Assembly (NCBI RefSeq): GCF_000963865.1
Contig: NZ_CP011071.1
Coordinates: 872,501 to 936,500, forward strand
From: Flagellimonas lutaonensis
GTDB taxonomy: Bacteria; Bacteroidota; Bacteroidia; Flavobacteriales; Flavobacteriaceae
DNA length: 64,000 nucleotides
Reading direction: 5' to 3'
Part shown: positions 1-64,000 of the stretch, in pieces
Position numbering within the stretch: the stretch's first letter is position 1
Layout of the letters: the number at the start of each line of letters is the position of its first letter
The notes under the pieces: generated by a model
The model's input: only the letters and a program-made list of their open reading frames with translations
The model's database searches: none
Told to the model about the DNA's origin: nothing
Translations under genes and position numbers: made by a program

Positions 1-42
1 TGCGTGCAAGGCAGGCGCTCTAGCCAGCTGAGCTAATTCCCC
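1..42 (-). tRNA. tRNA-Ala(TGC), 5' part only
   Basis: The reverse strand from 42 downwards begins GGGGAATTAGCTCAGC and runs through the D arm into an anticodon loop CTTGCAC, giving anticodon TGC (plus-strand 6-8). The gene is cut by the left edge of the window. It follows 16S and tRNA-Ile on the same strand, the usual Bacteroidota 16S-Ile-Ala-23S order, so a 23S gene is expected just outside the window. Confidence 0.9.
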
Positions 43-343
43 GTTTCCCAGTTGTCAGTTGTCAGTGAACAGTTGACAGTTCCTTAAAAAACGGCGCACC
101 GTTACCGATGACCCAACCTCTAGAATTTCCCTATCCAATATTTCTTTAAGAACTTCAAAAACCATAGGCGGACCTTTGACTTTCCACCTTTAACCTTCAA
201 CTCGCAGCCGCGCCGCGCCGTAGTCCCTGACAGGCTCACCTCGACCGCGCTCGGCACAAACTTCTCGCCCTTCCTCGACCTGGTAGTCCCGGGCAGGCTC
301 ACTTCGGCTACGCTCAGCATGAACTTCTCGCCCTTCCTCGACC
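43..343. other. rRNA operon spacer between tRNA-Ile and tRNA-Ala
   Basis: About 300 bp without a gene separates the two spacer tRNAs, which looks long for this position. The part near tRNA-Ala (about 50-80) carries repeated CAGTTGTCAGTTG-like words in both orientations. The middle (about 180-220) is GC-rich with CGCCGCGCCG. The part next to tRNA-Ile is a 63-bp tandem repeat described separately. Open frames here are overlaid on the repeats and are not credible genes. Confidence 0.7.
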
Positions 344-346
344 TGG
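221..346. repeat. Two tandem 63-bp repeats seeded by the tRNA-Ile 3' end
   Basis: Copies lie at 221-283 and 284-346 and differ at roughly nine positions. Each copy starts with about 17 bp matching the 3' end of the adjacent tRNA-Ile gene (plus-strand TAGTCCCGGGCAGGCTC against TAGTCTCGGGCAGGCTC at 347-363). The rest of the unit contains CTTCGGCTACGCTCAGCATG, a word of the style found in interspersed flavobacterial repeats. The downstream half of the unit (ACTTCTCGCCCTTCCTCGACCTGG) is identical in both copies. Read on the transcribed strand, the operon contains tRNA-Ile followed by two partial copies of its 3' end. Confidence 0.85.
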
Positions 347-420
347 TAGTCTCGGGCAGGCTCGAACTGCCGACCTCTACATTATCAGTGTAGCGCTCTA
401 ACCAGCTGAGCTACGAGACT
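344..420 (-). tRNA. tRNA-Ile(GAT) with encoded CCA
   Basis: The reverse strand from 420 reads AGTCTCGTAGCTCAGC, then an anticodon loop CTGATAA (anticodon GAT, plus-strand 84-86 of line 301 plus, i.e. 384-386), a T arm with GGTTCGA-like sequence, and an acceptor strand CGAGACT pairing with AGTCTCG. The discriminator base is the complement of 347, and CCA is encoded at 346-344. It sits about 90 bp downstream of the 16S 3' end and is co-transcribed with it. Confidence 0.95.
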
Positions 421-509
421 GCTATATCAAAAAAAACATATGGGTGACAGCGCACAGGGAAAGAACCCCGTCGCGGGCAACGGCCCCCGAAAAGGGGACG
501 TCTCTCTAG

Positions 510-2035
<1,526 letters not shown>

Positions 2036-2161
2036 GGAAATCTTAAACTGATCCCCCAACAAAGGCCGCACCCGGCGATCAAAATGGTTCTCTCTCTGTT
2101 TACGCTGTCATTATTCCCAATATGTATATGAACTTCACAAAACAAAAGACCCGGCCCTCTC

Positions 2162-2187
2162 AAAAAAAAACGCCCGAAAAACGGACA
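2162..2187 (-). terminator. Hairpin plus U9 tract inside the 16S leader
   Basis: On the minus strand the sequence reads GTCCG, loop TTTTT, CGGGC, then G and nine T. That is a 5-bp stem followed by a U run, downstream of the rRNA promoter at 2230-2261 and upstream of 16S. It could end readthrough from the upstream porin gene, act as a leader attenuator overridden by antitermination, or be fortuitous. The stem is short. Confidence 0.35.
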
Positions 2188-2229
2188 ACTGACCGGAAAA
2201 AAATGCCCTGCCATCAAGCAAAGCGGGTG

Positions 2230-2261
2230 CAAATATAATCACGTTATTTTAATCCCACAAA
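2230..2261 (-). promoter_or_regulatory. rRNA operon promoter (Bacteroidota -33/-7)
   Basis: On the minus strand, TTTG (2261-2258), a 20-bp spacer and TATATTTG (2237-2230) match the Bacteroidota consensus TTTG-N19/21-TAnnTTTG exactly. The predicted start site lies near 2223, about 190 nt upstream of the mature 16S 5' end. No other match as good was seen between 2036 and 2349. Confidence 0.75.
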
Positions 2262-2349
2262 TACTTGCGCAATAAAACAGCACAATTTTTTCACCTTTTT
2301 TATTAAGGATTTATTTTCCAAACGATTACAAAAATCCTTTGGGAAAAAA

Positions 2350-4347
2350 TTAGGAAAAGAAGTTCCAGACCAACCCAAAACGGATAACGAAATCACGGTA
2401 TGGATAATCAGGGGCGGCGTAATAATTATACTCACTGCCCCAAACAGTATTCAAGTGCTCTGCCTTTAGATAAATACGGGTCTGGCGCACCTTGGCGTTG
2501 ATAAAGAAATCGAGCATGGGATAACCGCCAAATTCTTCGCGTTCCTGAACATAGAACTCACCCAATAGAGGATGGTACGCATCCATGGTATATGAAGTGA
2601 AATATTTAAACGTAACCCCGGTCTGAAGAAACATGGCCTTTTTGAACACGTCTTTCGAAAAATAAAGCGTATTTCTGGTTACCAACTGGGGCAGGTTCAG
2701 CACGTTCATATCTTGAGAGACCTCTTGATACATGACGGTATTCATCAACGCCCAGCGCCTCCATTTAAACTCTTTGGAATACCTAACCTTTAAATAATTA
2801 ATCGTTTGATTGTTCTGGGCCGGTTTCACCAGTGCCCGTTCAAGGCCGTTCGCAATATCTTCTGCGTTGGCCTCTGACCTGAAATAAGTATAATTGTCAA
2901 TCGCATCATAACTCGCTGTTAGCGACCCTAAAAATTTCGAGTCCCATCCAAAGGTGACTCCCTTTATTTCTTGCTTCTCGAAACTAGTTGTATTCTGCCA
3001 GTTGAAATTTCTATAATTGCTCTGATACAGCAGCAAATTGAAATTGGGCATTCTGGAGGAGGCGTGGATGGCTGCATAGACCCTATTGTTTTCATTTATC
3101 TGGTAGGCTGCTCGCCCATTGATCACATTGCCCGACAACTTGCCCGAGACATTCAACGAAAAATCTCCGCTCAACGAAAAACCACCCAACGTGTTCTTGT
3201 AGCTTCCACCAAAATTGAGCTCTTCACCATGTAAGCGATTATCAATGCGGCCTTCATCATCAATAAGTATACTTCTGAAAAAGTAGTCATAGTTAAAAAG
3301 GCGAACATTCGCCGATATGGTACCCAGCGTTTTGTTTGAAAAGGTGCCGGACACCTGGTTGAACATAGTCTTCAGCGAGGCCTTATCATCTATGGGCACA
3401 ACAAAGGGCTCTGAACCGAAGACACCGCTCTGCCCGTCTTGCAAGAATTGGTAAAACTTGGTCTCGTAGCTGAACGTATGGCCGAACGAAAGAGAGCTTT
3501 TGGGGTTCAACGAATCTTTTTTGGCGCCTAGCAGTTTATATTGATGGTCTAGAAAATATCGCTTGCCCAGCACGCGGTTGTTGGCCAAGGTATTGTTGGC
3601 TCTTGAAAACTGCACATCAATTCGGGAGCGATCGGTAAACTCTTCTGCTCCCGATTCAAATTGCTCCCTATCTTCTATACCGCCATTTTCTTCGGTCTCC
3701 AAATTCTGTGCTGCAATGTGCCCCCTTGCCCAATATCTTCCATTTTTAGATCTGTAGTTGGCCGTTGCCACAAAATTACTCGATTGGGCTTGTTCGAACT
3801 GATATTTTCCAAGCGACCTAAAGCCCCTATGGAATACCGAAAGGTTAAACCGCTCCGATGTGTTCAAAGTCAGCAAGGCATCAAGAAGCTGGCCCTGCTC
3901 CAAAGTGGTCTTAAAGAAAAGCTCGGTCATGGGCGTTGGCACATGATAGTACTGCACATCTTCAGCCTCCATATAGTTGAAATGCTTGGCAGTTGCTCCA
4001 ATTCTAGGGTATATGTACGCACTTCTTGCATTATGGCCCAGTTTGTTGTAGGGTTGCCCCAGGTTTGCAAAGGGCATCAACTCGAAATCATCACTTCTCA
4101 GAAAGTTGTACTTATACTCTTTTTGTATGGTAAGGGTGGTATCTACATAGGTAGTATCACTGTCATGCGAAATGATAAGGTAATCTTTTATGGTAATTGC
4201 CCTACCCTTTTTCTTCGCCTGCTTCTTTTTTTTGCCAAAAACCGTTGCCGAGTCTTTCCTTTTTTGAAGGGGTGGCAGAGAATCTACCTGCGAATAGAGC
4301 GATGGCAATCCGAAGAAAAACAAAAGAATGATGAATGGTCTTATCAT
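2350..4347 (-). CDS. Putative outer-membrane porin (Porin_10-like)
   Basis: The 665-residue product starts with a signal peptide (MIRPFIILLFFFG, cleavage near residue 22 after SLYSQ), then a short Lys-rich stretch (about residues 36-50), then a long run of alternating hydrophobic/polar segments rich in aromatic residues. It ends in aromatic strands (LVWNFFS) as expected for an outer-membrane beta barrel. The overall pattern fits the putative porin family common in Flavobacteriia. The start is set at ATG 4347; an in-frame TTG five codons upstream overlaps the likely transcript start. A promoter lies at 4365-4394. It is monocistronic and followed by the rRNA promoter. The substrate is not predictable. 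Confidence 0.75.
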   Translation of the reverse strand: MIRPFIILLFFFGLPSLYSQVDSLPPLQKRKDSATVFGKKKKQAKKKGRAITIKDYLIISHDSDTTYVDTTLTIQKEYKYNFLRSDDFELMPFANLGQPYNKLGHNARSAYIYPRIGATAKHFNYMEAEDVQYYHVPTPMTELFFKTTLEQGQLLDALLTLNTSERFNLSVFHRGFRSLGKYQFEQAQSSNFVATANYRSKNGRYWARGHIAAQNLETEENGGIEDREQFESGAEEFTDRSRIDVQFSRANNTLANNRVLGKRYFLDHQYKLLGAKKDSLNPKSSLSFGHTFSYETKFYQFLQDGQSGVFGSEPFVVPIDDKASLKTMFNQVSGTFSNKTLGTISANVRLFNYDYFFRSILIDDEGRIDNRLHGEELNFGGSYKNTLGGFSLSGDFSLNVSGKLSGNVINGRAAYQINENNRVYAAIHASSRMPNFNLLLYQSNYRNFNWQNTTSFEKQEIKGVTFGWDSKFLGSLTASYDAIDNYTYFRSEANAEDIANGLERALVKPAQNNQTINYLKVRYSKEFKWRRWALMNTVMYQEVSQDMNVLNLPQLVTRNTLYFSKDVFKKAMFLQTGVTFKYFTSYTMDAYHPLLGEFYVQEREEFGGYPMLDFFINAKVRQTRIYLKAEHLNTVWGSEYNYYAAPDYPYRDFVIRFGLVWNFFS

Positions 4348-4364
4348 GCGCCCAACTTGCAAGG

Positions 4365-4394
4365 CAAAGTTAGTTTTTTTTGTTGCTAAACAAA
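4365..4394 (-). promoter_or_regulatory. Promoter of the putative porin gene
   Basis: On the minus strand, TTTG (4394-4391), an 18-bp spacer and TAACTTTG (4372-4365) fit the Bacteroidota consensus. The predicted start is near 4358, giving a very short leader before ATG 4347. This favours that ATG over the upstream TTG. Confidence 0.55.
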
Positions 4395-4526
4395 TGTGAA
4401 AGTTTTGGCATCGACAAAAGATGCCGGACGAAATGGCTCCGCTGGCCGAAAAAATGTTAAAAACTGTTAAGCGTACTAAAAAAAATCCATATTTTGAGCC
4501 GTTGATAGCTAATGCGATTAATTGTT

Positions 4527-7500
4527 ATGAAAAGAAAATTACCCCTCCTCTTCTTGGTGGCCGTGTCTTGTTCGTACGCCCAGTTCAATAAGAACGCTCC
4601 CTGGATGAAAGAACTGAAAAGAACCAACCCAAACACCTCTCTTTCAAAAGGCGCAACTGACAATAGCGGTGACACCTATACCTTCTATGAGATTACGGAG
4701 GTCTTTGACACGTATTGGAAAGCTAAAGACAAAAATGCCAAGGGCAGTGGTTACAAACCTTTTATGCGGTGGCGCAATTATTGGCAGCACTTCGTAAAGG
4801 CCGACGGTACTTTGCCCACTTCAAAAGAGCTTTGGCAAGCCTACAAAAACAAACAAACCGCAAAGGGCCCTGTGAACCCCACGAGCAACTGGACCCCTCT
4901 GGGACCAGTGGTCAGCAATGAGTTGGGGGGCTCACTGCCCGGTATTGGACGAATAAATGCCATCGCGGTAGATCCCAACAACGCCGACATTTGGTATGCC
5001 GGTGCCCCAGCAGGCGGCATTTGGAAATCTACGGACGCCGGTGATACGTGGACAAATATTTTTGACCAGTTTCCACAAATAGGGGTTTCCGGTATAGCCA
5101 TTGACCCGAACGACTCAAACATCATCTACATTGCAACGGGCGATGATGACGCCTCAGACTCATACAGCGCGGGGGTCTTTAAATCTATCGATGGCGGGTT
5201 AACTTGGAACGAAACGGGCCTTAGTCCCGATACCCAAGATGAGTTTGACACTATGAACGAAATTGTAATCGACCCAACCGATTCAAACGTTGTTTGGGTA
5301 GGCACTACCGATGGTCTTCAAAAATCAGAAGATGCGGGGGCTACTTGGGAAGTGAAGTTGACCGGCAATATCACCGATTTTAAATTGAAACCGGGAGACC
5401 CAAATACTATCTACGCGGTTGATTCCAATTCTTATTTTAGGTCTACCGATGGAGGCAACACCTTCGAAGAAATAACAAGTGTTTTGCCCACCAATGGGGG
5501 GCGAATGGTTTTGGGAGTTTCACCCGACGACCCTGCCGTGGTGTATGTGTTGGTAGCTGACGTTACGGCAAGAAGCTCAGCTTTCTTGGGACTGTTCAAA
5601 TCTACCGATAGTGGGGCTACCTTTACCCAAACGGGAAATACAGAAGACATTTTTGAATCGAACCAAGCTTGGTTCGATTTGGCAATAGAGGTCTCACCCA
5701 CAAATGCAGATGAAGTATACACTGGATGCCTAAATATTTGGAAAAGTACAGACGGGGGCGATTCGTTCTCCAAAGTAAACAATTGGAGCACAAACAACAG
5801 TGCCTATACCCATGCCGACATTCACACTTTGAAGTTTTTTGATGGCAAGCTTTTCTGTGGCAGCGATGGGGGCCTCTTCGTATCGGAAGATGGCGGCGGC
5901 AGCTTTACCGATAAGTCCGATGGTTTGGCCGTTACCCAATTTTACCGTATTGGTATCGCCAAGAACGATGCCAGCAAAATTGTTGGGGGCACACAAGACA
6001 ACTCAGGGTTTGTCTACAACAATAACGAATGGAATGTGTATACCGGAGGGGATGGCATGGACTACGAAATAGACCCATCTAATAGTAATATTGCTTACGG
6101 ATTCCTTCAATTTGGCAACCCCTTGTACATAACTACCGACCTTGGCCAGACGGTTGGCACAATCGCTTCCCCTGACACTGGGTCTGGCCCGATTTCCGGC
6201 AATTGGATCACCCCCTTGGCCGTTGATGGCGAGGGCACCGTTTATGCAGCGTACACCGCTGTTTTCAGATTAACGGGAAGTGAATGGGAAAGGGTATCAG
6301 ATTTTTTCAATGGCAACAATATTGATGACCTTGAAATTGACCCCAATGACCCCAACATCATGTACGCCGCAGAAAATGACGTGCTGTACCGCAGTGGTGA
6401 CCGTGGTGAAAACTTTGTGGCCATTGACACCTTGGGTACACAGATTTCAGATATAGCCATTAACAACAACAATAGTAACATCGTCTATGTGACCACCTCG
6501 GCCAGAGTTGGCCGATCACAAAGTCAACAGCCCCAAAATAGAGCGGTTTACCGTATTACAGTAGATGGCAACACATTGGTCTCTACCGAGAATATTACGT
6601 TTGACCTACCAACAGACCAAGCCTATTTTGCCATTGTACATCAGCCAAGAAATGACAACAATCCCATTTTTGTGGGCACAAGTCTTGGCGTTTATCGGCT
6701 TGATGATTCCTTGACAGAATGGGAACAATACTCTACCAATCTGCCCAATACGGCCATCAGCGATCTTGAAATCAGCCCAGACGATGAGATGTTGGTGGCG
6801 AGCACCTACGGCCGAGGGGCATGGCAAACACCTATACCAGTGCAGCTGCCGGCAGATGATATAAAACTGGTTTCTATAGAGGCCGTTTCGGGCACAGTAA
6901 CCTGCGCTGAAATAACCCCACAGATTACGGTGGAAAACAAAGGTTTAAATGCCATTTCACAGGTCGATGTCACCTACAGGCTAAACGAGGGAGGTAATCA
7001 AACATTCACATTCAATGGCACCATTGATAGTGGAGCTACCGAGACCTTTAGTTTGCCCACCCTCACACCGGCAGTGGGTCAAAGTTCTATTCTAACTGTA
7101 ACTGTCTCTATTGCCAATGATGCCTTTGATGACAACAACACAAAAAAAACCACATTGTTCATTGCCAATTCGTTTGCAAATGGTGACCAAGTGTTCGACT
7201 TTGAGACTGAAGCCACTTCTCTCTTTACGTATGACCTGGTGGGTGGCTCACCCGCCGTTTCTGGAGGTGTTTGGGAAAGAGGGGTGCCCACTGGCACACT
7301 ATTGAATACCGCTAGTTCCGGCACCCAAGTACTGGGCACTAACCTTGATGGCAACCACCCAGACCAAACAGTAGGTGTAATCTACAGTGGATGCTACGAC
7401 CTTTCTACCATATTGGCCCCCAAACTGAGTTTTCAAATGGCATTCGACCTAGAACAAGACTGGGACATCGTGTATGTGGTCTACTCTACCGATAATTTTG

Positions 7501-8831
7501 AGACCTCCGAGGTGCTTGGGGAGTTGGGAAGCCAACCAAATTGGTACAATAGCAACCGAACCAGAGAGTCATCGGGCAATACGGACTGTTTCAATTGTCC
7601 AGGCGCTCAATGGACCGGCACCAATGCAACCATGACCAAATACACCTATGATTTCTTGGCAAATGCGGCAAGGGGCGAAACCGATCTCACCGGCGAGACC
7701 AACATCCAATTCGCCATTGTTTTTGTTGCCGACCAATCAGTAAACCAAGAAGGAGTCATCATCGACGATTTTGTGGTTGAGGGCTTTCAAGACGACGACG
7801 ACGATGACAATGACGGGGTGTTGGATGTTGATGACAACTGCCCCTTGGTGGCCAATGCAGATCAGGCCGATGCCGATAACGATGGCATTGGTGATGTTTG
7901 TGATGAAGACGATGACAACGATGGGGTGTTGGATGCGTTGGATAATTGTCCATTTGTTGCCAATGCAGACCAAGCTGATGGCGATGGAGACGGCATTGGT
8001 GATGTTTGCGACGATGACCTGGACAACGATGGGGTTCCAAACGCCAACGACCTTTGCCCAGACACACCTGATGGCGCCGTGGTCGATGTCGATGGCTGCG
8101 AAACGTTCTCGTTGCCGAGTGACTTCTTTACAGTTTTGGTCACGGCCGAATCATGTATTTCGAACAACAACGGTAGTGTAACCCTAACCGCTTCGGAAGA
8201 GGGCAGCTATTCTGCCGAACTTTATGATAGCGAGGGGCTTGTTGAAATGATTCCGTTTAACATTGCGCATACCTTTGAAAACCTCGCGGCTGGCGACTAT
8301 CAAGTTTGCGCTGTTTTGGACAATCCGCAAGGATACCATCGCTGCTTTGACATTTCGGTTTCAGAACCAGAAGCGCTTAATGTAGGTTCCAAGGTCAGTT
8401 CGCTAAAGAATGAAGTGACCCTAAATCTATCGGGAGGCAAAGAGTACTTTATCGAGCTCAACAATGAACTGTTCTCCACCTCACAAAGTGAGATTACCTT
8501 GCCGCTGAAGAAGGTCGAAAATGTATTGACCGTGAGAACCGACAAAGATTGCCAAGGCACCTATGAAGAGACCATAATTTTAAGCTCGAAAGTGTTTATT
8601 TATCCCAATCCGGTTCAAAACGGAACCCTTAATGTCTATCTGGGATCAAACGAATTCAACAACGTGGAGACAGCGCTGTACAACCTCAATGGAAAAAGTG
8701 TTTTCAAAAAGAAGATGCAGCCCGACAGTGGCTACATAAACATGAATGTGTCAGGTTTGGCAAAAGGTGTTTATTTATTGAACATCAAAACGGAAAGGTC
8801 GTTGTTGAACTTTAAAATTTTAAAGAAATGA
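4527..8831 (+). CDS. Large T9SS-secreted BNR/sortilin-like protein with TSP3 repeats
   Basis: The 1434-residue protein has a signal peptide ([15 protein letters not shown], cleavage after SYAQ). BNR/Asp-box repeats follow over about residues 145-780, with many copies like [11 protein letters not shown] and [11 protein letters not shown], the sortilin/VPS10-type propeller pattern. A CARDB-like region lies near 790-880 and a jelly-roll-like segment near 890-1085. Asp-rich thrombospondin type 3 repeats ([13 protein letters not shown], about 1088-1188) should bind calcium. The C-terminal 75-80 residues (IYPNP ... GVYLLNIK) form a type A Por sorting domain, so it is exported through the type IX system to the surface or medium. 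ATG 4527 is preferred over ATG 4512. It overlaps the next gene by 4 bp. Ligand and activity are unknown. Confidence 0.85.
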
Positions 8832-9574
8832 GACTAAATAGATTTTCAGTATTGACCCTTTTTTATCTTTTATTTTTAGCAGCCTGCAGCAGTGGCGGCT
8901 CTGGCGACGACGCGCCCCCTATTTCGGGCGGCGATGACGACCCGCCTCCGATTCCTGCACCATCATCGGCATCATTGGTATTTCCTGAAGATGATACGGA
9001 ATGCAATACGGGCGTTATTGACCCGAACGACGATACAAAGAGCACCGTAACTTTTGAGTGGAATGCCGCCCAGAACACTGATAGTTATTCGGTTACCGTA
9101 ACCAATTTAAATAGCGGCTCTTCGTTCTTCGCCAATTCGACCACTACCGAGACAGATATCAAAATTGACCGTGGCGTACCCTACGAGTGGTTTGTTATTT
9201 CCAGGGCACAGGGAACCACCGAGACAGCCACCAGCGCTACCTTCCGGTTTTACAATGAGGGGGCGGGCATTGAAAACTATGCTCCCTTTCCGGCCGAAGC
9301 GGTAAATCCTGAAAGGGGTGCCAATATTGACGCCGCAAGTTCGGTAACCTTGGAGTGGAGTGCCAGTGATGTGGACGATGATATTGCCGAGTATGAAATC
9401 TTCCTCAACGGAGGTATTGAGCAAGATCCCACCACCTCATTGGGCACAACGGCAGAAACCAATTTGCCCGATGTGCCAGTGACTTCAGGAACCACTTATT
9501 ATTGGAAGGTAAAGACAACCGATAGCAAGGGCAACTCTTCCACTTCTGAGGTTTTTGAGTTTAAGGTCAATTAA
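8828..9574 (+). CDS. Lipoprotein with two fibronectin-III-like domains
   Basis: The 248-residue product has a lipoprotein signal with lipobox LAAC (acylated Cys20), followed by a Ser/Gly/Asp/Pro-rich linker (about 20-45). The acidic residues just after the Cys resemble a Bacteroidota lipoprotein export signal, which would put the protein on the cell surface. Two beta-sandwich domains follow (about 48-140 and 155-248), with FN3-like patterns ([34 protein letters not shown]). Its ATG overlaps the stop of the T9SS protein gene (ATGA), implying translational coupling and perhaps a partnership at the surface. Specific function unknown. Confidence 0.75.
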
Positions 9575-9579
9575 CAGAG

Positions 9580-10182
9580 TTGGGTGGATTAAAGCGTTTT
9601 TATCGATTTTTGGAAGAAGCCGGCACCGACGAGGCCGGCCGTGGTTGCTTGGCAGGGCCGGTAACCGCCGCGGCCATTGTATTGCCTCCCGACTTTAAAA
9701 ATTCTTTCCTTACAGATTCAAAACAGTTGACCGAACACAAACGTGAGTTGTTGCGCCCAATTTTGGAAGAACAGGCCCCGTCTTTTGGGGTAAGCCACGT
9801 TTTTCCTGATGAGATTGACGAAATCAACATCTTGAACGCCTCCATCAGGGCCATGCACCGGGCATTGGACCAATTGGATTGCCCCGTCAAGTTTATTATC
9901 GTGGATGGCAACCGGTTCAAGCCCTATGGCAATATCCCGTTCGAATGTATCATAAAGGGCGATGGAAAATACCTGAGTATCGCCGGTGCCTCTGTTTTGG
10001 CGAAAACCTATCGGGACGCCTACATGCGACAATTGCATGAAGAGTACCCCATGTACAATTGGGCCCAAAACAAAGGCTACCCTACAAAAGAACATCGTGA
10101 GGCCATTAAAAAATATGGGTTGACAAAATATCACCGAAAAAGTTTCAAACAGCTACCCACCCAATTGAAACTTGATGTCTAA
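9580..10182 (+). CDS. rnhB: Ribonuclease HII
   Basis: RNase HII removes ribonucleotides from RNA-DNA hybrids and misincorporated ribonucleotides in DNA, acting in the cytoplasm. The 200-residue protein has the signature TDEAGRG (catalytic D17, E18), FIIVDGNRF (D109) and [17 protein letters not shown] (D128), and ends with a basic tail. The in-frame stop at 9562-9564 and the lack of any ATG before the catalytic motif leave TTG at 9580 as the best start, 5 bp after the lipoprotein stop. Co-transcription with the two genes upstream is likely. Confidence 0.95.
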
Positions 10183-10195
10183 ACCGCTACATTTG
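10164..10195 (+). promoter_or_regulatory. Promoter of the lipoprotein gene at 10208
   Basis: ATTG (10164-10167), a 20-bp spacer and TACATTTG (10188-10195) match the Bacteroidota promoter. It overlaps the end of rnhB and would give a leader of only a few nucleotides before ATG 10208 or 10211. Confidence 0.55.
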
Positions 10196-10207
10196 TGCTA
10201 AACTTTT

Positions 10208-12673
10208 ATGATGAGGCTGAGAGCACTTCTTATCACCATTTTAATCGTAGTAGGATCATGTTCTCCAGAAAAAAAAGCGTCTGATCCATTACTCGGGCAT
10301 CTACCGCCAAATGCAGCGTTGCTGATTAAAATCAACGACTTTACAGGATTTAAAAGCCAGCTGAAAAACCAAACTTTCCTATCGGCAATCAAATCCACGG
10401 GGCTGTACAACGCCATCTCGAATACCTGCGGCGGTCTCGACTACCTCAACATTGGCCCTGAAGCCTTGCTATCTTTTTATGAAGTGGGCAAAGAGCGTTT
10501 CGAATTTATTTTGGCTACAAACCAGGGAGCCATCAATTTCAATCTAGATGATATTGGCGATAAAACCATAGAAACCCTGCAATATGAAGGGGCCACAATT
10601 AAGCATTACGCTGTAGGCGATAGCAATTTCTTTATGCTGGAACAAGATGGTAAAACCATTGTAAGTTCCTCACAACTTTTAATTGAGAACATCGTCAGGT
10701 TAAAGGGCAAAAGCCAGTTGCCCAAGCAGTTGGTAAAGCTTTACACGAATGCCGACAAGAACAAAACAGCCAATTTCTTTTTCAATCTTTCCGAAGTAGC
10801 CCCTTTGATCGTTTCGCAGCTCAAGAACAAAGATGTTGAGAACGTACAACGTTTTGCCGATCACGCCTATCTTGACCTGGAGGCCAGCCAAGATTTCTTG
10901 GGGCTCAGGGGAGTCACCATGGCCAGCGATAGCCTGCCAAATTGGGTGAATTTGTTTCAGGGCACCACGCCACTGTCAAACCGGACAGCGGCCATTGCAC
11001 CATTGACTGCAAATGCCATTCTTTCTTTTACCTTCAATGATTATGCCCGGTTTGCCACGAACCAGAATGACTATTTGGACAGAACACATTCGCTCGACAC
11101 CCTGTTCAATGCTGTTGAAGAGATAGGGGTAGTCTTCATGCCCTCAAAAAAAGCCGTGGTGCTCAATACCTTTGGTACAGAAAACCTTTCTGGCTTTATC
11201 AATTCGAACAAGGTAGGAACCGCTGATTACCAAGGAAGGGAAATCATACAGCTTGGCAGTACAAATTGGCTCTCCGAGGCCTTCAATCCCTTGGTCAACA
11301 ATTTCGAGGCCCAATTTTGCACGGTCATTGAAAACGCCTTCGTTTTCGGACAAGATATTGAAACCATCCAAACCCTTATCAGCAATTATGCCAGTGGCGC
11401 GTCTTTTGACAAGAGCACTACGTACAAAACTGCCCTTCAATACCTTGCAAACGAATCGAGTATGCTTTTTGTTTCTACCGGTACGGGCATTGAGGAATTT
11501 CTAACCGAAGAATTTGAGGCTGCCTTGGCCAAGGATTTAAAAAATGCCAAACTTGACGAATATAGTTTTGCCGCACAGTTGGTTGCTGATGACGATTTCT
11601 TCCATACGAATTTCTTTATCGCAAAAATTGAAAAGGCCAAAACCGCCAATAGTGTATCACCGCTCTTTACCCTTCAGTTAGATACTGATTTGGCCACCGA
11701 CCCACAGTTCGTAAAAAACCATCGCACCAACAAGCAAGAAATAGTGGTACAAGACCAAGACAACTTCCTTTATCTTATATCGACCGATGGAAAGGTATTG
11801 TGGAAAAAACAGCTTGAAGGAAGGGTGCAAGGCCGCATTCACCAGGTAGATCTATACAGGAACGGAAAGCTGCAATTGGCCTTTACCACCAATAACCAGT
11901 TTTTGATTTTGGATAGAAACGGTGAAATAGTGGAGCCATTCAACAAAACCTACGAGGGTGGTAATTTGAACGGTCTGGCTGTTTTTGATTATGATGGGCG
12001 AAAAGACTATCGCTTTGTGGTGACGCAAGGCACCAAGGTGTATATGTACAATCGAAAGGGTGATATTGTAAACGGGTTCAAGTATACCGAAACCGAGAGT
12101 CCTGTAATTGCTCCGCCAAAGCACTTTAGAATTGGCAAAAAAGACTATCTCGTATTCCAGTTGGAAAACGGACAATTGAAGATCCGGCACCGCGCCGGTC
12201 AAGACAGAATCAAGGTGTCGCAAAAAATCGACTTTTCAAACAACAAGGTATTTCTATACAAGAATAAGTTTTCGGTAACCGACAAAAAGGGTATCCTGTA
12301 CCAAGTGGCAAGCAACGGCAAGCTGACCACTACCAACTTTAACTTGAGCGCAGATCACGGCATGTTCGCCACAAGCAAGACATTGGCATTGATGAACGAC
12401 AACGAATTGAGCATCAAGGGAAAAAAAGTAGCGCTCGAGCTTGGGGTCTACACCGCCCCCAAGATTTTCTATATCTATGACAAAATATACGTCAGCATTA
12501 CCGACCTTCAGAGCCAGAAAATCTATCTTTTTGATAGTCAGGCAAGGCCAATGGCAAATTTCCCGGTGTTTGGCAGCTCGCCTATTGATTTGGCCGATAT
12601 CGACAACGACCGGAAGCTCGAATTGGTTGCAAAAAATCAAGAAAATTCGCTTATCGTCTACAATCTGAATTAA
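10208..12673 (+). CDS. Large lipoprotein with C-terminal beta-propeller-like repeats
   Basis: The 821-residue protein starts with a lipoprotein signal (IVVGSC, acylated Cys18). Residues about 30-500 form an uncharacterised region beginning LLGHLPPNAALLIKINDF, of the kind seen in DUF3352-like proteins. Residues about 510-821 contain short repeats such as YLISTDGKVLWKKQ, FLILDRNGEIVEPF and VYMYNRKGDIVNGF, reminiscent of PQQ/WD-like propeller blades, ending with IDLADIDNDRKLELVAK, an FG-GAP-like motif. It has its own promoter and ends 124 bp before the first OmpA-like gene. Two ATGs (10208, 10211) are possible. Function not recognised; envelope location is the only secure inference. Confidence 0.7.
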   Translation: MMRLRALLITILIVVGSCSPEKKASDPLLGHLPPNAALLIKINDFTGFKSQLKNQTFLSAIKSTGLYNAISNTCGGLDYLNIGPEALLSFYEVGKERFEFILATNQGAINFNLDDIGDKTIETLQYEGATIKHYAVGDSNFFMLEQDGKTIVSSSQLLIENIVRLKGKSQLPKQLVKLYTNADKNKTANFFFNLSEVAPLIVSQLKNKDVENVQRFADHAYLDLEASQDFLGLRGVTMASDSLPNWVNLFQGTTPLSNRTAAIAPLTANAILSFTFNDYARFATNQNDYLDRTHSLDTLFNAVEEIGVVFMPSKKAVVLNTFGTENLSGFINSNKVGTADYQGREIIQLGSTNWLSEAFNPLVNNFEAQFCTVIENAFVFGQDIETIQTLISNYASGASFDKSTTYKTALQYLANESSMLFVSTGTGIEEFLTEEFEAALAKDLKNAKLDEYSFAAQLVADDDFFHTNFFIAKIEKAKTANSVSPLFTLQLDTDLATDPQFVKNHRTNKQEIVVQDQDNFLYLISTDGKVLWKKQLEGRVQGRIHQVDLYRNGKLQLAFTTNNQFLILDRNGEIVEPFNKTYEGGNLNGLAVFDYDGRKDYRFVVTQGTKVYMYNRKGDIVNGFKYTETESPVIAPPKHFRIGKKDYLVFQLENGQLKIRHRAGQDRIKVSQKIDFSNNKVFLYKNKFSVTDKKGILYQVASNGKLTTTNFNLSADHGMFATSKTLALMNDNELSIKGKKVALELGVYTAPKIFYIYDKIYVSITDLQSQKIYLFDSQARPMANFPVFGSSPIDLADIDNDRKLELVAKNQENSLIVYNLN

Positions 12674-12797
12674 GTGCGCTTCACACATCTTTTTAGTCCA
12701 ACCATACAAGTCTAGGTGTGTTAATACAGCTGTTTGCTTATTTTTCGAAAGATACTTTTTCGTAACTTAAGAAACTCATATCCAAACACTAAAGAAG

Positions 12798-14135
12798 ATG
12801 AAATCACTATTTAAGGGCAGTCTTGGGCTGGGGCTGCTCATGCTATTCGTTTTTCCTGCCAATGGCAACGCCCAATTTTTGAAAAAACTTGGCAAACGTG
12901 CCGAGAAGGCCGCGGAACGCACCATTGAACGCAGGGTTGAAAAAGAGACCTCTGAAAAGACCGACCAAGCTCTTGACAGCATATTGGAGCCGGGCAAAAA
13001 GGGGAAGCAAGCTCCACCGAACACACCCACCCCGCCCAATCAGACAGGTGGGCAACAGGGCAATATGGGAAACAACCCCAGTAACCAAGGTGGCCCTGGC
13101 GGAGCAAATACAAGTGGCCCAAAAACAATCCAGGTCTATAGCAAATTTGACTTTGTGCCCGGCGATAAACAAATATTCTTTGATGATTTCGGAAATGACT
13201 TTATAGGTGATTTCCCCTCGAAGTGGAATACCAATGCAGGGGGTGAAGTAGTTACCTTGGGTGATTCTCCCCAAAAATGGTTGGAGTTGAAATCGGGTTA
13301 CAATATTTATTACATACCAGACGTACCCGAACTACCGGAAGAATATACTATAGAATTCGATGTCACGGGCCTAGGTCTTGAAAGAGCTTCTTCAACAGCA
13401 CACGTAAGGGTGGATTTAAGTGATGACGGCAACTTTAAGGAAGGTGCAAACTTCGTACAGGCCCATATTCCTTTGTGCCAATACACCCCTGTAGGTATTA
13501 CCATCGAAAATAGAATAAACAATAAAAGACTTGTTAGAAGTACGGTTAAAGCCGATATACGCAATGAAATCCTTGACAAAGCACACATATCGATTGCAGT
13601 CAACAAACAACGGTTCAGGCTTTGGGTGAACGAAACTAAATATATTGATGTGCCCAGATTAGTTCCAACCGGTACTGTTTTGCACACATTAAAATTTCAT
13701 GCCAATAATTTTAGAGATGGAAAAGAAAAAGTCTTTATAACCAATCTGAAAGTAGCCGAAGGTGGGGTTGATCTGCGTCGCAAATTGATTTCTGAAGGTA
13801 AGGTGTCGACCAATGCCATCTTATTCGATTCAGGCTCTGCCAACCTACAGCCCCAATCGATGGGGGTCATTCGCCAAATTTCACAGGTACTGCAACAAGA
13901 AAGTGGTATGAATCTAAAGATTGTGGGGCACACCGATGCCGATGGCTCCGATGAAAACAATTTGGCCCTTTCCCAAAAACGGGCCGAGGCTGTCAAAAAT
14001 GCCCTGGTCTCAGTTTATGGTATTTCGGCCGATAGGCTCACAACCGAAGGTAAAGGCGAAAGCGAACCCATTGCCGATAATAACAGCCCCGACGGAAAGG
14101 CACAGAACAGAAGAGTTGAATTTATAAAACAATAA
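12798..14135 (+). CDS. OmpA-family protein, copy 1
   Basis: The 445-residue product has a signal peptide (cleavage after ANGNAQ, about 26), an amphipathic charged helix (LGKRAEKAAERTIERRVEK, about 31-60), a Pro/Gly/Asn-rich linker (about 70-110), a beta-rich domain of about 190 residues (FDDFGNDFIGDFPSKWNTN ... IEFDVTG), and an OmpA C-terminal domain (about 335-445: NAILFDSGSANLQ, VGHTDADGSDENNLALSQKR, NRRVEFIK) that binds peptidoglycan. The middle domain looks like a laminin-G or jelly-roll fold. A paralogue lies at 18711-20045, and parts of the two genes are nearly identical in DNA. A TapB-like gene starts 9 bp after its stop. Confidence 0.85.
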   Translation: MKSLFKGSLGLGLLMLFVFPANGNAQFLKKLGKRAEKAAERTIERRVEKETSEKTDQALDSILEPGKKGKQAPPNTPTPPNQTGGQQGNMGNNPSNQGGPGGANTSGPKTIQVYSKFDFVPGDKQIFFDDFGNDFIGDFPSKWNTNAGGEVVTLGDSPQKWLELKSGYNIYYIPDVPELPEEYTIEFDVTGLGLERASSTAHVRVDLSDDGNFKEGANFVQAHIPLCQYTPVGITIENRINNKRLVRSTVKADIRNEILDKAHISIAVNKQRFRLWVNETKYIDVPRLVPTGTVLHTLKFHANNFRDGKEKVFITNLKVAEGGVDLRRKLISEGKVSTNAILFDSGSANLQPQSMGVIRQISQVLQQESGMNLKIVGHTDADGSDENNLALSQKRAEAVKNALVSVYGISADRLTTEGKGESEPIADNNSPDGKAQNRRVEFIKQ

Positions 14136-14144
14136 TTTATACCA

Positions 14145-14834
14145 ATGAAAAAACTGATTACTTCCATTCTGCTTTCACTTCTTATTTCGCCACTTGTAAT
14201 TGGGCAATCTGTATGTAGTCAATACTACCCAATGGTAGAAGGGGCAACCATGCAATACACCAGTTTTAACAAAAAAGGCAAAGAAGATGGCACATTTACC
14301 TACACCGTAAAGGATGTAGAGGGAAATGACAGTGTTGTCTCGGCGACCATGACCATGCAAATGACCGATAAGAAAGGGAATACCTATGATTCGGAATACG
14401 GAATTAAATGCGAAGGTGACGTCGTCAAAATCGATTTTAAATCACTGATGAACGAGCAGATGATGAGCCAATTCGGTGATGTAGAGGTCGATATGTCTGG
14501 CACTGATATCGTACTGCCCAACAATCTTTCGGTAGGGCAAGAGTTGCCCGATGCCAACATAGAAATGAAGATGAAAATGGGCGGCATGAATATGAACATG
14601 AATGTGGAGACCGTAAATAGAAAAGTAGAAAAAGAGGAAACGATAACTACCCCGGCTGGAACGTTTCCATGCGTGGTTATCTATAGTGAAACAAAATCAA
14701 AAATGATGATGGCCAACCAAACATTTCCATCCCGAACATGGTTCTCCAAAGGTGTAGGAATGGTAAAACAAGAAACATATAACAAAAAAGGGAAGCTGAT
14801 AAGTAGAAGTGAGTTGACCGCTTTATCAAATTGA
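14145..14834 (+). CDS. Secreted TapB/DUF3108-like protein
   Basis: The 229-residue product has a signal peptide (cleavage near 21, after VIGQ) and then a single beta-rich domain starting CSQYYPMVEGATMQYTSFNKKGK and ending in ISRSELTALSN. The pattern (soluble envelope protein, TTPAGTFPCVVIYSETK, RTWFSKGVGMVKQETY) fits the TapB/DUF3108-like family found in Bacteroidota. A Met-rich stretch (MKMKMGGMNMNMN, about 145-157) is notable. It follows the OmpA-like gene by 9 bp and is probably co-transcribed with it. Molecular role unknown. Confidence 0.7.
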   Translation: MKKLITSILLSLLISPLVIGQSVCSQYYPMVEGATMQYTSFNKKGKEDGTFTYTVKDVEGNDSVVSATMTMQMTDKKGNTYDSEYGIKCEGDVVKIDFKSLMNEQMMSQFGDVEVDMSGTDIVLPNNLSVGQELPDANIEMKMKMGGMNMNMNVETVNRKVEKEETITTPAGTFPCVVIYSETKSKMMMANQTFPSRTWFSKGVGMVKQETYNKKGKLISRSELTALSN

Positions 14835-14891
14835 GATAACACTATAGTACCTTAAGGTTTTACGCCTGTCGTACACTTTTTATCAGACGAT

Positions 14892-17855
14892 ATGAGGCAG
14901 TGCTTAATAGTTGTTTTACTATCTTTCTTGCCCTTTTCAATCTTAGGGCAAGACACTTACAATATAGACTCCTTACAATCCGTATATTCTCAAACGGACA
15001 ATGATACCGTAAAAATAAAAGTGCTCGAACGTCTTTTTGACAATTATCTTTATAAAGAGCCAGATTCGTCACGAAAATATTATTTACAAATGCTTTCACT
15101 ATCCCGAGAAAAAAACTTTGATTGGGGTATGTACAAAGGCTTTTTGTACAAATCAACTTTTTATTGGGCCCAATCAAATTTAGATAGTGTCATAGCTTCG
15201 ATGAACAATGCCCTAAAATTTGCCGAGAAACTAGAAGATGACGGCAAGATCAGCACATGCTATGTAAGATTGGCCATGGCCCAATCAAATTTGGGAAATT
15301 ACGATGAAGCAAAAAGACTGACCTATAAAGCCCTTGAAATTGCAAAACGCAGTAATGATTGGGAAGGCCTTTACTACTCTTATTATCGATTGGGCAACAC
15401 CTATTACTACAAAAATGACTTTGACAATGCGCTAGCGAATTACCTAAAAGTCGATTCCATTTTTCAACACCATGAGCGAAAAGAACCAGCCTTGGCCGCC
15501 TCGTTGGCTAACATCGGGCAAATCTACATGGAGCTTGAAAATTTCGATAAGGCAAAAACTTACTTTTTAAAGAGTAAAGAATCATATAGGCTTATGGACA
15601 GGACTGAAGGAGTGATGTACATAGGCTACAATATGGCCAAACTAGACTTCAACAAAGGCCATTTTCAAAAAAGCATTGATTCATTGATTCCAATATTGGA
15701 TTATTATTCAAACGCGGGCAATTTAACCGAAGTTAGTGAAATTTCAGGATTGATCGGGGCCTCATATCTCAAGCTTCAAGATTATCGTAACGCCAGAAAA
15801 TACTACGAAAATTCTCTTGAAACGGCAGAAAGATCAAACAATAAAATTCTTATTGCCAGCGGTTTAATAGGTTTGGCCAAGGTTGAAAAAAATCAAGGCA
15901 ATCCAGACAAAGCCATTACACACTTAAAAAAGGCTTTAAAAATATATGATGGCATGAACATCACATATAACAAATCGCAAATCTTCAAAGATTTAGCGAC
16001 TTCATATTCAGAAATAAAAGATTATAAGAGCGCCTATGAGTACCTTCAAGCGTTTCAATCCTTAGAAGATAGTATCATAAAAGTTGAAAATGTAAAAAAT
16101 ATCCATGAGCTTGAAACAAAATATCAAACTGAGAAAAAAGAACAAGAAATTGCACTGTTGAATTCTGAAAAAGAGCTTATTGAGCAACAAAAAAACAATC
16201 AACAAAAATTGTTATTGATTGGTATTGGCATTGTTACTTTGGTCGGAATTTTTCTGTTTATTCTTTTTAAAAACCGCCAAAAAACCGCCAAAAAGCTAGA
16301 AGAGCTTGACCAATTGAAATCAAGGTTCTTTGCCAATATTTCCCATGAGTTCAGAACACCGTTGACCTTGATTTCAGGACCTATCGAACAAAAACTCCAA
16401 TCTGGCAAATTGTCAATGGCCGACCGTAAGGATTTTGAAATGATCCAGCGTAATTCCCAACGGCTGCTTAGCCTGGTAGATCAGTTGTTGGACCTTTCAA
16501 AACTGGAGACGGGCAAATACCAACTGAGGGTGGCAAAGGGCAATCTGGGCAACCTGATCCATGCCTTGGGCGAATCGTTTCAATTCACCGCAAAACAGCA
16601 AGACATCGCTTATAAAATCGATGTCGAAGGCCTTCAAGAGGCTTGGTTCGATAAAGATGTGGTCGAAAAAATTATGGCCAACCTGCTATCCAACGCCATG
16701 AAGTATACCGATAAAGGAGGAAGTGTTTCGTTGAAAGCCAAGAGAGAAAATGATAAGGCCGTTATTTTGGTCGAGAACACGGCCAGCTCGATAAATCCAG
16801 AAACCCTTGAAAAACTGTTCGACCGCTTTTACCAGGCCAACGCCCATGCCGAAGGAGTGGGCATCGGGCTCTCACTGGTCAAAGAATTGGTGGGTGTTAA
16901 CCATGGTTCAATCAAAGTTGATCAAACATCAGAGGGCACTCTACAATTTGAGATTGTGCTTCCCATCGCCAAATCGGCTTTCAAAAAAGATGAGTTTGCA
17001 GAACAATCTTTTGACGAAGCGTATGTTGCACCCTCCATTCCTACTGCGTTTTCAATACCCATCGAAGCATCGAATGATATCAACGAAGACGACGACAGGG
17101 ACATACTTCTCTTGGTCGAAGACAATGCCGAGGTACGGCAACTGTTGAGAAACACCTTTACGGGTGCATACCGGATCTTGGAGGCCGCCGATGGCCAAGA
17201 AGGCATCGAAAAAGCCCTGGAACATGTGCCCGACCTAATCATCTCCGATATCATGATGCCCAAAGTAAATGGTCTTAGACTGTGTGAAACCCTAAAGACC
17301 GATGAGCGCACCAGTCACATCCCCATCATTTTGCTGACGGCAAAAGCGGGCGAAGAAGACCAGTACAAGGGGCTTTCGACCGGCGCCGATGCCTATATCA
17401 CCAAGCCCTTCAAGACCAGAATGCTCGAGACCCGTGTCAAAAACCTAATAACATCGCGCAAGGCCCTTCGAAATCGTTACAGCCAAGAAGTGATCTTAAA
17501 ACCCAAAGACATTGCCATCACCAACCTCGATGAGCGTTTTTTGGAGCGGGTTCAAAAAGTACTCCACCAAAAGCTCACTGAGTCGACGTTCAGTATTCAA
17601 GAATTTAGCGAGGCCGTGGGCATGAGCCGTATGCAACTGCACCGAAAACTGAAAGCGTTGACAGGTCATTCGGCATCAGAATTTGTGCGCTCGCAACGAT
17701 TAAAACTTGCGGCGACCCTGTTGCAAAATAGCGATGCCAATGTTTCGGAGATTGGATTTCAGGTAGGTTTCAACGACCCTTCTTACTTCACAAAATGCTT
17801 TAGGGAGGCTTATGGTGTCTCCCCAACGGAATACAGCAAAAAGAATGCCTCCTAA
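14892..17855 (+). CDS. TPR hybrid histidine kinase / response regulator / AraC fusion
   Basis: This 987-residue one-polypeptide signalling protein has a signal peptide (1-19), periplasmic TPR repeats (about 60-400), a coiled coil (about 395-435), one membrane helix (LLLIGIGIVTLVGIFLFIL, about 437-456), a HisKA domain with FFANISHEFRTPL (phospho-His near 485), and an HATPase domain (NLLSNAMKYTDKGG, GVGIGLSLVKELV). A receiver follows (LLVEDN, phospho-Asp in LIISDIMMPK near 785, Lys in ITKPF), then an AraC-type helix-turn-helix at the C-terminus (about 885-987). It should sense an envelope signal and directly control transcription. TPRs replace the Y_Y_Y propellers of polysaccharide-utilisation HTCS proteins. 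The neighbouring secreted-protein genes are plausible targets, but no operator was identified. Confidence 0.92.
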   Translation: MRQCLIVVLLSFLPFSILGQDTYNIDSLQSVYSQTDNDTVKIKVLERLFDNYLYKEPDSSRKYYLQMLSLSREKNFDWGMYKGFLYKSTFYWAQSNLDSVIASMNNALKFAEKLEDDGKISTCYVRLAMAQSNLGNYDEAKRLTYKALEIAKRSNDWEGLYYSYYRLGNTYYYKNDFDNALANYLKVDSIFQHHERKEPALAASLANIGQIYMELENFDKAKTYFLKSKESYRLMDRTEGVMYIGYNMAKLDFNKGHFQKSIDSLIPILDYYSNAGNLTEVSEISGLIGASYLKLQDYRNARKYYENSLETAERSNNKILIASGLIGLAKVEKNQGNPDKAITHLKKALKIYDGMNITYNKSQIFKDLATSYSEIKDYKSAYEYLQAFQSLEDSIIKVENVKNIHELETKYQTEKKEQEIALLNSEKELIEQQKNNQQKLLLIGIGIVTLVGIFLFILFKNRQKTAKKLEELDQLKSRFFANISHEFRTPLTLISGPIEQKLQSGKLSMADRKDFEMIQRNSQRLLSLVDQLLDLSKLETGKYQLRVAKGNLGNLIHALGESFQFTAKQQDIAYKIDVEGLQEAWFDKDVVEKIMANLLSNAMKYTDKGGSVSLKAKRENDKAVILVENTASSINPETLEKLFDRFYQANAHAEGVGIGLSLVKELVGVNHGSIKVDQTSEGTLQFEIVLPIAKSAFKKDEFAEQSFDEAYVAPSIPTAFSIPIEASNDINEDDDRDILLLVEDNAEVRQLLRNTFTGAYRILEAADGQEGIEKALEHVPDLIISDIMMPKVNGLRLCETLKTDERTSHIPIILLTAKAGEEDQYKGLSTGADAYITKPFKTRMLETRVKNLITSRKALRNRYSQEVILKPKDIAITNLDERFLERVQKVLHQKLTESTFSIQEFSEAVGMSRMQLHRKLKALTGHSASEFVRSQRLKLAATLLQNSDANVSEIGFQVGFNDPSYFTKCFREAYGVSPTEYSKKNAS

Positions 17856-18013
17856 ACCCTTGTAAACAAACGTTTCAAAGCGATGTTACATATTTTATAG
17901 GCTTTGATACATACGTTATATCCAATAACTGGTATTGCCTTTAGCTTTACTTCTGCAATGATGGGCAACTGTCTGTCAAAACCAACTTTTCTATATAAAG
18001 CCAATTCCCCAAA

Positions 18014-18163
18014 ATGGATAAAAAAAGATATGAAGGGGTAATTAAAAATGTTTCCGGTTTTGAGATTTATCTAAACATTAACCATTTACAAAAAGGGAAT
18101 TATGTACTCAAAATCTTGAACAAAAACAAAATAATCAAAAAAACAACCTTTAAAAAACAGTGA
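18014..18163 (+). CDS. Small ORF resembling the tail of a T9SS sorting domain
   Basis: This 49-residue frame starts at ATG 18014, 15 nt after an in-frame stop, and ends 2 nt before the ATG of the next gene. Its second half (VSGFEIYLNINHLQKGNYVL, then KILNKNKIIKK) matches the final strands of type A Por secretion domains (pattern LxxGxYxLKI...K.IKK). The YPNP-type first half is missing and there is no signal peptide. It is very Lys/Asn-rich and AT-rich. It may be the residue of a truncated T9SS gene, a leader ORF coupled to 18166, or chance. Confidence 0.4.
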   Translation: MDKKRYEGVIKNVSGFEIYLNINHLQKGNYVLKILNKNKIIKKTTFKKQ

Positions 18164-18165
18164 AC

Positions 18166-18699
18166 ATGAAAACACTTAAAGTTATCGGAATCGCAATTTT
18201 ATTGTTAGGCTTTGGTATGGGTACCGTCAGATCACAGATTACACAACCCAAGGTAAAACCCAAGGTGAACCTCCCTGTAAAATTGCCTACGGCGTTCGAT
18301 AAGATCATGTATGACCTTGATCATGGCACCTGCTACGAGATTGCCGTGGTTTCATTACAGTTGAACGCACGAAATCAACAGCGCACCTCTTTTGGCAAGG
18401 AAGCCCGATATGGGCTGGGAAGTCTGTTTAAGAGCGGTAACGAATTGAAATCTGTCTTACCGCTTGAAATAGGCATCAAACAGACTCCTCACCAAAGAAC
18501 TGTACAAACGACGGTAAGGCTGAAAAAAAACGGTAAGACAGTTACACTGGATATACGAAACAGCCAATATTATCATCTAATTTATGATGTAAAAATTATT
18601 AAAAAGAAGAACGGATACTGGTTGATGGCCGAAAAAGATCATAACAACGAGACCGTTTCATTCATCTTCGCCATTTACAAAACTGATTGTTTAATCTAA
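18166..18699 (+). CDS. Secreted protein of unknown function
   Basis: The 177-residue product has a signal peptide (MKTLKVIGIAILLLGFGMG, cleavage near 24), a Pro/Lys-rich linker (QPKVKPKVNLPVKLP) and a globular domain of about 135 residues containing TCYEIAVVSLQLNARNQQ and VKIIKKKNGYWLMAEKDH. No family is recognised. ATG 18166 is preferred over GTG 18160 because the signal peptide starts there. It is the first full gene of a tightly packed cluster (11-bp gap to the OmpA-like gene, then 22, 23 and 11 bp) that encodes only exported proteins, so a shared envelope role is likely. Confidence 0.65.
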   Translation: MKTLKVIGIAILLLGFGMGTVRSQITQPKVKPKVNLPVKLPTAFDKIMYDLDHGTCYEIAVVSLQLNARNQQRTSFGKEARYGLGSLFKSGNELKSVLPLEIGIKQTPHQRTVQTTVRLKKNGKTVTLDIRNSQYYHLIYDVKIIKKKNGYWLMAEKDHNNETVSFIFAIYKTDCLI

Positions 18700-18710
18700 A
18701 ATTGACAATC

Positions 18711-20045
18711 ATGAAAGATTCAACTATATATACCATTTTACTCGCTGCCTTTTTTGCATCGATTCATCCTGGACATGGCCAATTTTTGAAAAAATTGAAA
18801 GAAAGGGCCGAACGGGCTGCCGAGGAGACCATACACAGAAAAGTAGAGGAAAAGACCGCCGAGGAAACCGAAAAAGTCATGGACACCATTCTCGAAGCGC
18901 CCGGCAAGAAAGTCCGAAAGAGAAAGAAAAGAAATAATAACAGTTCATCGGAAGATGTTGAAAACGAAGAATATTATGAAGAAGAGGCTTACCCAGAAGA
19001 TGGAAATTTTGGGCAAACGACCAACAAAGGCGATATTGAGGTCTACAGCAAGTTCGACTTTGTGCCCGGCGATAAACAACTGTTCTTTGATGATTTCGGA
19101 AATGACTTTATAGGTGATTTCCCCTCAAAATGGAACACCAACGCCGGGGGCGAAGTGGTTACCCTGGGAGAATCGCCCCAGAAATGGCTCGAACTGAAAT
19201 CCGGTTTCCACCTCTATTATGTCCCCGATGTGCCGCCCCTGCCCCAAGACCATACCATTGAGTTCGATGTCGCAGCGGTGGGCCTTGACGGGCAAACCTC
19301 ATCAACGGCACAATTGAGGGTGACCCTGAGCGATGACCCTAAGTTTGGCCAAGGCCACAATTTCGTCTTCGTCGAGATCCCCTTCTGTCAATATGCACCA
19401 ATAGGCATCACGGTCGAGAACAGGATCAATGACAAAAGGGAAATCCGTAGTACCGTACAGGCCGATATAAGGGATGAGGTCTTGAACAACCCGCACATAT
19501 CCATCGCTGTGAACAACAACCGATTCAGGTTGTGGGTCAACGAGGTGAAGTACATCGACGTTCCCAGATTGGTGCCCTCAGGGGCCATTTTGAAGACCTT
19601 GAAGTTCAGTGCCAACGGCTTTAAGGATGGCAAGGAAAAAGTACTCATAACCAACCTGAAGGTGGCCGAGGGAGGGGTAGACCTAAGAAGAAAGCTCATC
19701 TCCGAAGGTAAAATCTCCACCAATGCCATCTTATTCGATTCAGGCTCTGCCAACCTACAGCCCCAATCGATGGGGGTCATTCGCCAAATCTCGCAGGTAC
19801 TGCAACAAGAAAGCGGCATGAACCTAAAAATTGTGGGGCACACCGATGCCGATGGCTCCGATGAAAACAACTTGGCCCTGTCCCAAAAAAGGGCAGAGGC
19901 CGTGAAAAACACCCTGGTCTCTGTCTATGGCATCGATGCCAACCGACTGCGGGCCGAGGGCAAGGGCGAGACCGAGCCTGTGGCCGACAATACTACCACT
20001 GATGGCAAGGCCCAGAACCGCCGCGTGGAGTTTATAAAAATATAA
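18711..20045 (+). CDS. OmpA-family protein, copy 2
   Basis: The 444-residue paralogue of 12798-14135 has the same order: signal peptide (cleavage after GHGQ), charged amphipathic helix (LKERAERAAEETIHRKVEE), a linker that here is Lys/Arg- then Glu/Tyr-rich (about 65-105) instead of Pro/Gly-rich, the beta-rich FDDFGNDFIGDFPSKWNTN domain, and an OmpA C-terminal domain (VGHTDADGSDENN, NRRVEFIK). The start is ATG 18711; an upstream in-frame TTG overlaps the preceding gene. Long stretches are identical to copy 1 in DNA while the linker is unrelated. It probably anchors to peptidoglycan and may scaffold the products of the adjacent genes. Confidence 0.85.
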   Translation: MKDSTIYTILLAAFFASIHPGHGQFLKKLKERAERAAEETIHRKVEEKTAEETEKVMDTILEAPGKKVRKRKKRNNNSSSEDVENEEYYEEEAYPEDGNFGQTTNKGDIEVYSKFDFVPGDKQLFFDDFGNDFIGDFPSKWNTNAGGEVVTLGESPQKWLELKSGFHLYYVPDVPPLPQDHTIEFDVAAVGLDGQTSSTAQLRVTLSDDPKFGQGHNFVFVEIPFCQYAPIGITVENRINDKREIRSTVQADIRDEVLNNPHISIAVNNNRFRLWVNEVKYIDVPRLVPSGAILKTLKFSANGFKDGKEKVLITNLKVAEGGVDLRRKLISEGKISTNAILFDSGSANLQPQSMGVIRQISQVLQQESGMNLKIVGHTDADGSDENNLALSQKRAEAVKNTLVSVYGIDANRLRAEGKGETEPVADNTTTDGKAQNRRVEFIKI

Positions 20046-20067
20046 TAACCGATAAAATTAAGAAATC

Positions 20068-21255
20068 ATGAGAACAACAATTAAAATGGTAGTTCTGGCA
20101 TTTTTGATCAATTCAATAAATGTAAGTGCCAACTCTACCAATGAAACCACTTTTTCAGGAGATGGCATATTGATCAAGGCCATCCATGTGACCAAATTTC
20201 CGAATGGTCGAAACGGAAAAAATTTTGACAAAAACAACGGTCCCGATCTATATGCCCAATTATTTGTGGATTGGAAAAAGGGAGGAAAATCAAATGTAAT
20301 TAAGGATTGTAAAAGAGGGCGAATTCCCATTTTATCAGGCGGGAAAATGCCTTTTCGCATAGAACAGAACAAGCTCTATCATTTACAGATACTTGACCAT
20401 GACAGCGACAAAGGGGTAGGAAGCAATCGTGACGAAGAGGTGTCAGGCAAAATTCAGATTACCTGGCGTGGCCTTATTTCTAGGTTTGGCAAAAAAGACA
20501 CTTACTTGATTGAAGATCCACGCTATAATGATGTGGCTTTCTTATTGATGGTTGAGCATGTCAGTGGCTCAACTGCTGCTGGTGAAAGGGCTTATATCAA
20601 ATATGTAAAACCCATCGACCAAGAATACGTGCCGCCAAAAAACAAAGTGCTCGAAGGGTGTGGCCCAGTAGCTGCAGCAATGGTCATGGGCTACTGGCAA
20701 ACCGAACATGGATATAAAATCATGAACCCTTCTGATAGATTTAATGGGACTGCCCACCCTACCCAAACTATTCTTGATTTTCGTGATAAGGCAGATACCA
20801 AAGCTTGGGGCGACCAAGAGCAAAGTGCTACGAGAAAAATGAAAATGAAAGATGCCCTTGAACATTTTGTAAAAGAAGCTAATAAATCAGTTTACAACAA
20901 ACCAAAGTTGAAAGTGGATATGATGTGGAGCATTAGACGATGGAGCGAAAAAAGGCAACGTCTCAAAAAAGAACTAAGGGAGGGCAGCCCTGTAATTCTT
21001 TTAGTCAAAGAAATGCCGCCTTGCCTTAAGGGAAAGTGGGTAGATGCCACCAAAGTAGTAGCCGACCACTATATCGTTGCCGTTGGTTTTGACGATGCCA
21101 AAAAGGAATATTATGTATTGCCCGGATGGGAAGAAAAACCGAAATCAACCAGTAGTGGACCAGAAGTACATGAAAGAGAGAATCGTGCACATTGCAAATG
21201 TTCCTACAGTGAAATTGCTAAATCTGACCCTAGTTTAATCTGGATCAAAAGATAG
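20068..21255 (+). CDS. Secreted C39/papain-like cysteine peptidase with C2-like N-domain
   Basis: The 395-residue product has a signal peptide (cleavage near 22, after VSANS). A beta-rich N-domain (about 28-165) includes NNGPDLYAQLFVDW and LQILDHDSDKGVGSNRDEEV; its Asp pattern resembles C2-like calcium-binding folds, though this is inference. The C-domain carries a papain-type nucleophile motif EGCGPVAAAMVMGYW (Cys198) and ADHYIVAVGFDDAKKEYYVL with the catalytic His near 333, as in C39_2/AvrRpt2-like peptidases. No transporter is fused, unlike bacteriocin-processing C39 exporters. It lies inside the cluster of exported proteins and could process one of them or act outside the cell. Substrate unknown. 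Confidence 0.7.
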   Translation: MRTTIKMVVLAFLINSINVSANSTNETTFSGDGILIKAIHVTKFPNGRNGKNFDKNNGPDLYAQLFVDWKKGGKSNVIKDCKRGRIPILSGGKMPFRIEQNKLYHLQILDHDSDKGVGSNRDEEVSGKIQITWRGLISRFGKKDTYLIEDPRYNDVAFLLMVEHVSGSTAAGERAYIKYVKPIDQEYVPPKNKVLEGCGPVAAAMVMGYWQTEHGYKIMNPSDRFNGTAHPTQTILDFRDKADTKAWGDQEQSATRKMKMKDALEHFVKEANKSVYNKPKLKVDMMWSIRRWSEKRQRLKKELREGSPVILLVKEMPPCLKGKWVDATKVVADHYIVAVGFDDAKKEYYVLPGWEEKPKSTSSGPEVHERENRAHCKCSYSEIAKSDPSLIWIKR

Positions 21256-21349
21256 AAACCAAAATAAAACTATATATCATGAAAACAAATATTTTACAAT
21301 CAATTACAGAAATTAGACGACTGTTGTTGCTTTCACGGCAACAAGCTCA

Positions 21350-21781
21350 ATGGCACAGATAAACTGCAACTTCGTACAGAGTTACGGCAACGCAAGCAAA
21401 TCAAAGATTCTAGAGCAAATAAATGGATTAGTTGCAGGAGCCCAATATGATGTCGGTGCCACCAATTTGAAAAAACTGGAAATCAAAGAGGCGAAAAATA
21501 TCACATTCAACGGATGCAAAGTAACCCTGGAACTTAGGGTCAAATTAAAGAGACTGGAACTTAGGGTCAAATTAAAGAGAAAGGTAAGACGTGATGCAAC
21601 CGGAACCATAATAGTTACCGGAAATGTTCATAAGGCACAGCTTTATGGCGCAAAGTATATTCTCGTTAAAAATGCCAAAGTTGACAAGGTCAGATTAAGC
21701 AAGACTTTGCGGATAGGGGAAAGATTCTATAAATGGGCAGCCAATCGGGCTTTCCCAAACAATCAAAAATTTTACCTATAA
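21350..21781 (+). CDS. Small secreted protein with an apparently frameshifted signal peptide
   Basis: The 143-residue frame from ATG 21350 starts MAQINCNFVQ, which looks like the end of a signal peptide plus mature start. Upstream in the same frame is VVAFTATSS, a signal-peptide-like h-region and cleavage site, but the only plausible initiator with an n-region (MKTNILQSITEI, ATG 21279) is in another frame and stops at 21362. A one-base indel near 21313-21320 would join them into a normal exported protein. The body is Lys-rich and beta-rich (LKKLEIKEAKNITFNGCKV, GTIIVTGNVHKAQLYGAKY) and carries an in-frame 27-bp duplication. Family unknown. It may be a pseudogene, a sequencing error, or use an internal start. 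Confidence 0.5.
   Translation: MAQINCNFVQSYGNASKSKILEQINGLVAGAQYDVGATNLKKLEIKEAKNITFNGCKVTLELRVKLKRLELRVKLKRKVRRDATGTIIVTGNVHKAQLYGAKYILVKNAKVDKVRLSKTLRIGERFYKWAANRAFPNNQKFYL
21527..21580 (+). repeat. Perfect 27-bp in-frame tandem duplication
   Basis: Units 21527-21553 and 21554-21580 are identical and encode LELRVKLKR twice in a row within the small secreted protein. The absence of any mismatch indicates a recent slippage or unequal-crossover event. Confidence 0.95.
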
Positions 21782-21792
21782 AATCAAACATC

Positions 21793-22455
21793 ATGAAAAA
21801 AATACTATTCTTTATGACCCTGGTCATGGTATTCCAAGGCCAGTCACAGTACAAAATAAACAATAAGGCTGCAAAAAAGGAATTGGTCAATGCCAACCTT
21901 GTTAATAAATCACTGTCTTTAAAAACCATCCAGGAGAAAACTCTGAAAAAAGGTCAGAAAATTTCAGATATCCCATTGGTAAAATTTCCGGAGCAAAAAC
22001 TAAAAATACGTGCATCCAAAAGCTGGAAAGTTACGCCTCAAAGACCCCGTATTCCAGGTTTGACTTTTGAATTTGATGGTAGTTACAAAACCAGAAACTT
22101 TCTCCTTGTTGCAACTCACATTCATACCAGAGCAACGCGTTCTGGTAACCTGTATCGGACCTACCCGGGACGGATCACATTTACTGCGCAAAAAGGTGGA
22201 GAGTACCGTATGAAAATTTCTTTAGCAACAAGCCATTTTCCCGTAGATATTTGGGGTAATGAACCGTACATGTTGGTCCAATTAGGCGATAGGGAAATTC
22301 GAACGAGTTTAAAAGACATCAGTAATAAAGAGATTAACGTAGTTTTTACCACGCCAAATGCCGGCATGATCAATATTGGGATTTCAGGAGTAAGCCCAGA
22401 CCGCGAAAAAGCAAGCTCTTTGGCTATTTCGGCCATTCAAATAGACAAGATCTAA
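21793..22455 (+). CDS. Secreted protein of unknown function
   Basis: The 220-residue product starts at ATG 21793 with a clear signal peptide (MKKILFFMTLVMVFQGQSQ). An upstream in-frame ATG at 21733 lies inside the previous gene and is rejected. After a Lys/Leu-rich helical stretch (about 25-75) comes a beta-sandwich-like domain (about 85-220: LTFEFDGSYKTRNFLLVATHI, RITFTAQKGGEYRMKISLA, GMINIGISGVSPD) that ends the protein. The pattern resembles pre-peptidase-type or jelly-roll domains that sense or package a ligand, but no family can be named. It is the last gene of the tight cluster starting at 18166. Confidence 0.65.
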   Translation: MKKILFFMTLVMVFQGQSQYKINNKAAKKELVNANLVNKSLSLKTIQEKTLKKGQKISDIPLVKFPEQKLKIRASKSWKVTPQRPRIPGLTFEFDGSYKTRNFLLVATHIHTRATRSGNLYRTYPGRITFTAQKGGEYRMKISLATSHFPVDIWGNEPYMLVQLGDREIRTSLKDISNKEINVVFTTPNAGMINIGISGVSPDREKASSLAISAIQIDKI

Positions 22456-22502
22456 AAGGAAAAGCGAGAACAGCCTGCGCCGTTTTGAAAGTAATATTGA
22501 AG

Positions 22503-22700
22503 ATGAGTTCCAAGCATGTACCGCAACCCCTGCAGGCCTCTTACGAAAACCATTTTAACGGCACCGCCTATGACCAACATTATATTATGATAAATCAGTT
22601 CGTTAATGAAGCCAATTATAATGGTTTTTGGGAAGGATTTTTTGGTCAGCTCTCAAATCACCAAGGAGAAGACAGGCTGGTCAAATATCCTGACAAATAA
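22503..22700 (+). CDS. Possible short protein, unknown
   Basis: A 65-residue frame from ATG 22503 (extendable upstream to a TTG at 22485) has a protein-like composition (SYENHFNGTAYDQHYIMINQ, FWEGFFGQLSNHQGEDRL) with many aromatic residues and no signal peptide or membrane segment. It lies 47 bp after the secreted-protein cluster on the same strand. It could be a genuine small protein or a fragment of a larger lost gene. No family is recognised. Confidence 0.35.
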   Translation: MSSKHVPQPLQASYENHFNGTAYDQHYIMINQFVNEANYNGFWEGFFGQLSNHQGEDRLVKYPDK

Positions 22701-22859
22701 ACCTATAAATCTTTAAAGTGTTCACAATGTGCAGAATAGACATGAAATCTGTAACTTATTCTTCAGTTCCCCTCTTAAATCTTGTACTTATTGCCGTAGG
22801 CTACCCAGGCTTGGGCAAAAGAGAACATCCATTTCACAAATAACACAACACCCATAAAA

Positions 22860-23450
22860 ATGAAAAAGTATTGCTTTCTTATATTTTTCGGTTTGCTGTG
22901 GGCCTTCCCTGCGTCCTCACAGTCTGCAGATTTAAGTTTAGAGCTTTCTGTGGATGACAACTTGGTCGAAGCTGGCCAAGAGGTCACATTTACCATTAGG
23001 GTCGTTAACGATGGCCCCGACACCACTCTTGGTGTCAAGGTGCTGAGTTTATTGCCATCGGGCTATGATTTTGTTGGTTATAAGGCCAATGAAGGCACAT
23101 ACGATGCAACAACTGGTGTTTGGGACATTGTGGGTATGGGCTATGGCATAAATGCAATTCTAAAGGTTACTGCCATAGTAAAAAATTCTGGCGAACACAT
23201 GGTATTGGCAGAAGTCATGGCCAGTGACCTACTTGACTATGATAGTGTTCCTGGCAATGGGGTCGATACCGATGGTGATGGAATAATTGCAGACGACCCC
23301 CAAGATGAAGACGACGGGGATGGGCAAATTGTGGTACTCGCCGGTGAGACATCGGACAGTAATTGTCTGGCGCCAGCTGTCAAAGTAAGCTCAATGTCTT
23401 CAAATCCAACAAATATTGATGGGCGTTTTAAGTTTGATTATAAAAATTGA
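22860..23450 (+). CDS. Secreted DUF11-domain protein, possibly 5' half of a split gene
   Basis: The 196-residue product has a signal peptide (cleavage near 21, after ASSQ) and a DUF11-type Ig-like repeat (about 22-125: LSLELSVDDNLVEAGQEVTF, VVNDGPDTTLGVKVLSLLPS, GVWDIVGMGYG). An Asp-rich segment (GNGVDTDGDGIIADDPQDED, about 137-158) may bind calcium. It then runs about 40 residues to a stop at 23448-23450. The next frame overlaps it by 32 bp and lacks an export signal. Losing one A from the A5 run near 23440 would fuse the two into one secreted protein of about 510 residues, so this may be the first half of a frameshifted gene. Confidence 0.6.
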   Translation: MKKYCFLIFFGLLWAFPASSQSADLSLELSVDDNLVEAGQEVTFTIRVVNDGPDTTLGVKVLSLLPSGYDFVGYKANEGTYDATTGVWDIVGMGYGINAILKVTAIVKNSGEHMVLAEVMASDLLDYDSVPGNGVDTDGDGIIADDPQDEDDGDGQIVVLAGETSDSNCLAPAVKVSSMSSNPTNIDGRFKFDYKN

Positions 23451-24381
23451 AGCCTTGTTGAATTTCAAGATGGCACACACAGAAGGGTACAGCTTCGAAT
23501 ATGGCAAAGGCAATCCGAATCAGTTTAATATGGAATATTACGTTAATTCGGCTGATGGTTCGATGTTGTTCCCTGGCGGAGAAATGGGCTTCTTCAAGAC
23601 AAATTTTTCGTACTCCGATAGATTTGGAGACGTTGATGCGGCCATATGGCTTCCCAATGGGCAAATGGTGATGTATGGAATTGATAAAAGGGAAGGCAAG
23701 ATGCGGGCAGTAACCCGTGAAAGCATCCAAACCTCAGAAGGGCGTTATCAGAACGATTTTATACAAATATTTAAGTTTATGGAATCTTCTGTAGAATGGA
23801 GCGAATGGAAAGAACCACTACCTTCACGGGTGGATTGGAGAGGAGAGGCAGTGGGCTACAAGGCAGATTTATCGGAAGCATATACCGGCCTGACCAACAC
23901 ATGGATTATGTACTTCGACAAAGCACCGACGCCCATTGTGACTTCTGTTCCCATGATGGGTTATATGGTCGGAGTTCTCAAAGACATTAAAGAGACATAT
24001 TGCAACCGTTTGGTGGTCTATAGCAAGGTGCTGATTGGCGGAAAGGACACTGGTGATGTCATTGAAGTAGAACTGAAGTCCATAAGACCTATGGGCATCA
24101 CTTTTGATGGCACCCCCTATCAGCCTATGGGTATCGGTGGAGATTCAGGAACCTCTGTTACAGAAAAAATTGCCGAGTACGAATCAAAAATGCGTGATCT
24201 TGAACTGCGCAAACAATCTTTGGAACGGCAAAAGAAACGCTGTTCGACCGACAGTTGTGTCAAGGCCATAAATAGTAAACTGGATAATCTGCGGCTAGAA
24301 AAACAACGGGTCATCTGCGAAGGAATGGTCGCCGCGGGTATGGAAGAATCAGTTGCAGATTGTATGGAAGGTGAAGATTAA
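23419..24381 (+). CDS. Unknown protein overlapping 22860, possibly its 3' half
   Basis: The frame runs about 320 residues from ATG 23419 (ATG 23470 is an alternative). It has no convincing signal peptide although all neighbours do. The body is beta-rich (FEYGKGNPNQFNMEYYVNSA, DAAIWLPNGQMVMYGIDKRE, TNTWIMYFDKAPTPIVTSVP). It ends in a coiled coil (about 252-305: EKIAEYESKMRDLELRKQSL, KKRCSTDSCVKAINSKLDNL) with paired cysteines suggesting an oxidising compartment. That and the overlap favour a single exported protein broken by a frameshift at about 23440. A weak hairpin terminator follows at 24510. Confidence 0.5.
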   Translation: MGVLSLIIKIEALLNFKMAHTEGYSFEYGKGNPNQFNMEYYVNSADGSMLFPGGEMGFFKTNFSYSDRFGDVDAAIWLPNGQMVMYGIDKREGKMRAVTRESIQTSEGRYQNDFIQIFKFMESSVEWSEWKEPLPSRVDWRGEAVGYKADLSEAYTGLTNTWIMYFDKAPTPIVTSVPMMGYMVGVLKDIKETYCNRLVVYSKVLIGGKDTGDVIEVELKSIRPMGITFDGTPYQPMGIGGDSGTSVTEKIAEYESKMRDLELRKQSLERQKKRCSTDSCVKAINSKLDNLRLEKQRVICEGMVAAGMEESVADCMEGED

Positions 24382-24509
24382 TTATATAGTATCACCGGAG
24401 TAAGGAAGAAAATTATCGTGCTATTTGCACTCTTGATGTCGTTTTCAACGTAGATACAAAACCTTGTACTCGATGTTCACGTGCTCCCAACTTTAATAAT
24501 CGAAGATAC

Positions 24510-24528
24510 GGCCCAGAACGGGCCTTTT
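24510..24528 (+). terminator. Hairpin terminator between convergent genes
   Basis: GGCCC, loop AGAAC, GGGCC, then TTTT on the plus strand, about 130 bp after the 24381 stop and touching the lipB stop codon. The U run is short. The stem could serve both converging transcripts. Confidence 0.45.
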
Positions 24529-25246
24529 AACTGATCTTGATTTTTTCCTCTATCAACTCAGCTTCAAAAAGTGTTTTGAAATGCTTGAGGAGCTTCTGCT
24601 TGACCTCATCCATATCAACTTGCTGTTTACCCAATTCTACATTTAGGGAAGTAACCGCTTTATCTTTGATCCCACAGGGAATCATCAGATCGAAATAGCC
24701 CAAATCGGCATTGATGTTGAAGGCGAAACCGTGCATGGTGACCCAGCGGCTGGCACGAACGCCCATGGCGCAGATTTTTCGGGCAAAGGGTGTGCCCACA
24801 TCCAGCCAGACCCCGGTTTCTCCGTCAGAACGCTCACCCTTAAGTCCGTACTCGGCCAAGGTTAGAATGATCATCTCCTCTAAAAACCTTAGATACTTGT
24901 GGATGTCGGTGAAAAAGTTGTCAAGGTCTAGAATGGGGTACCCCACGATCTGCCCCGGCCCGTGATAGGTAATATCGCCCCCCCGATTGATCTTATAGAA
25001 TTTTGCATTTTTTTGTTCGAGCACTTTTTCATCGACCAGAAGATTGCTGATATCGCCACTCTTGCCCAAGGTGAATACATGGGGGTGCTCAACAAACAGA
25101 AAATGATTGGGGGTGGGCAGTTGGGTGCCTTGCCTCCTATTCTCAATCTTCAGGTCTACTATGTTCTTAAAAAGGGCTTCCTGGTAGTCCCAGGTTTCCT
25201 TGTAGTCTTTATAGCCCAAATCTTGTAGCCGCACCTTCTTGTTCAT
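24527..25246 (-). CDS. lipB: Octanoyltransferase LipB
   Basis: LipB transfers octanoate from octanoyl-ACP to lipoyl domains, the first step of endogenous lipoate synthesis in the cytoplasm. The 239-residue protein has NRGGDITYHGPGQ (about 88-99), the catalytic Lys157 in FARKICAMG and the acyl-accepting Cys191 in MIPCGIKDKAVTSL, all in the standard positions. ATG 25246 gives MNKKVRLQDLG, a normal N-terminus. It is convergent with the secreted-protein region and lies 23 bp downstream of the lipoprotein gene at 25270, with which it may be co-transcribed. Confidence 0.95.
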   Translation of the reverse strand: MNKKVRLQDLGYKDYKETWDYQEALFKNIVDLKIENRRQGTQLPTPNHFLFVEHPHVFTLGKSGDISNLLVDEKVLEQKNAKFYKINRGGDITYHGPGQIVGYPILDLDNFFTDIHKYLRFLEEMIILTLAEYGLKGERSDGETGVWLDVGTPFARKICAMGVRASRWVTMHGFAFNINADLGYFDLMIPCGIKDKAVTSLNVELGKQQVDMDEVKQKLLKHFKTLFEAELIEEKIKIS

Positions 25247-25269
25247 TTGGCAAAGATACGAAGTGCCGC

Positions 25270-26019
25270 TCAGTCTTCCAGTTCAACCTCAAGCACCACC
25301 GATTCTGGGTCTTTCATCATTTGTAGAAAATCGACTTGGTAGGTCATGGTCTTTCCATCCAAAGAAAAGGTGGCCCCTTCGACATTGGTCGATTTCACCT
25401 TTCTGGGAAAATGGTATTTAAAGGTATAGGTCGACCCAGACAGAAACATTTCGGCACTCTTCAGGCTATCCAACCCCTTTTTGAACAGCTCTTCATCGAT
25501 TATTTCAATAGATCGTTTAAAGGTGTTTTTCTTAAAATGGTAGGTTACCCGGGTGGTAGCTGGTGCAGCACCGCCCATTGGCCCCTGTTGGGTTGTGTCT
25601 GCCTGCTGCGTCGGACCGATTGCGCTAGCGTCTTGAAAAGCGTTGTAGGCATCATTGACCTCTGAGACATCATCGAATTCGCTGAAGAGATCGAATGTCA
25701 TCTTTTTTTCTTCAGGATCCATGACCATGTGCATCGTAAAGGGCTCCAATCTTCTCAGTTTTTTCTGTTCTTCGGGTGAAAGTTGGGCAATACTGTCTTT
25801 CTTTTCCTCAAGAAGTTCTTTGAAAACGATGGTAGAATCGATGGCCTTCTCTTGTCCGGTGCTGTCCATCGCCCCGATCATCGCCATCATTTCACTGCCA
25901 TCAAAGTGAATGTTCAGCTTACCAGAGCCATCTTCCTCCAGATATAGTTCTTCGGTAAAATTACACGCGGTTACCAGTGCCAATAGAAATATGGGCACCC
26001 AAAATCTGATTTGTTTCAT
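25270..26019 (-). CDS. Lipoprotein of unknown function
   Basis: The 249-residue product has a lipobox LVTAC (acylated Cys19) followed by NFTEELYLEEDGSGKLNIHF, a beta-rich N-terminal segment. The middle (about 70-150) is charged and then Gln/Pro/Gly/Ala-rich. The C-terminal part contains YTFKYHFPRKV and ATFSLDGKTMTYQVDFLQM. The arrangement is typical of small Bacteroidota envelope lipoproteins that begin EEL.L..DGSG; no biochemical function is known to me. It sits between the YqaE-like gene and lipB on the same strand. Confidence 0.65.
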   Translation of the reverse strand: MKQIRFWVPIFLLALVTACNFTEELYLEEDGSGKLNIHFDGSEMMAMIGAMDSTGQEKAIDSTIVFKELLEEKKDSIAQLSPEEQKKLRRLEPFTMHMVMDPEEKKMTFDLFSEFDDVSEVNDAYNAFQDASAIGPTQQADTTQQGPMGGAAPATTRVTYHFKKNTFKRSIEIIDEELFKKGLDSLKSAEMFLSGSTYTFKYHFPRKVKSTNVEGATFSLDGKTMTYQVDFLQMMKDPESVVLEVELED

Positions 26020-26047
26020 TACTATTGCTTTATGGCACCAATTAACG

Positions 26048-26203
26048 TCAATTGGTATTGTTCAAAATGATGAGCGCCGCAATTACCCCGGGCACCCACC
26101 CGCAAAAAGTCAAAAGTAAGACAATAAGAAACGAGCCGCAACCTTTGCCGATAACAGATAAGGGCGGAAAGATAATGGCCAACAAGACACGCCAGAAACT
26201 CAT
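26048..26203 (-). CDS. YqaE/Pmp3-family small membrane protein
   Basis: This 51-residue protein begins MSFWRVLLAIIFPPLSVIGK. It has two membrane helices (about 5-20 and 24-46) and the family motifs IIFPPLSV and LLLTFCGWVPGVIAALII. Pmp3/YqaE proteins are stress-induced small hydrophobic proteins in bacteria, fungi and plants thought to modulate membrane potential or ion leakage. The start is ATG 26203 and the stop 26048-26050. It is oriented like the downstream lipoprotein gene, 28 bp away. It is short enough to be easily missed in annotation. Confidence 0.88.
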   Translation of the reverse strand: MSFWRVLLAIIFPPLSVIGKGCGSFLIVLLLTFCGWVPGVIAALIILNNTN

Positions 26204-26319
26204 GGTTTTTTGATTGATCGATGATTACTTTATTGGTCGCATGAATACCATAAATGTTACAATCGTACCTTTTTCAAGGTCAATTGGGCAAAAAACCGAG
26301 GCATTATAAGCTAAAAGTG

Positions 26320-26327
26320 TAATTTTG
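26320..26327 (+). promoter_or_regulatory. -7 element upstream of lysS
   Basis: TAATTTTG fits TAnnTTTG and lies 21 bp before the lysS ATG. No clear -33 TTTG was found at the usual distance, so only the -7 is claimed. Confidence 0.4.
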
Positions 26328-26347
26328 CGCATTAATTTTTCACTCCC

Positions 26348-28042
26348 ATGCAGTTATCTGAGCAAGAGATCGTACGAAGAGAGAAATTGGCCAAGTTGAG
26401 GGAAATGGGCATCAACCCATATCCTGCCGAGCTGTACCCTGTTGATGCCACTTCTAAAAGTATCAAAGCGGAATTTGAAGAAGGCAAAAAGGTGGTCATT
26501 GCAGGGCGCTTGATGTCACGTCGTATTCAGGGCAAGGCATCTTTTGCCGAGTTGCAAGACAGTGAGGGGCGAATACAGGTTTATTTCAACCGTGATGAAA
26601 TCTGCCCTGACGACGACAAGACCCTCTACAACGAAGTCTATAAAAAATTGCTCGATATTGGGGATATCATTGGCATTGAGGGTGAGCTGTTCAAAACAAA
26701 GGTGGGTGAAAAAACGGTAATGGTCAAAAATTTCAAGCTGTTGAGCAAGTCGCTTAGGCCATTGCCGCTGCCAAAGACCGATGCCGAGGGCAAGGTGTAC
26801 GATGAGTTCAACGACCCTGAACTGCGTTATCGCCAACGTTATGTGGATCTCGTGGTCAACCCATCGGTAAAGGAAACCTTTATCAAGCGTACCAAGATTA
26901 CCAATAGCATCCGGGAGTTTTTCAACGAACGTGGTTATTTAGAGGTGGAGACGCCCATATTACAGCCCATTCCGGGAGGGGCCGCTGCACGACCCTTCGT
27001 AACGCACCACAACGCCCTGAACATACCCTTATTCCTGCGCATTGCCAACGAACTCTATTTGAAGCGGTTGATCGTGGGTGGTTTTGACGGGGTGTACGAA
27101 TTTTCAAAAGATTTCCGTAACGAGGGCATGGACCGTACCCACAACCCTGAGTTCACGGTAATGGAGCTCTATGTGGCCTACAAAGATTACAACTGGATGA
27201 TGGAAACCACTGAGCAATTGCTTGAAAAAGTGGCCATCGACTCCAATGGAAGCACAAAGGTGCAGGTCGGTGACAACCTTATTGACTTCAAGGCCCCTTA
27301 CCCCAGGGTACCGATATTAGAGGCCATAAAAACCCACACGGGTTTCGATGTGGCCGGCATGGACGAAGCGGGACTTAGAGATGTGGCCAAAAAGCTAGAA
27401 ATCGAGGTAGACGACACCATGGGAGTGGGCAAATTGATCGATGAGATCTTTGGTGAGAAATGTGAGCGCCATTACGTGCAGCCTACCTTTATCATCGACT
27501 ATCCCAAAGAAATGAGCCCTTTGACCAAAGAACACAGAAAAAATCCGGCATTGACCGAACGCTTCGAGCTTATGGTCAACGGCAAAGAACTGGCAAACGC
27601 CTATTCTGAGCTGAACGATCCCATTGACCAGCGTGAGCGTTTCGAAGAACAATTGCGGCTTTCTGAAAAAGGTGATGACGAGGCCATGTTCATCGACCAA
27701 GACTTCTTAAGGGCCCTAGAATATGGTATGCCGCCCACTTCGGGCATCGGCATCGGCATTGACCGTTTGGTGATGCTCATGACCAACAACGCCTCTATTC
27801 AAGAAGTGCTGTTTTTTCCGCAGATGCGGCCCGAGAAAAAGCAGGTTGACCTGACCGAGGAAGAAAAAACCATCATGGATATCTTGAGACCGAAAGGCGA
27901 GATGTCCTTGCTTGAACTAAAAGAACTGGCTGGCTTGAGCAACAAAAAGTGGGACAAAAGCACCAAAAATCTTTCAAAACTGGGGCTGTTTGAAGTGAAA
28001 AAGACAGACGATATGCTACTGGCTATTTCAAAGCAATCTTAA
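26348..28042 (+). CDS. lysS: Lysyl-tRNA synthetase, class II
   Basis: LysS charges tRNA-Lys with lysine in the cytoplasm. The 564-residue protein has an N-terminal OB-fold anticodon-binding domain (about 55-150: [18 protein letters not shown]), then the class II catalytic core with motif 1 ([16 protein letters not shown]), motif 2 ([15 protein letters not shown]) and motif 3 ([15 protein letters not shown]). It is roughly 60 residues longer than the E. coli enzyme because of a C-terminal extension (about 505-564, [20 protein letters not shown]) that looks like a small winged-helix fold. ATG 26348 is the only reasonable start. Confidence 0.97.
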
Positions 28043-28078
28043 TTTCATTATCTTTAAAAGGCATCAACCTGCCTGATA

Positions 28079-28456
28079 ATGAACACTCTTGGTTATTTTG
28101 AAATACAGTCTTCCAATCCTGAGCGGGAAATCGACTTCTACGCCACGGTCTTCGATTGGAGTTTTGACAGGGACGAATCCGTACCCATCGAATATTACCG
28201 CCTTATTGGTGCCGGCGTGCAGGGCGCCCTATTGAAACGGCCCGTAAAGGTACCTCCGAAAGAACATGGCACCAATGCATTTACCTGCTCGTTTCAAGTA
28301 AAAAACTTTGATAAAACGGCCCAGACCATACTGGATAAGGGTGGCCAAGTAGCCATGCCAAAATTTGCCATCCCAGGTCGTTGCTGGCAGGGTTATTTTT
28401 TGGATGCCGATCAAAATGTCTTTGGTATTTTTGAAATGGATGAAGATGCCTTCTGA
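28079..28456 (+). CDS. VOC (glyoxalase/bleomycin-resistance) family protein
   Basis: The 125-residue protein has one VOC module pair: LGYFEIQSSNPEREIDFYAT with FYATVFDWSF at the N-terminus and GYFLDADQNVFGIFEMDE at the C-terminus. Family members use a metal-bound beta-alpha-beta-beta-beta fold for isomerase, dioxygenase or drug-binding roles; which applies here cannot be told. The C-terminal Glu of FEMDE could be a metal ligand. It lies 36 bp after lysS on the same strand and may be co-transcribed with it. Confidence 0.8.
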   Translation: MNTLGYFEIQSSNPEREIDFYATVFDWSFDRDESVPIEYYRLIGAGVQGALLKRPVKVPPKEHGTNAFTCSFQVKNFDKTAQTILDKGGQVAMPKFAIPGRCWQGYFLDADQNVFGIFEMDEDAF

Positions 28457-28515
28457 ATAGCTATCGTATGCCTCTACATAAGTTAGTGAAAATAGTTATT
28501 CGGTTCAAAAAAGAA

Positions 28516-28547
28516 CTTTATCTCCATCACTCCCATGAATATCTTTG
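28516..28547 (+). promoter_or_regulatory. Promoter of the HEPN gene
   Basis: CTTT (28516-28519), a 20-bp spacer and TATCTTTG (28540-28547). The -7 is a perfect consensus match. Transcription would begin near 28554, which excludes the ATG at 28545 and supports ATG 28578. Confidence 0.5.
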
Positions 28548-28577
28548 CTATCTTACTCACAAATATTCAGGTTATTC

Positions 28578-29192
28578 ATGCAAGATGATATTTTCACCAA
28601 CTATGACCGAAATATTAAAAGAGTAAAAAACTTAGTTAAAGTTTATGATGTTATATCATCAAGTAAATCAGGTAGAAAAAAAGTTGTAGAAAGTGATATA
28701 TTGAGATCTGCCGCCGTCCTGTTGCACTCATCTTTTGAAGATTTTCTTAGAAGCATATTAATTTGGAAAGCTGGTTCTATAAAGAAAGAAGAGCTCGATA
28801 AAATTCCCTTAAAAGGGATTTCTAACAGTGGGCGACCATCAAAATTTTTATTAGGTGCTCTGAAAGACCATGAGGAAATTACGGTAAAAGAACTAATAAT
28901 TGCTTCGGTTATTGACTATTCTAAATTTAAGAGTTTTAGCAATATCGGAGAGGTAAAACAAGCTATTAATCTTTGTGGTTTCGAAATAACCGAAGGTATT
29001 GAAAAATATTCTTCAACTATTCAAAAACTTATCCAAAGAAGGCATAAAATTGTTCATGAAGCCGATAGATATGATAAACCAGGTAGCGGCAATCATAGAA
29101 TACGCTCTATTAGTAAGAAAAATATAAACAACTGGATGACTGCAATAGATATGATATTAAGAGAGCTGTTAAAGCAAATGAGATCTTCATAA
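28578..29192 (+). CDS. Solitary HEPN-domain protein (RiboL-PSP/MAE-type)
   Basis: The 204-residue all-alpha protein contains ILRSAAVLLHSSFEDFLRSI near the N-terminus and the HEPN active-site motif R-x4-H in IQRRHKIVHEADRY near residue 155. HEPN domains with this motif are metal-independent ribonucleases, common in toxin-antitoxin, abortive-infection and restriction systems. No antitoxin, MNT nucleotidyltransferase or helicase gene lies next to it; the flanking genes are VOC and SLC13. The coding sequence is visibly more AT-rich than the neighbours, with AAA/ATA/TTA-rich codon use, suggesting horizontal acquisition. ATG 28578 is preferred over 28545 because a promoter ends at 28547. Role in defence is inference. 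Confidence 0.7.
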   Translation: MQDDIFTNYDRNIKRVKNLVKVYDVISSSKSGRKKVVESDILRSAAVLLHSSFEDFLRSILIWKAGSIKKEELDKIPLKGISNSGRPSKFLLGALKDHEEITVKELIIASVIDYSKFKSFSNIGEVKQAINLCGFEITEGIEKYSSTIQKLIQRRHKIVHEADRYDKPGSGNHRIRSISKKNINNWMTAIDMILRELLKQMRSS

Positions 29193-29196
29193 GGAT

Positions 29197-30627
29197 ATGG
29201 AGCTGAGCAAAAAACTAGGACTTATATTGGGGCCTATTTTCTTTTTGGCCTGTACCTTCTTACCTATTGAACTGGTTTCACAAAAAGGAGATGCCGTAAT
29301 AGCTGTGGCCCTTTGGATGCTTATTTGGTGGATTACCGAAGCGGTTTCCATATCGGTCACCGCGCTTTTGCCATTGCTACTGTTTCCTATGCTGAAAATA
29401 TTGCCCATTGCAGAGGTGGGCGCCAACTATGGCAGTCCGATTATTTTCTTGTTCTTCGGCGGATTTGTATTGGCCCTGGCCCTTGAAAAAGTCAACCTAC
29501 ATCGAAGAATTGCCCTAAACATTATCCGATTGACCGGTACCACGCCCAATAAGGTGGTATTGGGCTTTATGATTGCTACGGCTGCTCTCAGTATGTGGAT
29601 CAGCAATACGGCCAGCACGGTGGTCATGTTGCCGATTGCACTGTCGGTTATAGGCCTTTTGATGGACGATGAGGACGGTTTTACCAAAAATGACCAAAAT
29701 TTTGCACTGAGCGTCATGCTCGGCATCGCTTTTTCTGCCAATGCCGGGGGCATTGCTACGGTAATCGGAACCCCTCCGAATTCAGTACTCATCGGCTTGT
29801 TGGAAAATGAATACAACATCGAGATATCGTTCTTAAAATGGATGACCATTGGCCTGCCCTTTGCCGCACTGATGATCGGCATCATCTATGTTGTGCTGGT
29901 CAAGTGGATGTTTCCAAACCGGGACCTAAAGTTCAACGCCTCAAAAGAGGTCATTGACCAAGAACTCAAAAAACTTGGCCCCACCTCGGGCAAAGAGAAA
30001 ATGGTGCTGGCCATTTTTGGGGTTACCGTATTTCTTTGGATTTTCAGGACGCTCATCAACTCCATATTTCCAGGCTTGGGGCTCTCAGACACCATGATCA
30101 GCATATTCGCCGCCATTGCCCTGTTCTCGGTTCCCTATAACATCAAAAAGGGTGATTTTATCATTCATTGGAAAGACACCTCAAGACTGGCCTGGGGCAT
30201 TCTGATTCTTTTTGGGGGTGGGCTGGCCCTTGCCAAGGGCATGTCGGTAAGCGGTATTGTCGACCTAGTGGCCGGGGGCATTGCCAACAGTGACATCAGT
30301 ATTCTTTTGACCGCCTCGTTGTTGATATTGTTGATGCTTTTTATGACCGAATTGATGAGCAATGTGGCCTTGGTGGCCGTTTTGGCCCCGGTAGTGGCGG
30401 GCATTGCCATTGGCCTTGGGGTGCCGATGCTATATTTGCTCATTCCCGTGACCATGGCAAGCAGTTGCGCCTTTATGTTGCCCATGGCCACACCACCCAA
30501 CGCCATTGTCTTTGCAAGTGGGTATGTTAAAGTGCCCCAAATGGCCCGTGTGGGGGTCGTGCTGAACCTGATTGCCGTGGTCATGTTGATTCTGATGTTC
30601 CAGTTTGTGATTCCGTTACTGTTCTAA
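29197..30627 (+). CDS. SLC13/DASS family sodium-coupled anion transporter
   Basis: The 476-residue inner-membrane protein has about 11-12 hydrophobic helices and the two DASS half-site motifs: MWISNTASTVVMLPIA (about 130-145) and MSNVALVAVLAPV with SCAFMLPMATPPNAIVFASG (about 385-450). DASS proteins import dicarboxylates, citrate, sulfate or related anions with sodium; the exact substrate cannot be told. ATG 29197 lies 4 bp after the HEPN stop, so the HEPN promoter may read through. A strong hairpin follows at 30650-30665. Confidence 0.9.
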   Translation: MELSKKLGLILGPIFFLACTFLPIELVSQKGDAVIAVALWMLIWWITEAVSISVTALLPLLLFPMLKILPIAEVGANYGSPIIFLFFGGFVLALALEKVNLHRRIALNIIRLTGTTPNKVVLGFMIATAALSMWISNTASTVVMLPIALSVIGLLMDDEDGFTKNDQNFALSVMLGIAFSANAGGIATVIGTPPNSVLIGLLENEYNIEISFLKWMTIGLPFAALMIGIIYVVLVKWMFPNRDLKFNASKEVIDQELKKLGPTSGKEKMVLAIFGVTVFLWIFRTLINSIFPGLGLSDTMISIFAAIALFSVPYNIKKGDFIIHWKDTSRLAWGILILFGGGLALAKGMSVSGIVDLVAGGIANSDISILLTASLLILLMLFMTELMSNVALVAVLAPVVAGIAIGLGVPMLYLLIPVTMASSCAFMLPMATPPNAIVFASGYVKVPQMARVGVVLNLIAVVMLILMFQFVIPLLF

Positions 30628-30642
30628 AAAACCAAAGACCAC

Positions 30643-30665
30643 AAAAAAAGGCGCCATGGGGCGCC
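30643..30665 (-). terminator. Rho-independent terminator of the LRR gene
   Basis: On the minus strand GGCGCC, loop CCAT, GGCGCC is followed by seven T (complement of 30643-30649). It lies just after the stop of the LRR gene and may also stop the converging SLC13 transcript. Confidence 0.8.
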
Positions 30666-30693
30666 CTTTCACAATATTGTCTGGCTGCGGTTC

Positions 30694-31281
30694 TTATTCA
30701 ATATCCTCAAACTCAAGGTTCGCCAACCGCACATTTTGCGACTTTGGGTCTAACAGCTGCAAATGTTTGAATTCGGTATTCATGTCAAAATGCGCCAACT
30801 GGTATTTCTTTATTTCCTCTAGACCATCGAAATCATCAAATTGGTTGTTTGACAATTGTAGGGATTTCAGTTTCGTGAGTTTCGAAAAACCACGTGGAAT
30901 TCTTCCCGATAGGTTGTTGTTCGCAACATTGAGGGTATAGAGTTGGGCCATTCTGCCAATACCGCCAGGTATACGGCCCGTTAACTTATTTCCAGAAAGG
31001 TCTAGGTGCTTCAAATGCTTTAAATTGACCAATGTCAGCGGTATTTTGCCGTCCAAATTGTTGTTTGAGAGGTCTAGCCCCACTACATGGCCATCTTTTA
31101 TGGTCACTCCTTTCCAAGTGGTCATGGGGGCATTCATGTCCCAAGTCTCTGTCCAACTGTGGCCTTTTGTGTTACGGTATACTTCTACGAGTGCCACAAA
31201 TTCCCTATAGGTCTGGGCGGTTAGCGAACTCGTAAAAACATAGAGAAATACAAGTAGGAAGGCAGTTTTTTTAGGTTTCAT
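30694..31281 (-). CDS. Secreted leucine-rich repeat protein
   Basis: The 195-residue product starts at ATG 31281 with a signal peptide (MKPKKTAFLLVFLYVFTSS, cleavage after LTAQ). A capping segment follows (about 22-60, including NTKGHSWTETWDMNAPMTTW), typical of plant-like LRR proteins. Four to five 23-24-residue LRRs come next (VVGLDLSNNNLDGKIPLTL, LKHLDLSGNKLTGRIPGGI, LYTLNVANNNLSGRIPRGF, LKSLQLSNNQFDDFDGLEE), and the protein ends without a sorting domain or lipobox. Likely a soluble protein-binding module in the periplasm or outside. The longer frame to 31410 lacks a signal peptide and is rejected. Confidence 0.8.
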   Translation of the reverse strand: MKPKKTAFLLVFLYVFTSSLTAQTYREFVALVEVYRNTKGHSWTETWDMNAPMTTWKGVTIKDGHVVGLDLSNNNLDGKIPLTLVNLKHLKHLDLSGNKLTGRIPGGIGRMAQLYTLNVANNNLSGRIPRGFSKLTKLKSLQLSNNQFDDFDGLEEIKKYQLAHFDMNTEFKHLQLLDPKSQNVRLANLEFEDIE

Positions 31282-31454
31282 AGCCTTTGATTTGGTGGAT
31301 ATTCCCAAAAATGACATATTTAGACCACCCCGGCAATTTTTTGTTGTAAACGTCTCGTTTTGAGTGGTAAAAAAAATTCCGCCCAAAAACCAATTTGGAC
31401 GAAATTTCACTAAACTAACTAACTCAACTAACCAACTGCCCTGTTGTAGGGAAC

Positions 31455-31760
31455 TTATTTTTTATACGGGTCAAAACCCTCTGGAAGGTATTCTGAGGTA
31501 TCAAACCCCAGCTCTACTTGCTCGTCTTCGATATAGTTCAAAGATTTTACCGAAACCTTGCCAACATAAGGGTTAAAGTCTTCTGGCAGATACTTGGCCG
31601 TTTCAAAGCCCAATTCGATATCGCCTGAAGTTTCGATAAATTCAATGGAATGGATATCAAAATGCATGGCCACACTTTCTGTGGTCGGTGACTTGGCGCC
31701 TATTAGCGGCAAGAACATGGCTGCAATGAACAGCGTAGCAAAATATTCTTTGACTTTCAT
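31455..31760 (-). CDS. Secreted YLPEGFDPY-repeat protein, two repeats
   Basis: The 101-residue product has a signal peptide (MKVKEYFATLFIAAMFLPLI, cleavage near GAKS) and two copies of an approximately 35-residue acidic repeat: SIEFIET..DIELGFETAKY with LPEDFNPYVGK, then SLNYIEDEQVELGFDTSEY with LPEGFDPYKK. The conserved core is ELGFDTxxYLPExFDPY. The same repeat, four copies, makes up the neighbouring gene at 32076-32708. I do not recognise a named domain family. Repeated acidic and aromatic positions could suit metal or surface binding, but this is speculation. A -7 element lies at 31783-31790. Confidence 0.75.
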   Translation of the reverse strand: MKVKEYFATLFIAAMFLPLIGAKSPTTESVAMHFDIHSIEFIETSGDIELGFETAKYLPEDFNPYVGKVSVKSLNYIEDEQVELGFDTSEYLPEGFDPYKK

Positions 31761-31782
31761 AGCTCATTTTTTGATTATGGTA

Positions 31783-31790
31783 CAAAGGTA
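31783..31790 (-). promoter_or_regulatory. -7 element of the two-repeat protein gene
   Basis: TACCTTTG on the minus strand matches TAnnTTTG and lies 22 bp before ATG 31760. A -33 TTTG at consensus spacing was not found. Confidence 0.4.
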
Positions 31791-32010
31791 AAACCATGAA
31801 AAACAACATTTAGTATGTTTTGCACTTGCTTAACAATGGCCCAGAATGCCTGTAAGAATTTAATTGCTAAAATTTTATTTGCAGGGATACCGACTTGGTA
31901 GATCTAGTTGCGTGAAATTGCGGATCCCGCAGTTTTTGATGGTTTTTGTTGCCAGGTGCACTTTGTCGATTTTTCTGTTACTTTTTTGTTAACAGCTTCA
32001 CACAAAGGGA
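31791..32010. other. Intergenic stretch, no gene seen
   Basis: AT-rich DNA between the two YLPEGFDPY-repeat genes. No open frame with protein-like composition and no tRNA-like fold were seen. It should hold upstream promoter sequence of the 31455 gene. The far end carries the hairpin at 32011-32033. Confidence 0.5.
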
Positions 32011-32033
32011 AATCCCGGCGTTTTGCCGGGATT
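32011..32033 (-). terminator. Hairpin after the four-repeat protein gene
   Basis: A 9-bp perfect stem, AATCCCGGC with GCCGGGATT around a 5-nt loop, lies 43 bp past the stop of the 32076 gene. The following tract on the minus strand (TCCCTTTG) is only weakly U-rich. Confidence 0.55.
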
Positions 32034-32075
32034 CATCAACTAACTAACTCAAAAAATTGATAAAATGAAAACATC

Positions 32076-32708
32076 CTACCTAGCTTGACCCTCAAAGGGA
32101 TCAAAGTTTTCAGGAAGATAGCTCGTGGGATCAAAGCCCAGATCTATTTCTTCCTCTGCTTCGATATACTCGATAGCATTCAAATCGAAGGTTTTCTCAT
32201 AAGGGTCGAACCCCTCGGGAAGGTATTTTGTGGTGTCAAAACCCAAATCCACTTCCTCGTCCTCTATATAATTTATCGAATTGATGGATACTTCGCCGGC
32301 ATAGGGGTCAAAACCTTCCGGCAGATAATCTGCAGTGTCGAAACCAAGGTCGGCCGTGTTATCTTCTTCGATATATATGATGGAGTTCAAATCAAAATAG
32401 GTCTCGTAGGGGTCAAAACCCTCAGGAAGATAGTCGGTGGTATCAAAACCGAGGTCGACTTCATTCTCATCCTCTACATAGGCTATTTCGTCCAATTTCA
32501 AATCGGCGGGCTCCTCAACCGAAAATCTCACGATGTACAACGGAGCATCTTTTTCTACATCGACCTCTTCAAAGGCCATGTAATGGTTCGCAAATGTACG
32601 CGTCATCTCCGTGCTTGTGCGTATCACGGGTACCGTACTTTCTTGTGGTGCTGCTTCGGGGCTACTACTTAATAGTGCGCATCCGAAAATTACTAATAAC
32701 TTGTTCAT
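32076..32708 (-). CDS. Secreted YLPEGFDPY-repeat protein, four repeats
   Basis: The 210-residue product has a short signal sequence (MNKLLVIFGCALLSS; Cys10 could be a non-canonical lipobox). A spacer of about 50 residues follows, then four tandem repeats of about 35 residues (about 69-210). Each runs as an I.YIEDE acidic strand, DLGFDTxxYLPEGFDPY, and a 3-5-residue turn. The core DLGFDTTDYLPEGFDPY is nearly invariant in three copies; the last reads YLPENFDPF. The acidic residues give a very low predicted pI. It is the longer relative of the 31455-31760 product on the same strand. Family and function not recognised; it looks like a structural or binding repeat outside the inner membrane. Confidence 0.75.
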   Translation of the reverse strand: MNKLLVIFGCALLSSSPEAAPQESTVPVIRTSTEMTRTFANHYMAFEEVDVEKDAPLYIVRFSVEEPADLKLDEIAYVEDENEVDLGFDTTDYLPEGFDPYETYFDLNSIIYIEEDNTADLGFDTADYLPEGFDPYAGEVSINSINYIEDEEVDLGFDTTKYLPEGFDPYEKTFDLNAIEYIEAEEEIDLGFDPTSYLPENFDPFEGQAR

Positions 32709-32976
32709 TTTTTGATTGATTTGATGATTGATATCTATGCTTATAAGACTGGCACGGTTGTGAATTGTTACAGCATTTTGCCTTTTTTAACAAAAGTTCA
32801 ATTCTCTCTGAACCCAAGTATAGTGGGCGATTCACGCCGAAGCATCAGTAAAACGCAGGAATGCCAGAGGTTGCTATTTGTCGGGAAAGAGTTTCGTATT
32901 AATATTTTTTTAACACTTCTTTCGTGCAATTTTTTGGTTCTTTATAGAATTCGTAATATCCAAACCTCATAGTAAA

Positions 32977-35484
32977 ATGCTTCAAAGACAGCTTACGAAA
33001 ATGCTGTTGCTATTTTTTCTGTTGGCAGCTTTTCATCCCTCAAATGCACAACTCTTCAAAAAAAAGGAAAAGAACACCCAAAAGACCTCCGATTCCAAAT
33101 CAAAGAAAGACGATAATATAAAGCCCTATGACAAGGTAATCACCAAAGATGCTAAGTCAGATGACGGTCTTTTTACCGTTCATACGGTAGATGACAAACA
33201 TTATTATGAGATACCCGATTCGCTCTTTAATCGAGAGATGTTGATGGTAAGCCGTATCTCAAAGACCGCCACGGGCATCGGCTTCGGGGGCGGTAAGATC
33301 AATACCAAAGTGCTTCGTTGGCAGAAAAAACCGAAAAAGGTGCTGCTTCGCGTGGTTTCATATGGCAATTATGCCGCAGACTCGTTGCCCATTCACGAGG
33401 CGGTGGTAAACTCGAATTTCGAGCCGGTTCTTTTTTCGTTCGACATCAAGGCCTTTAACAAAAAAGATTCGTTGAACCCGGCCACGGTAATCGAAGTAGA
33501 TCCCATGTTCACGAAAGATGTTAATGCACTGGGCATGCCCGATCGGTTCAGGGATCGCTATAAGATTAGCCGATTGGATGGCGACCGCAGCTTTATTGAA
33601 TCCATCAAAAGCTATCCGCTGAACATCGAGGCCCGCCATGTAAAGACCTATATGGCCAAGAAACCGCCCAGTAACCAAAGTTTGGGTTCTATTTCTGTAG
33701 AAATCAACAATTCGATGATCTTGCTTCCCGAAGAACCCATGAAACGTCGTTATTTCGATGAGCGCGTTGGGTGGTTTGCGCGCGGACAGGTAGATTATGG
33801 CCTTGAGGCCCAAAAAAGCAAAACGGTCACCTATTTGGATAGATGGCGACTTGAGGTCAAAGATGAGGACATTGCCAAGTTCAAAGCCGGTGAATTGGTA
33901 GAACCCAAAAAACCGATTGTTTATTATATAGACCGGGCCACACCAGAAAAATGGAGGCCCTATATAAAACAAGGTATCGAAGATTGGCAGGTGGCCTTTG
34001 AGGCCGCCGGGTTCAAAAATGCCATTATCGCCAAAGACCCGCCCTCGCCGGAAGAAGACCCAGAGTGGTCGCCAGAAGATGTGCGTTATTCGGTGGTGCG
34101 TTATTTGGCCTCACCCATACCCAATGCCAATGGCCCGCACGTAAGCGACCCTCGCAGTGGTGAAATTCTGGAATCGGATATCAACTGGTATCACAATGTC
34201 ATGACCCTGCTGCGCAACTGGTTCTTTGTGCAGACGGCTGCCATCAACAAAGAGGCACGGGGCACCGAGTTCAAAGATGAGATCATGGGTCGATTGATAC
34301 GGTTCGTATCGGCTCATGAAGTGGGGCACACATTGGGGCTTCCGCACAACATGGGCAGCAGCGTGGCCTATCCCGTAGATTCGTTGCGTTCCGTTACTTT
34401 TACCAAGAAATACGGTACGGCACCCTCCATTATGGACTATGCCCGTTTTAACTATGTGGCGCAACCAGAAGATGGCGATGTGGCCCTGATGCCCAATATA
34501 GGGGTCTACGACAAGTATGCCATTCGTTGGGGGTATCGCCCCATCTTGGATGTCTCGGCCGAAGATGAAAAACCCATATTGAACCAATGGATACTCGAAC
34601 ATGCCGATGACCCCATGTACCGTTTTGGCCACCAACAGGTAGGCGATGTGGTAGACCCCAGCTCACAGACCGAAGATTTGGGAGACGATGCGGTAAAGGC
34701 AAGCGAATACGGTATCGCCAATCTGAAAAGAATTATGCCCAACCTGATGGAATGGACCACTGAAGAAGGGAAAAACTATGATGACCTTGAGACCATGTAC
34801 GGGCAGGTCGTCAATCAGTTTAGAAGGTATATGGGGCATGTGTCGAACAATATCGGCGGGGTCTACGAATACCATAAGACCGCCGACCAAGAAGGTGCCG
34901 TCTATACCCATGTGCCCAAGCAGCGCCAACAGAACAGTTTGGCCTTTTTACAAGATCAGTTGTTCGCGACACCCGAATGGCTCATCGACCAGAACATCTT
35001 CAACAAGGTACAGTATTCTGGCTCTGTGGAACGCATTAGGGCCCTGCAGGTGCGCACTCTAGACAACCTTTTGCATTTGGGCAAGATGGCCCGTATGATC
35101 GAAAACGAGGCGGCCAATGGTGACGAAGCCTACAAATTGGTAGATATGATGCGTGACCTTCGCCGTGGGCTTTGGTCTGAAACCCGTTCGGGCAAAAAGA
35201 TAGACACCTATCGCAGAAACCTTCAAAAGGCACATATCGATCGGCTGGCCTATCTGATGACCGCTGAGAACCAAAATAAGAAACCGGCTTTCGGGGGCTA
35301 CCAAAAATCAACGGTGGTCAATACCAGCCAGTCAGACATCCGTTCGGTGGCCAGGGCTGAGCTCAACAATTTGAAACGCGATATCAGGGGCGGTCTTTCC
35401 CGTATTTCTGATACCATGAGCCGCTACCACTTGCAAGATGCCTTGGAACGAATCGATGTGATATTGGAGGCCAAAAAATCATAG
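32977..35484 (+). CDS. Secreted zinc-dependent met-zincin metalloprotease
   Basis: The 835-residue protein has a signal peptide (cleavage after SNAQ, about 24), a Lys-rich linker, DUF5118/DUF5117-like regions (about 50-350), and a catalytic domain with HEVGHTLGLPH (about 447-457) followed by the Met-turn SIMDYARFNYVAQPED (about 485). These features define the Bacteroidota zinc-dependent metalloproteases related to metzincins. It probably degrades proteins in the periplasm or outside. ATG 32977 is well placed for the signal peptide. A strong hairpin follows at 35518. Confidence 0.92.
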   Translation: MLQRQLTKMLLLFFLLAAFHPSNAQLFKKKEKNTQKTSDSKSKKDDNIKPYDKVITKDAKSDDGLFTVHTVDDKHYYEIPDSLFNREMLMVSRISKTATGIGFGGGKINTKVLRWQKKPKKVLLRVVSYGNYAADSLPIHEAVVNSNFEPVLFSFDIKAFNKKDSLNPATVIEVDPMFTKDVNALGMPDRFRDRYKISRLDGDRSFIESIKSYPLNIEARHVKTYMAKKPPSNQSLGSISVEINNSMILLPEEPMKRRYFDERVGWFARGQVDYGLEAQKSKTVTYLDRWRLEVKDEDIAKFKAGELVEPKKPIVYYIDRATPEKWRPYIKQGIEDWQVAFEAAGFKNAIIAKDPPSPEEDPEWSPEDVRYSVVRYLASPIPNANGPHVSDPRSGEILESDINWYHNVMTLLRNWFFVQTAAINKEARGTEFKDEIMGRLIRFVSAHEVGHTLGLPHNMGSSVAYPVDSLRSVTFTKKYGTAPSIMDYARFNYVAQPEDGDVALMPNIGVYDKYAIRWGYRPILDVSAEDEKPILNQWILEHADDPMYRFGHQQVGDVVDPSSQTEDLGDDAVKASEYGIANLKRIMPNLMEWTTEEGKNYDDLETMYGQVVNQFRRYMGHVSNNIGGVYEYHKTADQEGAVYTHVPKQRQQNSLAFLQDQLFATPEWLIDQNIFNKVQYSGSVERIRALQVRTLDNLLHLGKMARMIENEAANGDEAYKLVDMMRDLRRGLWSETRSGKKIDTYRRNLQKAHIDRLAYLMTAENQNKKPAFGGYQKSTVVNTSQSDIRSVARAELNNLKRDIRGGLSRISDTMSRYHLQDALERIDVILEAKKS

Positions 35485-35517
35485 TAAACCCTACTTGTAC
35501 AAAAATTCGATGAACTG

Positions 35518-35554
35518 CACGCTGGTTTTATACAAACCGGCGTGTGTGTTTTTC
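35518..35554 (+). terminator. Rho-independent terminator of the metalloprotease gene
   Basis: An 11-bp stem (CACGCTGGTTT with AAACCGGCGTG, one G-U pair), loop TATAC, then TGTGTTTTT. It lies 34 bp after the stop. Confidence 0.8.
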
Positions 35555-35663
35555 ACACCTCAGCTTTTTAGGTTTTCACATCAATAGAGGGGCGTTTCAC
35601 AACATATGGCAAAAACGCTTTTTTTGATTGCGTACTTTAGTAATCCCAAATCATTTGAACATT

Positions 35664-35858
35664 ATGAAGACCTACAAAATCAAAAGTCTTATCTATTTCA
35701 GCTGTTTTTTAATGGCTTCCTTTCTGTATTATGGCATGGAGCAGTACGATCGATTCAATGAAGAATTGATTGCCTCGCAGACCACCGATGTCGAACTAGA
35801 AGAGTTACAACCTTCAGAATCGCTCCACGATTCAAAAGATTTGGCACAGAACCCATAA
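35664..35858 (+). CDS. Small single-pass membrane protein
   Basis: The 64-residue product from ATG 35664 has a basic start (MKTYKIK), one hydrophobic helix (SLIYFSCFLMASFLYYGM, about 8-25) and an acidic tail (LEELQPSESLHDSKDLAQNP). The N-terminal extension from TTG 35628 is not protein-like. It could be a membrane-anchored small protein or an exported peptide. No family recognised. Confidence 0.5.
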   Translation: MKTYKIKSLIYFSCFLMASFLYYGMEQYDRFNEELIASQTTDVELEELQPSESLHDSKDLAQNP

Positions 35859-35973
35859 CAGGTTCAAGCGGGTCTCTTTCCTATTTCTGTTAAAAGCGTC
35901 ACAAACTTTTTTTTCGGTTTAAACCTCTGCCGGCGAATACCGTCATAGTTGCAGAAACAATAAAATTTAAACC

Positions 35974-36417
35974 ATGAGAAAAGTTTTGATTGCCATGGCC
36001 CTTTTGGCCGGATTGACAGGATTTGCCCAACGGCATGGGCACCAAAAGCACCCAGGTTTGGTGTTGAAAGACATGACCCCAGAGCAGGTGGCCACCCTAC
36101 AGACCAAGAAGATGGCCCTTGCGCTCGACCTTACAGAAGAGCAACAGCAACTTGTAATGGAAATACAACTGCAAGAAGCTGCGCAACGAAAGAAGAAAAT
36201 GGATGAACGCATTTCTAAAAGAGAACAAGGCGAACGCCAAAAACCCAGTGCCGACGAACACTTTGAAATGGCCAACGCCCGATTGGAAAAACAACTGGCA
36301 CACCAGGTCAAAATGAAGGAAATATTGACGGATGAGCAATACCGACAATGGAAAAGGATAAATCATCGAAGACACCACGACAAAAAGAGAATGGAGATGG
36401 GCAGTAGTAGAGGTTAG
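35974..36417 (+). CDS. Periplasmic Spy/CpxP-like LTxxQ protein
   Basis: The 147-residue product has a signal peptide (cleavage near 18, after GFAQ), then a His/Lys-rich start (RHGHQKHPG) and an all-helical body with two LTxxQ-type motifs (MTPEQVATLQ with LDLTEEQQQ, and LTDEQYRQW). It ends in a His/Arg/Lys-rich tail (NHRRHHDKKRMEMG). Spy/CpxP relatives act as periplasmic chaperones or stress sensors; the His-rich ends may bind metal. A terminator follows at 36442. Confidence 0.75.
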   Translation: MRKVLIAMALLAGLTGFAQRHGHQKHPGLVLKDMTPEQVATLQTKKMALALDLTEEQQQLVMEIQLQEAAQRKKKMDERISKREQGERQKPSADEHFEMANARLEKQLAHQVKMKEILTDEQYRQWKRINHRRHHDKKRMEMGSSRG

Positions 36418-36441
36418 TGTTTTTTGTTGATTTTGTAAGGG

Positions 36442-36486
36442 CCCCCACTTCTGATGCCATCAGAATGCTGGGGGTTCTTCTGTTTT
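36442..36486 (+). terminator. Rho-independent terminator of the Spy-like gene
   Basis: Compound hairpin: CCCCCA pairs with TGGGGG, enclosing a nearly perfect inner stem TTCTGATG/CATCAGAA, followed by TTCTTCTGTTTT. Confidence 0.75.
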
Positions 36487-36615
36487 AAGACCTACCCGAC
36501 CATACCACTTATCGAGAAAAGCTATCTTTTTACCGAGTCGTACGACTTATGGCCCTAGCCCCAGCGTACATCTTATAGAGCTATTCAGGTTTGTGTTTTT
36601 GCTAGAACAAAAAAC

Positions 36616-36728
36616 CGTCAGTTCGAGTTTTTCACCAAAATGAAAAGTATCGAGAACAAGGTTTTTTGATGAAAAATGCTGATTCTCGATACATCCCAAC
36701 GTTTACAGTCGGGACACTCGAATTGACG
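36616..36728. repeat. Nested palindromic interspersed repeat
   Basis: Outer arms CGTCAGTTCGAGT (36616-36628) and ACTCGAATTGACG (36716-36728) pair with one mismatch. Inner arms GTATCGAGAA (36647-36656) and TTCTCGATAC (36683-36692) pair perfectly. The words TTCTCGATAC and ACTCGAA-TTGACG are of the type that recur between genes in flavobacterial genomes. The rest of the 36487-36784 gap holds nothing recognisable apart from upstream DNA of the SH3 gene. Confidence 0.75.
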
Positions 36729-36784
36729 AATTTTTTCAAAACGCACACTGCATAACATTAATTTATAATCTTAATTCTATTATC

Positions 36785-37609
36785 ATGAAAACAAAACAGA
36801 TGCTTTTAAGCCTTACCACACTAACCATCTGTTTGTTTATGAAGGCCCAAGAAAAGTACCATTGCAATGGTGATGACTGCGGGTTTGCACCCGGCGAGGT
36901 GGTCTATCTCTTTGGTGACGATGTAAAGCTGCGCAGTCAGCCCACCACCGAATCTAAGGTCATCAAGATTTTGGAAATCGGCACCGAGTTGACCGTTCTT
37001 GAAAAGACCGAAAACTCTTGGCCGTACCGCGGTATCGACTCACCCTTTTATAAGGTTGATTACAAAGGCACCACGGGCTATGTACTTGGTGGGCTCATCT
37101 CTTTGGAAAAAAAGGAGCTGAACGGCAGCACCTATCTCTTCGGCTACTCAAGGTCGGGCGATTTAGAGTACCTGAACATTAGAAGTCCCAAGCCTGATGG
37201 CAGCTTTACCGAGAATACGCTGCGCTTGGCCCATTCGGGCATTACCATACAGGCCCACGGCAACAAGGGCCTTTCCGGTGTTGACGGCATACTGTACATC
37301 AATTACAAAGCTGAGGCCTGCGGCATGCAGGGCGGCGGTATTTACTGCTTTCAAGAGGGTCATCGTTTGATTCCCGTGGCACGGCTGACACAGGTGTCAG
37401 AGGCGGGCGTTTTCTATAGATGGGAGACCTTTGTGTTCCCAACGGACCAAGAAGGCGTGGCCGGTAAGATTTTGTTTAAAAAAGAACAGGGCGAAAATCT
37501 GGACGATGACAGTAAGTGGCACAAGATTACCACCGAGACCCGTGAACTGGTCTGGGCCAATGGCCGATTGGTACCCGACTATAAAGAACGGCCCACAAAT
37601 GCAATGTGA
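36785..37609 (+). CDS. Secreted SH3-domain protein
   Basis: The 274-residue product has a signal peptide (cleavage after MKAQ, about 21). A Cys pair (CNGDDCGF) is followed by a bacterial SH3 domain (about 38-105: VVYLFGDDVKLRSQPTTESK, TELTVLEKTENSWPYR, YKGTTGYVLGGLI). A C-terminal beta-rich region of about 165 residues contains EACGMQGGGIYCFQ with another Cys pair. Bacterial SH3 modules often bind peptidoglycan or peptides. Not further classifiable. A terminator lies at 37639. Confidence 0.75.
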   Translation: MKTKQMLLSLTTLTICLFMKAQEKYHCNGDDCGFAPGEVVYLFGDDVKLRSQPTTESKVIKILEIGTELTVLEKTENSWPYRGIDSPFYKVDYKGTTGYVLGGLISLEKKELNGSTYLFGYSRSGDLEYLNIRSPKPDGSFTENTLRLAHSGITIQAHGNKGLSGVDGILYINYKAEACGMQGGGIYCFQEGHRLIPVARLTQVSEAGVFYRWETFVFPTDQEGVAGKILFKKEQGENLDDDSKWHKITTETRELVWANGRLVPDYKERPTNAM

Positions 37610-37638
37610 GGTTGTATGTGGATTACAAACATGAAAAA

Positions 37639-37662
37639 CTGGGGGTTTGCCCCGGTTTTTTT
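37639..37662 (+). terminator. Rho-independent terminator of the SH3 gene
   Basis: CTGGGG, loop GTTTG, CCCCGG, then seven T on the plus strand, 30 bp past the stop. Confidence 0.8.
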
Positions 37663-37944
37663 ATGGTTTTTGTGCAATGGTTTATGGCCGTTAACAATTA
37701 TCCTACCCTTTAATTTTAGACATATTAACTTATGCATATAAAAGATATATAGAGCATAGGGTCTATATTACTATGTTGGGCTTCATTTAAAAGTGCCGAC
37801 CCACAAGCAAAGAGTGCTAAACGCACACATTGCTTTTTTGCCAACGCGTTGACTGAATAAAATTGTGAGTAATATGATTGACAGAATCAAGGAAAAAGTG
37901 GTCATTTTGGTATCTTAGCAAGACTAAATTAGGACAAGTAGATA
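37663..37944. other. AT-rich gap upstream of the restriction-modification genes
   Basis: No credible gene. It contains GTTGGGCTTC at 37775-37784, whose near-complement GAAGGCCCAAC occurs at 39929-39939, so the restriction-modification pair sits between short inverted words. A TATCTTAG box near 37910 may be a degenerate -7 for the methyltransferase gene. Base composition shifts to AT-rich here. Confidence 0.45.
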
Positions 37945-39216
37945 ATGGAATTAAAGGAAAAGATTACGGTAGAAGAAGTGAATGGAAAAGCATTCAAAAT
38001 TAGAATGGTTGAAGCTTCAGAACACGGTAATGCTGCATTAACCCACTATTTGCTTAATCATAAAAATGACGTTGCTAGCTTCTATAAAGAAGAAGCACTA
38101 AACCACCTAAGGAGAGCTCTAGAATACAAGTTTCCAGAAGACAATATCACAAGTAAAGCAGCCGAGGAAGCTTTACAATACATGATTTTTGACTTTCAAA
38201 AAGAAATCCCCTTCCCTGCTCCAACAAAACCAAAATTCAAATTCATTGACTTATTCGCAGGAATTGGGGGTTTTCGACTTGCAATGCAAAATCTTGGCGG
38301 AAAATGTGTTTACACCAGCGAATGGGATGAACAGGCAAAGAAGACTTATCAAGCCAACTTCGGTGAGGTTCCATTTGGTGACATAACTAAGGAAGAAACT
38401 AAAAGATTCATACCCGACAATTTTGATGTTCTATGTGCAGGTTTTCCATGTCAGGCATTTTCAATCGCAGGCAGAAGAGGTGGATTTGAAGACACTAGGG
38501 GCACATTGTTCTTTGATGTAGCCGAGATAATTAAAAGAAAACAGCCAAAAGCAATTTTCCTTGAAAATGTCAAAGGGCTTAGAAATCATGACAAGGGCAA
38601 AACACTAAAAACGATTCTAAATGTTCTCCGAGAGGACTTAGGCTATTATGTGCCTGAACCTCAAATTCTAAACGCCAAAGACTTTGGTGTTCCTCAAAAT
38701 CGTGAACGAATATTCATAGTTGGTTTCAGAAGTGACTTAGGAATAGATGAATTTGAGTATCCTGAACCAACCAATCAAACAGTTGCATTTGAAGATGTAA
38801 AAGAAGAAGAAACGGTTTCTGTTAAATACTACTTATCGGACACTTACCTAAATACCTTAGTCAAACACAAACAGCGACACGAGAGCAAAGGCAATGGGTT
38901 TGGCTACGAAATAATTCCTGACGATGGGATAGCAAATGCCGTTGTATGCGGAGGAATGGGAAGAGAACGAAATCTTGTCTATGATGACCGGCTTGAAGAC
39001 TTCACTCCTGTGACTCATATCAAAGGTGAGGTGAACAGACAAGGAATCAGGAAAATGACGCCAAGAGAATGGGCAAGACTCCAAGGCTTTCCTGACAACT
39101 TTCTGATTCCAGTTTCTGATGCTTCTGCCTATAAGCAATTTGGAAATTCAGTTGCAGTTCCAGCCATTCAGGCAACTGCAAAAGAAATAATTAAACGATT
39201 GTTGAAACATGCTTAA
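37945..39216 (+). CDS. DNA (cytosine-5-)-methyltransferase, type II
   Basis: The 423-residue enzyme methylates cytosine in a specific DNA site, protecting host DNA. An extension of about 90 residues precedes the catalytic core. Motif I is FIDLFAGIGGFRLA (about 94-107), motif IV is CAGFPCQAFS with nucleophile Cys169, motif VI is LENV, motif VIII is QNRERIFIVG, the target-recognition region is about 275-370, motif IX is MTPREWARLQGFP and motif X is QFGNSVAVPAI. The order I to X is that of ordinary m5C enzymes. It overlaps the nuclease gene by 8 bp. It is clearly AT-richer than neighbouring genes, suggesting horizontal transfer. The recognition site cannot be read from sequence by eye. Confidence 0.95.
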   Translation: MELKEKITVEEVNGKAFKIRMVEASEHGNAALTHYLLNHKNDVASFYKEEALNHLRRALEYKFPEDNITSKAAEEALQYMIFDFQKEIPFPAPTKPKFKFIDLFAGIGGFRLAMQNLGGKCVYTSEWDEQAKKTYQANFGEVPFGDITKEETKRFIPDNFDVLCAGFPCQAFSIAGRRGGFEDTRGTLFFDVAEIIKRKQPKAIFLENVKGLRNHDKGKTLKTILNVLREDLGYYVPEPQILNAKDFGVPQNRERIFIVGFRSDLGIDEFEYPEPTNQTVAFEDVKEEETVSVKYYLSDTYLNTLVKHKQRHESKGNGFGYEIIPDDGIANAVVCGGMGRERNLVYDDRLEDFTPVTHIKGEVNRQGIRKMTPREWARLQGFPDNFLIPVSDASAYKQFGNSVAVPAIQATAKEIIKRLLKHA

Positions 39217-39832
39217 AGAACTTGGAATAATAATCGGCAAAGACACCAAAGCAGGAAACATATTTGAAAGTTTGTTTCCAGATTTTATGGACTTTAAGTA
39301 TGAAAAGCCGTCTGAATATATCAAACACCTTTGGGACAAGTACGAAAGTCAAGATGACCGTAATTCGAACTTGAACGGAAAAATGTTTGAATACATACTT
39401 GCTTCATTATGTATTAGAGAAGGTATCTTACCATTATACTTGAGTGCAAAAGTTGCCTTCGTTCCAAATGTCATTTATGACCTCATGTTTTACACGAAAG
39501 AAAGAGGACCTATTTGTTGGAGTGTGAAAACAAGCCTAAGAGAAAGGTATAAGCAAGCTGACCTCGAATCAATCGCATTAAAATATGTTCACCGAAAAGC
39601 ATTGAGTTACCTTATAACTCTAAGTGAAGAAGCAAAGGGTGTGAAGGAAAAAATTAAGAGTGGTGATGTTATTGGACTTGATAATGTAATTATCGCTGCG
39701 ACTCCTGAATTTGACCAACTCGTTGCAGACTTAAAGACTTTCAAATTTGAGGAACCGCCAACTGTAAAGGTTATCGAATCTACACAAGTTGTAACTATTG
39801 AGAAAGTTAAATCTGTATTCCCACGGTCATAG
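39209..39832 (+). CDS. Type II restriction endonuclease
   Basis: The 207-residue protein is encoded immediately after and overlapping the m5C methyltransferase, the normal place for the cognate nuclease. A PD-(D/E)xK-like centre is visible: conserved Glu in NGKMFEYILASL, Asp in NVIYDLMFYT, and the strand CWSVKTS, where Ser replaces the usual Glu/Asp before x-Lys. This architecture supports a cleaving enzyme for the same site that the partner modifies. No control (C) protein gene is present. The specific family and target sequence are not assigned. Composition is AT-rich like the methyltransferase. Confidence 0.8.
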   Translation: MLKELGIIIGKDTKAGNIFESLFPDFMDFKYEKPSEYIKHLWDKYESQDDRNSNLNGKMFEYILASLCIREGILPLYLSAKVAFVPNVIYDLMFYTKERGPICWSVKTSLRERYKQADLESIALKYVHRKALSYLITLSEEAKGVKEKIKSGDVIGLDNVIIAATPEFDQLVADLKTFKFEEPPTVKVIESTQVVTIEKVKSVFPRS

Positions 39833-39944
39833 CCACACACAATGTCAAGCCGCTCAAAGCAAATGCTCGATCCAGAGCTTGTCAAAGAGTGTGTCTATTC
39901 CAACGCTTGGACGAAAAAGAAAAAACACGAAGGCCCAACAAAAG

Positions 39945-40130
39945 GATAGTGCATAGCACCCTGCGGGATGCTACGGCACCATACATTGAACGATGGTGTC
40001 GAATACGCCTGCGGCGTACTTTTAACCGCGCGGCGATCGTGTCGAATTATTCATTTCTTTTTTATTGATTTTTACAGGAATTCATCGGTCGCTACGCTCG
40101 GTCGCCTGCGGCGTACTTTTGTTGCGCAGT
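39945..40130. repeat. Palindrome-rich scar after the restriction-modification genes
   Basis: Small hairpins follow one another: CCC-TGC-GGG inside TAGCA/TGCTA arms (about 39954-39973), CACCAT/ATGGTG (about 39979-40000), TACGCC-TGC-GGCGTA (about 40005-40020) and CCGCGCGG (about 40026). The block CGCCTGCGGCGTACTTTT occurs again near 40103, after GGTCGCTACGCTCGGTC. No gene is present between 39833 and 40242. The region looks like debris of interspersed palindromic repeats at the edge of an acquired segment. Confidence 0.6.
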
Positions 40131-40192
40131 TGTAGTGCCATACCAGATTCCCCTTGTAACCAATAGGAATAACCATCTCATTTTATACGAGA

Positions 40193-40220
40193 CAAAAAAA
40201 AGCCACCCCAAGGGGTAGCT
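40193..40220 (-). terminator. Rho-independent terminator of the DUF6607 gene
   Basis: On the minus strand AGCTACCCC, loop TT, GGGGTGGCT (9 bp, one G-U) is followed by eight T (complement of 40193-40200). Confidence 0.85.
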
Positions 40221-40242
40221 TTCAACTTAAAACCAACCAAAG

Positions 40243-41169
40243 CTACTTGGCAATAAAGGCCTCAATGGTCTCGTCAATATGCTGCTCGGTCTTTTTAAAT
40301 TCGTCATCGAACAAGAGGTCAAATAACCGCTTGTCGTCTACCTTGGCATTGAGTTGTAGGTCTTGCTTGCGTTCAAAAACCTCATTCCATTTATCGCGTA
40401 CAAGGGCCCAATCGGCTTGGTTGGCGGCCCACCAGTCTTGTGCGGCCTTGCAACGGGCATCGGCCACTTTTTTATAGACGTTCAACCCTTTTTCCTCGGC
40501 AAGAACCATATCTTCAGCACCGGCCTTACGAACAATTTTTTTGTTGTCTTGATCATGAATCCAACCTTCGGCGGTGATCTCATGTTTGTTGGTACGTTCG
40601 GTAACGTTGTAGTCGCTTCGCTTAGTGTACTCCCTTCTTGGCAATGGGGCATCGGTGGTATTTTCCCAAAAACTTTTGCCATCTACATGCACCCAAGTGG
40701 CTGAGCCCTCATAACGCGGACTGTCATCTACTTGGTACACCTTTTGGGTCCACTGCCCCTTAACGGCCTCTGGGGGCAAAGAGGTGTAGGTCCATTTGTT
40801 GTCGTGGTCGTACTCGTACAGGTCGGTGTTCTCATACAGCCAATCTTGCCGCCAATGCTTGATGACCTTGGGCTGGTCTGGCCGACCCACGATCAATAGG
40901 TGCTGCATGACGATTTTGTCATCATTGTCCTCTACCAATTGCACCCACTCCAACCCCTTGTCGTGTTTGGTTGCCGAGGGTTGGTAGGCATCGCTGTCGG
41001 CGTAGTTGAAGGTCTCGGCAAAGTTAAAGCTGACCTCGTAGCAGCCACACATGCTCTTAATGGCCGCTTGGTCTTTTTCTTTCTTGGTCTGGGCCACTGC
41101 CACTACTGCAGCGCAGAGGGCAAATAGGGTCAAAAAATGTACGGGTCTCATTTTCAGGTTTGTTTTCAT
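40243..41169 (-). CDS. DUF6607-family secreted protein of the haem locus
   Basis: The 308-residue product has a signal peptide (cleavage after AVAQ, about 26). The mature part starts with a Cys pair (SMCGCYEVSFNFAETF), contains QHLLIVGRPDQPKVIKHWRQ and WTYTSLPPEAVKGQWTQKVY, and ends in a charged helical segment (about 245-308). The pattern fits the Bacteroidota family DUF6607, often found beside haem/iron TonB receptors. It is divergent from the TonB receptor-HmuY-DoxX operon across a regulatory region with an inverted repeat. Role in haem handling is inferred from context. ATG 41169 and 41151 are both possible. Confidence 0.75.
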   Translation of the reverse strand: MKTNLKMRPVHFLTLFALCAAVVAVAQTKKEKDQAAIKSMCGCYEVSFNFAETFNYADSDAYQPSATKHDKGLEWVQLVEDNDDKIVMQHLLIVGRPDQPKVIKHWRQDWLYENTDLYEYDHDNKWTYTSLPPEAVKGQWTQKVYQVDDSPRYEGSATWVHVDGKSFWENTTDAPLPRREYTKRSDYNVTERTNKHEITAEGWIHDQDNKKIVRKAGAEDMVLAEEKGLNVYKKVADARCKAAQDWWAANQADWALVRDKWNEVFERKQDLQLNAKVDDKRLFDLLFDDEFKKTEQHIDETIEAFIAK

Positions 41170-41204
41170 CTGGGTCTTGTTAAAAGTGAAAAAAATAATT
41201 ATTC

Positions 41205-41271
41205 TTATTTAGACTGATTTAAAATAAAATATATATTTGCCACAAATCTAATTAAGAATGAGTCTAAATAA
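41205..41271. promoter_or_regulatory. Haem-operon promoter with flanking inverted repeat (candidate iron operator)
   Basis: TTTA (41208-41211), a 20-bp spacer and TATATTTG (41232-41239) form a Bacteroidota promoter for the TonB receptor gene. The 11-bp arms TTATTTAGACT (41205-41215) and AGTCTAAATAA (41261-41271) are perfect inverted repeats. One overlaps the -33 and the other the first codons of the receptor. That fits a repressor operator, plausibly for Fur or another iron/haem regulator, serving this gene and perhaps the divergent DUF6607 gene. Confidence 0.55.
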
Positions 41272-43360
41272 AAAATGTTTTGCCATATTTTTTTTAGTAC
41301 TGTCAGTTTTTCAAGGGATGGCACAGAAAAGAACCTCCCCAGAAAAAGACTCCATTCTTACCGAAAACCTGGATGAGGTGATCGTCACGGCTACCCGAAC
41401 GGTGCGCCAACTGTCATCGTTGCCCCTGCCCGTAACCCTGATCGCACAAGAGCAATTGCAGCAGACGGGGGTAACACGCCTCAACGAAATCTTGAACGAA
41501 CAGACGGGGATCGTCATGACCCCCGATGCCACTATCGGTGGTGGCGAAGGTGTGCAGATTCAAGGCATCGCCTCCGATTATATACTGGTGTTGATCGATG
41601 GGGTGCCAGTAGTGGGTAGAAGCAGTGGTAATTTAGACCTTAGTCGGTTTGCCATCGGCAATATCAAACAAATAGAGGTGGTCAAAGGGCCTTCTTCAAG
41701 CCTTTTTGGCTCCGAGGCCCTGGGCGGTGTAATCAACATCATTACCGAAAAACCAAAAAACAGAAAAATAAACGGGCAGGTAGCGCACCGGGCGGCCACT
41801 TTTAACAACCAGAATACGACCATAAACGTGAAACAGCGGAAAGAAAAGGTGGGCTACTCGCTCTTTATAGACCGTTTGAGCACTGATGGCTACAACCTTG
41901 CCCCCGGCAACGGAACACAGACCGTAAACCCATTTTTCAATTACACATTCAATGGCAGGGTGTTTTATGACGCTTCTGACAAGCTCCGTTTTTTTCTCTC
42001 CGGCCGTTACTTTCTTCAAGATTTTGACATACCCTCTGGCACCAGTGAAGAACGCGATGCAAATGCCCACTTACGGGTTGACCATCGTTTCTCTGAAAAA
42101 TCCCGGTTGGAATATGAATTGTACTACACCCGGTATAGCACCAACGAGCAGACCTTTGACCCCGTCAATAACGATATCTTATTGGACAATGACTTTGACC
42201 AAAGACTGTTTCGGCCAGAGGTACGCTACAACCATTCGTTGAACAGTGGTACCCTTACCGTGGGTGCCGGTTACAATTTTGAAACCCTTGACCGTTCGTT
42301 GTTTGCCGACCAGGTCAGTTTTGATTCCCAATATGTTTTTGCACAGTACGATTTTAAACCGTCTGAAAAGCTGAACCTCATTATAGGCGCCCGTTTTGAC
42401 AACCATAGCGAGTACAATTCACAGCTTAGCCCAAAACTCTCGGCGCGGTACGACCTGAATTCAAATTGGGCATTGAAGGGTTCGGTGGGAAGCGGGTTCA
42501 AGGCACCCGATTTTCGTCAGCTGTATTTAGATTTCACCAATGCGGCCGGTGGTGGTTATTCCATTTTTGGTAAGGAGGTGGAGGCCCAGGGTATTCAACG
42601 TTTGCAAGAAAACGATGAGATTGCCAACTTAGTAGTGGACCCATCTGAATTGGGAGAGCGGTTGGATGCCGAGCGTTCCATAGGCTACAATTTGGGGGTG
42701 GCCTACAAAAAAGGGAAGCTTCGGGCCGATCTAAATCTGTTCAGGAACGATTTTGAGAACCTAATCGACATTCGCATACTCGCCTCAAAGACCAATGGCC
42801 AAAACGTATTCGGCTACATCAACCGTGAGGCGGTCTATACCCAAGGCCTAGAGCTTGACGTACAGTACAAGGCCTTGGAAAATCTAAATCTCTCCGCGGG
42901 TTATCAACTCTTGTACGCCTATGACAAAGCAAAAGAAACAGCGGTCGAGAACGGTGAGGTTTTTGCACGCGACCCCAACACCCTACAGACCGTTCGCTTG
43001 ACCAAAGAGGATTATTTCGGTCTCGAAAACCGTTCGCGCCATACCCTAAACCTCAAGGCATTCTATGAAGTGCCCAAGTGGGGTGCCAATGCCAATCTTC
43101 GGGTGGTCTATCGCAGTCGTTTTGGGCTTACCGACCGCAATGGCAACGATTTATTGGACGAATTTGACGATGCCTTTATCAAGGGTTACGCCCTTGTAAA
43201 CCTATCGTTCGGAAAAAGATTTTACAAAAACTACCAAGTGCAAGTGGGGGCCAACAATCTGTTGGACTTCAAGGGCAACAATCCCTTGGCGGCGCAAGAC
43301 AACAAAGTGTTGGTCAACCCCGGCATACAACTGTTCACACGACTTTCTATTCAATTTTAA
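41258..43360 (+). CDS. TonB-dependent haem receptor (HmuR-like)
   Basis: The 700-residue outer-membrane receptor has a signal peptide (cleavage after GMAQ, about 22), a TonB box-like stretch (ENLDEVIVTATR, about 36-47), a plug domain (about 50-165: GEGVQIQGIASDYILVLIDG, IEVVKGPSSSLFGSEALGGV) and a 22-stranded-type barrel (about 170-700) ending in LFTRLSIQF with C-terminal Phe. Downstream HmuY and the divergent DUF6607 gene make haem or haemoprotein uptake the best guess. Energised by TonB-ExbBD encoded elsewhere. It has a promoter and inverted-repeat operator directly upstream. Confidence 0.9.
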   Translation: MSLNKKCFAIFFLVLSVFQGMAQKRTSPEKDSILTENLDEVIVTATRTVRQLSSLPLPVTLIAQEQLQQTGVTRLNEILNEQTGIVMTPDATIGGGEGVQIQGIASDYILVLIDGVPVVGRSSGNLDLSRFAIGNIKQIEVVKGPSSSLFGSEALGGVINIITEKPKNRKINGQVAHRAATFNNQNTTINVKQRKEKVGYSLFIDRLSTDGYNLAPGNGTQTVNPFFNYTFNGRVFYDASDKLRFFLSGRYFLQDFDIPSGTSEERDANAHLRVDHRFSEKSRLEYELYYTRYSTNEQTFDPVNNDILLDNDFDQRLFRPEVRYNHSLNSGTLTVGAGYNFETLDRSLFADQVSFDSQYVFAQYDFKPSEKLNLIIGARFDNHSEYNSQLSPKLSARYDLNSNWALKGSVGSGFKAPDFRQLYLDFTNAAGGGYSIFGKEVEAQGIQRLQENDEIANLVVDPSELGERLDAERSIGYNLGVAYKKGKLRADLNLFRNDFENLIDIRILASKTNGQNVFGYINREAVYTQGLELDVQYKALENLNLSAGYQLLYAYDKAKETAVENGEVFARDPNTLQTVRLTKEDYFGLENRSRHTLNLKAFYEVPKWGANANLRVVYRSRFGLTDRNGNDLLDEFDDAFIKGYALVNLSFGKRFYKNYQVQVGANNLLDFKGNNPLAAQDNKVLVNPGIQLFTRLSIQF

Positions 43361-43372
43361 ACAAAAACCCTT

Positions 43373-44017
43373 ATGAAAACCCTTATGAGATTATCACAGA
43401 TTTTAGTATTGCTACTGGTATTTGTCGGATGTAGTGAAGACGATGACGACATGCCTCCCCTAAATGCCGTTGAGAGCAAAACGGCCAGTAACATTCACGC
43501 CCCCCAGAACGGAAGCCAAGGCGAGCCCGCAAGTGGGCCGTTCACCAAGTTCAGTTTTGAAACGGGCACGGTTACCGAAAGCGAAACCGAGTGGGACATT
43601 GCCTTTCGGGGCACCACCATTGCCGTAAATGGCGGCGAACCTACGGGTACGGCTGATGAACCAGCGCGAAACGGCAACGCCGGTGTTGCCATCGTAAACG
43701 GCACTTTTGCAGATGTGTCCACAGCAGAAGGGCTTTCTTTTTCGCAAGATGCCGATGGCGCTTTTGCCATTCCACTGGGTAGCGACCAAGGGTGGTACAA
43801 TTACAACTTTATGACCAATGTTGTGAGTCCCATCCCCGGTAAAATCTTAGTCTTTAGAACCCATGACGATAAGTACGCCAAGGTAGAAATACTCAGCTAT
43901 TACAAGGATGCCCCTACTGAGATAACCCCAGAAATAGCAGCGAACGACCTAAGGTACTATACGTTTCGCTACGTGTACAATCCGAATGAGGGAGAAACCA
44001 CATTAACAATCGAATGA
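43373..44017 (+). CDS. HmuY-family haem-binding lipoprotein
   Basis: The 214-residue lipoprotein has a lipobox (VFVGC, acylated Cys20) followed by an acidic run (SEDDDD) resembling a surface lipoprotein export signal. The beta-rich body contains FTKFSFETGTVTESETEWDI, VVSPIPGKILVFRTHDDKYA and YYTFRYVYNPNEG, all typical of HmuY. In Porphyromonas HmuY captures haem and hands it to the TonB receptor HmuR; the haem ligands here were not assigned. It lies 12 bp after the receptor gene and 1 bp before the DoxX-like gene, so one operon. Confidence 0.88.
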   Translation: MKTLMRLSQILVLLLVFVGCSEDDDDMPPLNAVESKTASNIHAPQNGSQGEPASGPFTKFSFETGTVTESETEWDIAFRGTTIAVNGGEPTGTADEPARNGNAGVAIVNGTFADVSTAEGLSFSQDADGAFAIPLGSDQGWYNYNFMTNVVSPIPGKILVFRTHDDKYAKVEILSYYKDAPTEITPEIAANDLRYYTFRYVYNPNEGETTLTIE

Positions 44018-44018
44018 G

Positions 44019-44465
44019 ATGAAGGCAATCAAAATTCTTTTTATAGCACTACGGCTGTTTTTGGGCGGATTCATGATCTATGGGGGCATCCAAAAATTTC
44101 AAAAACCCATTCCCGCCCCTATTGAAGTGGTCGAAAAGGCCGAGAAGTTCAAAGACCCCGCAAAACAAGAGACGCTGCAGAAAATACTATATATCAGTGG
44201 TAGCAAGCAGACCGGTTATTTCTGGCAATTGTTGGGCATTTGCGAGCTGTTGTTCGGACTGTTATTGATTCTGCAATACCCGGCCTTTGTAGGTGCATTG
44301 TTGCTACTGCCCATTACCCTGAACATCTTTCTCTTCCATCTTTTTTTGGAAGCGGACGAGGTGGGCGAACTGCTTCAGACCGGGGCAATTTTTGGCATAA
44401 ATATTGCTTTAGTCTTAAAAGAACACAACAGATGGAAGCATTTGTTGTGGATTAAGCCTTTGTAG
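44019..44465 (+). CDS. DoxX-like inner-membrane protein
   Basis: The 148-residue protein has four hydrophobic helices (LFIALRLFLGGFMIYGGIQK, WQLLGICELLFGLLLIL, AFVGALLLLPITLNIFLFHL, TGAIFGINIALVL) and the DoxX-type start RLFLGGFMIYGGIQKF. DoxX-like proteins are often linked with redox or respiratory functions. Here it is the last gene of the receptor-HmuY operon, so a link with haem or iron metabolism is likely. It starts 1 bp after the HmuY stop and is followed by a strong terminator. Confidence 0.8.
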   Translation: MKAIKILFIALRLFLGGFMIYGGIQKFQKPIPAPIEVVEKAEKFKDPAKQETLQKILYISGSKQTGYFWQLLGICELLFGLLLILQYPAFVGALLLLPITLNIFLFHLFLEADEVGELLQTGAIFGINIALVLKEHNRWKHLLWIKPL

Positions 44466-44491
44466 CTTATTTTAAGTTTGAGTTAGTTGCG

Positions 44492-44520
44492 AAAACCCGG
44501 GCAATGCCCGGGTTTTTGTT
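44492..44520 (+). terminator. Rho-independent terminator of the haem operon
   Basis: An 11-bp stem AAAACCCGGGC/GCCCGGGTTTT with loop AAT and a T-rich tail, 27 bp after the DoxX-like stop. Confidence 0.88.
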
Positions 44521-44593
44521 TGGAAACGTTTTCGAGCCCTCAAAGTCTTCCATATGAAAATAGCACAGTGAGCTAATCTAAGTTCTTAATTCC

Positions 44594-44686
44594 AGTCATT
44601 TCGAACGTCCCGATAGCTATCGGGAATGAGAAATCTCAATAACCATCTATTGGATTTCTCAGTCGTTACACTCCTTCGAAATGACT
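44594..44686. repeat. Nested palindromic interspersed repeat at the hemL 3' end
   Basis: Outer arms AGTCATTTCGAA (44594-44605) and TTCGAAATGACT (44675-44686) are perfect. Inside are the perfect 16-bp palindrome CCCGATAGCTATCGGG (44608-44623) and arms TGAGAAATC/GATTTCTCA. The right outer arm overlaps the hemL stop codon (44685-44687). Words of this kind (CATTTCGAA, GAGAAATC) recur in flavobacterial intergenic repeats. Confidence 0.75.
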
Positions 44687-45962
44687 AAAAGATATTATTC
44701 ACAGTCTCAATGGTCTTGTCCAGATCCCCGTAGCTAAGGGCATCGTTTAAAAAGTAACTTTCAAAGGCCGAGGGGGGCAAATACACCCCTTGATCGAGCA
44801 TACCATGAAAGTATTTTTTGAACATATCGTTATTGCCCTTCGCAGAAGAGGCAAAATCGACTACGGGTTCGTCGGTAAAATGCACCGAAATCATACTACC
44901 AAAGCGGTTGATATGGTGGGCGATTCCCTTTTCGGTCAATACTTGGGCAATACCCTTGTGCAGGTATTCCGTTTTCTTTGCCAACCGTTCAAAAACTTCG
45001 GGGTTTTGGTCAATCGCTGTGAGCATGGCCAACCCAGCGGCCATCGCCAAGGGGTTACCACTCAACGTGCCTGCTTGGTAAACGGGCCCTTCGGGTGCCA
45101 AATGCGCCATTATCTCTGATCGCGCGGCAAAAGCCCCGACGGGCAATCCACCCCCGATGACCTTTCCAAACATCATAATATCGGCATCGATGCCCAGCGC
45201 CTCTTGGGCACCTCCCTTGGCCAATCGAAATCCGGTCATCACCTCATCAAAGAGCAATAGTATACCTTCTTGGGTGCAGAGCTCACGCAAGCCATGTATA
45301 AATACATCGGTTGGAATAATACACCCCATATTGCCTGCTACGGGCTCCAAAATAATGGCGGCAATCTCGCCCTGGTTGGCTTTGACAAGCTCTTTTACGC
45401 TATCCAAATCGTTGTAATGGGCCAATAGGGTGTCTTTGGCAGTGCCCTGGGTAACCCCGGGACTGTTGGGACTGCCAAAAGTGACCGCTCCACTGCCCGC
45501 CTGTATCAAAAAGGCATCGGAATGGCCGTGGTAACAACCCGCAAACTTGATGATCTTTTCTTTGCCGGTGTACCCCCGTGCCAACCGAACGGCGCTCATG
45601 CAGGCCTCGGTACCCGAGTTCACGAAACGTATCTTGTCTACGTTCGGCACCATATCAACCGCCAATTTGGCAAGCTCGGTCTCAATCTCGGTAGGAATGC
45701 CGAAAGAAGTGCCCTTTTTTGCCTTTTCGATGACCGCCCTGAGAACAGGTTCGTGGGCATGGCCAAACAACAAAGGGCCCCAAGAGGCGATATAGTCGAT
45801 GTATTTGTTACCATCTTCATCATAGAGGTAGGCACCTTTGGCCTCTTTGATAAAAATGGGTTCGCCACCTACGGCCTTGAACGCCCGAACGGGTGAATTC
45901 ACCCCACCGGGAATGTATTTTTTTGCCTCTGCAAACAGCGCACTGCTTCGTTGATATCGCAT
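44685..45962 (-). CDS. hemL: Glutamate-1-semialdehyde 2,1-aminomutase
   Basis: HemL converts glutamate-1-semialdehyde to 5-aminolevulinate with PLP, the entry step of haem biosynthesis by the C5 route. The 425-residue protein shows [18 protein letters not shown], the substrate-loop sequence [16 protein letters not shown], the PLP-contacting FDEVMTGFR, the PLP Lys in [17 protein letters not shown], and the [15 protein letters not shown] block. The start is ATG 45962; the TTG 24 bp upstream is rejected. Its neighbourhood beside a haem uptake operon (separate transcript, opposite strand) may be coincidental. Confidence 0.96.
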
Positions 45963-46060
45963 CAATCTTATTTTGGGTATTGTCAAGTTCTAGTGCGGTC
46001 GAGAATACTTTGAAAGTTTCGTGCTAAAAAGCATCTCTACTGCGCTCGATATTTTATTGC

Positions 46061-46909
46061 TTATTTCGTCTTCGGTCTTCGAATATTGAGCACTTGGCCC
46101 ACAGAAATGGTAGTGCCCTCTAAATTGTTAAGGCGCTTGATCTCATCAATCGAAATGGTATAGCGCTTGGAGATTCCGTAGAGGGTATCGCCTTTTTGAA
46201 CAATATGGGTAAATACCTCATACTCCTTTGGTTTGCGCACAACTTCCAATCCGCCCTTTACAACTTCCTCATCATATTTGTGCAAATCGTACTGTTCGAT
46301 CAAAGAAATAAGTTTTTGTGGATACTTTCTATCGGTAGCGTAACCGGCCTTTTTGAGTCCGTGTGCCCATCTTTTGTAATCATCCCTTCGGTAATTGAAG
46401 AGAAAGGCATAGCGCGAGCGGGAAGAAAGAAAAATACTGTGATCGCGAAACGAGAACATTGGATGGTTATATTTTCGAAAACACTCACCGCGCTCATCAT
46501 CATCGTGAAAATCATACTCACCCTGCCAACCAGTATGGCACTTGATACCAAAATGGTTGTTGGTCTTGCGGGTAAGCTCCCCCCTGCCCGAACCGCTTTC
46601 CAAAATGCCCTGCGCCAGGGTAATGCTCGCAGGTATGCCAAAGGCACGCATCTCATATTGCGCAATCTCAGCAAAGGTTTCAATGTATTCTCGTGTGGAG
46701 GCAATCGGAAATTTTACAAATCTACCGGGATCGGCGGGCATGGGGTACAGTACCGACTCATCGACCTTGGTCTTTTCAATGTTCTTGTTGGGGTTATGTA
46801 CCACCCTGGGCCGTGGTTCTTTTTCGGCTTTCTGAACCGTGCGCTTTTTTGTACCACAGCCGGTCAGCACCAACAATCCTAAAACGCCATACAATACTTG
46901 TGCTCTCAT
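46061..46909 (-). CDS. Lipoprotein glucosaminidase (GH73) with LysM
   Basis: The 282-residue lipoprotein (lipobox LVLTGC, Cys18) has a basic linker and then a GH73-type N-acetylglucosaminidase domain (about 70-215: IPASITLAQGILESGSGRGE with the catalytic Glu in ILESG, NNHFGIKCHTGW, KYNHPMFSFRDHSIFL, AHGLKKAGYATD). A C-terminal LysM follows (about 233-277: HIVQKGDTLYGISKRYTISI). It should hydrolyse peptidoglycan and contribute to wall turnover or daughter-cell separation. Its start overlaps the stop of the ACC deaminase-like gene by 4 bp, so translation is probably coupled. Confidence 0.9.
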   Translation of the reverse strand: MRAQVLYGVLGLLVLTGCGTKKRTVQKAEKEPRPRVVHNPNKNIEKTKVDESVLYPMPADPGRFVKFPIASTREYIETFAEIAQYEMRAFGIPASITLAQGILESGSGRGELTRKTNNHFGIKCHTGWQGEYDFHDDDERGECFRKYNHPMFSFRDHSIFLSSRSRYAFLFNYRRDDYKRWAHGLKKAGYATDRKYPQKLISLIEQYDLHKYDEEVVKGGLEVVRKPKEYEVFTHIVQKGDTLYGISKRYTISIDEIKRLNNLEGTTISVGQVLNIRRPKTK

Positions 46910-47811
46910 ATGTCGAGTAACGGCAACTTTTTCTTTTTTAGTACAAGGTTCATGCCTTTTATGCCTTGAAGGCCTCCCGTATGGATGGCCAGTATACGGC
47001 TTTCTCTTGTAATTTGACCCTTTTTAACCTGATCTAGAATACCGTACAACATCTTGCCGGTGTAGATGGGATCTAGGGGAATGCCCGTGCTTTTCTTAAA
47101 ATCATTGATGAAATCCACCAACTCGCGGGTCACCTTGGCATACCCCCCAAAATGATAATCTGTGATCAATCGCCAATTATCATTCGCGGCAAATTTACAA
47201 ATATCATCTTTCAAAAAATCGCCTTTTAGGGCCGGATAGCCCCAAACGGTCTGATTGGCACCGGCGGAATTGATAAGCCCGGCGATAGTGCCTCCGGTGC
47301 CGACAGCGCAACAAACAGCATCGAATTGGGTGTCGTCTTCAGAAAGAATCTCTAGGCAGCCCTTTACCGCCAGGGCATTCGTACCCCCTTCCGGAAGTGG
47401 ATAAAAATCGCCAAACTTGTTTTGCAAGGTCTTCAGAAAGAGTGGAGCAGACTTTTGGCGATAGGCTTCCCTTGTCACGAAATGTAAATGCATCCCAAAT
47501 TCTGAGGCCAATCGCAGTGTGGGGTTGTCTTTCCAACCTGTTTCCAGTTCTTCCCCCCTTATCACGCCGATGGTATTGAGCCCATTTTCCTTACCGGCAC
47601 AGGCCGTTGCCACGATGTGGTTCGAAAAGGCACCCCCAAAAGTGAGCAGCATAGAATGCCCTTCTTCTTTGGCCCTTTCAAGATTGTATTTCAGTTTACG
47701 GTACTTGTTGCCAGATATATAAGGGTGCAGTTCATCTTCGCGCTTTATACACAGCACAATACCCTGTTCGCGAAGTTCGGGCAGGTCAACTTGTTGGGTT
47801 CTACTTTTCAA
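46906..47811 (-). CDS. ACC deaminase / D-cysteine desulfhydrase-like PLP enzyme
   Basis: The 301-residue PLP enzyme of the tryptophan-synthase-beta fold has the PLP Lys in ISGNKYRKLKYNLE (about 33-46), the Gly-rich AVGTGGTIAGLI phosphate loop (about 168-179) and LTFGGAFSNHIVATA. Members deaminate 1-aminocyclopropane-1-carboxylate or desulfhydrate D-cysteine; the sequence alone does not decide. The final residues (LVLKKKKLPLLDI) overlap the next gene. It is upstream of the glucosaminidase in a two-gene unit; the functional link is unclear. Confidence 0.85.
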   Translation of the reverse strand: MKSRTQQVDLPELREQGIVLCIKREDELHPYISGNKYRKLKYNLERAKEEGHSMLLTFGGAFSNHIVATACAGKENGLNTIGVIRGEELETGWKDNPTLRLASEFGMHLHFVTREAYRQKSAPLFLKTLQNKFGDFYPLPEGGTNALAVKGCLEILSEDDTQFDAVCCAVGTGGTIAGLINSAGANQTVWGYPALKGDFLKDDICKFAANDNWRLITDYHFGGYAKVTRELVDFINDFKKSTGIPLDPIYTGKMLYGILDQVKKGQITRESRILAIHTGGLQGIKGMNLVLKKKKLPLLDI

Positions 47812-47823
47812 AAATGGTATGAC

Positions 47824-48153
47824 TTATCGGAAAAGATAGTCTAAAAATCCGAAGGTCTTTCGGGTTGCAATATAGTTTGGATCGTGCTCATTGGCATATG
47901 CCTCGCGTTCAAAACTGATGTTCTGGTAGGCACGGTAGCTATTTAGGTAAAGTACTGTGCGCAGCATCCATTCGGCCACATATAACATATAAAAAGGAAG
48001 CACGAATAGCTCTTGCTGCTGCTTAAGGTGAATGCGCTCGTGGTTAATGAGAACCGCATCTGTTTTGTGATGGCATTCTTTCACAATGATGAAGGGCCAA
48101 AGAGAGAGCCCCACATAGTTTTTATAGAAGAAATGTCGAAAGACTACGACCAT
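47824..48153 (-). CDS. Small membrane protein with HExxH motif
   Basis: The 109-residue protein has a hydrophobic N-terminus (YVGLSLWPFIIVK), then LINHERIHLKQQQEL (HExxH, about 37-51), a membrane segment (FVLPFYMLYVAEWMLR, about 50-66) and SFEREAYANEHDP, whose Glu could be a third zinc ligand. The layout matches tiny gluzincin-like or M56-like putative peptidases seen next to unrelated genes in Flavobacteriia. Activity is untested as far as I know. It lies 12 bp upstream of the ACC deaminase-like gene on the same strand. Confidence 0.65.
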   Translation of the reverse strand: MVVVFRHFFYKNYVGLSLWPFIIVKECHHKTDAVLINHERIHLKQQQELFVLPFYMLYVAEWMLRTVLYLNSYRAYQNISFEREAYANEHDPNYIATRKTFGFLDYLFR

Positions 48154-48299
48154 ATTTTTCTCATACGATACCTAACAAATATAACAGGATTCCCTTTTAA
48201 ATGTTAAAAAACAAGATGTACGGTTTAGATATTGGGTAAAAGGCAGGTTCGAAATGATTGGAATTCGGTAATTTTAGGGGAACAAAAACAGATCCGGTA

Positions 48300-48464
48300 T
48301 TGGCAAAAAAGATACTACCGCTTGAAGAAGGCGACTATTACCTTTCAGAAGAGGGCTACAAAGTCTTTACCGAACAGTACCTTTTGAAACGTGGTTATTG
48401 TTGTGAGAGTGGGTGTCGGCATTGTCCGTACGGATTCGACAAAAAAACGGGTTTACACCGCTAA
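48300..48464 (+). CDS. DUF5522-family small Cys-rich protein
   Basis: The 54-residue protein contains EEGDYYLSEEGYKVFTEQYL and RGYCCESGCRHCPYGFDKK, the DUF5522 pattern with four conserved Cys. The Cys arrangement suggests metal or Fe-S binding. There is no ATG; the frame opens at 48258 after a stop. TTG 48300 is chosen because family members begin just before the acidic EEGDYY segment. TTG 48258 would add 14 residues of unusual sequence. Role unknown. Confidence 0.75.
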   Translation: MAKKILPLEEGDYYLSEEGYKVFTEQYLLKRGYCCESGCRHCPYGFDKKTGLHR

Positions 48465-48532
48465 AACTGGGCTTTTCGGCACAATATTTGATGTATTTTA
48501 AGAGAAATGCGGTTTAACTCAAAAAAATTGAT

Positions 48533-49120
48533 ATGAAAACATTCAAAGCTTTTGCACTTCCACTGCTTGCCCTGTTTTTTTTAAGCTCATGCGTTTCAGT
48601 ACGCGTGGTGGCCGATTACGATAGGGAGGTAGATTTCAAAGATTATAAAACCTATGCCTTTTACAAAACGGGTATTGACAAGGCCCAAATCTCCGATCTT
48701 GACAAACGGCGCATTCTAAAGGCTATCGAGGCAGAGATGGGTGCAAAGGGCTTTGTTAAATCGCAAAATCCCGACATTTTGGTCAGTATTTTCACCAAAG
48801 AAAGGGAACAAGTGGATGTTTACAACAACAACTTCGGCTGGGGCTGGGGCTGGGGTTGGGGTGGCTGGTACAATCCATGGGTCTGGGGTCCTGGCTGGGG
48901 CTGGGGCGGTGCCTGGGGGCCTAATGTATCGACCAGAACCCAAGGCTCACTCTACATAGACCTTATAGATGCGGAAACCAAACAGCTTGTTTGGCAAGGG
49001 CGTGGCGTAGGCACGCTGAACAACACCTCAAATGTTGAGAAAAAAGAAGAGCGCATTCGTGAGTTTGTCTCACAAATCCTTGAAAAATATCCGCCTATAC
49101 AAGAACTTGCCGCAAACTAA
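48533..49120 (+). CDS. DUF4136 lipoprotein with Gly-Trp-rich insert
   Basis: The 195-residue lipoprotein has a lipobox (LSSC, Cys20), then VVADYDREVDFKDYKTYAFY (DUF4136 start) and VKSQNPDILVSIFTKEREQV. A Gly-Trp tract follows (about 100-127: NNFGWGWGWGWGGWYNPW, WGPGWGWGGAWGP), then TQGSLYIDLIDAETKQLVWQ and a helical end. DUF4136 proteins are envelope lipoproteins of unknown function. The GW tract is a common but variable insert in this family. A terminator follows at 49205. Confidence 0.85.
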   Translation: MKTFKAFALPLLALFFLSSCVSVRVVADYDREVDFKDYKTYAFYKTGIDKAQISDLDKRRILKAIEAEMGAKGFVKSQNPDILVSIFTKEREQVDVYNNNFGWGWGWGWGGWYNPWVWGPGWGWGGAWGPNVSTRTQGSLYIDLIDAETKQLVWQGRGVGTLNNTSNVEKKEERIREFVSQILEKYPPIQELAAN

Positions 49121-49204
49121 AAAAAATTCGAACGAAAGGGCCGCATGATCAAAATGAGTGTTTATTGTAGTAGTTGTTAAGGGTGGTCATTTCGTTTCTG
49201 AAAG

Positions 49205-49240
49205 GCCTTTCCGTTCACAAGAGCGGAAAGGCTTTTTTGT
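49205..49240 (+). terminator. Rho-independent terminator of the DUF4136 gene
   Basis: Stem GCCTTTCCG/CGGAAAGGC (9 bp) with a 10-nt loop, then six T. Confidence 0.85.
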
Positions 49241-49330
49241 TTTTTCGCGGCACTCGAGCGACATATTTTTTGAATAAGCCTTAATGGCATGGAATATCGA
49301 TTTTTTGTAATTTTATAAGGATTTTTTTTG

Positions 49331-49798
49331 ATGGAATACCACTTGGCCCAAGCGAACATCGCACTTTTTAAAGCTCCGTTGACAGACCCGGTGATGAAAG
49401 AGTTTGTTGACTTTTTAGAACCCGTCAACCGCTTTGCCGAAGAAAGCAAGGGCTTTATATGGAGGCTAAAGGATGAGCAGGGCCGTTCGGCATCCTATAT
49501 CGAGTCGCCCTTCAAAGATGATATGATGGCCGTCAACATCAGTGTACGGGAAGATTTACCGTCGTTCAAAGATTTTGTCTATGGAAGCGTGCACAGCTAT
49601 TTTCTGCGAAACAAGAAAAAGTGGTTTGACCTAAAGGGTACTTCGTTGTTCGTGTTATGGTGGTTGCCAAAAGGCGAGCTTCCCACTTTGGAAATGGCCA
49701 AGGAGAAATTGGATGCCCTCGAAGCGAACGGCGCATCGCCGTCGGCTTTTACCCTGCGGGAGTTCTTTGACCCAACTGGCAAAAAGATCGATGTTTGA
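49331..49798 (+). CDS. DUF3291-family protein
   Basis: The 155-residue soluble protein starts EYHLAQANIALFKAPLTDPV and includes PVNRFAEESKGFIWRL, WFDLKGTSLFVLWWLPKGEL and PTLEMAKEKLDAL, the DUF3291 pattern (a ferredoxin-like dimeric alpha-beta barrel fold, distantly related to monooxygenases). ATG 49331 is preferred over TTG 49328. It lies 46 bp upstream of the aromatic amino acid hydroxylase gene, on the same strand. Confidence 0.75.
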   Translation: MEYHLAQANIALFKAPLTDPVMKEFVDFLEPVNRFAEESKGFIWRLKDEQGRSASYIESPFKDDMMAVNISVREDLPSFKDFVYGSVHSYFLRNKKKWFDLKGTSLFVLWWLPKGELPTLEMAKEKLDALEANGASPSAFTLREFFDPTGKKIDV

Positions 49799-49844
49799 AC
49801 AACCCAAGCAAAAGCAGTGGGCCATGTGATATAAAAGTAGTACG

Positions 49845-51608
49845 ATGAAAGAGCAGGCATACGAAAGCAATCCGATACTTGACAAACTGCCCAAACACCT
49901 ACGGCAGTACATCAAACCACAAAACTACGATGAATACTCGCCCATAGACCAGGCCGTATGGCGGTACGTGATGCGCAAGAACGTCGATTACCTAAGCAAA
50001 GTGGCGCATGAGTCATATGTTGAGGGCTTGAAAAAGACGGGCATATCGATTGACCATATACCCAATATGTATGGCATGAACCGCATTTTAAAGGAAATCG
50101 GTTGGGCGGCCGTAGCGGTAGATGGGTTTATTCCCCCGGCAGCCTTTATGGAGTTTCAGGCCTACAATGTGCTCGTTATTGCCTCTGACATCCGGCAATT
50201 GGAAAATATTGAATACACCCCAGCCCCAGACATCATCCATGAGGGGGCAGGCCATGCACCCATTATCGCCAACCCCGAATATGCCGAATACCTACGGCGC
50301 TTTGGCGAAATCGGCTCAAAGGCCATTTCGAGTGCCAAAGATCATGAACTGTACGAAGCAGTGCGCCATTTGAGCATTATCAAAGAGGCCGATGGCACTC
50401 CACATAAAGAAATTGAGGAAGCCGAAAGGCACATTGAAGAACTGCAACAGAACATGGGTGAACCCAGCGAAATGGCCCTTATTCGAAACCTGCATTGGTG
50501 GACGGTGGAATACGGACTAATTGGGTCTATCAACAACCCAAAAATTTACGGAGCAGGTTTATTGTCCTCTATCGGCGAGAGCAGTTGGTGCATGACCGAT
50601 AAAGTGAAGAAAATACCATACTCACTTGAAGCGGCCCATACCGAGTTCGACATTACCAAACCGCAGCCGCAGCTTTTCGTAACGCCCGATTTTGCGTTCT
50701 TGAGCCAAGTATTGGAAGATTTTGCCGACACCATGGCCCTACGCCGTGGCGGACTCGATGGCATACAAAAATTAATTGACTCCAAAGAGTTGGGCACCAT
50801 TGAACTAAGTACCGGCCTACAGATTTCAGGCAACTTTGAAAAGGTAATCGCCCACAATGGCAAACCCGTTTATGTGCAAACCACCGGGCCAACCGCACTG
50901 GCCTATCGCGAAAAAGAACTCATCGGCCACGGCATCGAGAAACACACCGACGGATTTGGCACCCCGATCGGCAAACTTAAGGGCATCAATTTGGCCATTG
51001 AAGATATGGGGCCGCGTGACCTGAAGGCTTACAATATCTACGAAGGCGAGACTATTACGCTCGAGTTCGAGGGCGATATCAAAATTTCCGGTAAAATCAT
51101 TACCGGCACCCGAAACCTGCAGGGCAAGATACTGCTCATCACCTTTGAGAATTGCAAAGTGACCCACGGCGGCAAGGTCATTTTCGAATCAAATACCGGC
51201 ACCTATAGCATGGCCGTTGGCCAAGAGGTGATCTCGGCCTTTCATGGCCCTGCCGATGTGGGCAGTTTTAATCTGGTGACCCACGAACTTTCAGAAACGA
51301 CCATCAAAAAACCGAAAACGAAAGAGCGCCTACGTTTAGAGACCCTGTACCAACGTATTCGCGAATGGCGCGAAGGGGTAGACACCACCATTTCTCGGCG
51401 CAAGGTATTCCAAGAACTAAAAGAAAAGCATCCGAACGACTGGTTGTTGTCCGTTGAGCTTTATGAGTTGGCATGCAAGGATGGCAATAAAGAGCTTGCC
51501 AGAAATATTATCCAGCATCTAGAAACGGTGAAGCAACATAACCCCAAAGTGGGCCACTTGATCGATGATGGCATTGCCTTGGTTGACAATGAATTTGTCA
51601 AGGCATGA
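49845..51608 (+). CDS. Aromatic amino acid hydroxylase (PheOH-like) with C-terminal extension
   Basis: The N-terminal half (about 40-325 of 587 residues) is a biopterin- and iron-dependent aromatic amino acid hydroxylase. Iron ligands are visible as the two His in DIIHEGAGHAP (about 130-140) and the Glu in WWTVEYGLIG (about 215). It most likely turns phenylalanine into tyrosine. The remaining roughly 250 residues (from about 330) form a beta-rich segment (YEGETITLEFEGDIKISGKI, LITFENCKVTHGGKVIFESN) and a helical end, and do not match the short bacterial PhhA. Its 3' end overlaps the convergent M61-like gene by 11 bp. Confidence 0.92.
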   Translation: MKEQAYESNPILDKLPKHLRQYIKPQNYDEYSPIDQAVWRYVMRKNVDYLSKVAHESYVEGLKKTGISIDHIPNMYGMNRILKEIGWAAVAVDGFIPPAAFMEFQAYNVLVIASDIRQLENIEYTPAPDIIHEGAGHAPIIANPEYAEYLRRFGEIGSKAISSAKDHELYEAVRHLSIIKEADGTPHKEIEEAERHIEELQQNMGEPSEMALIRNLHWWTVEYGLIGSINNPKIYGAGLLSSIGESSWCMTDKVKKIPYSLEAAHTEFDITKPQPQLFVTPDFAFLSQVLEDFADTMALRRGGLDGIQKLIDSKELGTIELSTGLQISGNFEKVIAHNGKPVYVQTTGPTALAYREKELIGHGIEKHTDGFGTPIGKLKGINLAIEDMGPRDLKAYNIYEGETITLEFEGDIKISGKIITGTRNLQGKILLITFENCKVTHGGKVIFESNTGTYSMAVGQEVISAFHGPADVGSFNLVTHELSETTIKKPKTKERLRLETLYQRIREWREGVDTTISRRKVFQELKEKHPNDWLLSVELYELACKDGNKELARNIIQHLETVKQHNPKVGHLIDDGIALVDNEFVKA

Positions 51609-53283
51609 GTAAGCTTTGGTTCTTCGGCGAGTTTAGCAATGTTGGCACAAGGGCTGTTTTTACAGGATAAAATGAAATATCGATTTCATTGCCATTTCTC
51701 AGAACCCCCAACTCAATAGGTTTGGCCACATTACCATAATGAATGCTTCTTGAATATAACCGATCGCCTGCAATTAGGCCCGCTTTTTCAGCGTTGCTTC
51801 CCTTGATGACCGAAACAACTTCCTTCCTATCATCAGATAGTTCAAAACCCATTTCGAACAATTGGGTCTCCCTTTCAAAATCTAATCCCAATTCATCAAA
51901 AAAATCAGCCAAGGGTAACGGCCTACCCTGTACAATGTGGATCTCGAAAAAAGTGTTGAAATCCTTGCCCAAATATTTTCCCATTACCTGTAAAAAGTAA
52001 TCGTGGGTCAGCTTTTGGCCCTTTTTAGTAGCATCTTTCAAGATTTGTCGCATGACATCATCGAGGCTTTGTCTATTATCGGTCTGCTTTTGGATTTTCT
52101 GGTCTAAAATAAAAGCGAAAAGTGCCCCCCGATAATAGGGCAGCTTGCTATACTCCCTATTGCCCCAAAAATTATCATAATTGATTTCTGAATTGGGCGC
52201 TTCGAATACCGGGGAAGAAAACAGGTTTCGAATTGTCTTATTCATTGAATCGATAAAGTAAGAAGCCCCCAAACCGTTGATGTTGTTCTTGGCGATGTTC
52301 TTGAAGGCATAATACTCAGTAAAGCCCTCACTGAACCAATACTGTTCTTCTTCATTATCATTTTTAATGGTATGTCCGATCCAATTGTGCATAAGCTCAT
52401 GGTTGAACAGGTACACCAATTGTTCGATATCTGCAAACTCGTTGTTCGATATAGAAGTTGCGAACGAATTGGTGAGCCCCGTACCTTGAAAACTGCTTCC
52501 ATTTTCCTGTGGAAAGGGCTGCATGGTCACTGTAAAGTATTCTTGGGAATGGTCGTTCCAAAAATCACGTTGGCACTGCAATGTCTGCTTTAAAACATGC
52601 ATCACGGAATCTTCTTGAAAGGGAATCCACTCGCCCCTAGTGGCCAAACTGATTGCATTGCCCTTGATTTCATCTTTATGTACCCTAAAGTCGCCTCCCA
52701 CAAAAATGGCATTGCCAAACTCTTCCCATAAGACATTCTCAAGCAATTGTTCCCTTTGTTGGCTACCAAAACTGTTGTGTATGACATCTTTTTCAGAAAA
52801 GCCCCTCCAAGAAATGGAAATATCAACAGTGTCTTTTTCCATTTTGGGCACCATAAAGAGGTTGTGCGAAAACACATGAAAATAAGCAGGCTGTATAATG
52901 GGGCGGTAAACTTCGCGTGTCGAAATGGGATGGTCGAAATCTTGTTTGAGCACATACTCAAATCGAATCGAATCCAAATCTTTGGGATGTTTTATTAAAA
53001 ACCAGCCACTATCCCGATTCTGCTCAATCTCACCTATTGCATTCAGCAACTTGGTGCTTTCGACAACGTCATGAAGGTTTTTCTCTCCCCAAACCTGGTC
53101 ATTGAACTCCAAAATGGTTTTGCCCGAAGAATCAGCGGCAAAGCGCATCTGCACCAACAGCTTTGGTGCACTGTTTTCAAATAATGGTGAAACCATGTAA
53201 GCCACATCTGGTTTGGACTCCTTGGCACAATTCAGCAGTGCGGCCGACAAAAGGAAAACAAGCATTTTTTTATGCATGTTCAT
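51598..53283 (-). CDS. M61/M1-like lipoprotein peptidase with PDZ domain
   Basis: The 561-residue product starts at ATG 53283 with a signal sequence ending in an unusual lipobox (LLNC, Cys19). The catalytic zinc motif NHELMHNWIGH lies near residue 300, followed about 20 residues later by WFSEGFTEYYAF with the third ligand Glu, the gluzincin pattern of M61 glycyl aminopeptidases. A PDZ-like domain closes the protein (about 475-545: VVSVIKGSNAEKAGLIAGDR). The longer N-terminus to 53331 lacks a signal and is rejected. Its 3' end overlaps the hydroxylase gene tail to tail by 11 bp. It lies 44 bp downstream of the DUF4230 gene. Confidence 0.82.
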   Translation of the reverse strand: MNMHKKMLVFLLSAALLNCAKESKPDVAYMVSPLFENSAPKLLVQMRFAADSSGKTILEFNDQVWGEKNLHDVVESTKLLNAIGEIEQNRDSGWFLIKHPKDLDSIRFEYVLKQDFDHPISTREVYRPIIQPAYFHVFSHNLFMVPKMEKDTVDISISWRGFSEKDVIHNSFGSQQREQLLENVLWEEFGNAIFVGGDFRVHKDEIKGNAISLATRGEWIPFQEDSVMHVLKQTLQCQRDFWNDHSQEYFTVTMQPFPQENGSSFQGTGLTNSFATSISNNEFADIEQLVYLFNHELMHNWIGHTIKNDNEEEQYWFSEGFTEYYAFKNIAKNNINGLGASYFIDSMNKTIRNLFSSPVFEAPNSEINYDNFWGNREYSKLPYYRGALFAFILDQKIQKQTDNRQSLDDVMRQILKDATKKGQKLTHDYFLQVMGKYLGKDFNTFFEIHIVQGRPLPLADFFDELGLDFERETQLFEMGFELSDDRKEVVSVIKGSNAEKAGLIAGDRLYSRSIHYGNVAKPIELGVLRNGNEIDISFYPVKTALVPTLLNSPKNQSLLMP

Positions 53284-53327
53284 TGATTTTTGCAATAAGG
53301 ACGACAAAGAAGGAACAATGTGACAGA

Positions 53328-53951
53328 TCAATCTTTAAAAATGTCCAAATCGTCTTGATCAGTCACTGGAGTTTGGTCATGGACCAACGTCCACCCCATA
53401 CTGTTGGTCAGCACCAGCAACTTAGAGAGTTCAGAGACCAGACGGTTCTCAGCGTTTGACATCAGGTTGGATGCCTTTATCTTTTTGAGCAATGAAACAT
53501 TGACAGTTCGTTTAATGGCATTGTAATCATCGGCCTCAAATGGGTTGAGGTAATCCGCAGAAACATCATAATATTCAAAATCGGGATTGATCTTGATCTC
53601 AGGTTCGGGAACATTTTTGATGGTCAACGTTTTGCTTTCCGCATCGACCTCAAAATCTATTTTTGAAAGGTCGTAGACCACCGTTACCTCGGCATTTACG
53701 ACCACCAATGCCTTTTTGTCGGCGGTGACCAATGGTCCAAACAACTCTTTGGAATCAGCGTAGCTGTAGACCTCGGCAAAGTGCCCCTCGGTCACGATCA
53801 GTTTGCTGACATTCTCGATCTGCTGTTGAATGAGCATTGAGTTTTCTCTCAGGATTTTCTTCTGCTCATTGTCATCAGCGCATGATTTGTAGATCAAGAC
53901 CCCGGCGAGGGCGAGAATGGCTCCAACGAGTATTTTTTTCATAGGCGTCAT
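53328..53951 (-). CDS. DUF4230-family membrane-anchored protein
   Basis: The 207-residue product has an N-terminal signal-anchor (MKKILVGAILALAGVLIY, about 4-21) and a periplasmic beta-rich domain: EVYSYADSKELFGPLVTADK, ALVVVNAEVTVVYDLSKIDF, LTIKNVPEPEIKINPDFEYY, then a helical end. DUF4230 proteins are widespread and uncharacterised. ATG 53951 and the internal ATG three codons later are both possible. It lies between alaS and the peptidase gene on the same strand. Confidence 0.82.
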   Translation of the reverse strand: MTPMKKILVGAILALAGVLIYKSCADDNEQKKILRENSMLIQQQIENVSKLIVTEGHFAEVYSYADSKELFGPLVTADKKALVVVNAEVTVVYDLSKIDFEVDAESKTLTIKNVPEPEIKINPDFEYYDVSADYLNPFEADDYNAIKRTVNVSLLKKIKASNLMSNAENRLVSELSKLLVLTNSMGWTLVHDQTPVTDQDDLDIFKD

Positions 53952-53988
53952 TTTAGCTCTGCCCCTCCTTGGTCATTGAGGGGAGCTA

Positions 53989-56604
53989 TTATTTGATAAA
54001 GTCCTCGGCCTTGCCAAGAGCTTCCTGAATTCCTGCTGGATTCTTGCCACCTGCGGTGGCAAAGAAAGGTTGGCCGCCCCCGCCCCCTTGTATGTGTTTG
54101 CCCAACTCACGCACAATTGCGCCTGCGTTTAGGTTGCGCTCAGCAGCCAATTCTTTTGAGATATAGCACGTAAGCAGGGCCTTGCCGTTATTCTCGGCCC
54201 CCAGCAACACAAACATATTGTCTTTGGCCTGCCCCATTTCAAATACAAGGTCTTTCATGCCAGCGGCATCCAAATCGACTTTTTTGGCCAGAAAGTTGAC
54301 GCCGTTCACTTCTTGCATTTCGTTGAGCAAGTCGCCCTTTAGATTTTTGGCCTTGTCCCTTAACAGGGTCTCAACCTGTTTCTTAAGCTGGGCGTTCTCT
54401 TCTTGAAGGGCCACGACAGATTTTACAGGGTCTTTGGTATTGTTCAAGAGGTTTTTTATCTCGTTCAGGGCTTTATTGTTGGTAAGATAGAACTCTTTTA
54501 CAGCATCAGAGGTAATCGCTTCTATTCGCCTTACGCCAGCCGCAACAGCGCTTTCTGACACTATTTTGAAGTGCCAGATGTCTGCCGTATTCTTGACATG
54601 CGTACCCCCACAGAGCTCTATCGACTGCCCAAAGCGAACTGTACGCACGGTATCACCGTACTTTTCGCCGAACAGGGCAATGGCACCTTCGGCCATGGCC
54701 TCTTGCATGGGTATGCTTCTTTTTTCCTCCAAGGGCAGCTGTGCATCGATTCTGGCATTTACAATACGCTCGACCTCTTGCAGTTGCTCTGGGATGAGTT
54801 TTGAAAAATGTGAGAAGTCGAACCGCAAATATTTTGAGTGTACCGCCGACCCCTTCTGCTCAACGTGGTCGCCCAATACTTCCCTCAAGGCCTGGTGCAA
54901 GAGATGGGTGGCCGTATGATTGGCCGCGGTGCGTTCGCGTTGCTTCTTGTCAACGACGGCCTTAAAGGTTCCTGAGGTTTCTTTTGGGAGGTTCTCGGCA
55001 AAATGCACAATTTCGTTGTTTTCTCTTTTGGTATCGACAATGTAGATGACATCTCCATTGGCAGCCTCGAGATAGCCCTTATCACCCACTTGTCCACCCC
55101 CTTCTGCATAGAAGGGCGTCACGTTGAACACCAATTGGTACTGCTCGCCTTCCTTTTTGCTTTTTACCTTGCGGTATTTTACGATCTTGACCTCGGCCTC
55201 CAGTTTGTCGTAACCCACAAATTCTTGTGTTACATCTTTATGCAGAACCGTCCAATCCCCTTTGGAAATCTCTGAAGCGGAACGAGAACGATTCTTTTGT
55301 TCTTGCAAGGCGGCCTCAAATCCTTCCATATCCAGATCATAGCCTCTCTCTTGAAGGATGAGGGCGGTCAGGTCAATCGGAAAACCATAGGTGTCGTACA
55401 GTTCAAAGGCCCTATCACCGGCCACTTTCTTTCCTTTGGTAGATTTGATGATGGAATCCAACAGCACCAGCCCCTGTTCCAAGGTGCCCAAAAAAGAGTG
55501 TTCCTCTTCTTTGGTCACATTCTCGATCAACTGTTTCTCTTTTCTGAGCTCAGGGAAAGCATCGCCCATCTGTTCTACCAATACCTTTACCAGACGATGG
55601 ATGAACGGTTTGTTGGTATCCAAAAAGGTGAACCCATAGCGGATGGCACGCCTCAATATCCTACGGATCACATAGCCCGCCCCCGTGTTGCTGGGCAATT
55701 GCCCATCGGCAATGGAGAAGGCCACGGCCCTGATATGATCGGCCACCACGCGAATGGCAATATTGGTCGCTTCGTCTTTTCCGTATGGCTTGCCGGTAAT
55801 GATTTCAATCTCACGGATAAGCGGTTTGAAGATATCGGTATCGTAATTGGAATGCACCCCCTGCAACACCATGCAAAGCCGTTCGAAGCCCATACCGGTA
55901 TCGATATGTTTCTCAGGAAGGTCTTCGAGCTTGCCATCGGCCTTACGGTTGTACTGGATAAAAACAAGGTTCCATATCTCGACCACTTGTGGATGGTCTT
56001 GGTTTACCAGTGTGGCCCCATCTACCTTTCTTCTTTCGGCATCAGGTCGTATGTCAACATGTATCTCTGAGCAGGGGCCGCAGGGACCTTGGTCGCCCAT
56101 TTCCCAAAAATTGTCTTTTTTACTGCCCATGATGATGCGGTCTTTGGGCACGATAGCCTTCCAAAGGGCAAAGGCTTCCTTGTCCATCCCAAGATTATCG
56201 GCATCATCACTCCCCTCAAAAACTGACACGTACAGACGGTCTTTATCGATTCTGTAGACATCGGTCAGCAGCTCCCATGCCCAGTTGATGGCCTCCTTTT
56301 TGAAATAATCCCCAAAACTCCAGTTGCCCAGCATCTCGAACATGGTGTGGTGATAGGTGTCTTTACCGACTTCCTCCAAATCATTGTGCTTACCGCTGAC
56401 ACGCAGACACTTCTGGGTATCGGCCACACGGGGATGCTTCGGCTTTGAATTGCCCAAGAAATATTCTTTGAACTGGTTCATGCCCGCATTGGTGAACATG
56501 AGGGTGGGATCATCTTTGATGACCATGGGCGCAGAGGGCACAATGGTATGCCCCTTAGACTTGAAAAAGCTTAAAAACTGATCTCTAACCTGTTGGGATG
56601 TCAT
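53989..56604 (-). CDS. alaS: Alanyl-tRNA synthetase
   Basis: The 871-residue cytoplasmic enzyme charges tRNA-Ala. It has the class II catalytic domain (about 1-240: LTEEL-type start [15 protein letters not shown], motif 2 [29 protein letters not shown]), the tRNA-recognition region, and the editing domain with zinc motifs [11 protein letters not shown] and CGGTHV that clear mischarged Ser/Gly. The C-Ala domain ([20 protein letters not shown]) ends the protein. ATG 56604 is the clear start. It is divergent from the M23 peptidase gene. Confidence 0.97.
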
Positions 56605-56654
56605 TATGATAGCAGTGCTTTAAAGAATTTTAACAGACTGAACAAAACAATTTT

Positions 56655-56662
56655 TATATTTG
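56655..56662 (+). promoter_or_regulatory. -7 element of the M23 peptidase operon
   Basis: TATATTTG matches TAnnTTTG, 47 bp before ATG 56710. A TTTA at 56629-56632 is a poor -33 candidate because the spacing is 22 bp. Confidence 0.45.
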
Positions 56663-56709
56663 TTTGTTCTGGAAAAAATGAACGTTCAAAAATAGGACAA
56701 AATCCCTTC

Positions 56710-57687
56710 ATGTCTAAAGTAAAGTACTATTACGATCCCGATACGCTATCGTATCGAAAGATAGAGCCCAAGAAGTCTAGAAAGTACCGCAACATGTTCT
56801 TCTTTCTGCTCAGTTCTTTTCTTTTTGGTTTTTTGGGATTGATCATTTTGCTCAACACAGACTTTTTGAACACCCCAAAAGAGCTTTCTTTAGAGCGCGA
56901 GGTGCGCAATTACGAGCTACAATTTGAGATCTTGAACCGAAAGATGGACCAAATGGAGCAGGTCTTGGCCAACATCGAAGAACGCGACAACAATATCTAT
57001 CGCCTATATTTTGAGGCCAACCCCATACCTGAAGAGCAGCGTCGGGCTGGTTTCGGGGGTATTAACCGATACAAATCACTCGAAGGCTTCAACAATTCGG
57101 AAATCATCATCGATGCCACCCGAAGGTTGGACATCATTCAAAAACAAATGGTCATACAGTCAAAATCGTTGGACGAGATTGCCAAATTGGCCGAAGAGAA
57201 AGAAAAACTATTGGCCGCCATACCGGCCATACAGCCTGTCAGCAACGAAAACCTGACACGCATGGCATCTGGTTATGGTTGGCGCTCGGATCCCTTTACC
57301 AAGGCCCGAAAAATGCATTGGGGCATGGATTTTACCGCACCCCGGGGAACGCCCGTTTACGCCACGGGAGATGGAAAGGTGACCCGTGCCGACAACCGGT
57401 CATCGGGCTATGGCAAACATATTAGAATAGACCATGGCTACGGCTACATGACCCTTTACGCCCATTTGAGCAAGTACAACGTCAGCGTCGGGCAAAAAGT
57501 AAAACGGGGCGACCTTATCGGTTTTGTGGGCAACACGGGCCGTTCTGAGGCACCACACCTACATTATGAGGTCTGGAAAGATGGTGACCGCATCAACCCC
57601 ATCAACTTCTACTATGGCAGTTTGACCGCTGAAGAATTTGAGAACATGTTGAAATTTGCCAACCAAGAAAACCAATCGCTTGACTAA
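56710..57687 (+). CDS. M23-family peptidoglycan endopeptidase
   Basis: The 325-residue protein has one N-terminal membrane helix (MFFFLLSSFLFGFLGLIILL, about 27-47), a coiled coil (about 60-160) and a LytM/M23 domain with zinc motifs HWGMDF (about 217) and HLHYEVW (about 297-303). Such membrane-anchored M23 proteins cut peptidoglycan cross-bridges or activate amidases. ATG 56710 gives MSKVKYYYDPDTL, a conserved start; the longer frame to 56593 runs into the alaS promoter region and is rejected. Its stop overlaps the ATG of the MerR gene (TAATG). Confidence 0.9.
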   Translation: MSKVKYYYDPDTLSYRKIEPKKSRKYRNMFFFLLSSFLFGFLGLIILLNTDFLNTPKELSLEREVRNYELQFEILNRKMDQMEQVLANIEERDNNIYRLYFEANPIPEEQRRAGFGGINRYKSLEGFNNSEIIIDATRRLDIIQKQMVIQSKSLDEIAKLAEEKEKLLAAIPAIQPVSNENLTRMASGYGWRSDPFTKARKMHWGMDFTAPRGTPVYATGDGKVTRADNRSSGYGKHIRIDHGYGYMTLYAHLSKYNVSVGQKVKRGDLIGFVGNTGRSEAPHLHYEVWKDGDRINPINFYYGSLTAEEFENMLKFANQENQSLD

Positions 57688-58016
57688 TGCACGTAGAACT
57701 TCCTGAAAAACGATATTATGCGATAGGCGAGGTGGCCAAGGCCTTTGGGGTCAATACTTCGCTGATTCGGTTCTGGGAAAAGGAATTTGATGTGCTACAG
57801 CCCAAAAAGAATGCAAAGGGCAATCGAAAGTTCACCCCTGAAGACATTAAAAACCTGCAGCTTATCCATCACTTGGTCAAAGAACGGGGTTTTACTTTAG
57901 AGGGTGCCAAAATACACCTCAAGGAAGAAAAGAGAAAGATTACCTCCAATTTCGAGGTCATCCAAAAACTGCAAAAAGTAAAGGCCGAGCTGCAAAAAAT
58001 AAAAGAGCAACTTTGA
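57687..58016 (+). CDS. MerR-family transcriptional regulator
   Basis: The 109-residue protein has a MerR N-terminal winged helix (KRYYAIGEVAKAFGVNTSLI, RFWEKEFDVLQPKKNAKGNR, FTPEDIKNLQLIHHLVKERG) and a short coiled-coil tail, with no Cys-containing effector domain. This compact form is common in Bacteroidota next to the M23 gene. It overlaps the M23 stop by 1 bp, so translation is coupled. The target is not known; autoregulation of the operon is possible. Confidence 0.88.
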   Translation: MHVELPEKRYYAIGEVAKAFGVNTSLIRFWEKEFDVLQPKKNAKGNRKFTPEDIKNLQLIHHLVKERGFTLEGAKIHLKEEKRKITSNFEVIQKLQKVKAELQKIKEQL

Positions 58017-58085
58017 TCATGTAACAATATTACTTGCCGGCCTACTAATCAAGAGCATATGCTTAAACACTAAAAACATACGAAA

Positions 58086-58682
58086 ATGAAAAAATGGTTG
58101 ATTCCCATAATACTCATTGTGCTGGCCGTTATTCTGGGAGGCTGGTACGTAAGAACCAACAACATGCTTGTAGACATGAAGGGGCAGGCCACCAAACAAT
58201 GGGCCAATGTCGAAAGTTCTTACCAACGGCGAAACGACTTGATAGGCAATTTGGTCAAGACCGTACAAGGGGCCGCAGATTTTGAGCGGGGTACTTTAAA
58301 GGATGTTATTGAGGCACGTGCAAAGGCCACCTCGACCACCATCGATGCCGAAAACATCACGGCTGAGCAATTGGCACAATTTCAACAGGCACAAACCGGG
58401 CTGTCTTCTGCCCTATCTCGGTTGTTGGTAACCGTTGAGCGATATCCCGAGTTAAAGGCAAACCAAAACTTTTTAGAACTGCAATCACAGTTAGAGGGCA
58501 CCGAAAACAGAATCAACGTAGAACGAAATCGGTTCAACGAGCTTGCTGGTGAGTACAATATCAAGATCAAGCAGATTCCTACCAACCTGGTTGCCAGTAT
58601 TGCCAATTTTGACCCCGTTCCGCTTTTCAAATCAGATGCCGGTGCGGAAGACGCACCAGAAGTCGAATTCGATTTTGATTAG
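58086..58682 (+). CDS. lemA: LemA family protein
   Basis: The 198-residue protein has one N-terminal membrane helix (KKWLIPIILIVLAVILGGWY, about 2-21) and a helical LemA domain (NNMLVDMKGQATKQWANVES, YQRRNDLIGNLVKTVQGAA, LKANQNFLELQSQLEGTENR, RNRFNELAGEYNIKIKQIP), ending in an acidic tail. LemA proteins are conserved membrane proteins with an unclear role, usually encoded next to TPM-domain proteins as here. Confidence 0.93.
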   Translation: MKKWLIPIILIVLAVILGGWYVRTNNMLVDMKGQATKQWANVESSYQRRNDLIGNLVKTVQGAADFERGTLKDVIEARAKATSTTIDAENITAEQLAQFQQAQTGLSSALSRLLVTVERYPELKANQNFLELQSQLEGTENRINVERNRFNELAGEYNIKIKQIPTNLVASIANFDPVPLFKSDAGAEDAPEVEFDFD

Positions 58683-58684
58683 AC

Positions 58685-59122
58685 ATGTCTGCAGTCGAGG
58701 ATTTTTTGACCGCTGAGGAAGAGCAAGAGATTGTCAAGGCCATTTTAGAGGCCGAAAAGAATACTTCAGGTGAAATCAGGGTGCATATAGAGCCCACAGC
58801 CAAAATAGACCATTTCAGCCGCGCCCAGCAAGTATTCCATATGCTAAAGATGGACAACACCAAGGATGCGAACGGCGTGTTGATCTATGTAGCCGTCAAG
58901 GATCGAAAGTTCGTGATTTACGGCGATAAGGGCATCGACCGAGTGGTGCCAAAAGGCTTTTGGGATTCGACACGCGACCTAATGGCCTCATATTTCAAAA
59001 AAGGGGACTTCAAGAACGGCATCATTCAGGGTGTTTTGAAGGCAGGCGAAGAATTGCAGGCCCATTTTCCGTGGGACCATAACGACACGAACGAATTGAG
59101 CGATGAAGTTTCAAAAGGATAG
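58685..59122 (+). CDS. TPM-domain protein, soluble
   Basis: The 145-residue protein is a single TPM domain (LTAEEEQEIVKAILEAEKNT, SGEIRVHIEPTAKIDHFSRA, AVKDRKFVIYGDKGIDRVVP, FKNGIIQGVLKAGEELQAHF) without a signal peptide or membrane helix. TPM domains occur in thylakoid TLP18.3 and in bacterial YgcG-like proteins. It starts 2 bp after lemA and overlaps the second TPM gene by 20 bp; the three genes form one unit. Confidence 0.9.
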   Translation: MSAVEDFLTAEEEQEIVKAILEAEKNTSGEIRVHIEPTAKIDHFSRAQQVFHMLKMDNTKDANGVLIYVAVKDRKFVIYGDKGIDRVVPKGFWDSTRDLMASYFKKGDFKNGIIQGVLKAGEELQAHFPWDHNDTNELSDEVSKG

Positions 59123-59966
59123 GCCCCTCTTAACAGCCCCATGGGGAAGGAACGCAACTGTTTTTTCGAAAACGGCCATAGCCTTATGTACCGCTCTCAC
59201 ATTTCTCATGTCCCATTTTAGCTGGGCACAGTTTGCTATTCCGCCCAAACCCGAAAAGGAAACCAGCGTCTACGACTATGTGAACCTTTTGTCTGAAGCT
59301 GAAAAAACCTCGCTGGAACAAAAACTCATTCGCTATGCCGATAGTACCTCGACCCAGATCGTGGTGGCCATCATCAGTTCGACCGAAGGAGATAACATCA
59401 ACTACTTGGGTGCCCAATGGGGGCAAAAATGGGGCATCGGACAGGCCGACAAAGACAATGGCATTCTTATTCTCTTGGCCAAAGACGACCGCCGCATCGC
59501 CATCAACACAGGGTATGGTGTCGAAGGCTTGTTGACCGATGCCCTGAGCAAACGCATTATCGAAACTAGAATCATTCCGAAATTCAAGCAAGGGGATTAT
59601 TACGGTGGACTGGATGCCGGGGCCGATGCCATTTTTCAGGTATTGACCGGTGGGTTCAAAGAAGAACGCGAATTTGGCAACAATAGAGGCTTCCCGTTTC
59701 GAGCGCTCTTACCGTTTATAATCTTCATGATCATCTTCATCATTTTGGCCAGCCGTAGAAACCGGGGAGGTGGCAACAACCGGGGAGGCCGCGGGGGCCG
59801 TGGACTCGATATTTGGGACATCATCATTCTCAGCAACATGGGCCGTGGCGGTTACCGGGGCTCCTCTGGCGGTGGCTTTGGCAGTGGCAGCTTTGGCGGG
59901 GGCGGATTCTCCGGTGGCTTCGGCGGCGGCGGTTTCGGTGGTGGCGGTGCTTCTGGGGGGTGGTGA
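59103..59966 (+). CDS. TPM-domain membrane protein with Gly-rich tail (YgcG-like)
   Basis: The 287-residue protein has a signal peptide (cleavage after SWAQ, about 43), a periplasmic TPM domain (about 50-180: YDYVNLLSEAEKTSLEQKLI, ISSTEGDNINYLGAQWGQKW, INTGYGVEGLLTDALSKRII), a membrane helix (LLPFIIFMIIFIILASR, about 203-219) and a long Gly/Ser/Arg-rich tail ending in Gly-Trp. This is the YgcG/TPM architecture found with LemA. Overlap with the upstream TPM gene suggests coupled expression. Function unknown. Confidence 0.88.
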   Translation: MKFQKDRPLLTAPWGRNATVFSKTAIALCTALTFLMSHFSWAQFAIPPKPEKETSVYDYVNLLSEAEKTSLEQKLIRYADSTSTQIVVAIISSTEGDNINYLGAQWGQKWGIGQADKDNGILILLAKDDRRIAINTGYGVEGLLTDALSKRIIETRIIPKFKQGDYYGGLDAGADAIFQVLTGGFKEEREFGNNRGFPFRALLPFIIFMIIFIILASRRNRGGGNNRGGRGGRGLDIWDIIILSNMGRGGYRGSSGGGFGSGSFGGGGFSGGFGGGGFGGGGASGGW

Positions 59967-60061
59967 TATTTGCCATGCCCACAGATGTTTGACATTGGGC
60001 TCTAGACAGCTGCGCTGTTAGACGTAAGACATTAACTTGCTAAGCTTCTAGCTTCTAGCAA

Positions 60062-60115
60062 ACCTATTTCTTCCTCATAAAAATGGTAATGGGCACGCCT
60101 GTAAAATCAAAATGT
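60062..60115 (-). pseudogene. Duplicated 3' end of der (remote direct-repeat copy)
   Basis: This 54-bp segment matches 62832-62885, the end of der, at 51 positions; weaker similarity continues for about 45 bp. Read on the minus strand it still spells [16 protein letters not shown] and a stop. Just upstream a TAA replaces the Glu codon of FLENQ, so it is a relic. It forms one of two direct repeats, 2770 bp apart, flanking the broken MG2-type gene. Confidence 0.85.
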
Positions 60116-60187
60116 GGGTGAAGACCATTTTATAAAAACTACTTGTGAAAGTCGAATATGTGCTGCAGATTGAACTAGTTGAAAAAA
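60116..60187. other. Short intergenic stretch
   Basis: Diverged continuation of the der-like copy and linker DNA up to the pseudogene stop; no gene seen. Confidence 0.5.
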
Positions 60188-62797
60188 TCAATCTGAACCT
60201 ATTTCGGTTTGTGAACTTGTACGTGTCCTAAATTCCTTAGAGATAGAAATCAGTGAACCATCAGCACTCATGCCCTCAACATATAGCAGCAGTTCTTCTT
60301 GATTTTTAATGGGTACGGTTACTGAAGTTGGAATATCAGCACCCACCGAAATATTGGCCTTCCAATCCAAAGCTCCATACTTTTTAAATACCGAGCTTGT
60401 ATAATCAGCATAATTAGGCGTAAAGTATTCTTGGGGTTGTGCATAACCTTTTTCAATCAAGAACTTCGCAAACTTATTCCTATTCTCTGGTAATTCATAG
60501 TGGTTAGATCGCAGAATTATATTGACATAGACTTTTTTATCTACGTCATAATAAATAGCTTGAACACTTGAGAGGGGCATATTGAGAAGACCTATATTCA
60601 CAGAAACAGGCACATTGGATTTAGGAGAAAGCAACATCTCAAAAGGAAAACCATCTGCATCCAACCCCATAGACCTTTTATATCCCAAGGTCATCAGATA
60701 ACTTAGAACACTATTGTATCTTTTGATTTCTTCATCACCGATTATCCTGCCTTAAGATATTGGCAAAAGACTACTTTTAGGTATAAACATATCTGTTTTA
60801 TTTGTATTAACTGACTTATCCACTACTGTTACCTCCTCCAGAACAATAATTCGTTCCCCAATATTCAAAGATTGGTCGATTATCTCTTCTGTACCCACAT
60901 CTTCTTGTCTGTTTAAAACTTTCCATGTCAACCAATTTTTGGTATCATCGATAGCCTTTACATTTTCGGACAACTGAACCTCAACCTCTGGTTTTCTTAG
61001 TTTTCCTTTCTTACCTATTAAAGTTATTCCCAACGAATCGCCTTCAAAAAGAACCATATTTCCTGCAAAGGATTTATCGTTACCAAGTTCTTCAAATTGC
61101 ATGGCCGCTGAAAAATCAGTCGTAAAATACACTTGGTTTTCCTCATTCAAATCCGCATCGATTACTTTGCCTTGGAATGAGATTCCGTTTTCCATTTCAA
61201 AATCCATTTTTGCTTTTTGCAACTTTTTTGAATCCCAATCGTATCTTCCCCAACCTTCTATGAGCAAACGATTGTCCAGCTCAAAACGCTTTTTTCTGTC
61301 TTGGTTTTCAAAAAAATAACGATCCTCAAAATAGGTTTTGATATAGGGTTGGAGAAGAAATGAGGTGATGATGGAATTGTCGGGGGTGTAGGATAAACTT
61401 TGACCGGGGAGAGCGGATATACTTACATTGATTTCATTTTGGATAGCCTTTGGCAATATTAAATCGATTTGAATTGAATCACCAAAAGCTGTCAAACAAT
61501 GATCAATTTTTAAATCCGTCAACCTTGTTTCATTATGTCTATGGTTAAAGAACATTCTATAGGCTATGGGTTTCTGTTCTTGGTCAAAGAGTACTGCAGT
61601 GAGGATGCCAAAAGGCAATTGCTCACGCCGCAATGAAATGACCGGTTCATCAGGATTGATTTCAGCATTTTCAAAATGAATGAATTCATCCCTGTATATG
61701 GCTATGGAATAACTTTTGTCGTCTTTAGCATTGAAAGTCGCCTTTGATGCCACCAACTTCACTAGTATTTGGTCTTGACCATTATTATCTATACTCAAAC
61801 CAATTTGATTCTTGACAGCTTCTGGAAGTGCAATCGTAACCATTGAACCGTCTGGCCTCTGCAATTTCAAAAAATAGCGTTTACCATTTTCGATCATCAA
61901 TCCTGTTTTGCCCATACCCAAGGCATTGGTGGTGATATTGCTCCGTATAAGCTTGCCTGTCTCATCAACCAATGTGATATTATCGACCGATACCTCCTGA
62001 CCTACATCATCTTTAACTAATATTCCAATATGATTATAAGCCCCTGAAATCAAATGTCCCCCCTCTGGATAGGATGTTATACTTATGCCGCCATTTGAAT
62101 CATCTTCATGTGTAATATCATCTTTTAGAACGGTTATATTTTGCCGAAAGGGCTCTAAGTTTTTAAAGTTTCGCATGTAGTTAGTCCACGCCAGCAGCGT
62201 ATACTCCGTATCGGCCAAAGTGGAATCAATGGCAAAATCGCCTCTGGCCATACCATTCTCAACATAGAACAAGTTGTGCTTGATAACTTTACCTTCTTTA
62301 TTGTAGATAGCTACGTGATGTGGCACAATACCTTCGGTCGCTCAGGCCGTTTGCCTACGGCAAAACTCCCTCCTGAGCTATTGTGCCACATCGGCCAGGC
62401 AGTACGACTGCATATTCGCTATATTTAACATTGAAACCATAATCGGGCCATTCGCTCCTCACTGAAGGCACTGTGCACATCAAGGGGCTATAGCGAATAT
62501 GCGTCTAATGGCGACCCCTAGCTAATGCAAGCTACGCTTGCAACGCTACTCGCCATAGCCGCCTGGCCGGAGATTCGTAGTCGAAAAAGACGGTATCTTT
62601 GCTTTTTGATTCTGTACGTATGCTGCAAACCATAACCGTTCACCCTTTGTAAAAGTGGTTTTGTTAATATGCAGGTGGATGTTCTCCCAAACTTCAGAAA
62701 TGGAATCTTGCCGTACATTTTTTTGCCCTAAAACAGCATATAAACATGACGTTACAAGAAAAAACGAGAGAAGGAGTCTTTTCATATAGGTGGTCAT
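60188..62797 (-). pseudogene. MG2-type outer-membrane protein gene, disrupted
   Basis: Three pieces on the minus strand read as one protein of roughly 785 residues. The 5' piece (62797 down to 62571) has a signal peptide (MKRLLLSFFLVTSCLYAV, after an ATG at 62797) and WENIHLHINKTTFTKGERLW, the start of Bacteroidota MG2-domain proteins. The middle piece (62317-60755) begins HVAIYNKEGKVIKHNLF and carries the beta-rich core. The last piece (60751-60188) begins GRIIGDEEIKRYNSVL, is in the same frame, and ends KGYAQPQEYFTPNYADYTSS, SVFKKYGALDWKANISVG, the family C-terminus. Lesions are a 253-bp insertion between the Leu and His codons of TTNL/HVAIY (62318-62570) and one in-frame TAA at 60752-60754. 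Related intact proteins help export or energise outer-membrane transport. It lies between the two der direct repeats. Confidence 0.8.
62318..62570. mobile_element. 253-bp insertion made of two palindromic modules
   Basis: The insertion splits the codon series TTN-L | H-VAIY of the MG2-type gene; its ends coincide with palindrome ends. Module 1 (62318-62391) has 13-bp arms ATGTGGCACAATA/TATTGTGCCACAT, then GCTCAGG/CCTGAGC and TTTGCC-TAC-GGCAAA inside. Module 2 (62392-62569) has arms CGGCCAGGC/GCCTGGCCG, then GCATATTCGCTATA (62410-62423) with TATAGCGAATATGC (62489-62502), and a side hairpin TGCAAGC-TAC-GCTTGCA. It encodes no protein. It could be a MITE-like or palindromic repeat mobilised in trans, or a structured RNA element. 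No target duplication was seen. Confidence 0.75.
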
Positions 62798-62833
62798 TTA
62801 TTGTCAAAAAATGCCACAAATATTGTTCCACAC

Positions 62834-64000
62834 CTACTTTTTCCTCATAAAAATGGTAATCGGCACGCCTGTAAAATCAAAATGTTCGCGGAGCTGGTTT
62901 TCTAAAAATCTTTTGTAGGGGTCCCGAACATATTGGGGCAGGTTGCAGAAAAAAGCAAATTGCGGGTAAGGGGTTGGCAATTGTGTGCAGAACTTGATCT
63001 TTACATATTTGCCCTTATACGCAGGTGGAGGGGTTTTTTCGATAATGGTCAGCATCACATCATTCAATTTTCGGGTGGGCACGCGCTTTGAGCGATTTTT
63101 GTACACCTCGACCGCCGTCTCGATTGCCTTGAAGATTCGCTGCTTGTTCAACACAGAGATGAAGACAATGGGCACATCGGTAAAGGGCTCGATCTGCTTT
63201 TTAATGGCCTTGGTATAATCGCGCACCGAATTGGTCTCTTTCTCTACCAAATCCCACTTATTGACCAATATAACAATGCCCTTGTTGTTTCGTTGTGCCA
63301 ACCAAAAGATGTTCTGCACTTGGCCGTCGAATCCACGGGTGGCATCGAAGACCAAAAGGCACACATCGCAATGCTCGATTGAGCGAACCGAGCGCATCAC
63401 GGAGTAGAACTCCAAGTCTTCCTTTACCTTTGCTTTTCTTCGGATACCTGCCGTGTCGACCAAATTGAACTCAAATCCGAAACGGTTGTATTTGGTATCG
63501 ATACTATCGCGTGTAGTGCCGGCGATATCGGTAACAATATATCGCTCTTCACCTATCAAGGCATTGATAAAAGACGATTTACCTGCATTGGGCCGCCCCA
63601 CCACGGCAAAACGTGGCAGCTCGCTTTCTTCTTCAGCACTTTCAGGGAGCACTTCCACCAGGGCATCCAACAATTCGCCAGTGCCGCTGCCATTGATACT
63701 TGAAACGGTATAATACTCCCCAAGACCCAAAGAATAGAATTCCACTGCATCGGCCACCCGCTGGGTGTTGTCAACTTTATTGACTGTCAAAAAAACCGGC
63801 TTATCGACCTTTCTGAGCAGTTTGGCAACGTCTTCGTCCATACCGGTGACCCCCGATTCGACATCGACCATGAAAATGATCGCATCGGCCTCGTCGATGG
63901 CAAGCTCTACCTGTTTATCGATTTCCTTCTCAAAAATATCGTCGCTACCCACTACATAGCCACCGGTGTCAATGACCGAAAACTCTTTTCCGTTCCAGTC
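62834..64000 (-). CDS. der: GTPase Der (EngA), 3' part, runs off the right edge
   Basis: Der is a double-GTPase needed for 50S ribosome assembly. The visible C-terminal part includes the end of G domain 1 (from the G3 region DTGG near 63960; NKVD and related G4/G5 signals), the complete G domain 2 ([11 protein letters not shown]-loop, [14 protein letters not shown]) and the KH-like C-terminal domain ending [16 protein letters not shown]. The frame stays open through 64000, so the start is outside the window. Its last 54 bp are duplicated at 60062-60115. The stop codon is inside that repeat. Confidence 0.96.

Follow-up and report, generated by a model that had tools for sequence, protein, structure and literature searches.

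A palindromic insert in a Flagellimonas lutaonensis gene as a probable gene-less integron cassette outside its array

The window analyzed here, a 64,000-nt stretch of the Flagellimonas lutaonensis chromosome (Flavobacteriaceae; one contig of 3.27 Mb), contains a gene that is split by a short, palindromic sequence, raising the question of what this sequence is and what put it there. Our analysis makes it very probable that the insert is an integron cassette that has a complete attC site but no gene, and that it was placed off-array, at an attI-like sequence within the gene, by an integron-type recombinase acting in trans. The features of the locus are listed in Table 1.

Table 1. Features of the interrupted locus (positions in the window)
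Feature	Position	Strand	Evidence or remark
Inserted element, putative gene-less integron cassette, 252 bp	62318..62569	+	A cassette array contains two further full copies, 252 bp without a mismatch and with both ends shared
Putative R' half of attC, ATGTGGCACAATA, preceded by G	62318..62330	+	Perfect complement of 62379-62391; pairing kept through both-side changes in relatives
Cassette interior without a gene, 48 bp; small hairpin GTTTGCC-TAC-GGCAAAAC	62331..62378	+	
Putative R'' half of attC, TATTGTGCCACAT	62379..62391	+	
Putative folded body (L''...L') of the long attC, 178 bp; outer arms CGGCCAGGC / GCCTGGCCG	62392..62569	+	Fold, covariation
Inner arms of the attC body; side hairpin	62410-62423 / 62489-62502; 62508-62556	+	
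Interrupted gene, 5' part, ends ...FSTTNL	62570..62797	-	
Interrupted gene, 3' part, starts HVAIYNKEG..., to the second in-frame stop	60752..62317	-	
attI-like target ATTGTAGATAGCTACGTG, insertion after the last G	62300..62317	+	Scores 12.5 bits against a matrix built from eight attI sites

The initial annotation described a 253-bp insert (62318-62570) with exact gene borders. Its start and the exactness of its borders stood, and its end moved by one base: the other full copies agree with the insert for 252 bases and not for 253, which assigns G62570 to the gene (codon CTC of ...TTNL). Joining the flanks gives AAT CTC|CAC GTA, which reads ...TTNL-HVAIYNKEG.... The protein encoded once the insert is removed aligns through the join with homologues in relatives (38% over query residues 3-145 in one genome, G001, and 40% over residues 34-137 in another, G008). 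No target duplication was found at the insertion (flanks ACGTG and GAGAT). The insert was said to have no coding capacity, and indeed all three gene-strand frames contain stops and there is no long ORF; since 252 is a multiple of 3, the frame of the gene is kept across the insert, though several stop codons interrupt it. The gene has a further lesion, an in-frame stop at 60749-60754 (...SSLLPIS*GRIIGDEE...), which indicates that its decay goes beyond the insertion.

The two identical full copies lie at positions 149582 and 150865 of the same chromosome. A partial copy at 157688 (L008:13688-13901) spans bases 1-214 and breaks off immediately ahead of an IS3-type transposase pair. The chromosome also contains two diverged copies (3190798 and 2674857) and one fragment (174222). 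Several copies thus share exact ends, as expected by the initial annotation for a non-autonomous element moved in trans, and such movement may be presumed; neither fusion to the same gene in all relatives nor an exclusively ragged set of copies was observed. In the cassette preceding the partial copy, a DNA cytosine methyltransferase-like gene accompanies one for a helix-turn-helix protein.

Outside this genome, the core pattern occurs 20 times in Pseudozobellia thermophila DSM 19858, in copies about 70% identical to the element that lie mostly between short genes of the same direction. A pattern scan of an 84,980-species genome collection, from which the window genome's own records were possibly left out, found the close type in P. 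thermophila only. Among the 397 family genomes scanned, one further genome (G198) holds more distant relatives. Its copies (L123; G198:C3:491025 and 492739) have a third, more diverged long attC (GCCACGCAGTACGACTGCACATCCGCC...) in another genus.

All the inverted-repeat arms initially noted are present, namely the 13-bp arms, the inner 14-bp arms and the 9-bp outer arms (62392-62400/62561-62569), and TAC loops were found in both of the abutting modules. The fold of the insert (-112 kcal/mol) is far more stable than that of shuffled sequences (-72.4 +/- 4.1 kcal/mol; z = -9.6; 0/200). The two modules had been taken for palindromes of an unrecognised family, a view that gave way to an R'/R'' pair with the folded body of an integron attC. 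Bases 62-74 of the element complement its first 13 bases and are directly followed by the 178-bp palindromic body, whose end reads ...GGCCG. As judged from sequence, the two modules are one attC, with the arms of module 1 as R' and R'' and module 2 as L''...L', and this assignment makes the element a putative gene-less integron cassette. It is the linear reading of the cassette that places R' and R'' at opposite ends of a 74-bp stretch; between R'' and R', L''...L' forms an imperfect palindrome that can fold as a single strand.

An alignment of ten copies showed strong covariation in this fold. Thirteen of its 59 pairs have changed on both sides, compared with 3.9 +/- 1.5 in shuffles (0/500 reach 13) and at most 2 in structures slid along the alignment; six of the 13 lie in the R'/R'' helix. 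The helices are kept in 95-100% of the alignment cells, a percentage that is favored more than the both-side changes by the drawing of the structure from one of the aligned sequences.

The gene units in the arrays have the build of an integron cassette attC (R''-L''-L'-R'). They start with G^TTR and end in a structured stretch: the first 9-10 bases recur as the reverse complement just after the gene (for example GTTGTAACAC / GTGTTACAAC, GTTGGCTACA / TGTAGCCAAC and GTTAGGCAC / GTGCCTAAC), and this R'' is followed by two imperfectly complementary arms and, usually, by ...CC^. The gene cassettes next to the element copies also have G^TTR. The element does not match the core G^TTRRRY / RYYYAAC, having G^ATGTGG / CCACATC instead. 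Since a GAT core is reported to be tolerated in secondary-site reactions (PMC10127599), the AT core counts against a textbook cassette but not against the mechanism.

The element was found at attI-like sites and at cassette junctions. In P. thermophila it is the first cassette at three attI-like sites; sites directly followed by the element include GTTGCATATATTTACGTG^ATGG and GTTGTATCTATTTATGTG^ATGG in that species and ACTGCACCTATTTAGGTG^ATGTGG in the window's genome. Along contig C34 of P. thermophila, the element and gene cassettes alternate over about 10 kb. This alternation, together with a gene cassette that follows one off-array copy (L009), would suit a mobile unit composed of a gene plus the element, of which the 252 bp would be the long 3' end (attC) and the window copy a remnant that has lost its gene. 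We consider this unlikely: the gene cassettes have a matched R'/R'' pair and attC arms of their own ahead of the element, the element likewise has a matched pair, and the window copy has both exact ends but no gene. A gene-gene junction that lacks the element also occurs (rcL034 13177), so that the alternation is a strong tendency and not a rule. The off-array copy in question (L009:7799-8779) consists of a diverged element and, after it, a single gene cassette (GTTAGGCA...TGCCTAAC); it lies behind a thioredoxin-like gene and is perhaps a second off-array insertion, in which an element and a gene moved together.

The insertion in the window lies outside any array. It follows the G of GTG, as at attI; the next bases of the empty site are GAG, unlike attI, so that the empty site is G^GAG and not G^TT or G^AT. 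The 18 bp upstream resemble attI: on a matrix built from eight attI-like sites, with the window site left out, only 2 of 127,460 positions on both strands of the emptied window reach 12.5 bits or more, and the target itself is one of them. Because these 18 bp are attI-like, off-array (attG-type) insertion is the best reading. Two other off-array copies in the genome scored 2.0 bits (L010) and -8.9 bits (L009); with the former low and the latter not attI-like, attI likeness is no rule for off-array targets.

Sites of the attG type have the consensus G followed by WT. Off-array cassette insertion at attG sites has been described, as cited in PMC12901181 (Loot et al. 2024, reference 57), and PMC10127599 gives the consensus as GNT. 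Like these insertions, the element is a chromosomal cassette outside attI and attC that follows a G. Unlike them, its target resembles the attI of its own family over 18 bp and has no AT or TT next, the recombinase is of another type, and the case is a genome observation as opposed to an experiment. The odd palindrome would then be a cassette out of its array and would exemplify, in a natural genome, the off-array insertion described recently.

The same borders bear on a MITE or other derivative of an insertion sequence (IS110, or IS200/IS605 with REP-like palindromes) that depends on a transposase with a preference for attC sites. Such an origin would account for an element that is short, palindromic, non-coding and present in several copies with no target duplication, and the third array copy has an IS110-type gene at a distance of 4 kb. 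The ends, ATGTGGCAC... and ...CTGGCCG, are not complementary and no duplication is seen (ACGTG / GAGAT), arguments that leave untouched those IS families that lack these features. The ends obey the rules of cassettes, the left target is attI-like, and a non-exhaustive search of IS110 and IS200/IS605 ends revealed no related transposon end. Transposons (MITE, REP-like or IS110) were rejected on these grounds, having neither inverted ends nor a duplication to support them and cassette-type ends in their place, and we regard an origin of this kind as highly improbable.

A gene for a tyrosine recombinase was found on the minus strand at G000:C1:2566838-2567770, about 1.6 Mb from the insert. The integron of the window's chromosome is complete: besides this gene, it comprises an attI-like site, about 290 bp away from the gene start, and about ten chained cassettes (L063). 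This array contains 9 matched GTT pairs, compared with a shuffle mean of 0.9, and 0/100 shuffles reach 9. The array that holds the element copies has a duplicate of the attI region and no recombinase in the stretch read. Two copies of the attI region, which includes a long AT-rich palindrome (TTTTGTATATA...TATATACAAAA), are present in the genome (L063, about 9890-10055; L008, about 5420-5580), the L008 copy having cassettes but no recombinase nearby.

The recombinase shares features with two groups. Its scores were 213 of 220 bits for XerA (NF040815) and 196 of 265 bits for IntI (TIGR02249), both below the cut-offs. Like canonical IntI (VchIntIA, PDB 2a3v; TIGR02249), it is a tyrosine recombinase next to an attI and an array, and VchIntIA was the top structural match of its predicted fold, a supporting observation only, since the AlphaFold model is of moderate quality (pLDDT 78, pTM 0.53). 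Unlike canonical IntI, it has only 70 residues between KG.KDR and H.LRH, about 40 fewer than VchIntIA; the IntI-specific additional domain was absent from it and from the 29 relatives measured. It resembles XerA/XerC-type recombinases (NF040815, PDB 5hxy, 4a8e) in domain make-up and length and in its best NCBIfam score, but, unlike these, adjoins attI-like sites and cassette arrays.

Recombinases at least 65% identical to it occur in 12 of the 249 family genomes, including the window's own. All 12 have an attI-like site at the same place, with G^TTR directly after it or, where the element comes next in P. thermophila, G^AT; chained cassettes are visible in nine of the 12 within the sequence examined. 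Canonical IntI (TIGR02249 above the cut-off) was found in 0/12 of these genomes. A canonical IntI elsewhere in the genome was rejected as the mover, none scoring above the cut-off. The mover is likely an integron-type tyrosine recombinase instead of the transposase or reverse transcriptase that the initial annotation suggested looking for.

In weighing the cassette reading, we counted in its favor the copies with exact ends, the R'/R'' complement, the covariation, the interleaving with gene cassettes, the attI-like target, the recombinase with its array and the flanks that restore the gene. Against it we counted the G^GAG empty site, the AT start (versus TT in gene cassettes), a recombinase that lacks the additional domain reported as necessary, and the L009 and L010 scores. 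For a single-stranded cassette, we propose that the long attC would fold with module 2 as its body, and that circularization would bring the arms of module 1 together as R'' and R', the junction of the excised circle being GCCTGGCCG-ATGTGGCACA. The integron-type recombinase, encoded about 1.6 Mb away, would then insert the cassette in trans after a G. The cassette would normally reside at attI or at a junction between cassettes; in this case it would have entered an attI-like sequence within a gene and broken the gene. We infer both the single-strand recombination and this recombinase as its agent.

All 7 scanned P. thermophila copies have terminator-like hairpins on both strands and a promoter-like pair, TGCACA-18-TATATT, on the sense strand. 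Terminator-like sites numbered 23, compared with 8.1 in shuffles, and 14 of the 23 came from the element; promoter-like sites overall showed no clear excess (41 versus 31.1 +/- 5.9). A terminator-like hairpin also occupies the place of the 48-bp interior in diverged copies as well as in P. thermophila. Neither a sigma-70-type promoter nor a terminator was detected in the window copy, and we therefore make no promoter or terminator claim for it. In P. thermophila, where the relatives of the element precede most gene cassettes, they may reset transcription between cassettes, a hypothesis suggested by these motifs; any effect of the cassette on expression is likewise presumed. The hairpins and the promoter-like pair in all seven copies would also be expected if ordinary recombination had duplicated a fixed element, regulatory or RNA, made up of a terminator and a promoter. 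We find this explanation very hard to credit: the window copy has no such signals and yet moved, no known RNA family was matched (nothing below E = 0.9 in an RNA family search with the element), and an exact-ended insertion inside an unrelated gene requires a mover.

Gene-less cassettes themselves have precedents. Those of Vibrio superintegrons have experimentally shown promoter activity (PMC11014356), and ORF-less integron cassettes were reported from the oral metagenome (PMC6557892). Like these, the element is short and has an attC but no gene, and the P. thermophila copies carry promoter-like signals before gene cassettes. Unlike these, it has a much longer attC (178-bp body) and AT in place of TT as its first base pair; a single family precedes most gene cassettes, with terminator-like hairpins, a Flavobacteriaceae host and copies outside arrays. 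The element itself would be known in kind and new as a variant of the gene-less integron cassette.

The system appears more surprising than the element, in that cassette arrays adjoin recombinases lacking a domain held necessary for integron recombination (Messier and Roy 2001, as cited in PMC9668308). Recombinase homologues (E <= 1e-40), which may include proteins of other roles, were found in 158 of the 249 genomes, and the attC arm AACAATGTATAACCGCAATTACGG, with one mismatch allowed, in 110 of the 249 Flavobacteriaceae genomes, compared with none for the reversed control. The 18 wider-group recombinases measured also lack the additional domain. In five genomes that were read, an array begins about 50-110 bp past the stop codon of the recombinase and runs in the same direction. 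Matched pairs in these arrays number as many as 18, compared with a mean of 2.4 and a maximum of 6 in shuffles, and three of the five arrays exceed every shuffle. The short-flank arrays (L064, L108-L110, L112-L115, L126 and L128) were individually non-significant in shuffle tests.

A survey of complete genomes reported a complete integron in one Bacteroidetes species outside Chlorobi/Ignavibacteriae, Salinibacter ruber (PMC9024848). Our literature search, which covered few subscription papers and no preprints, turned up no description of a Flavobacteriaceae integron with a recombinase of this kind, and the novelty of this part is provisional. We give even chances to the broader proposal that integrons are common and largely unrecognised in Flavobacteriaceae, that their recombinases recombine a folded attC despite lacking the additional domain, and that one gene-less family is a mobile transcription-reset unit that jumps into genes at attI-like sites. 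If these recombinases work, direct tests of what the additional domain does become possible, and a large environmental reservoir escapes standard integron searches.

The long arrays that follow recombinases without the additional domain in the same direction (L126-L130, from G060, G185, G190, G113 and G201, respectively) differ in arrangement from the window's genome, in which the recombinase and the array diverge. Close to the recombinase genes of this clade, a sequence resembling GATATACAAAAT is found repeatedly; it may be an operator.
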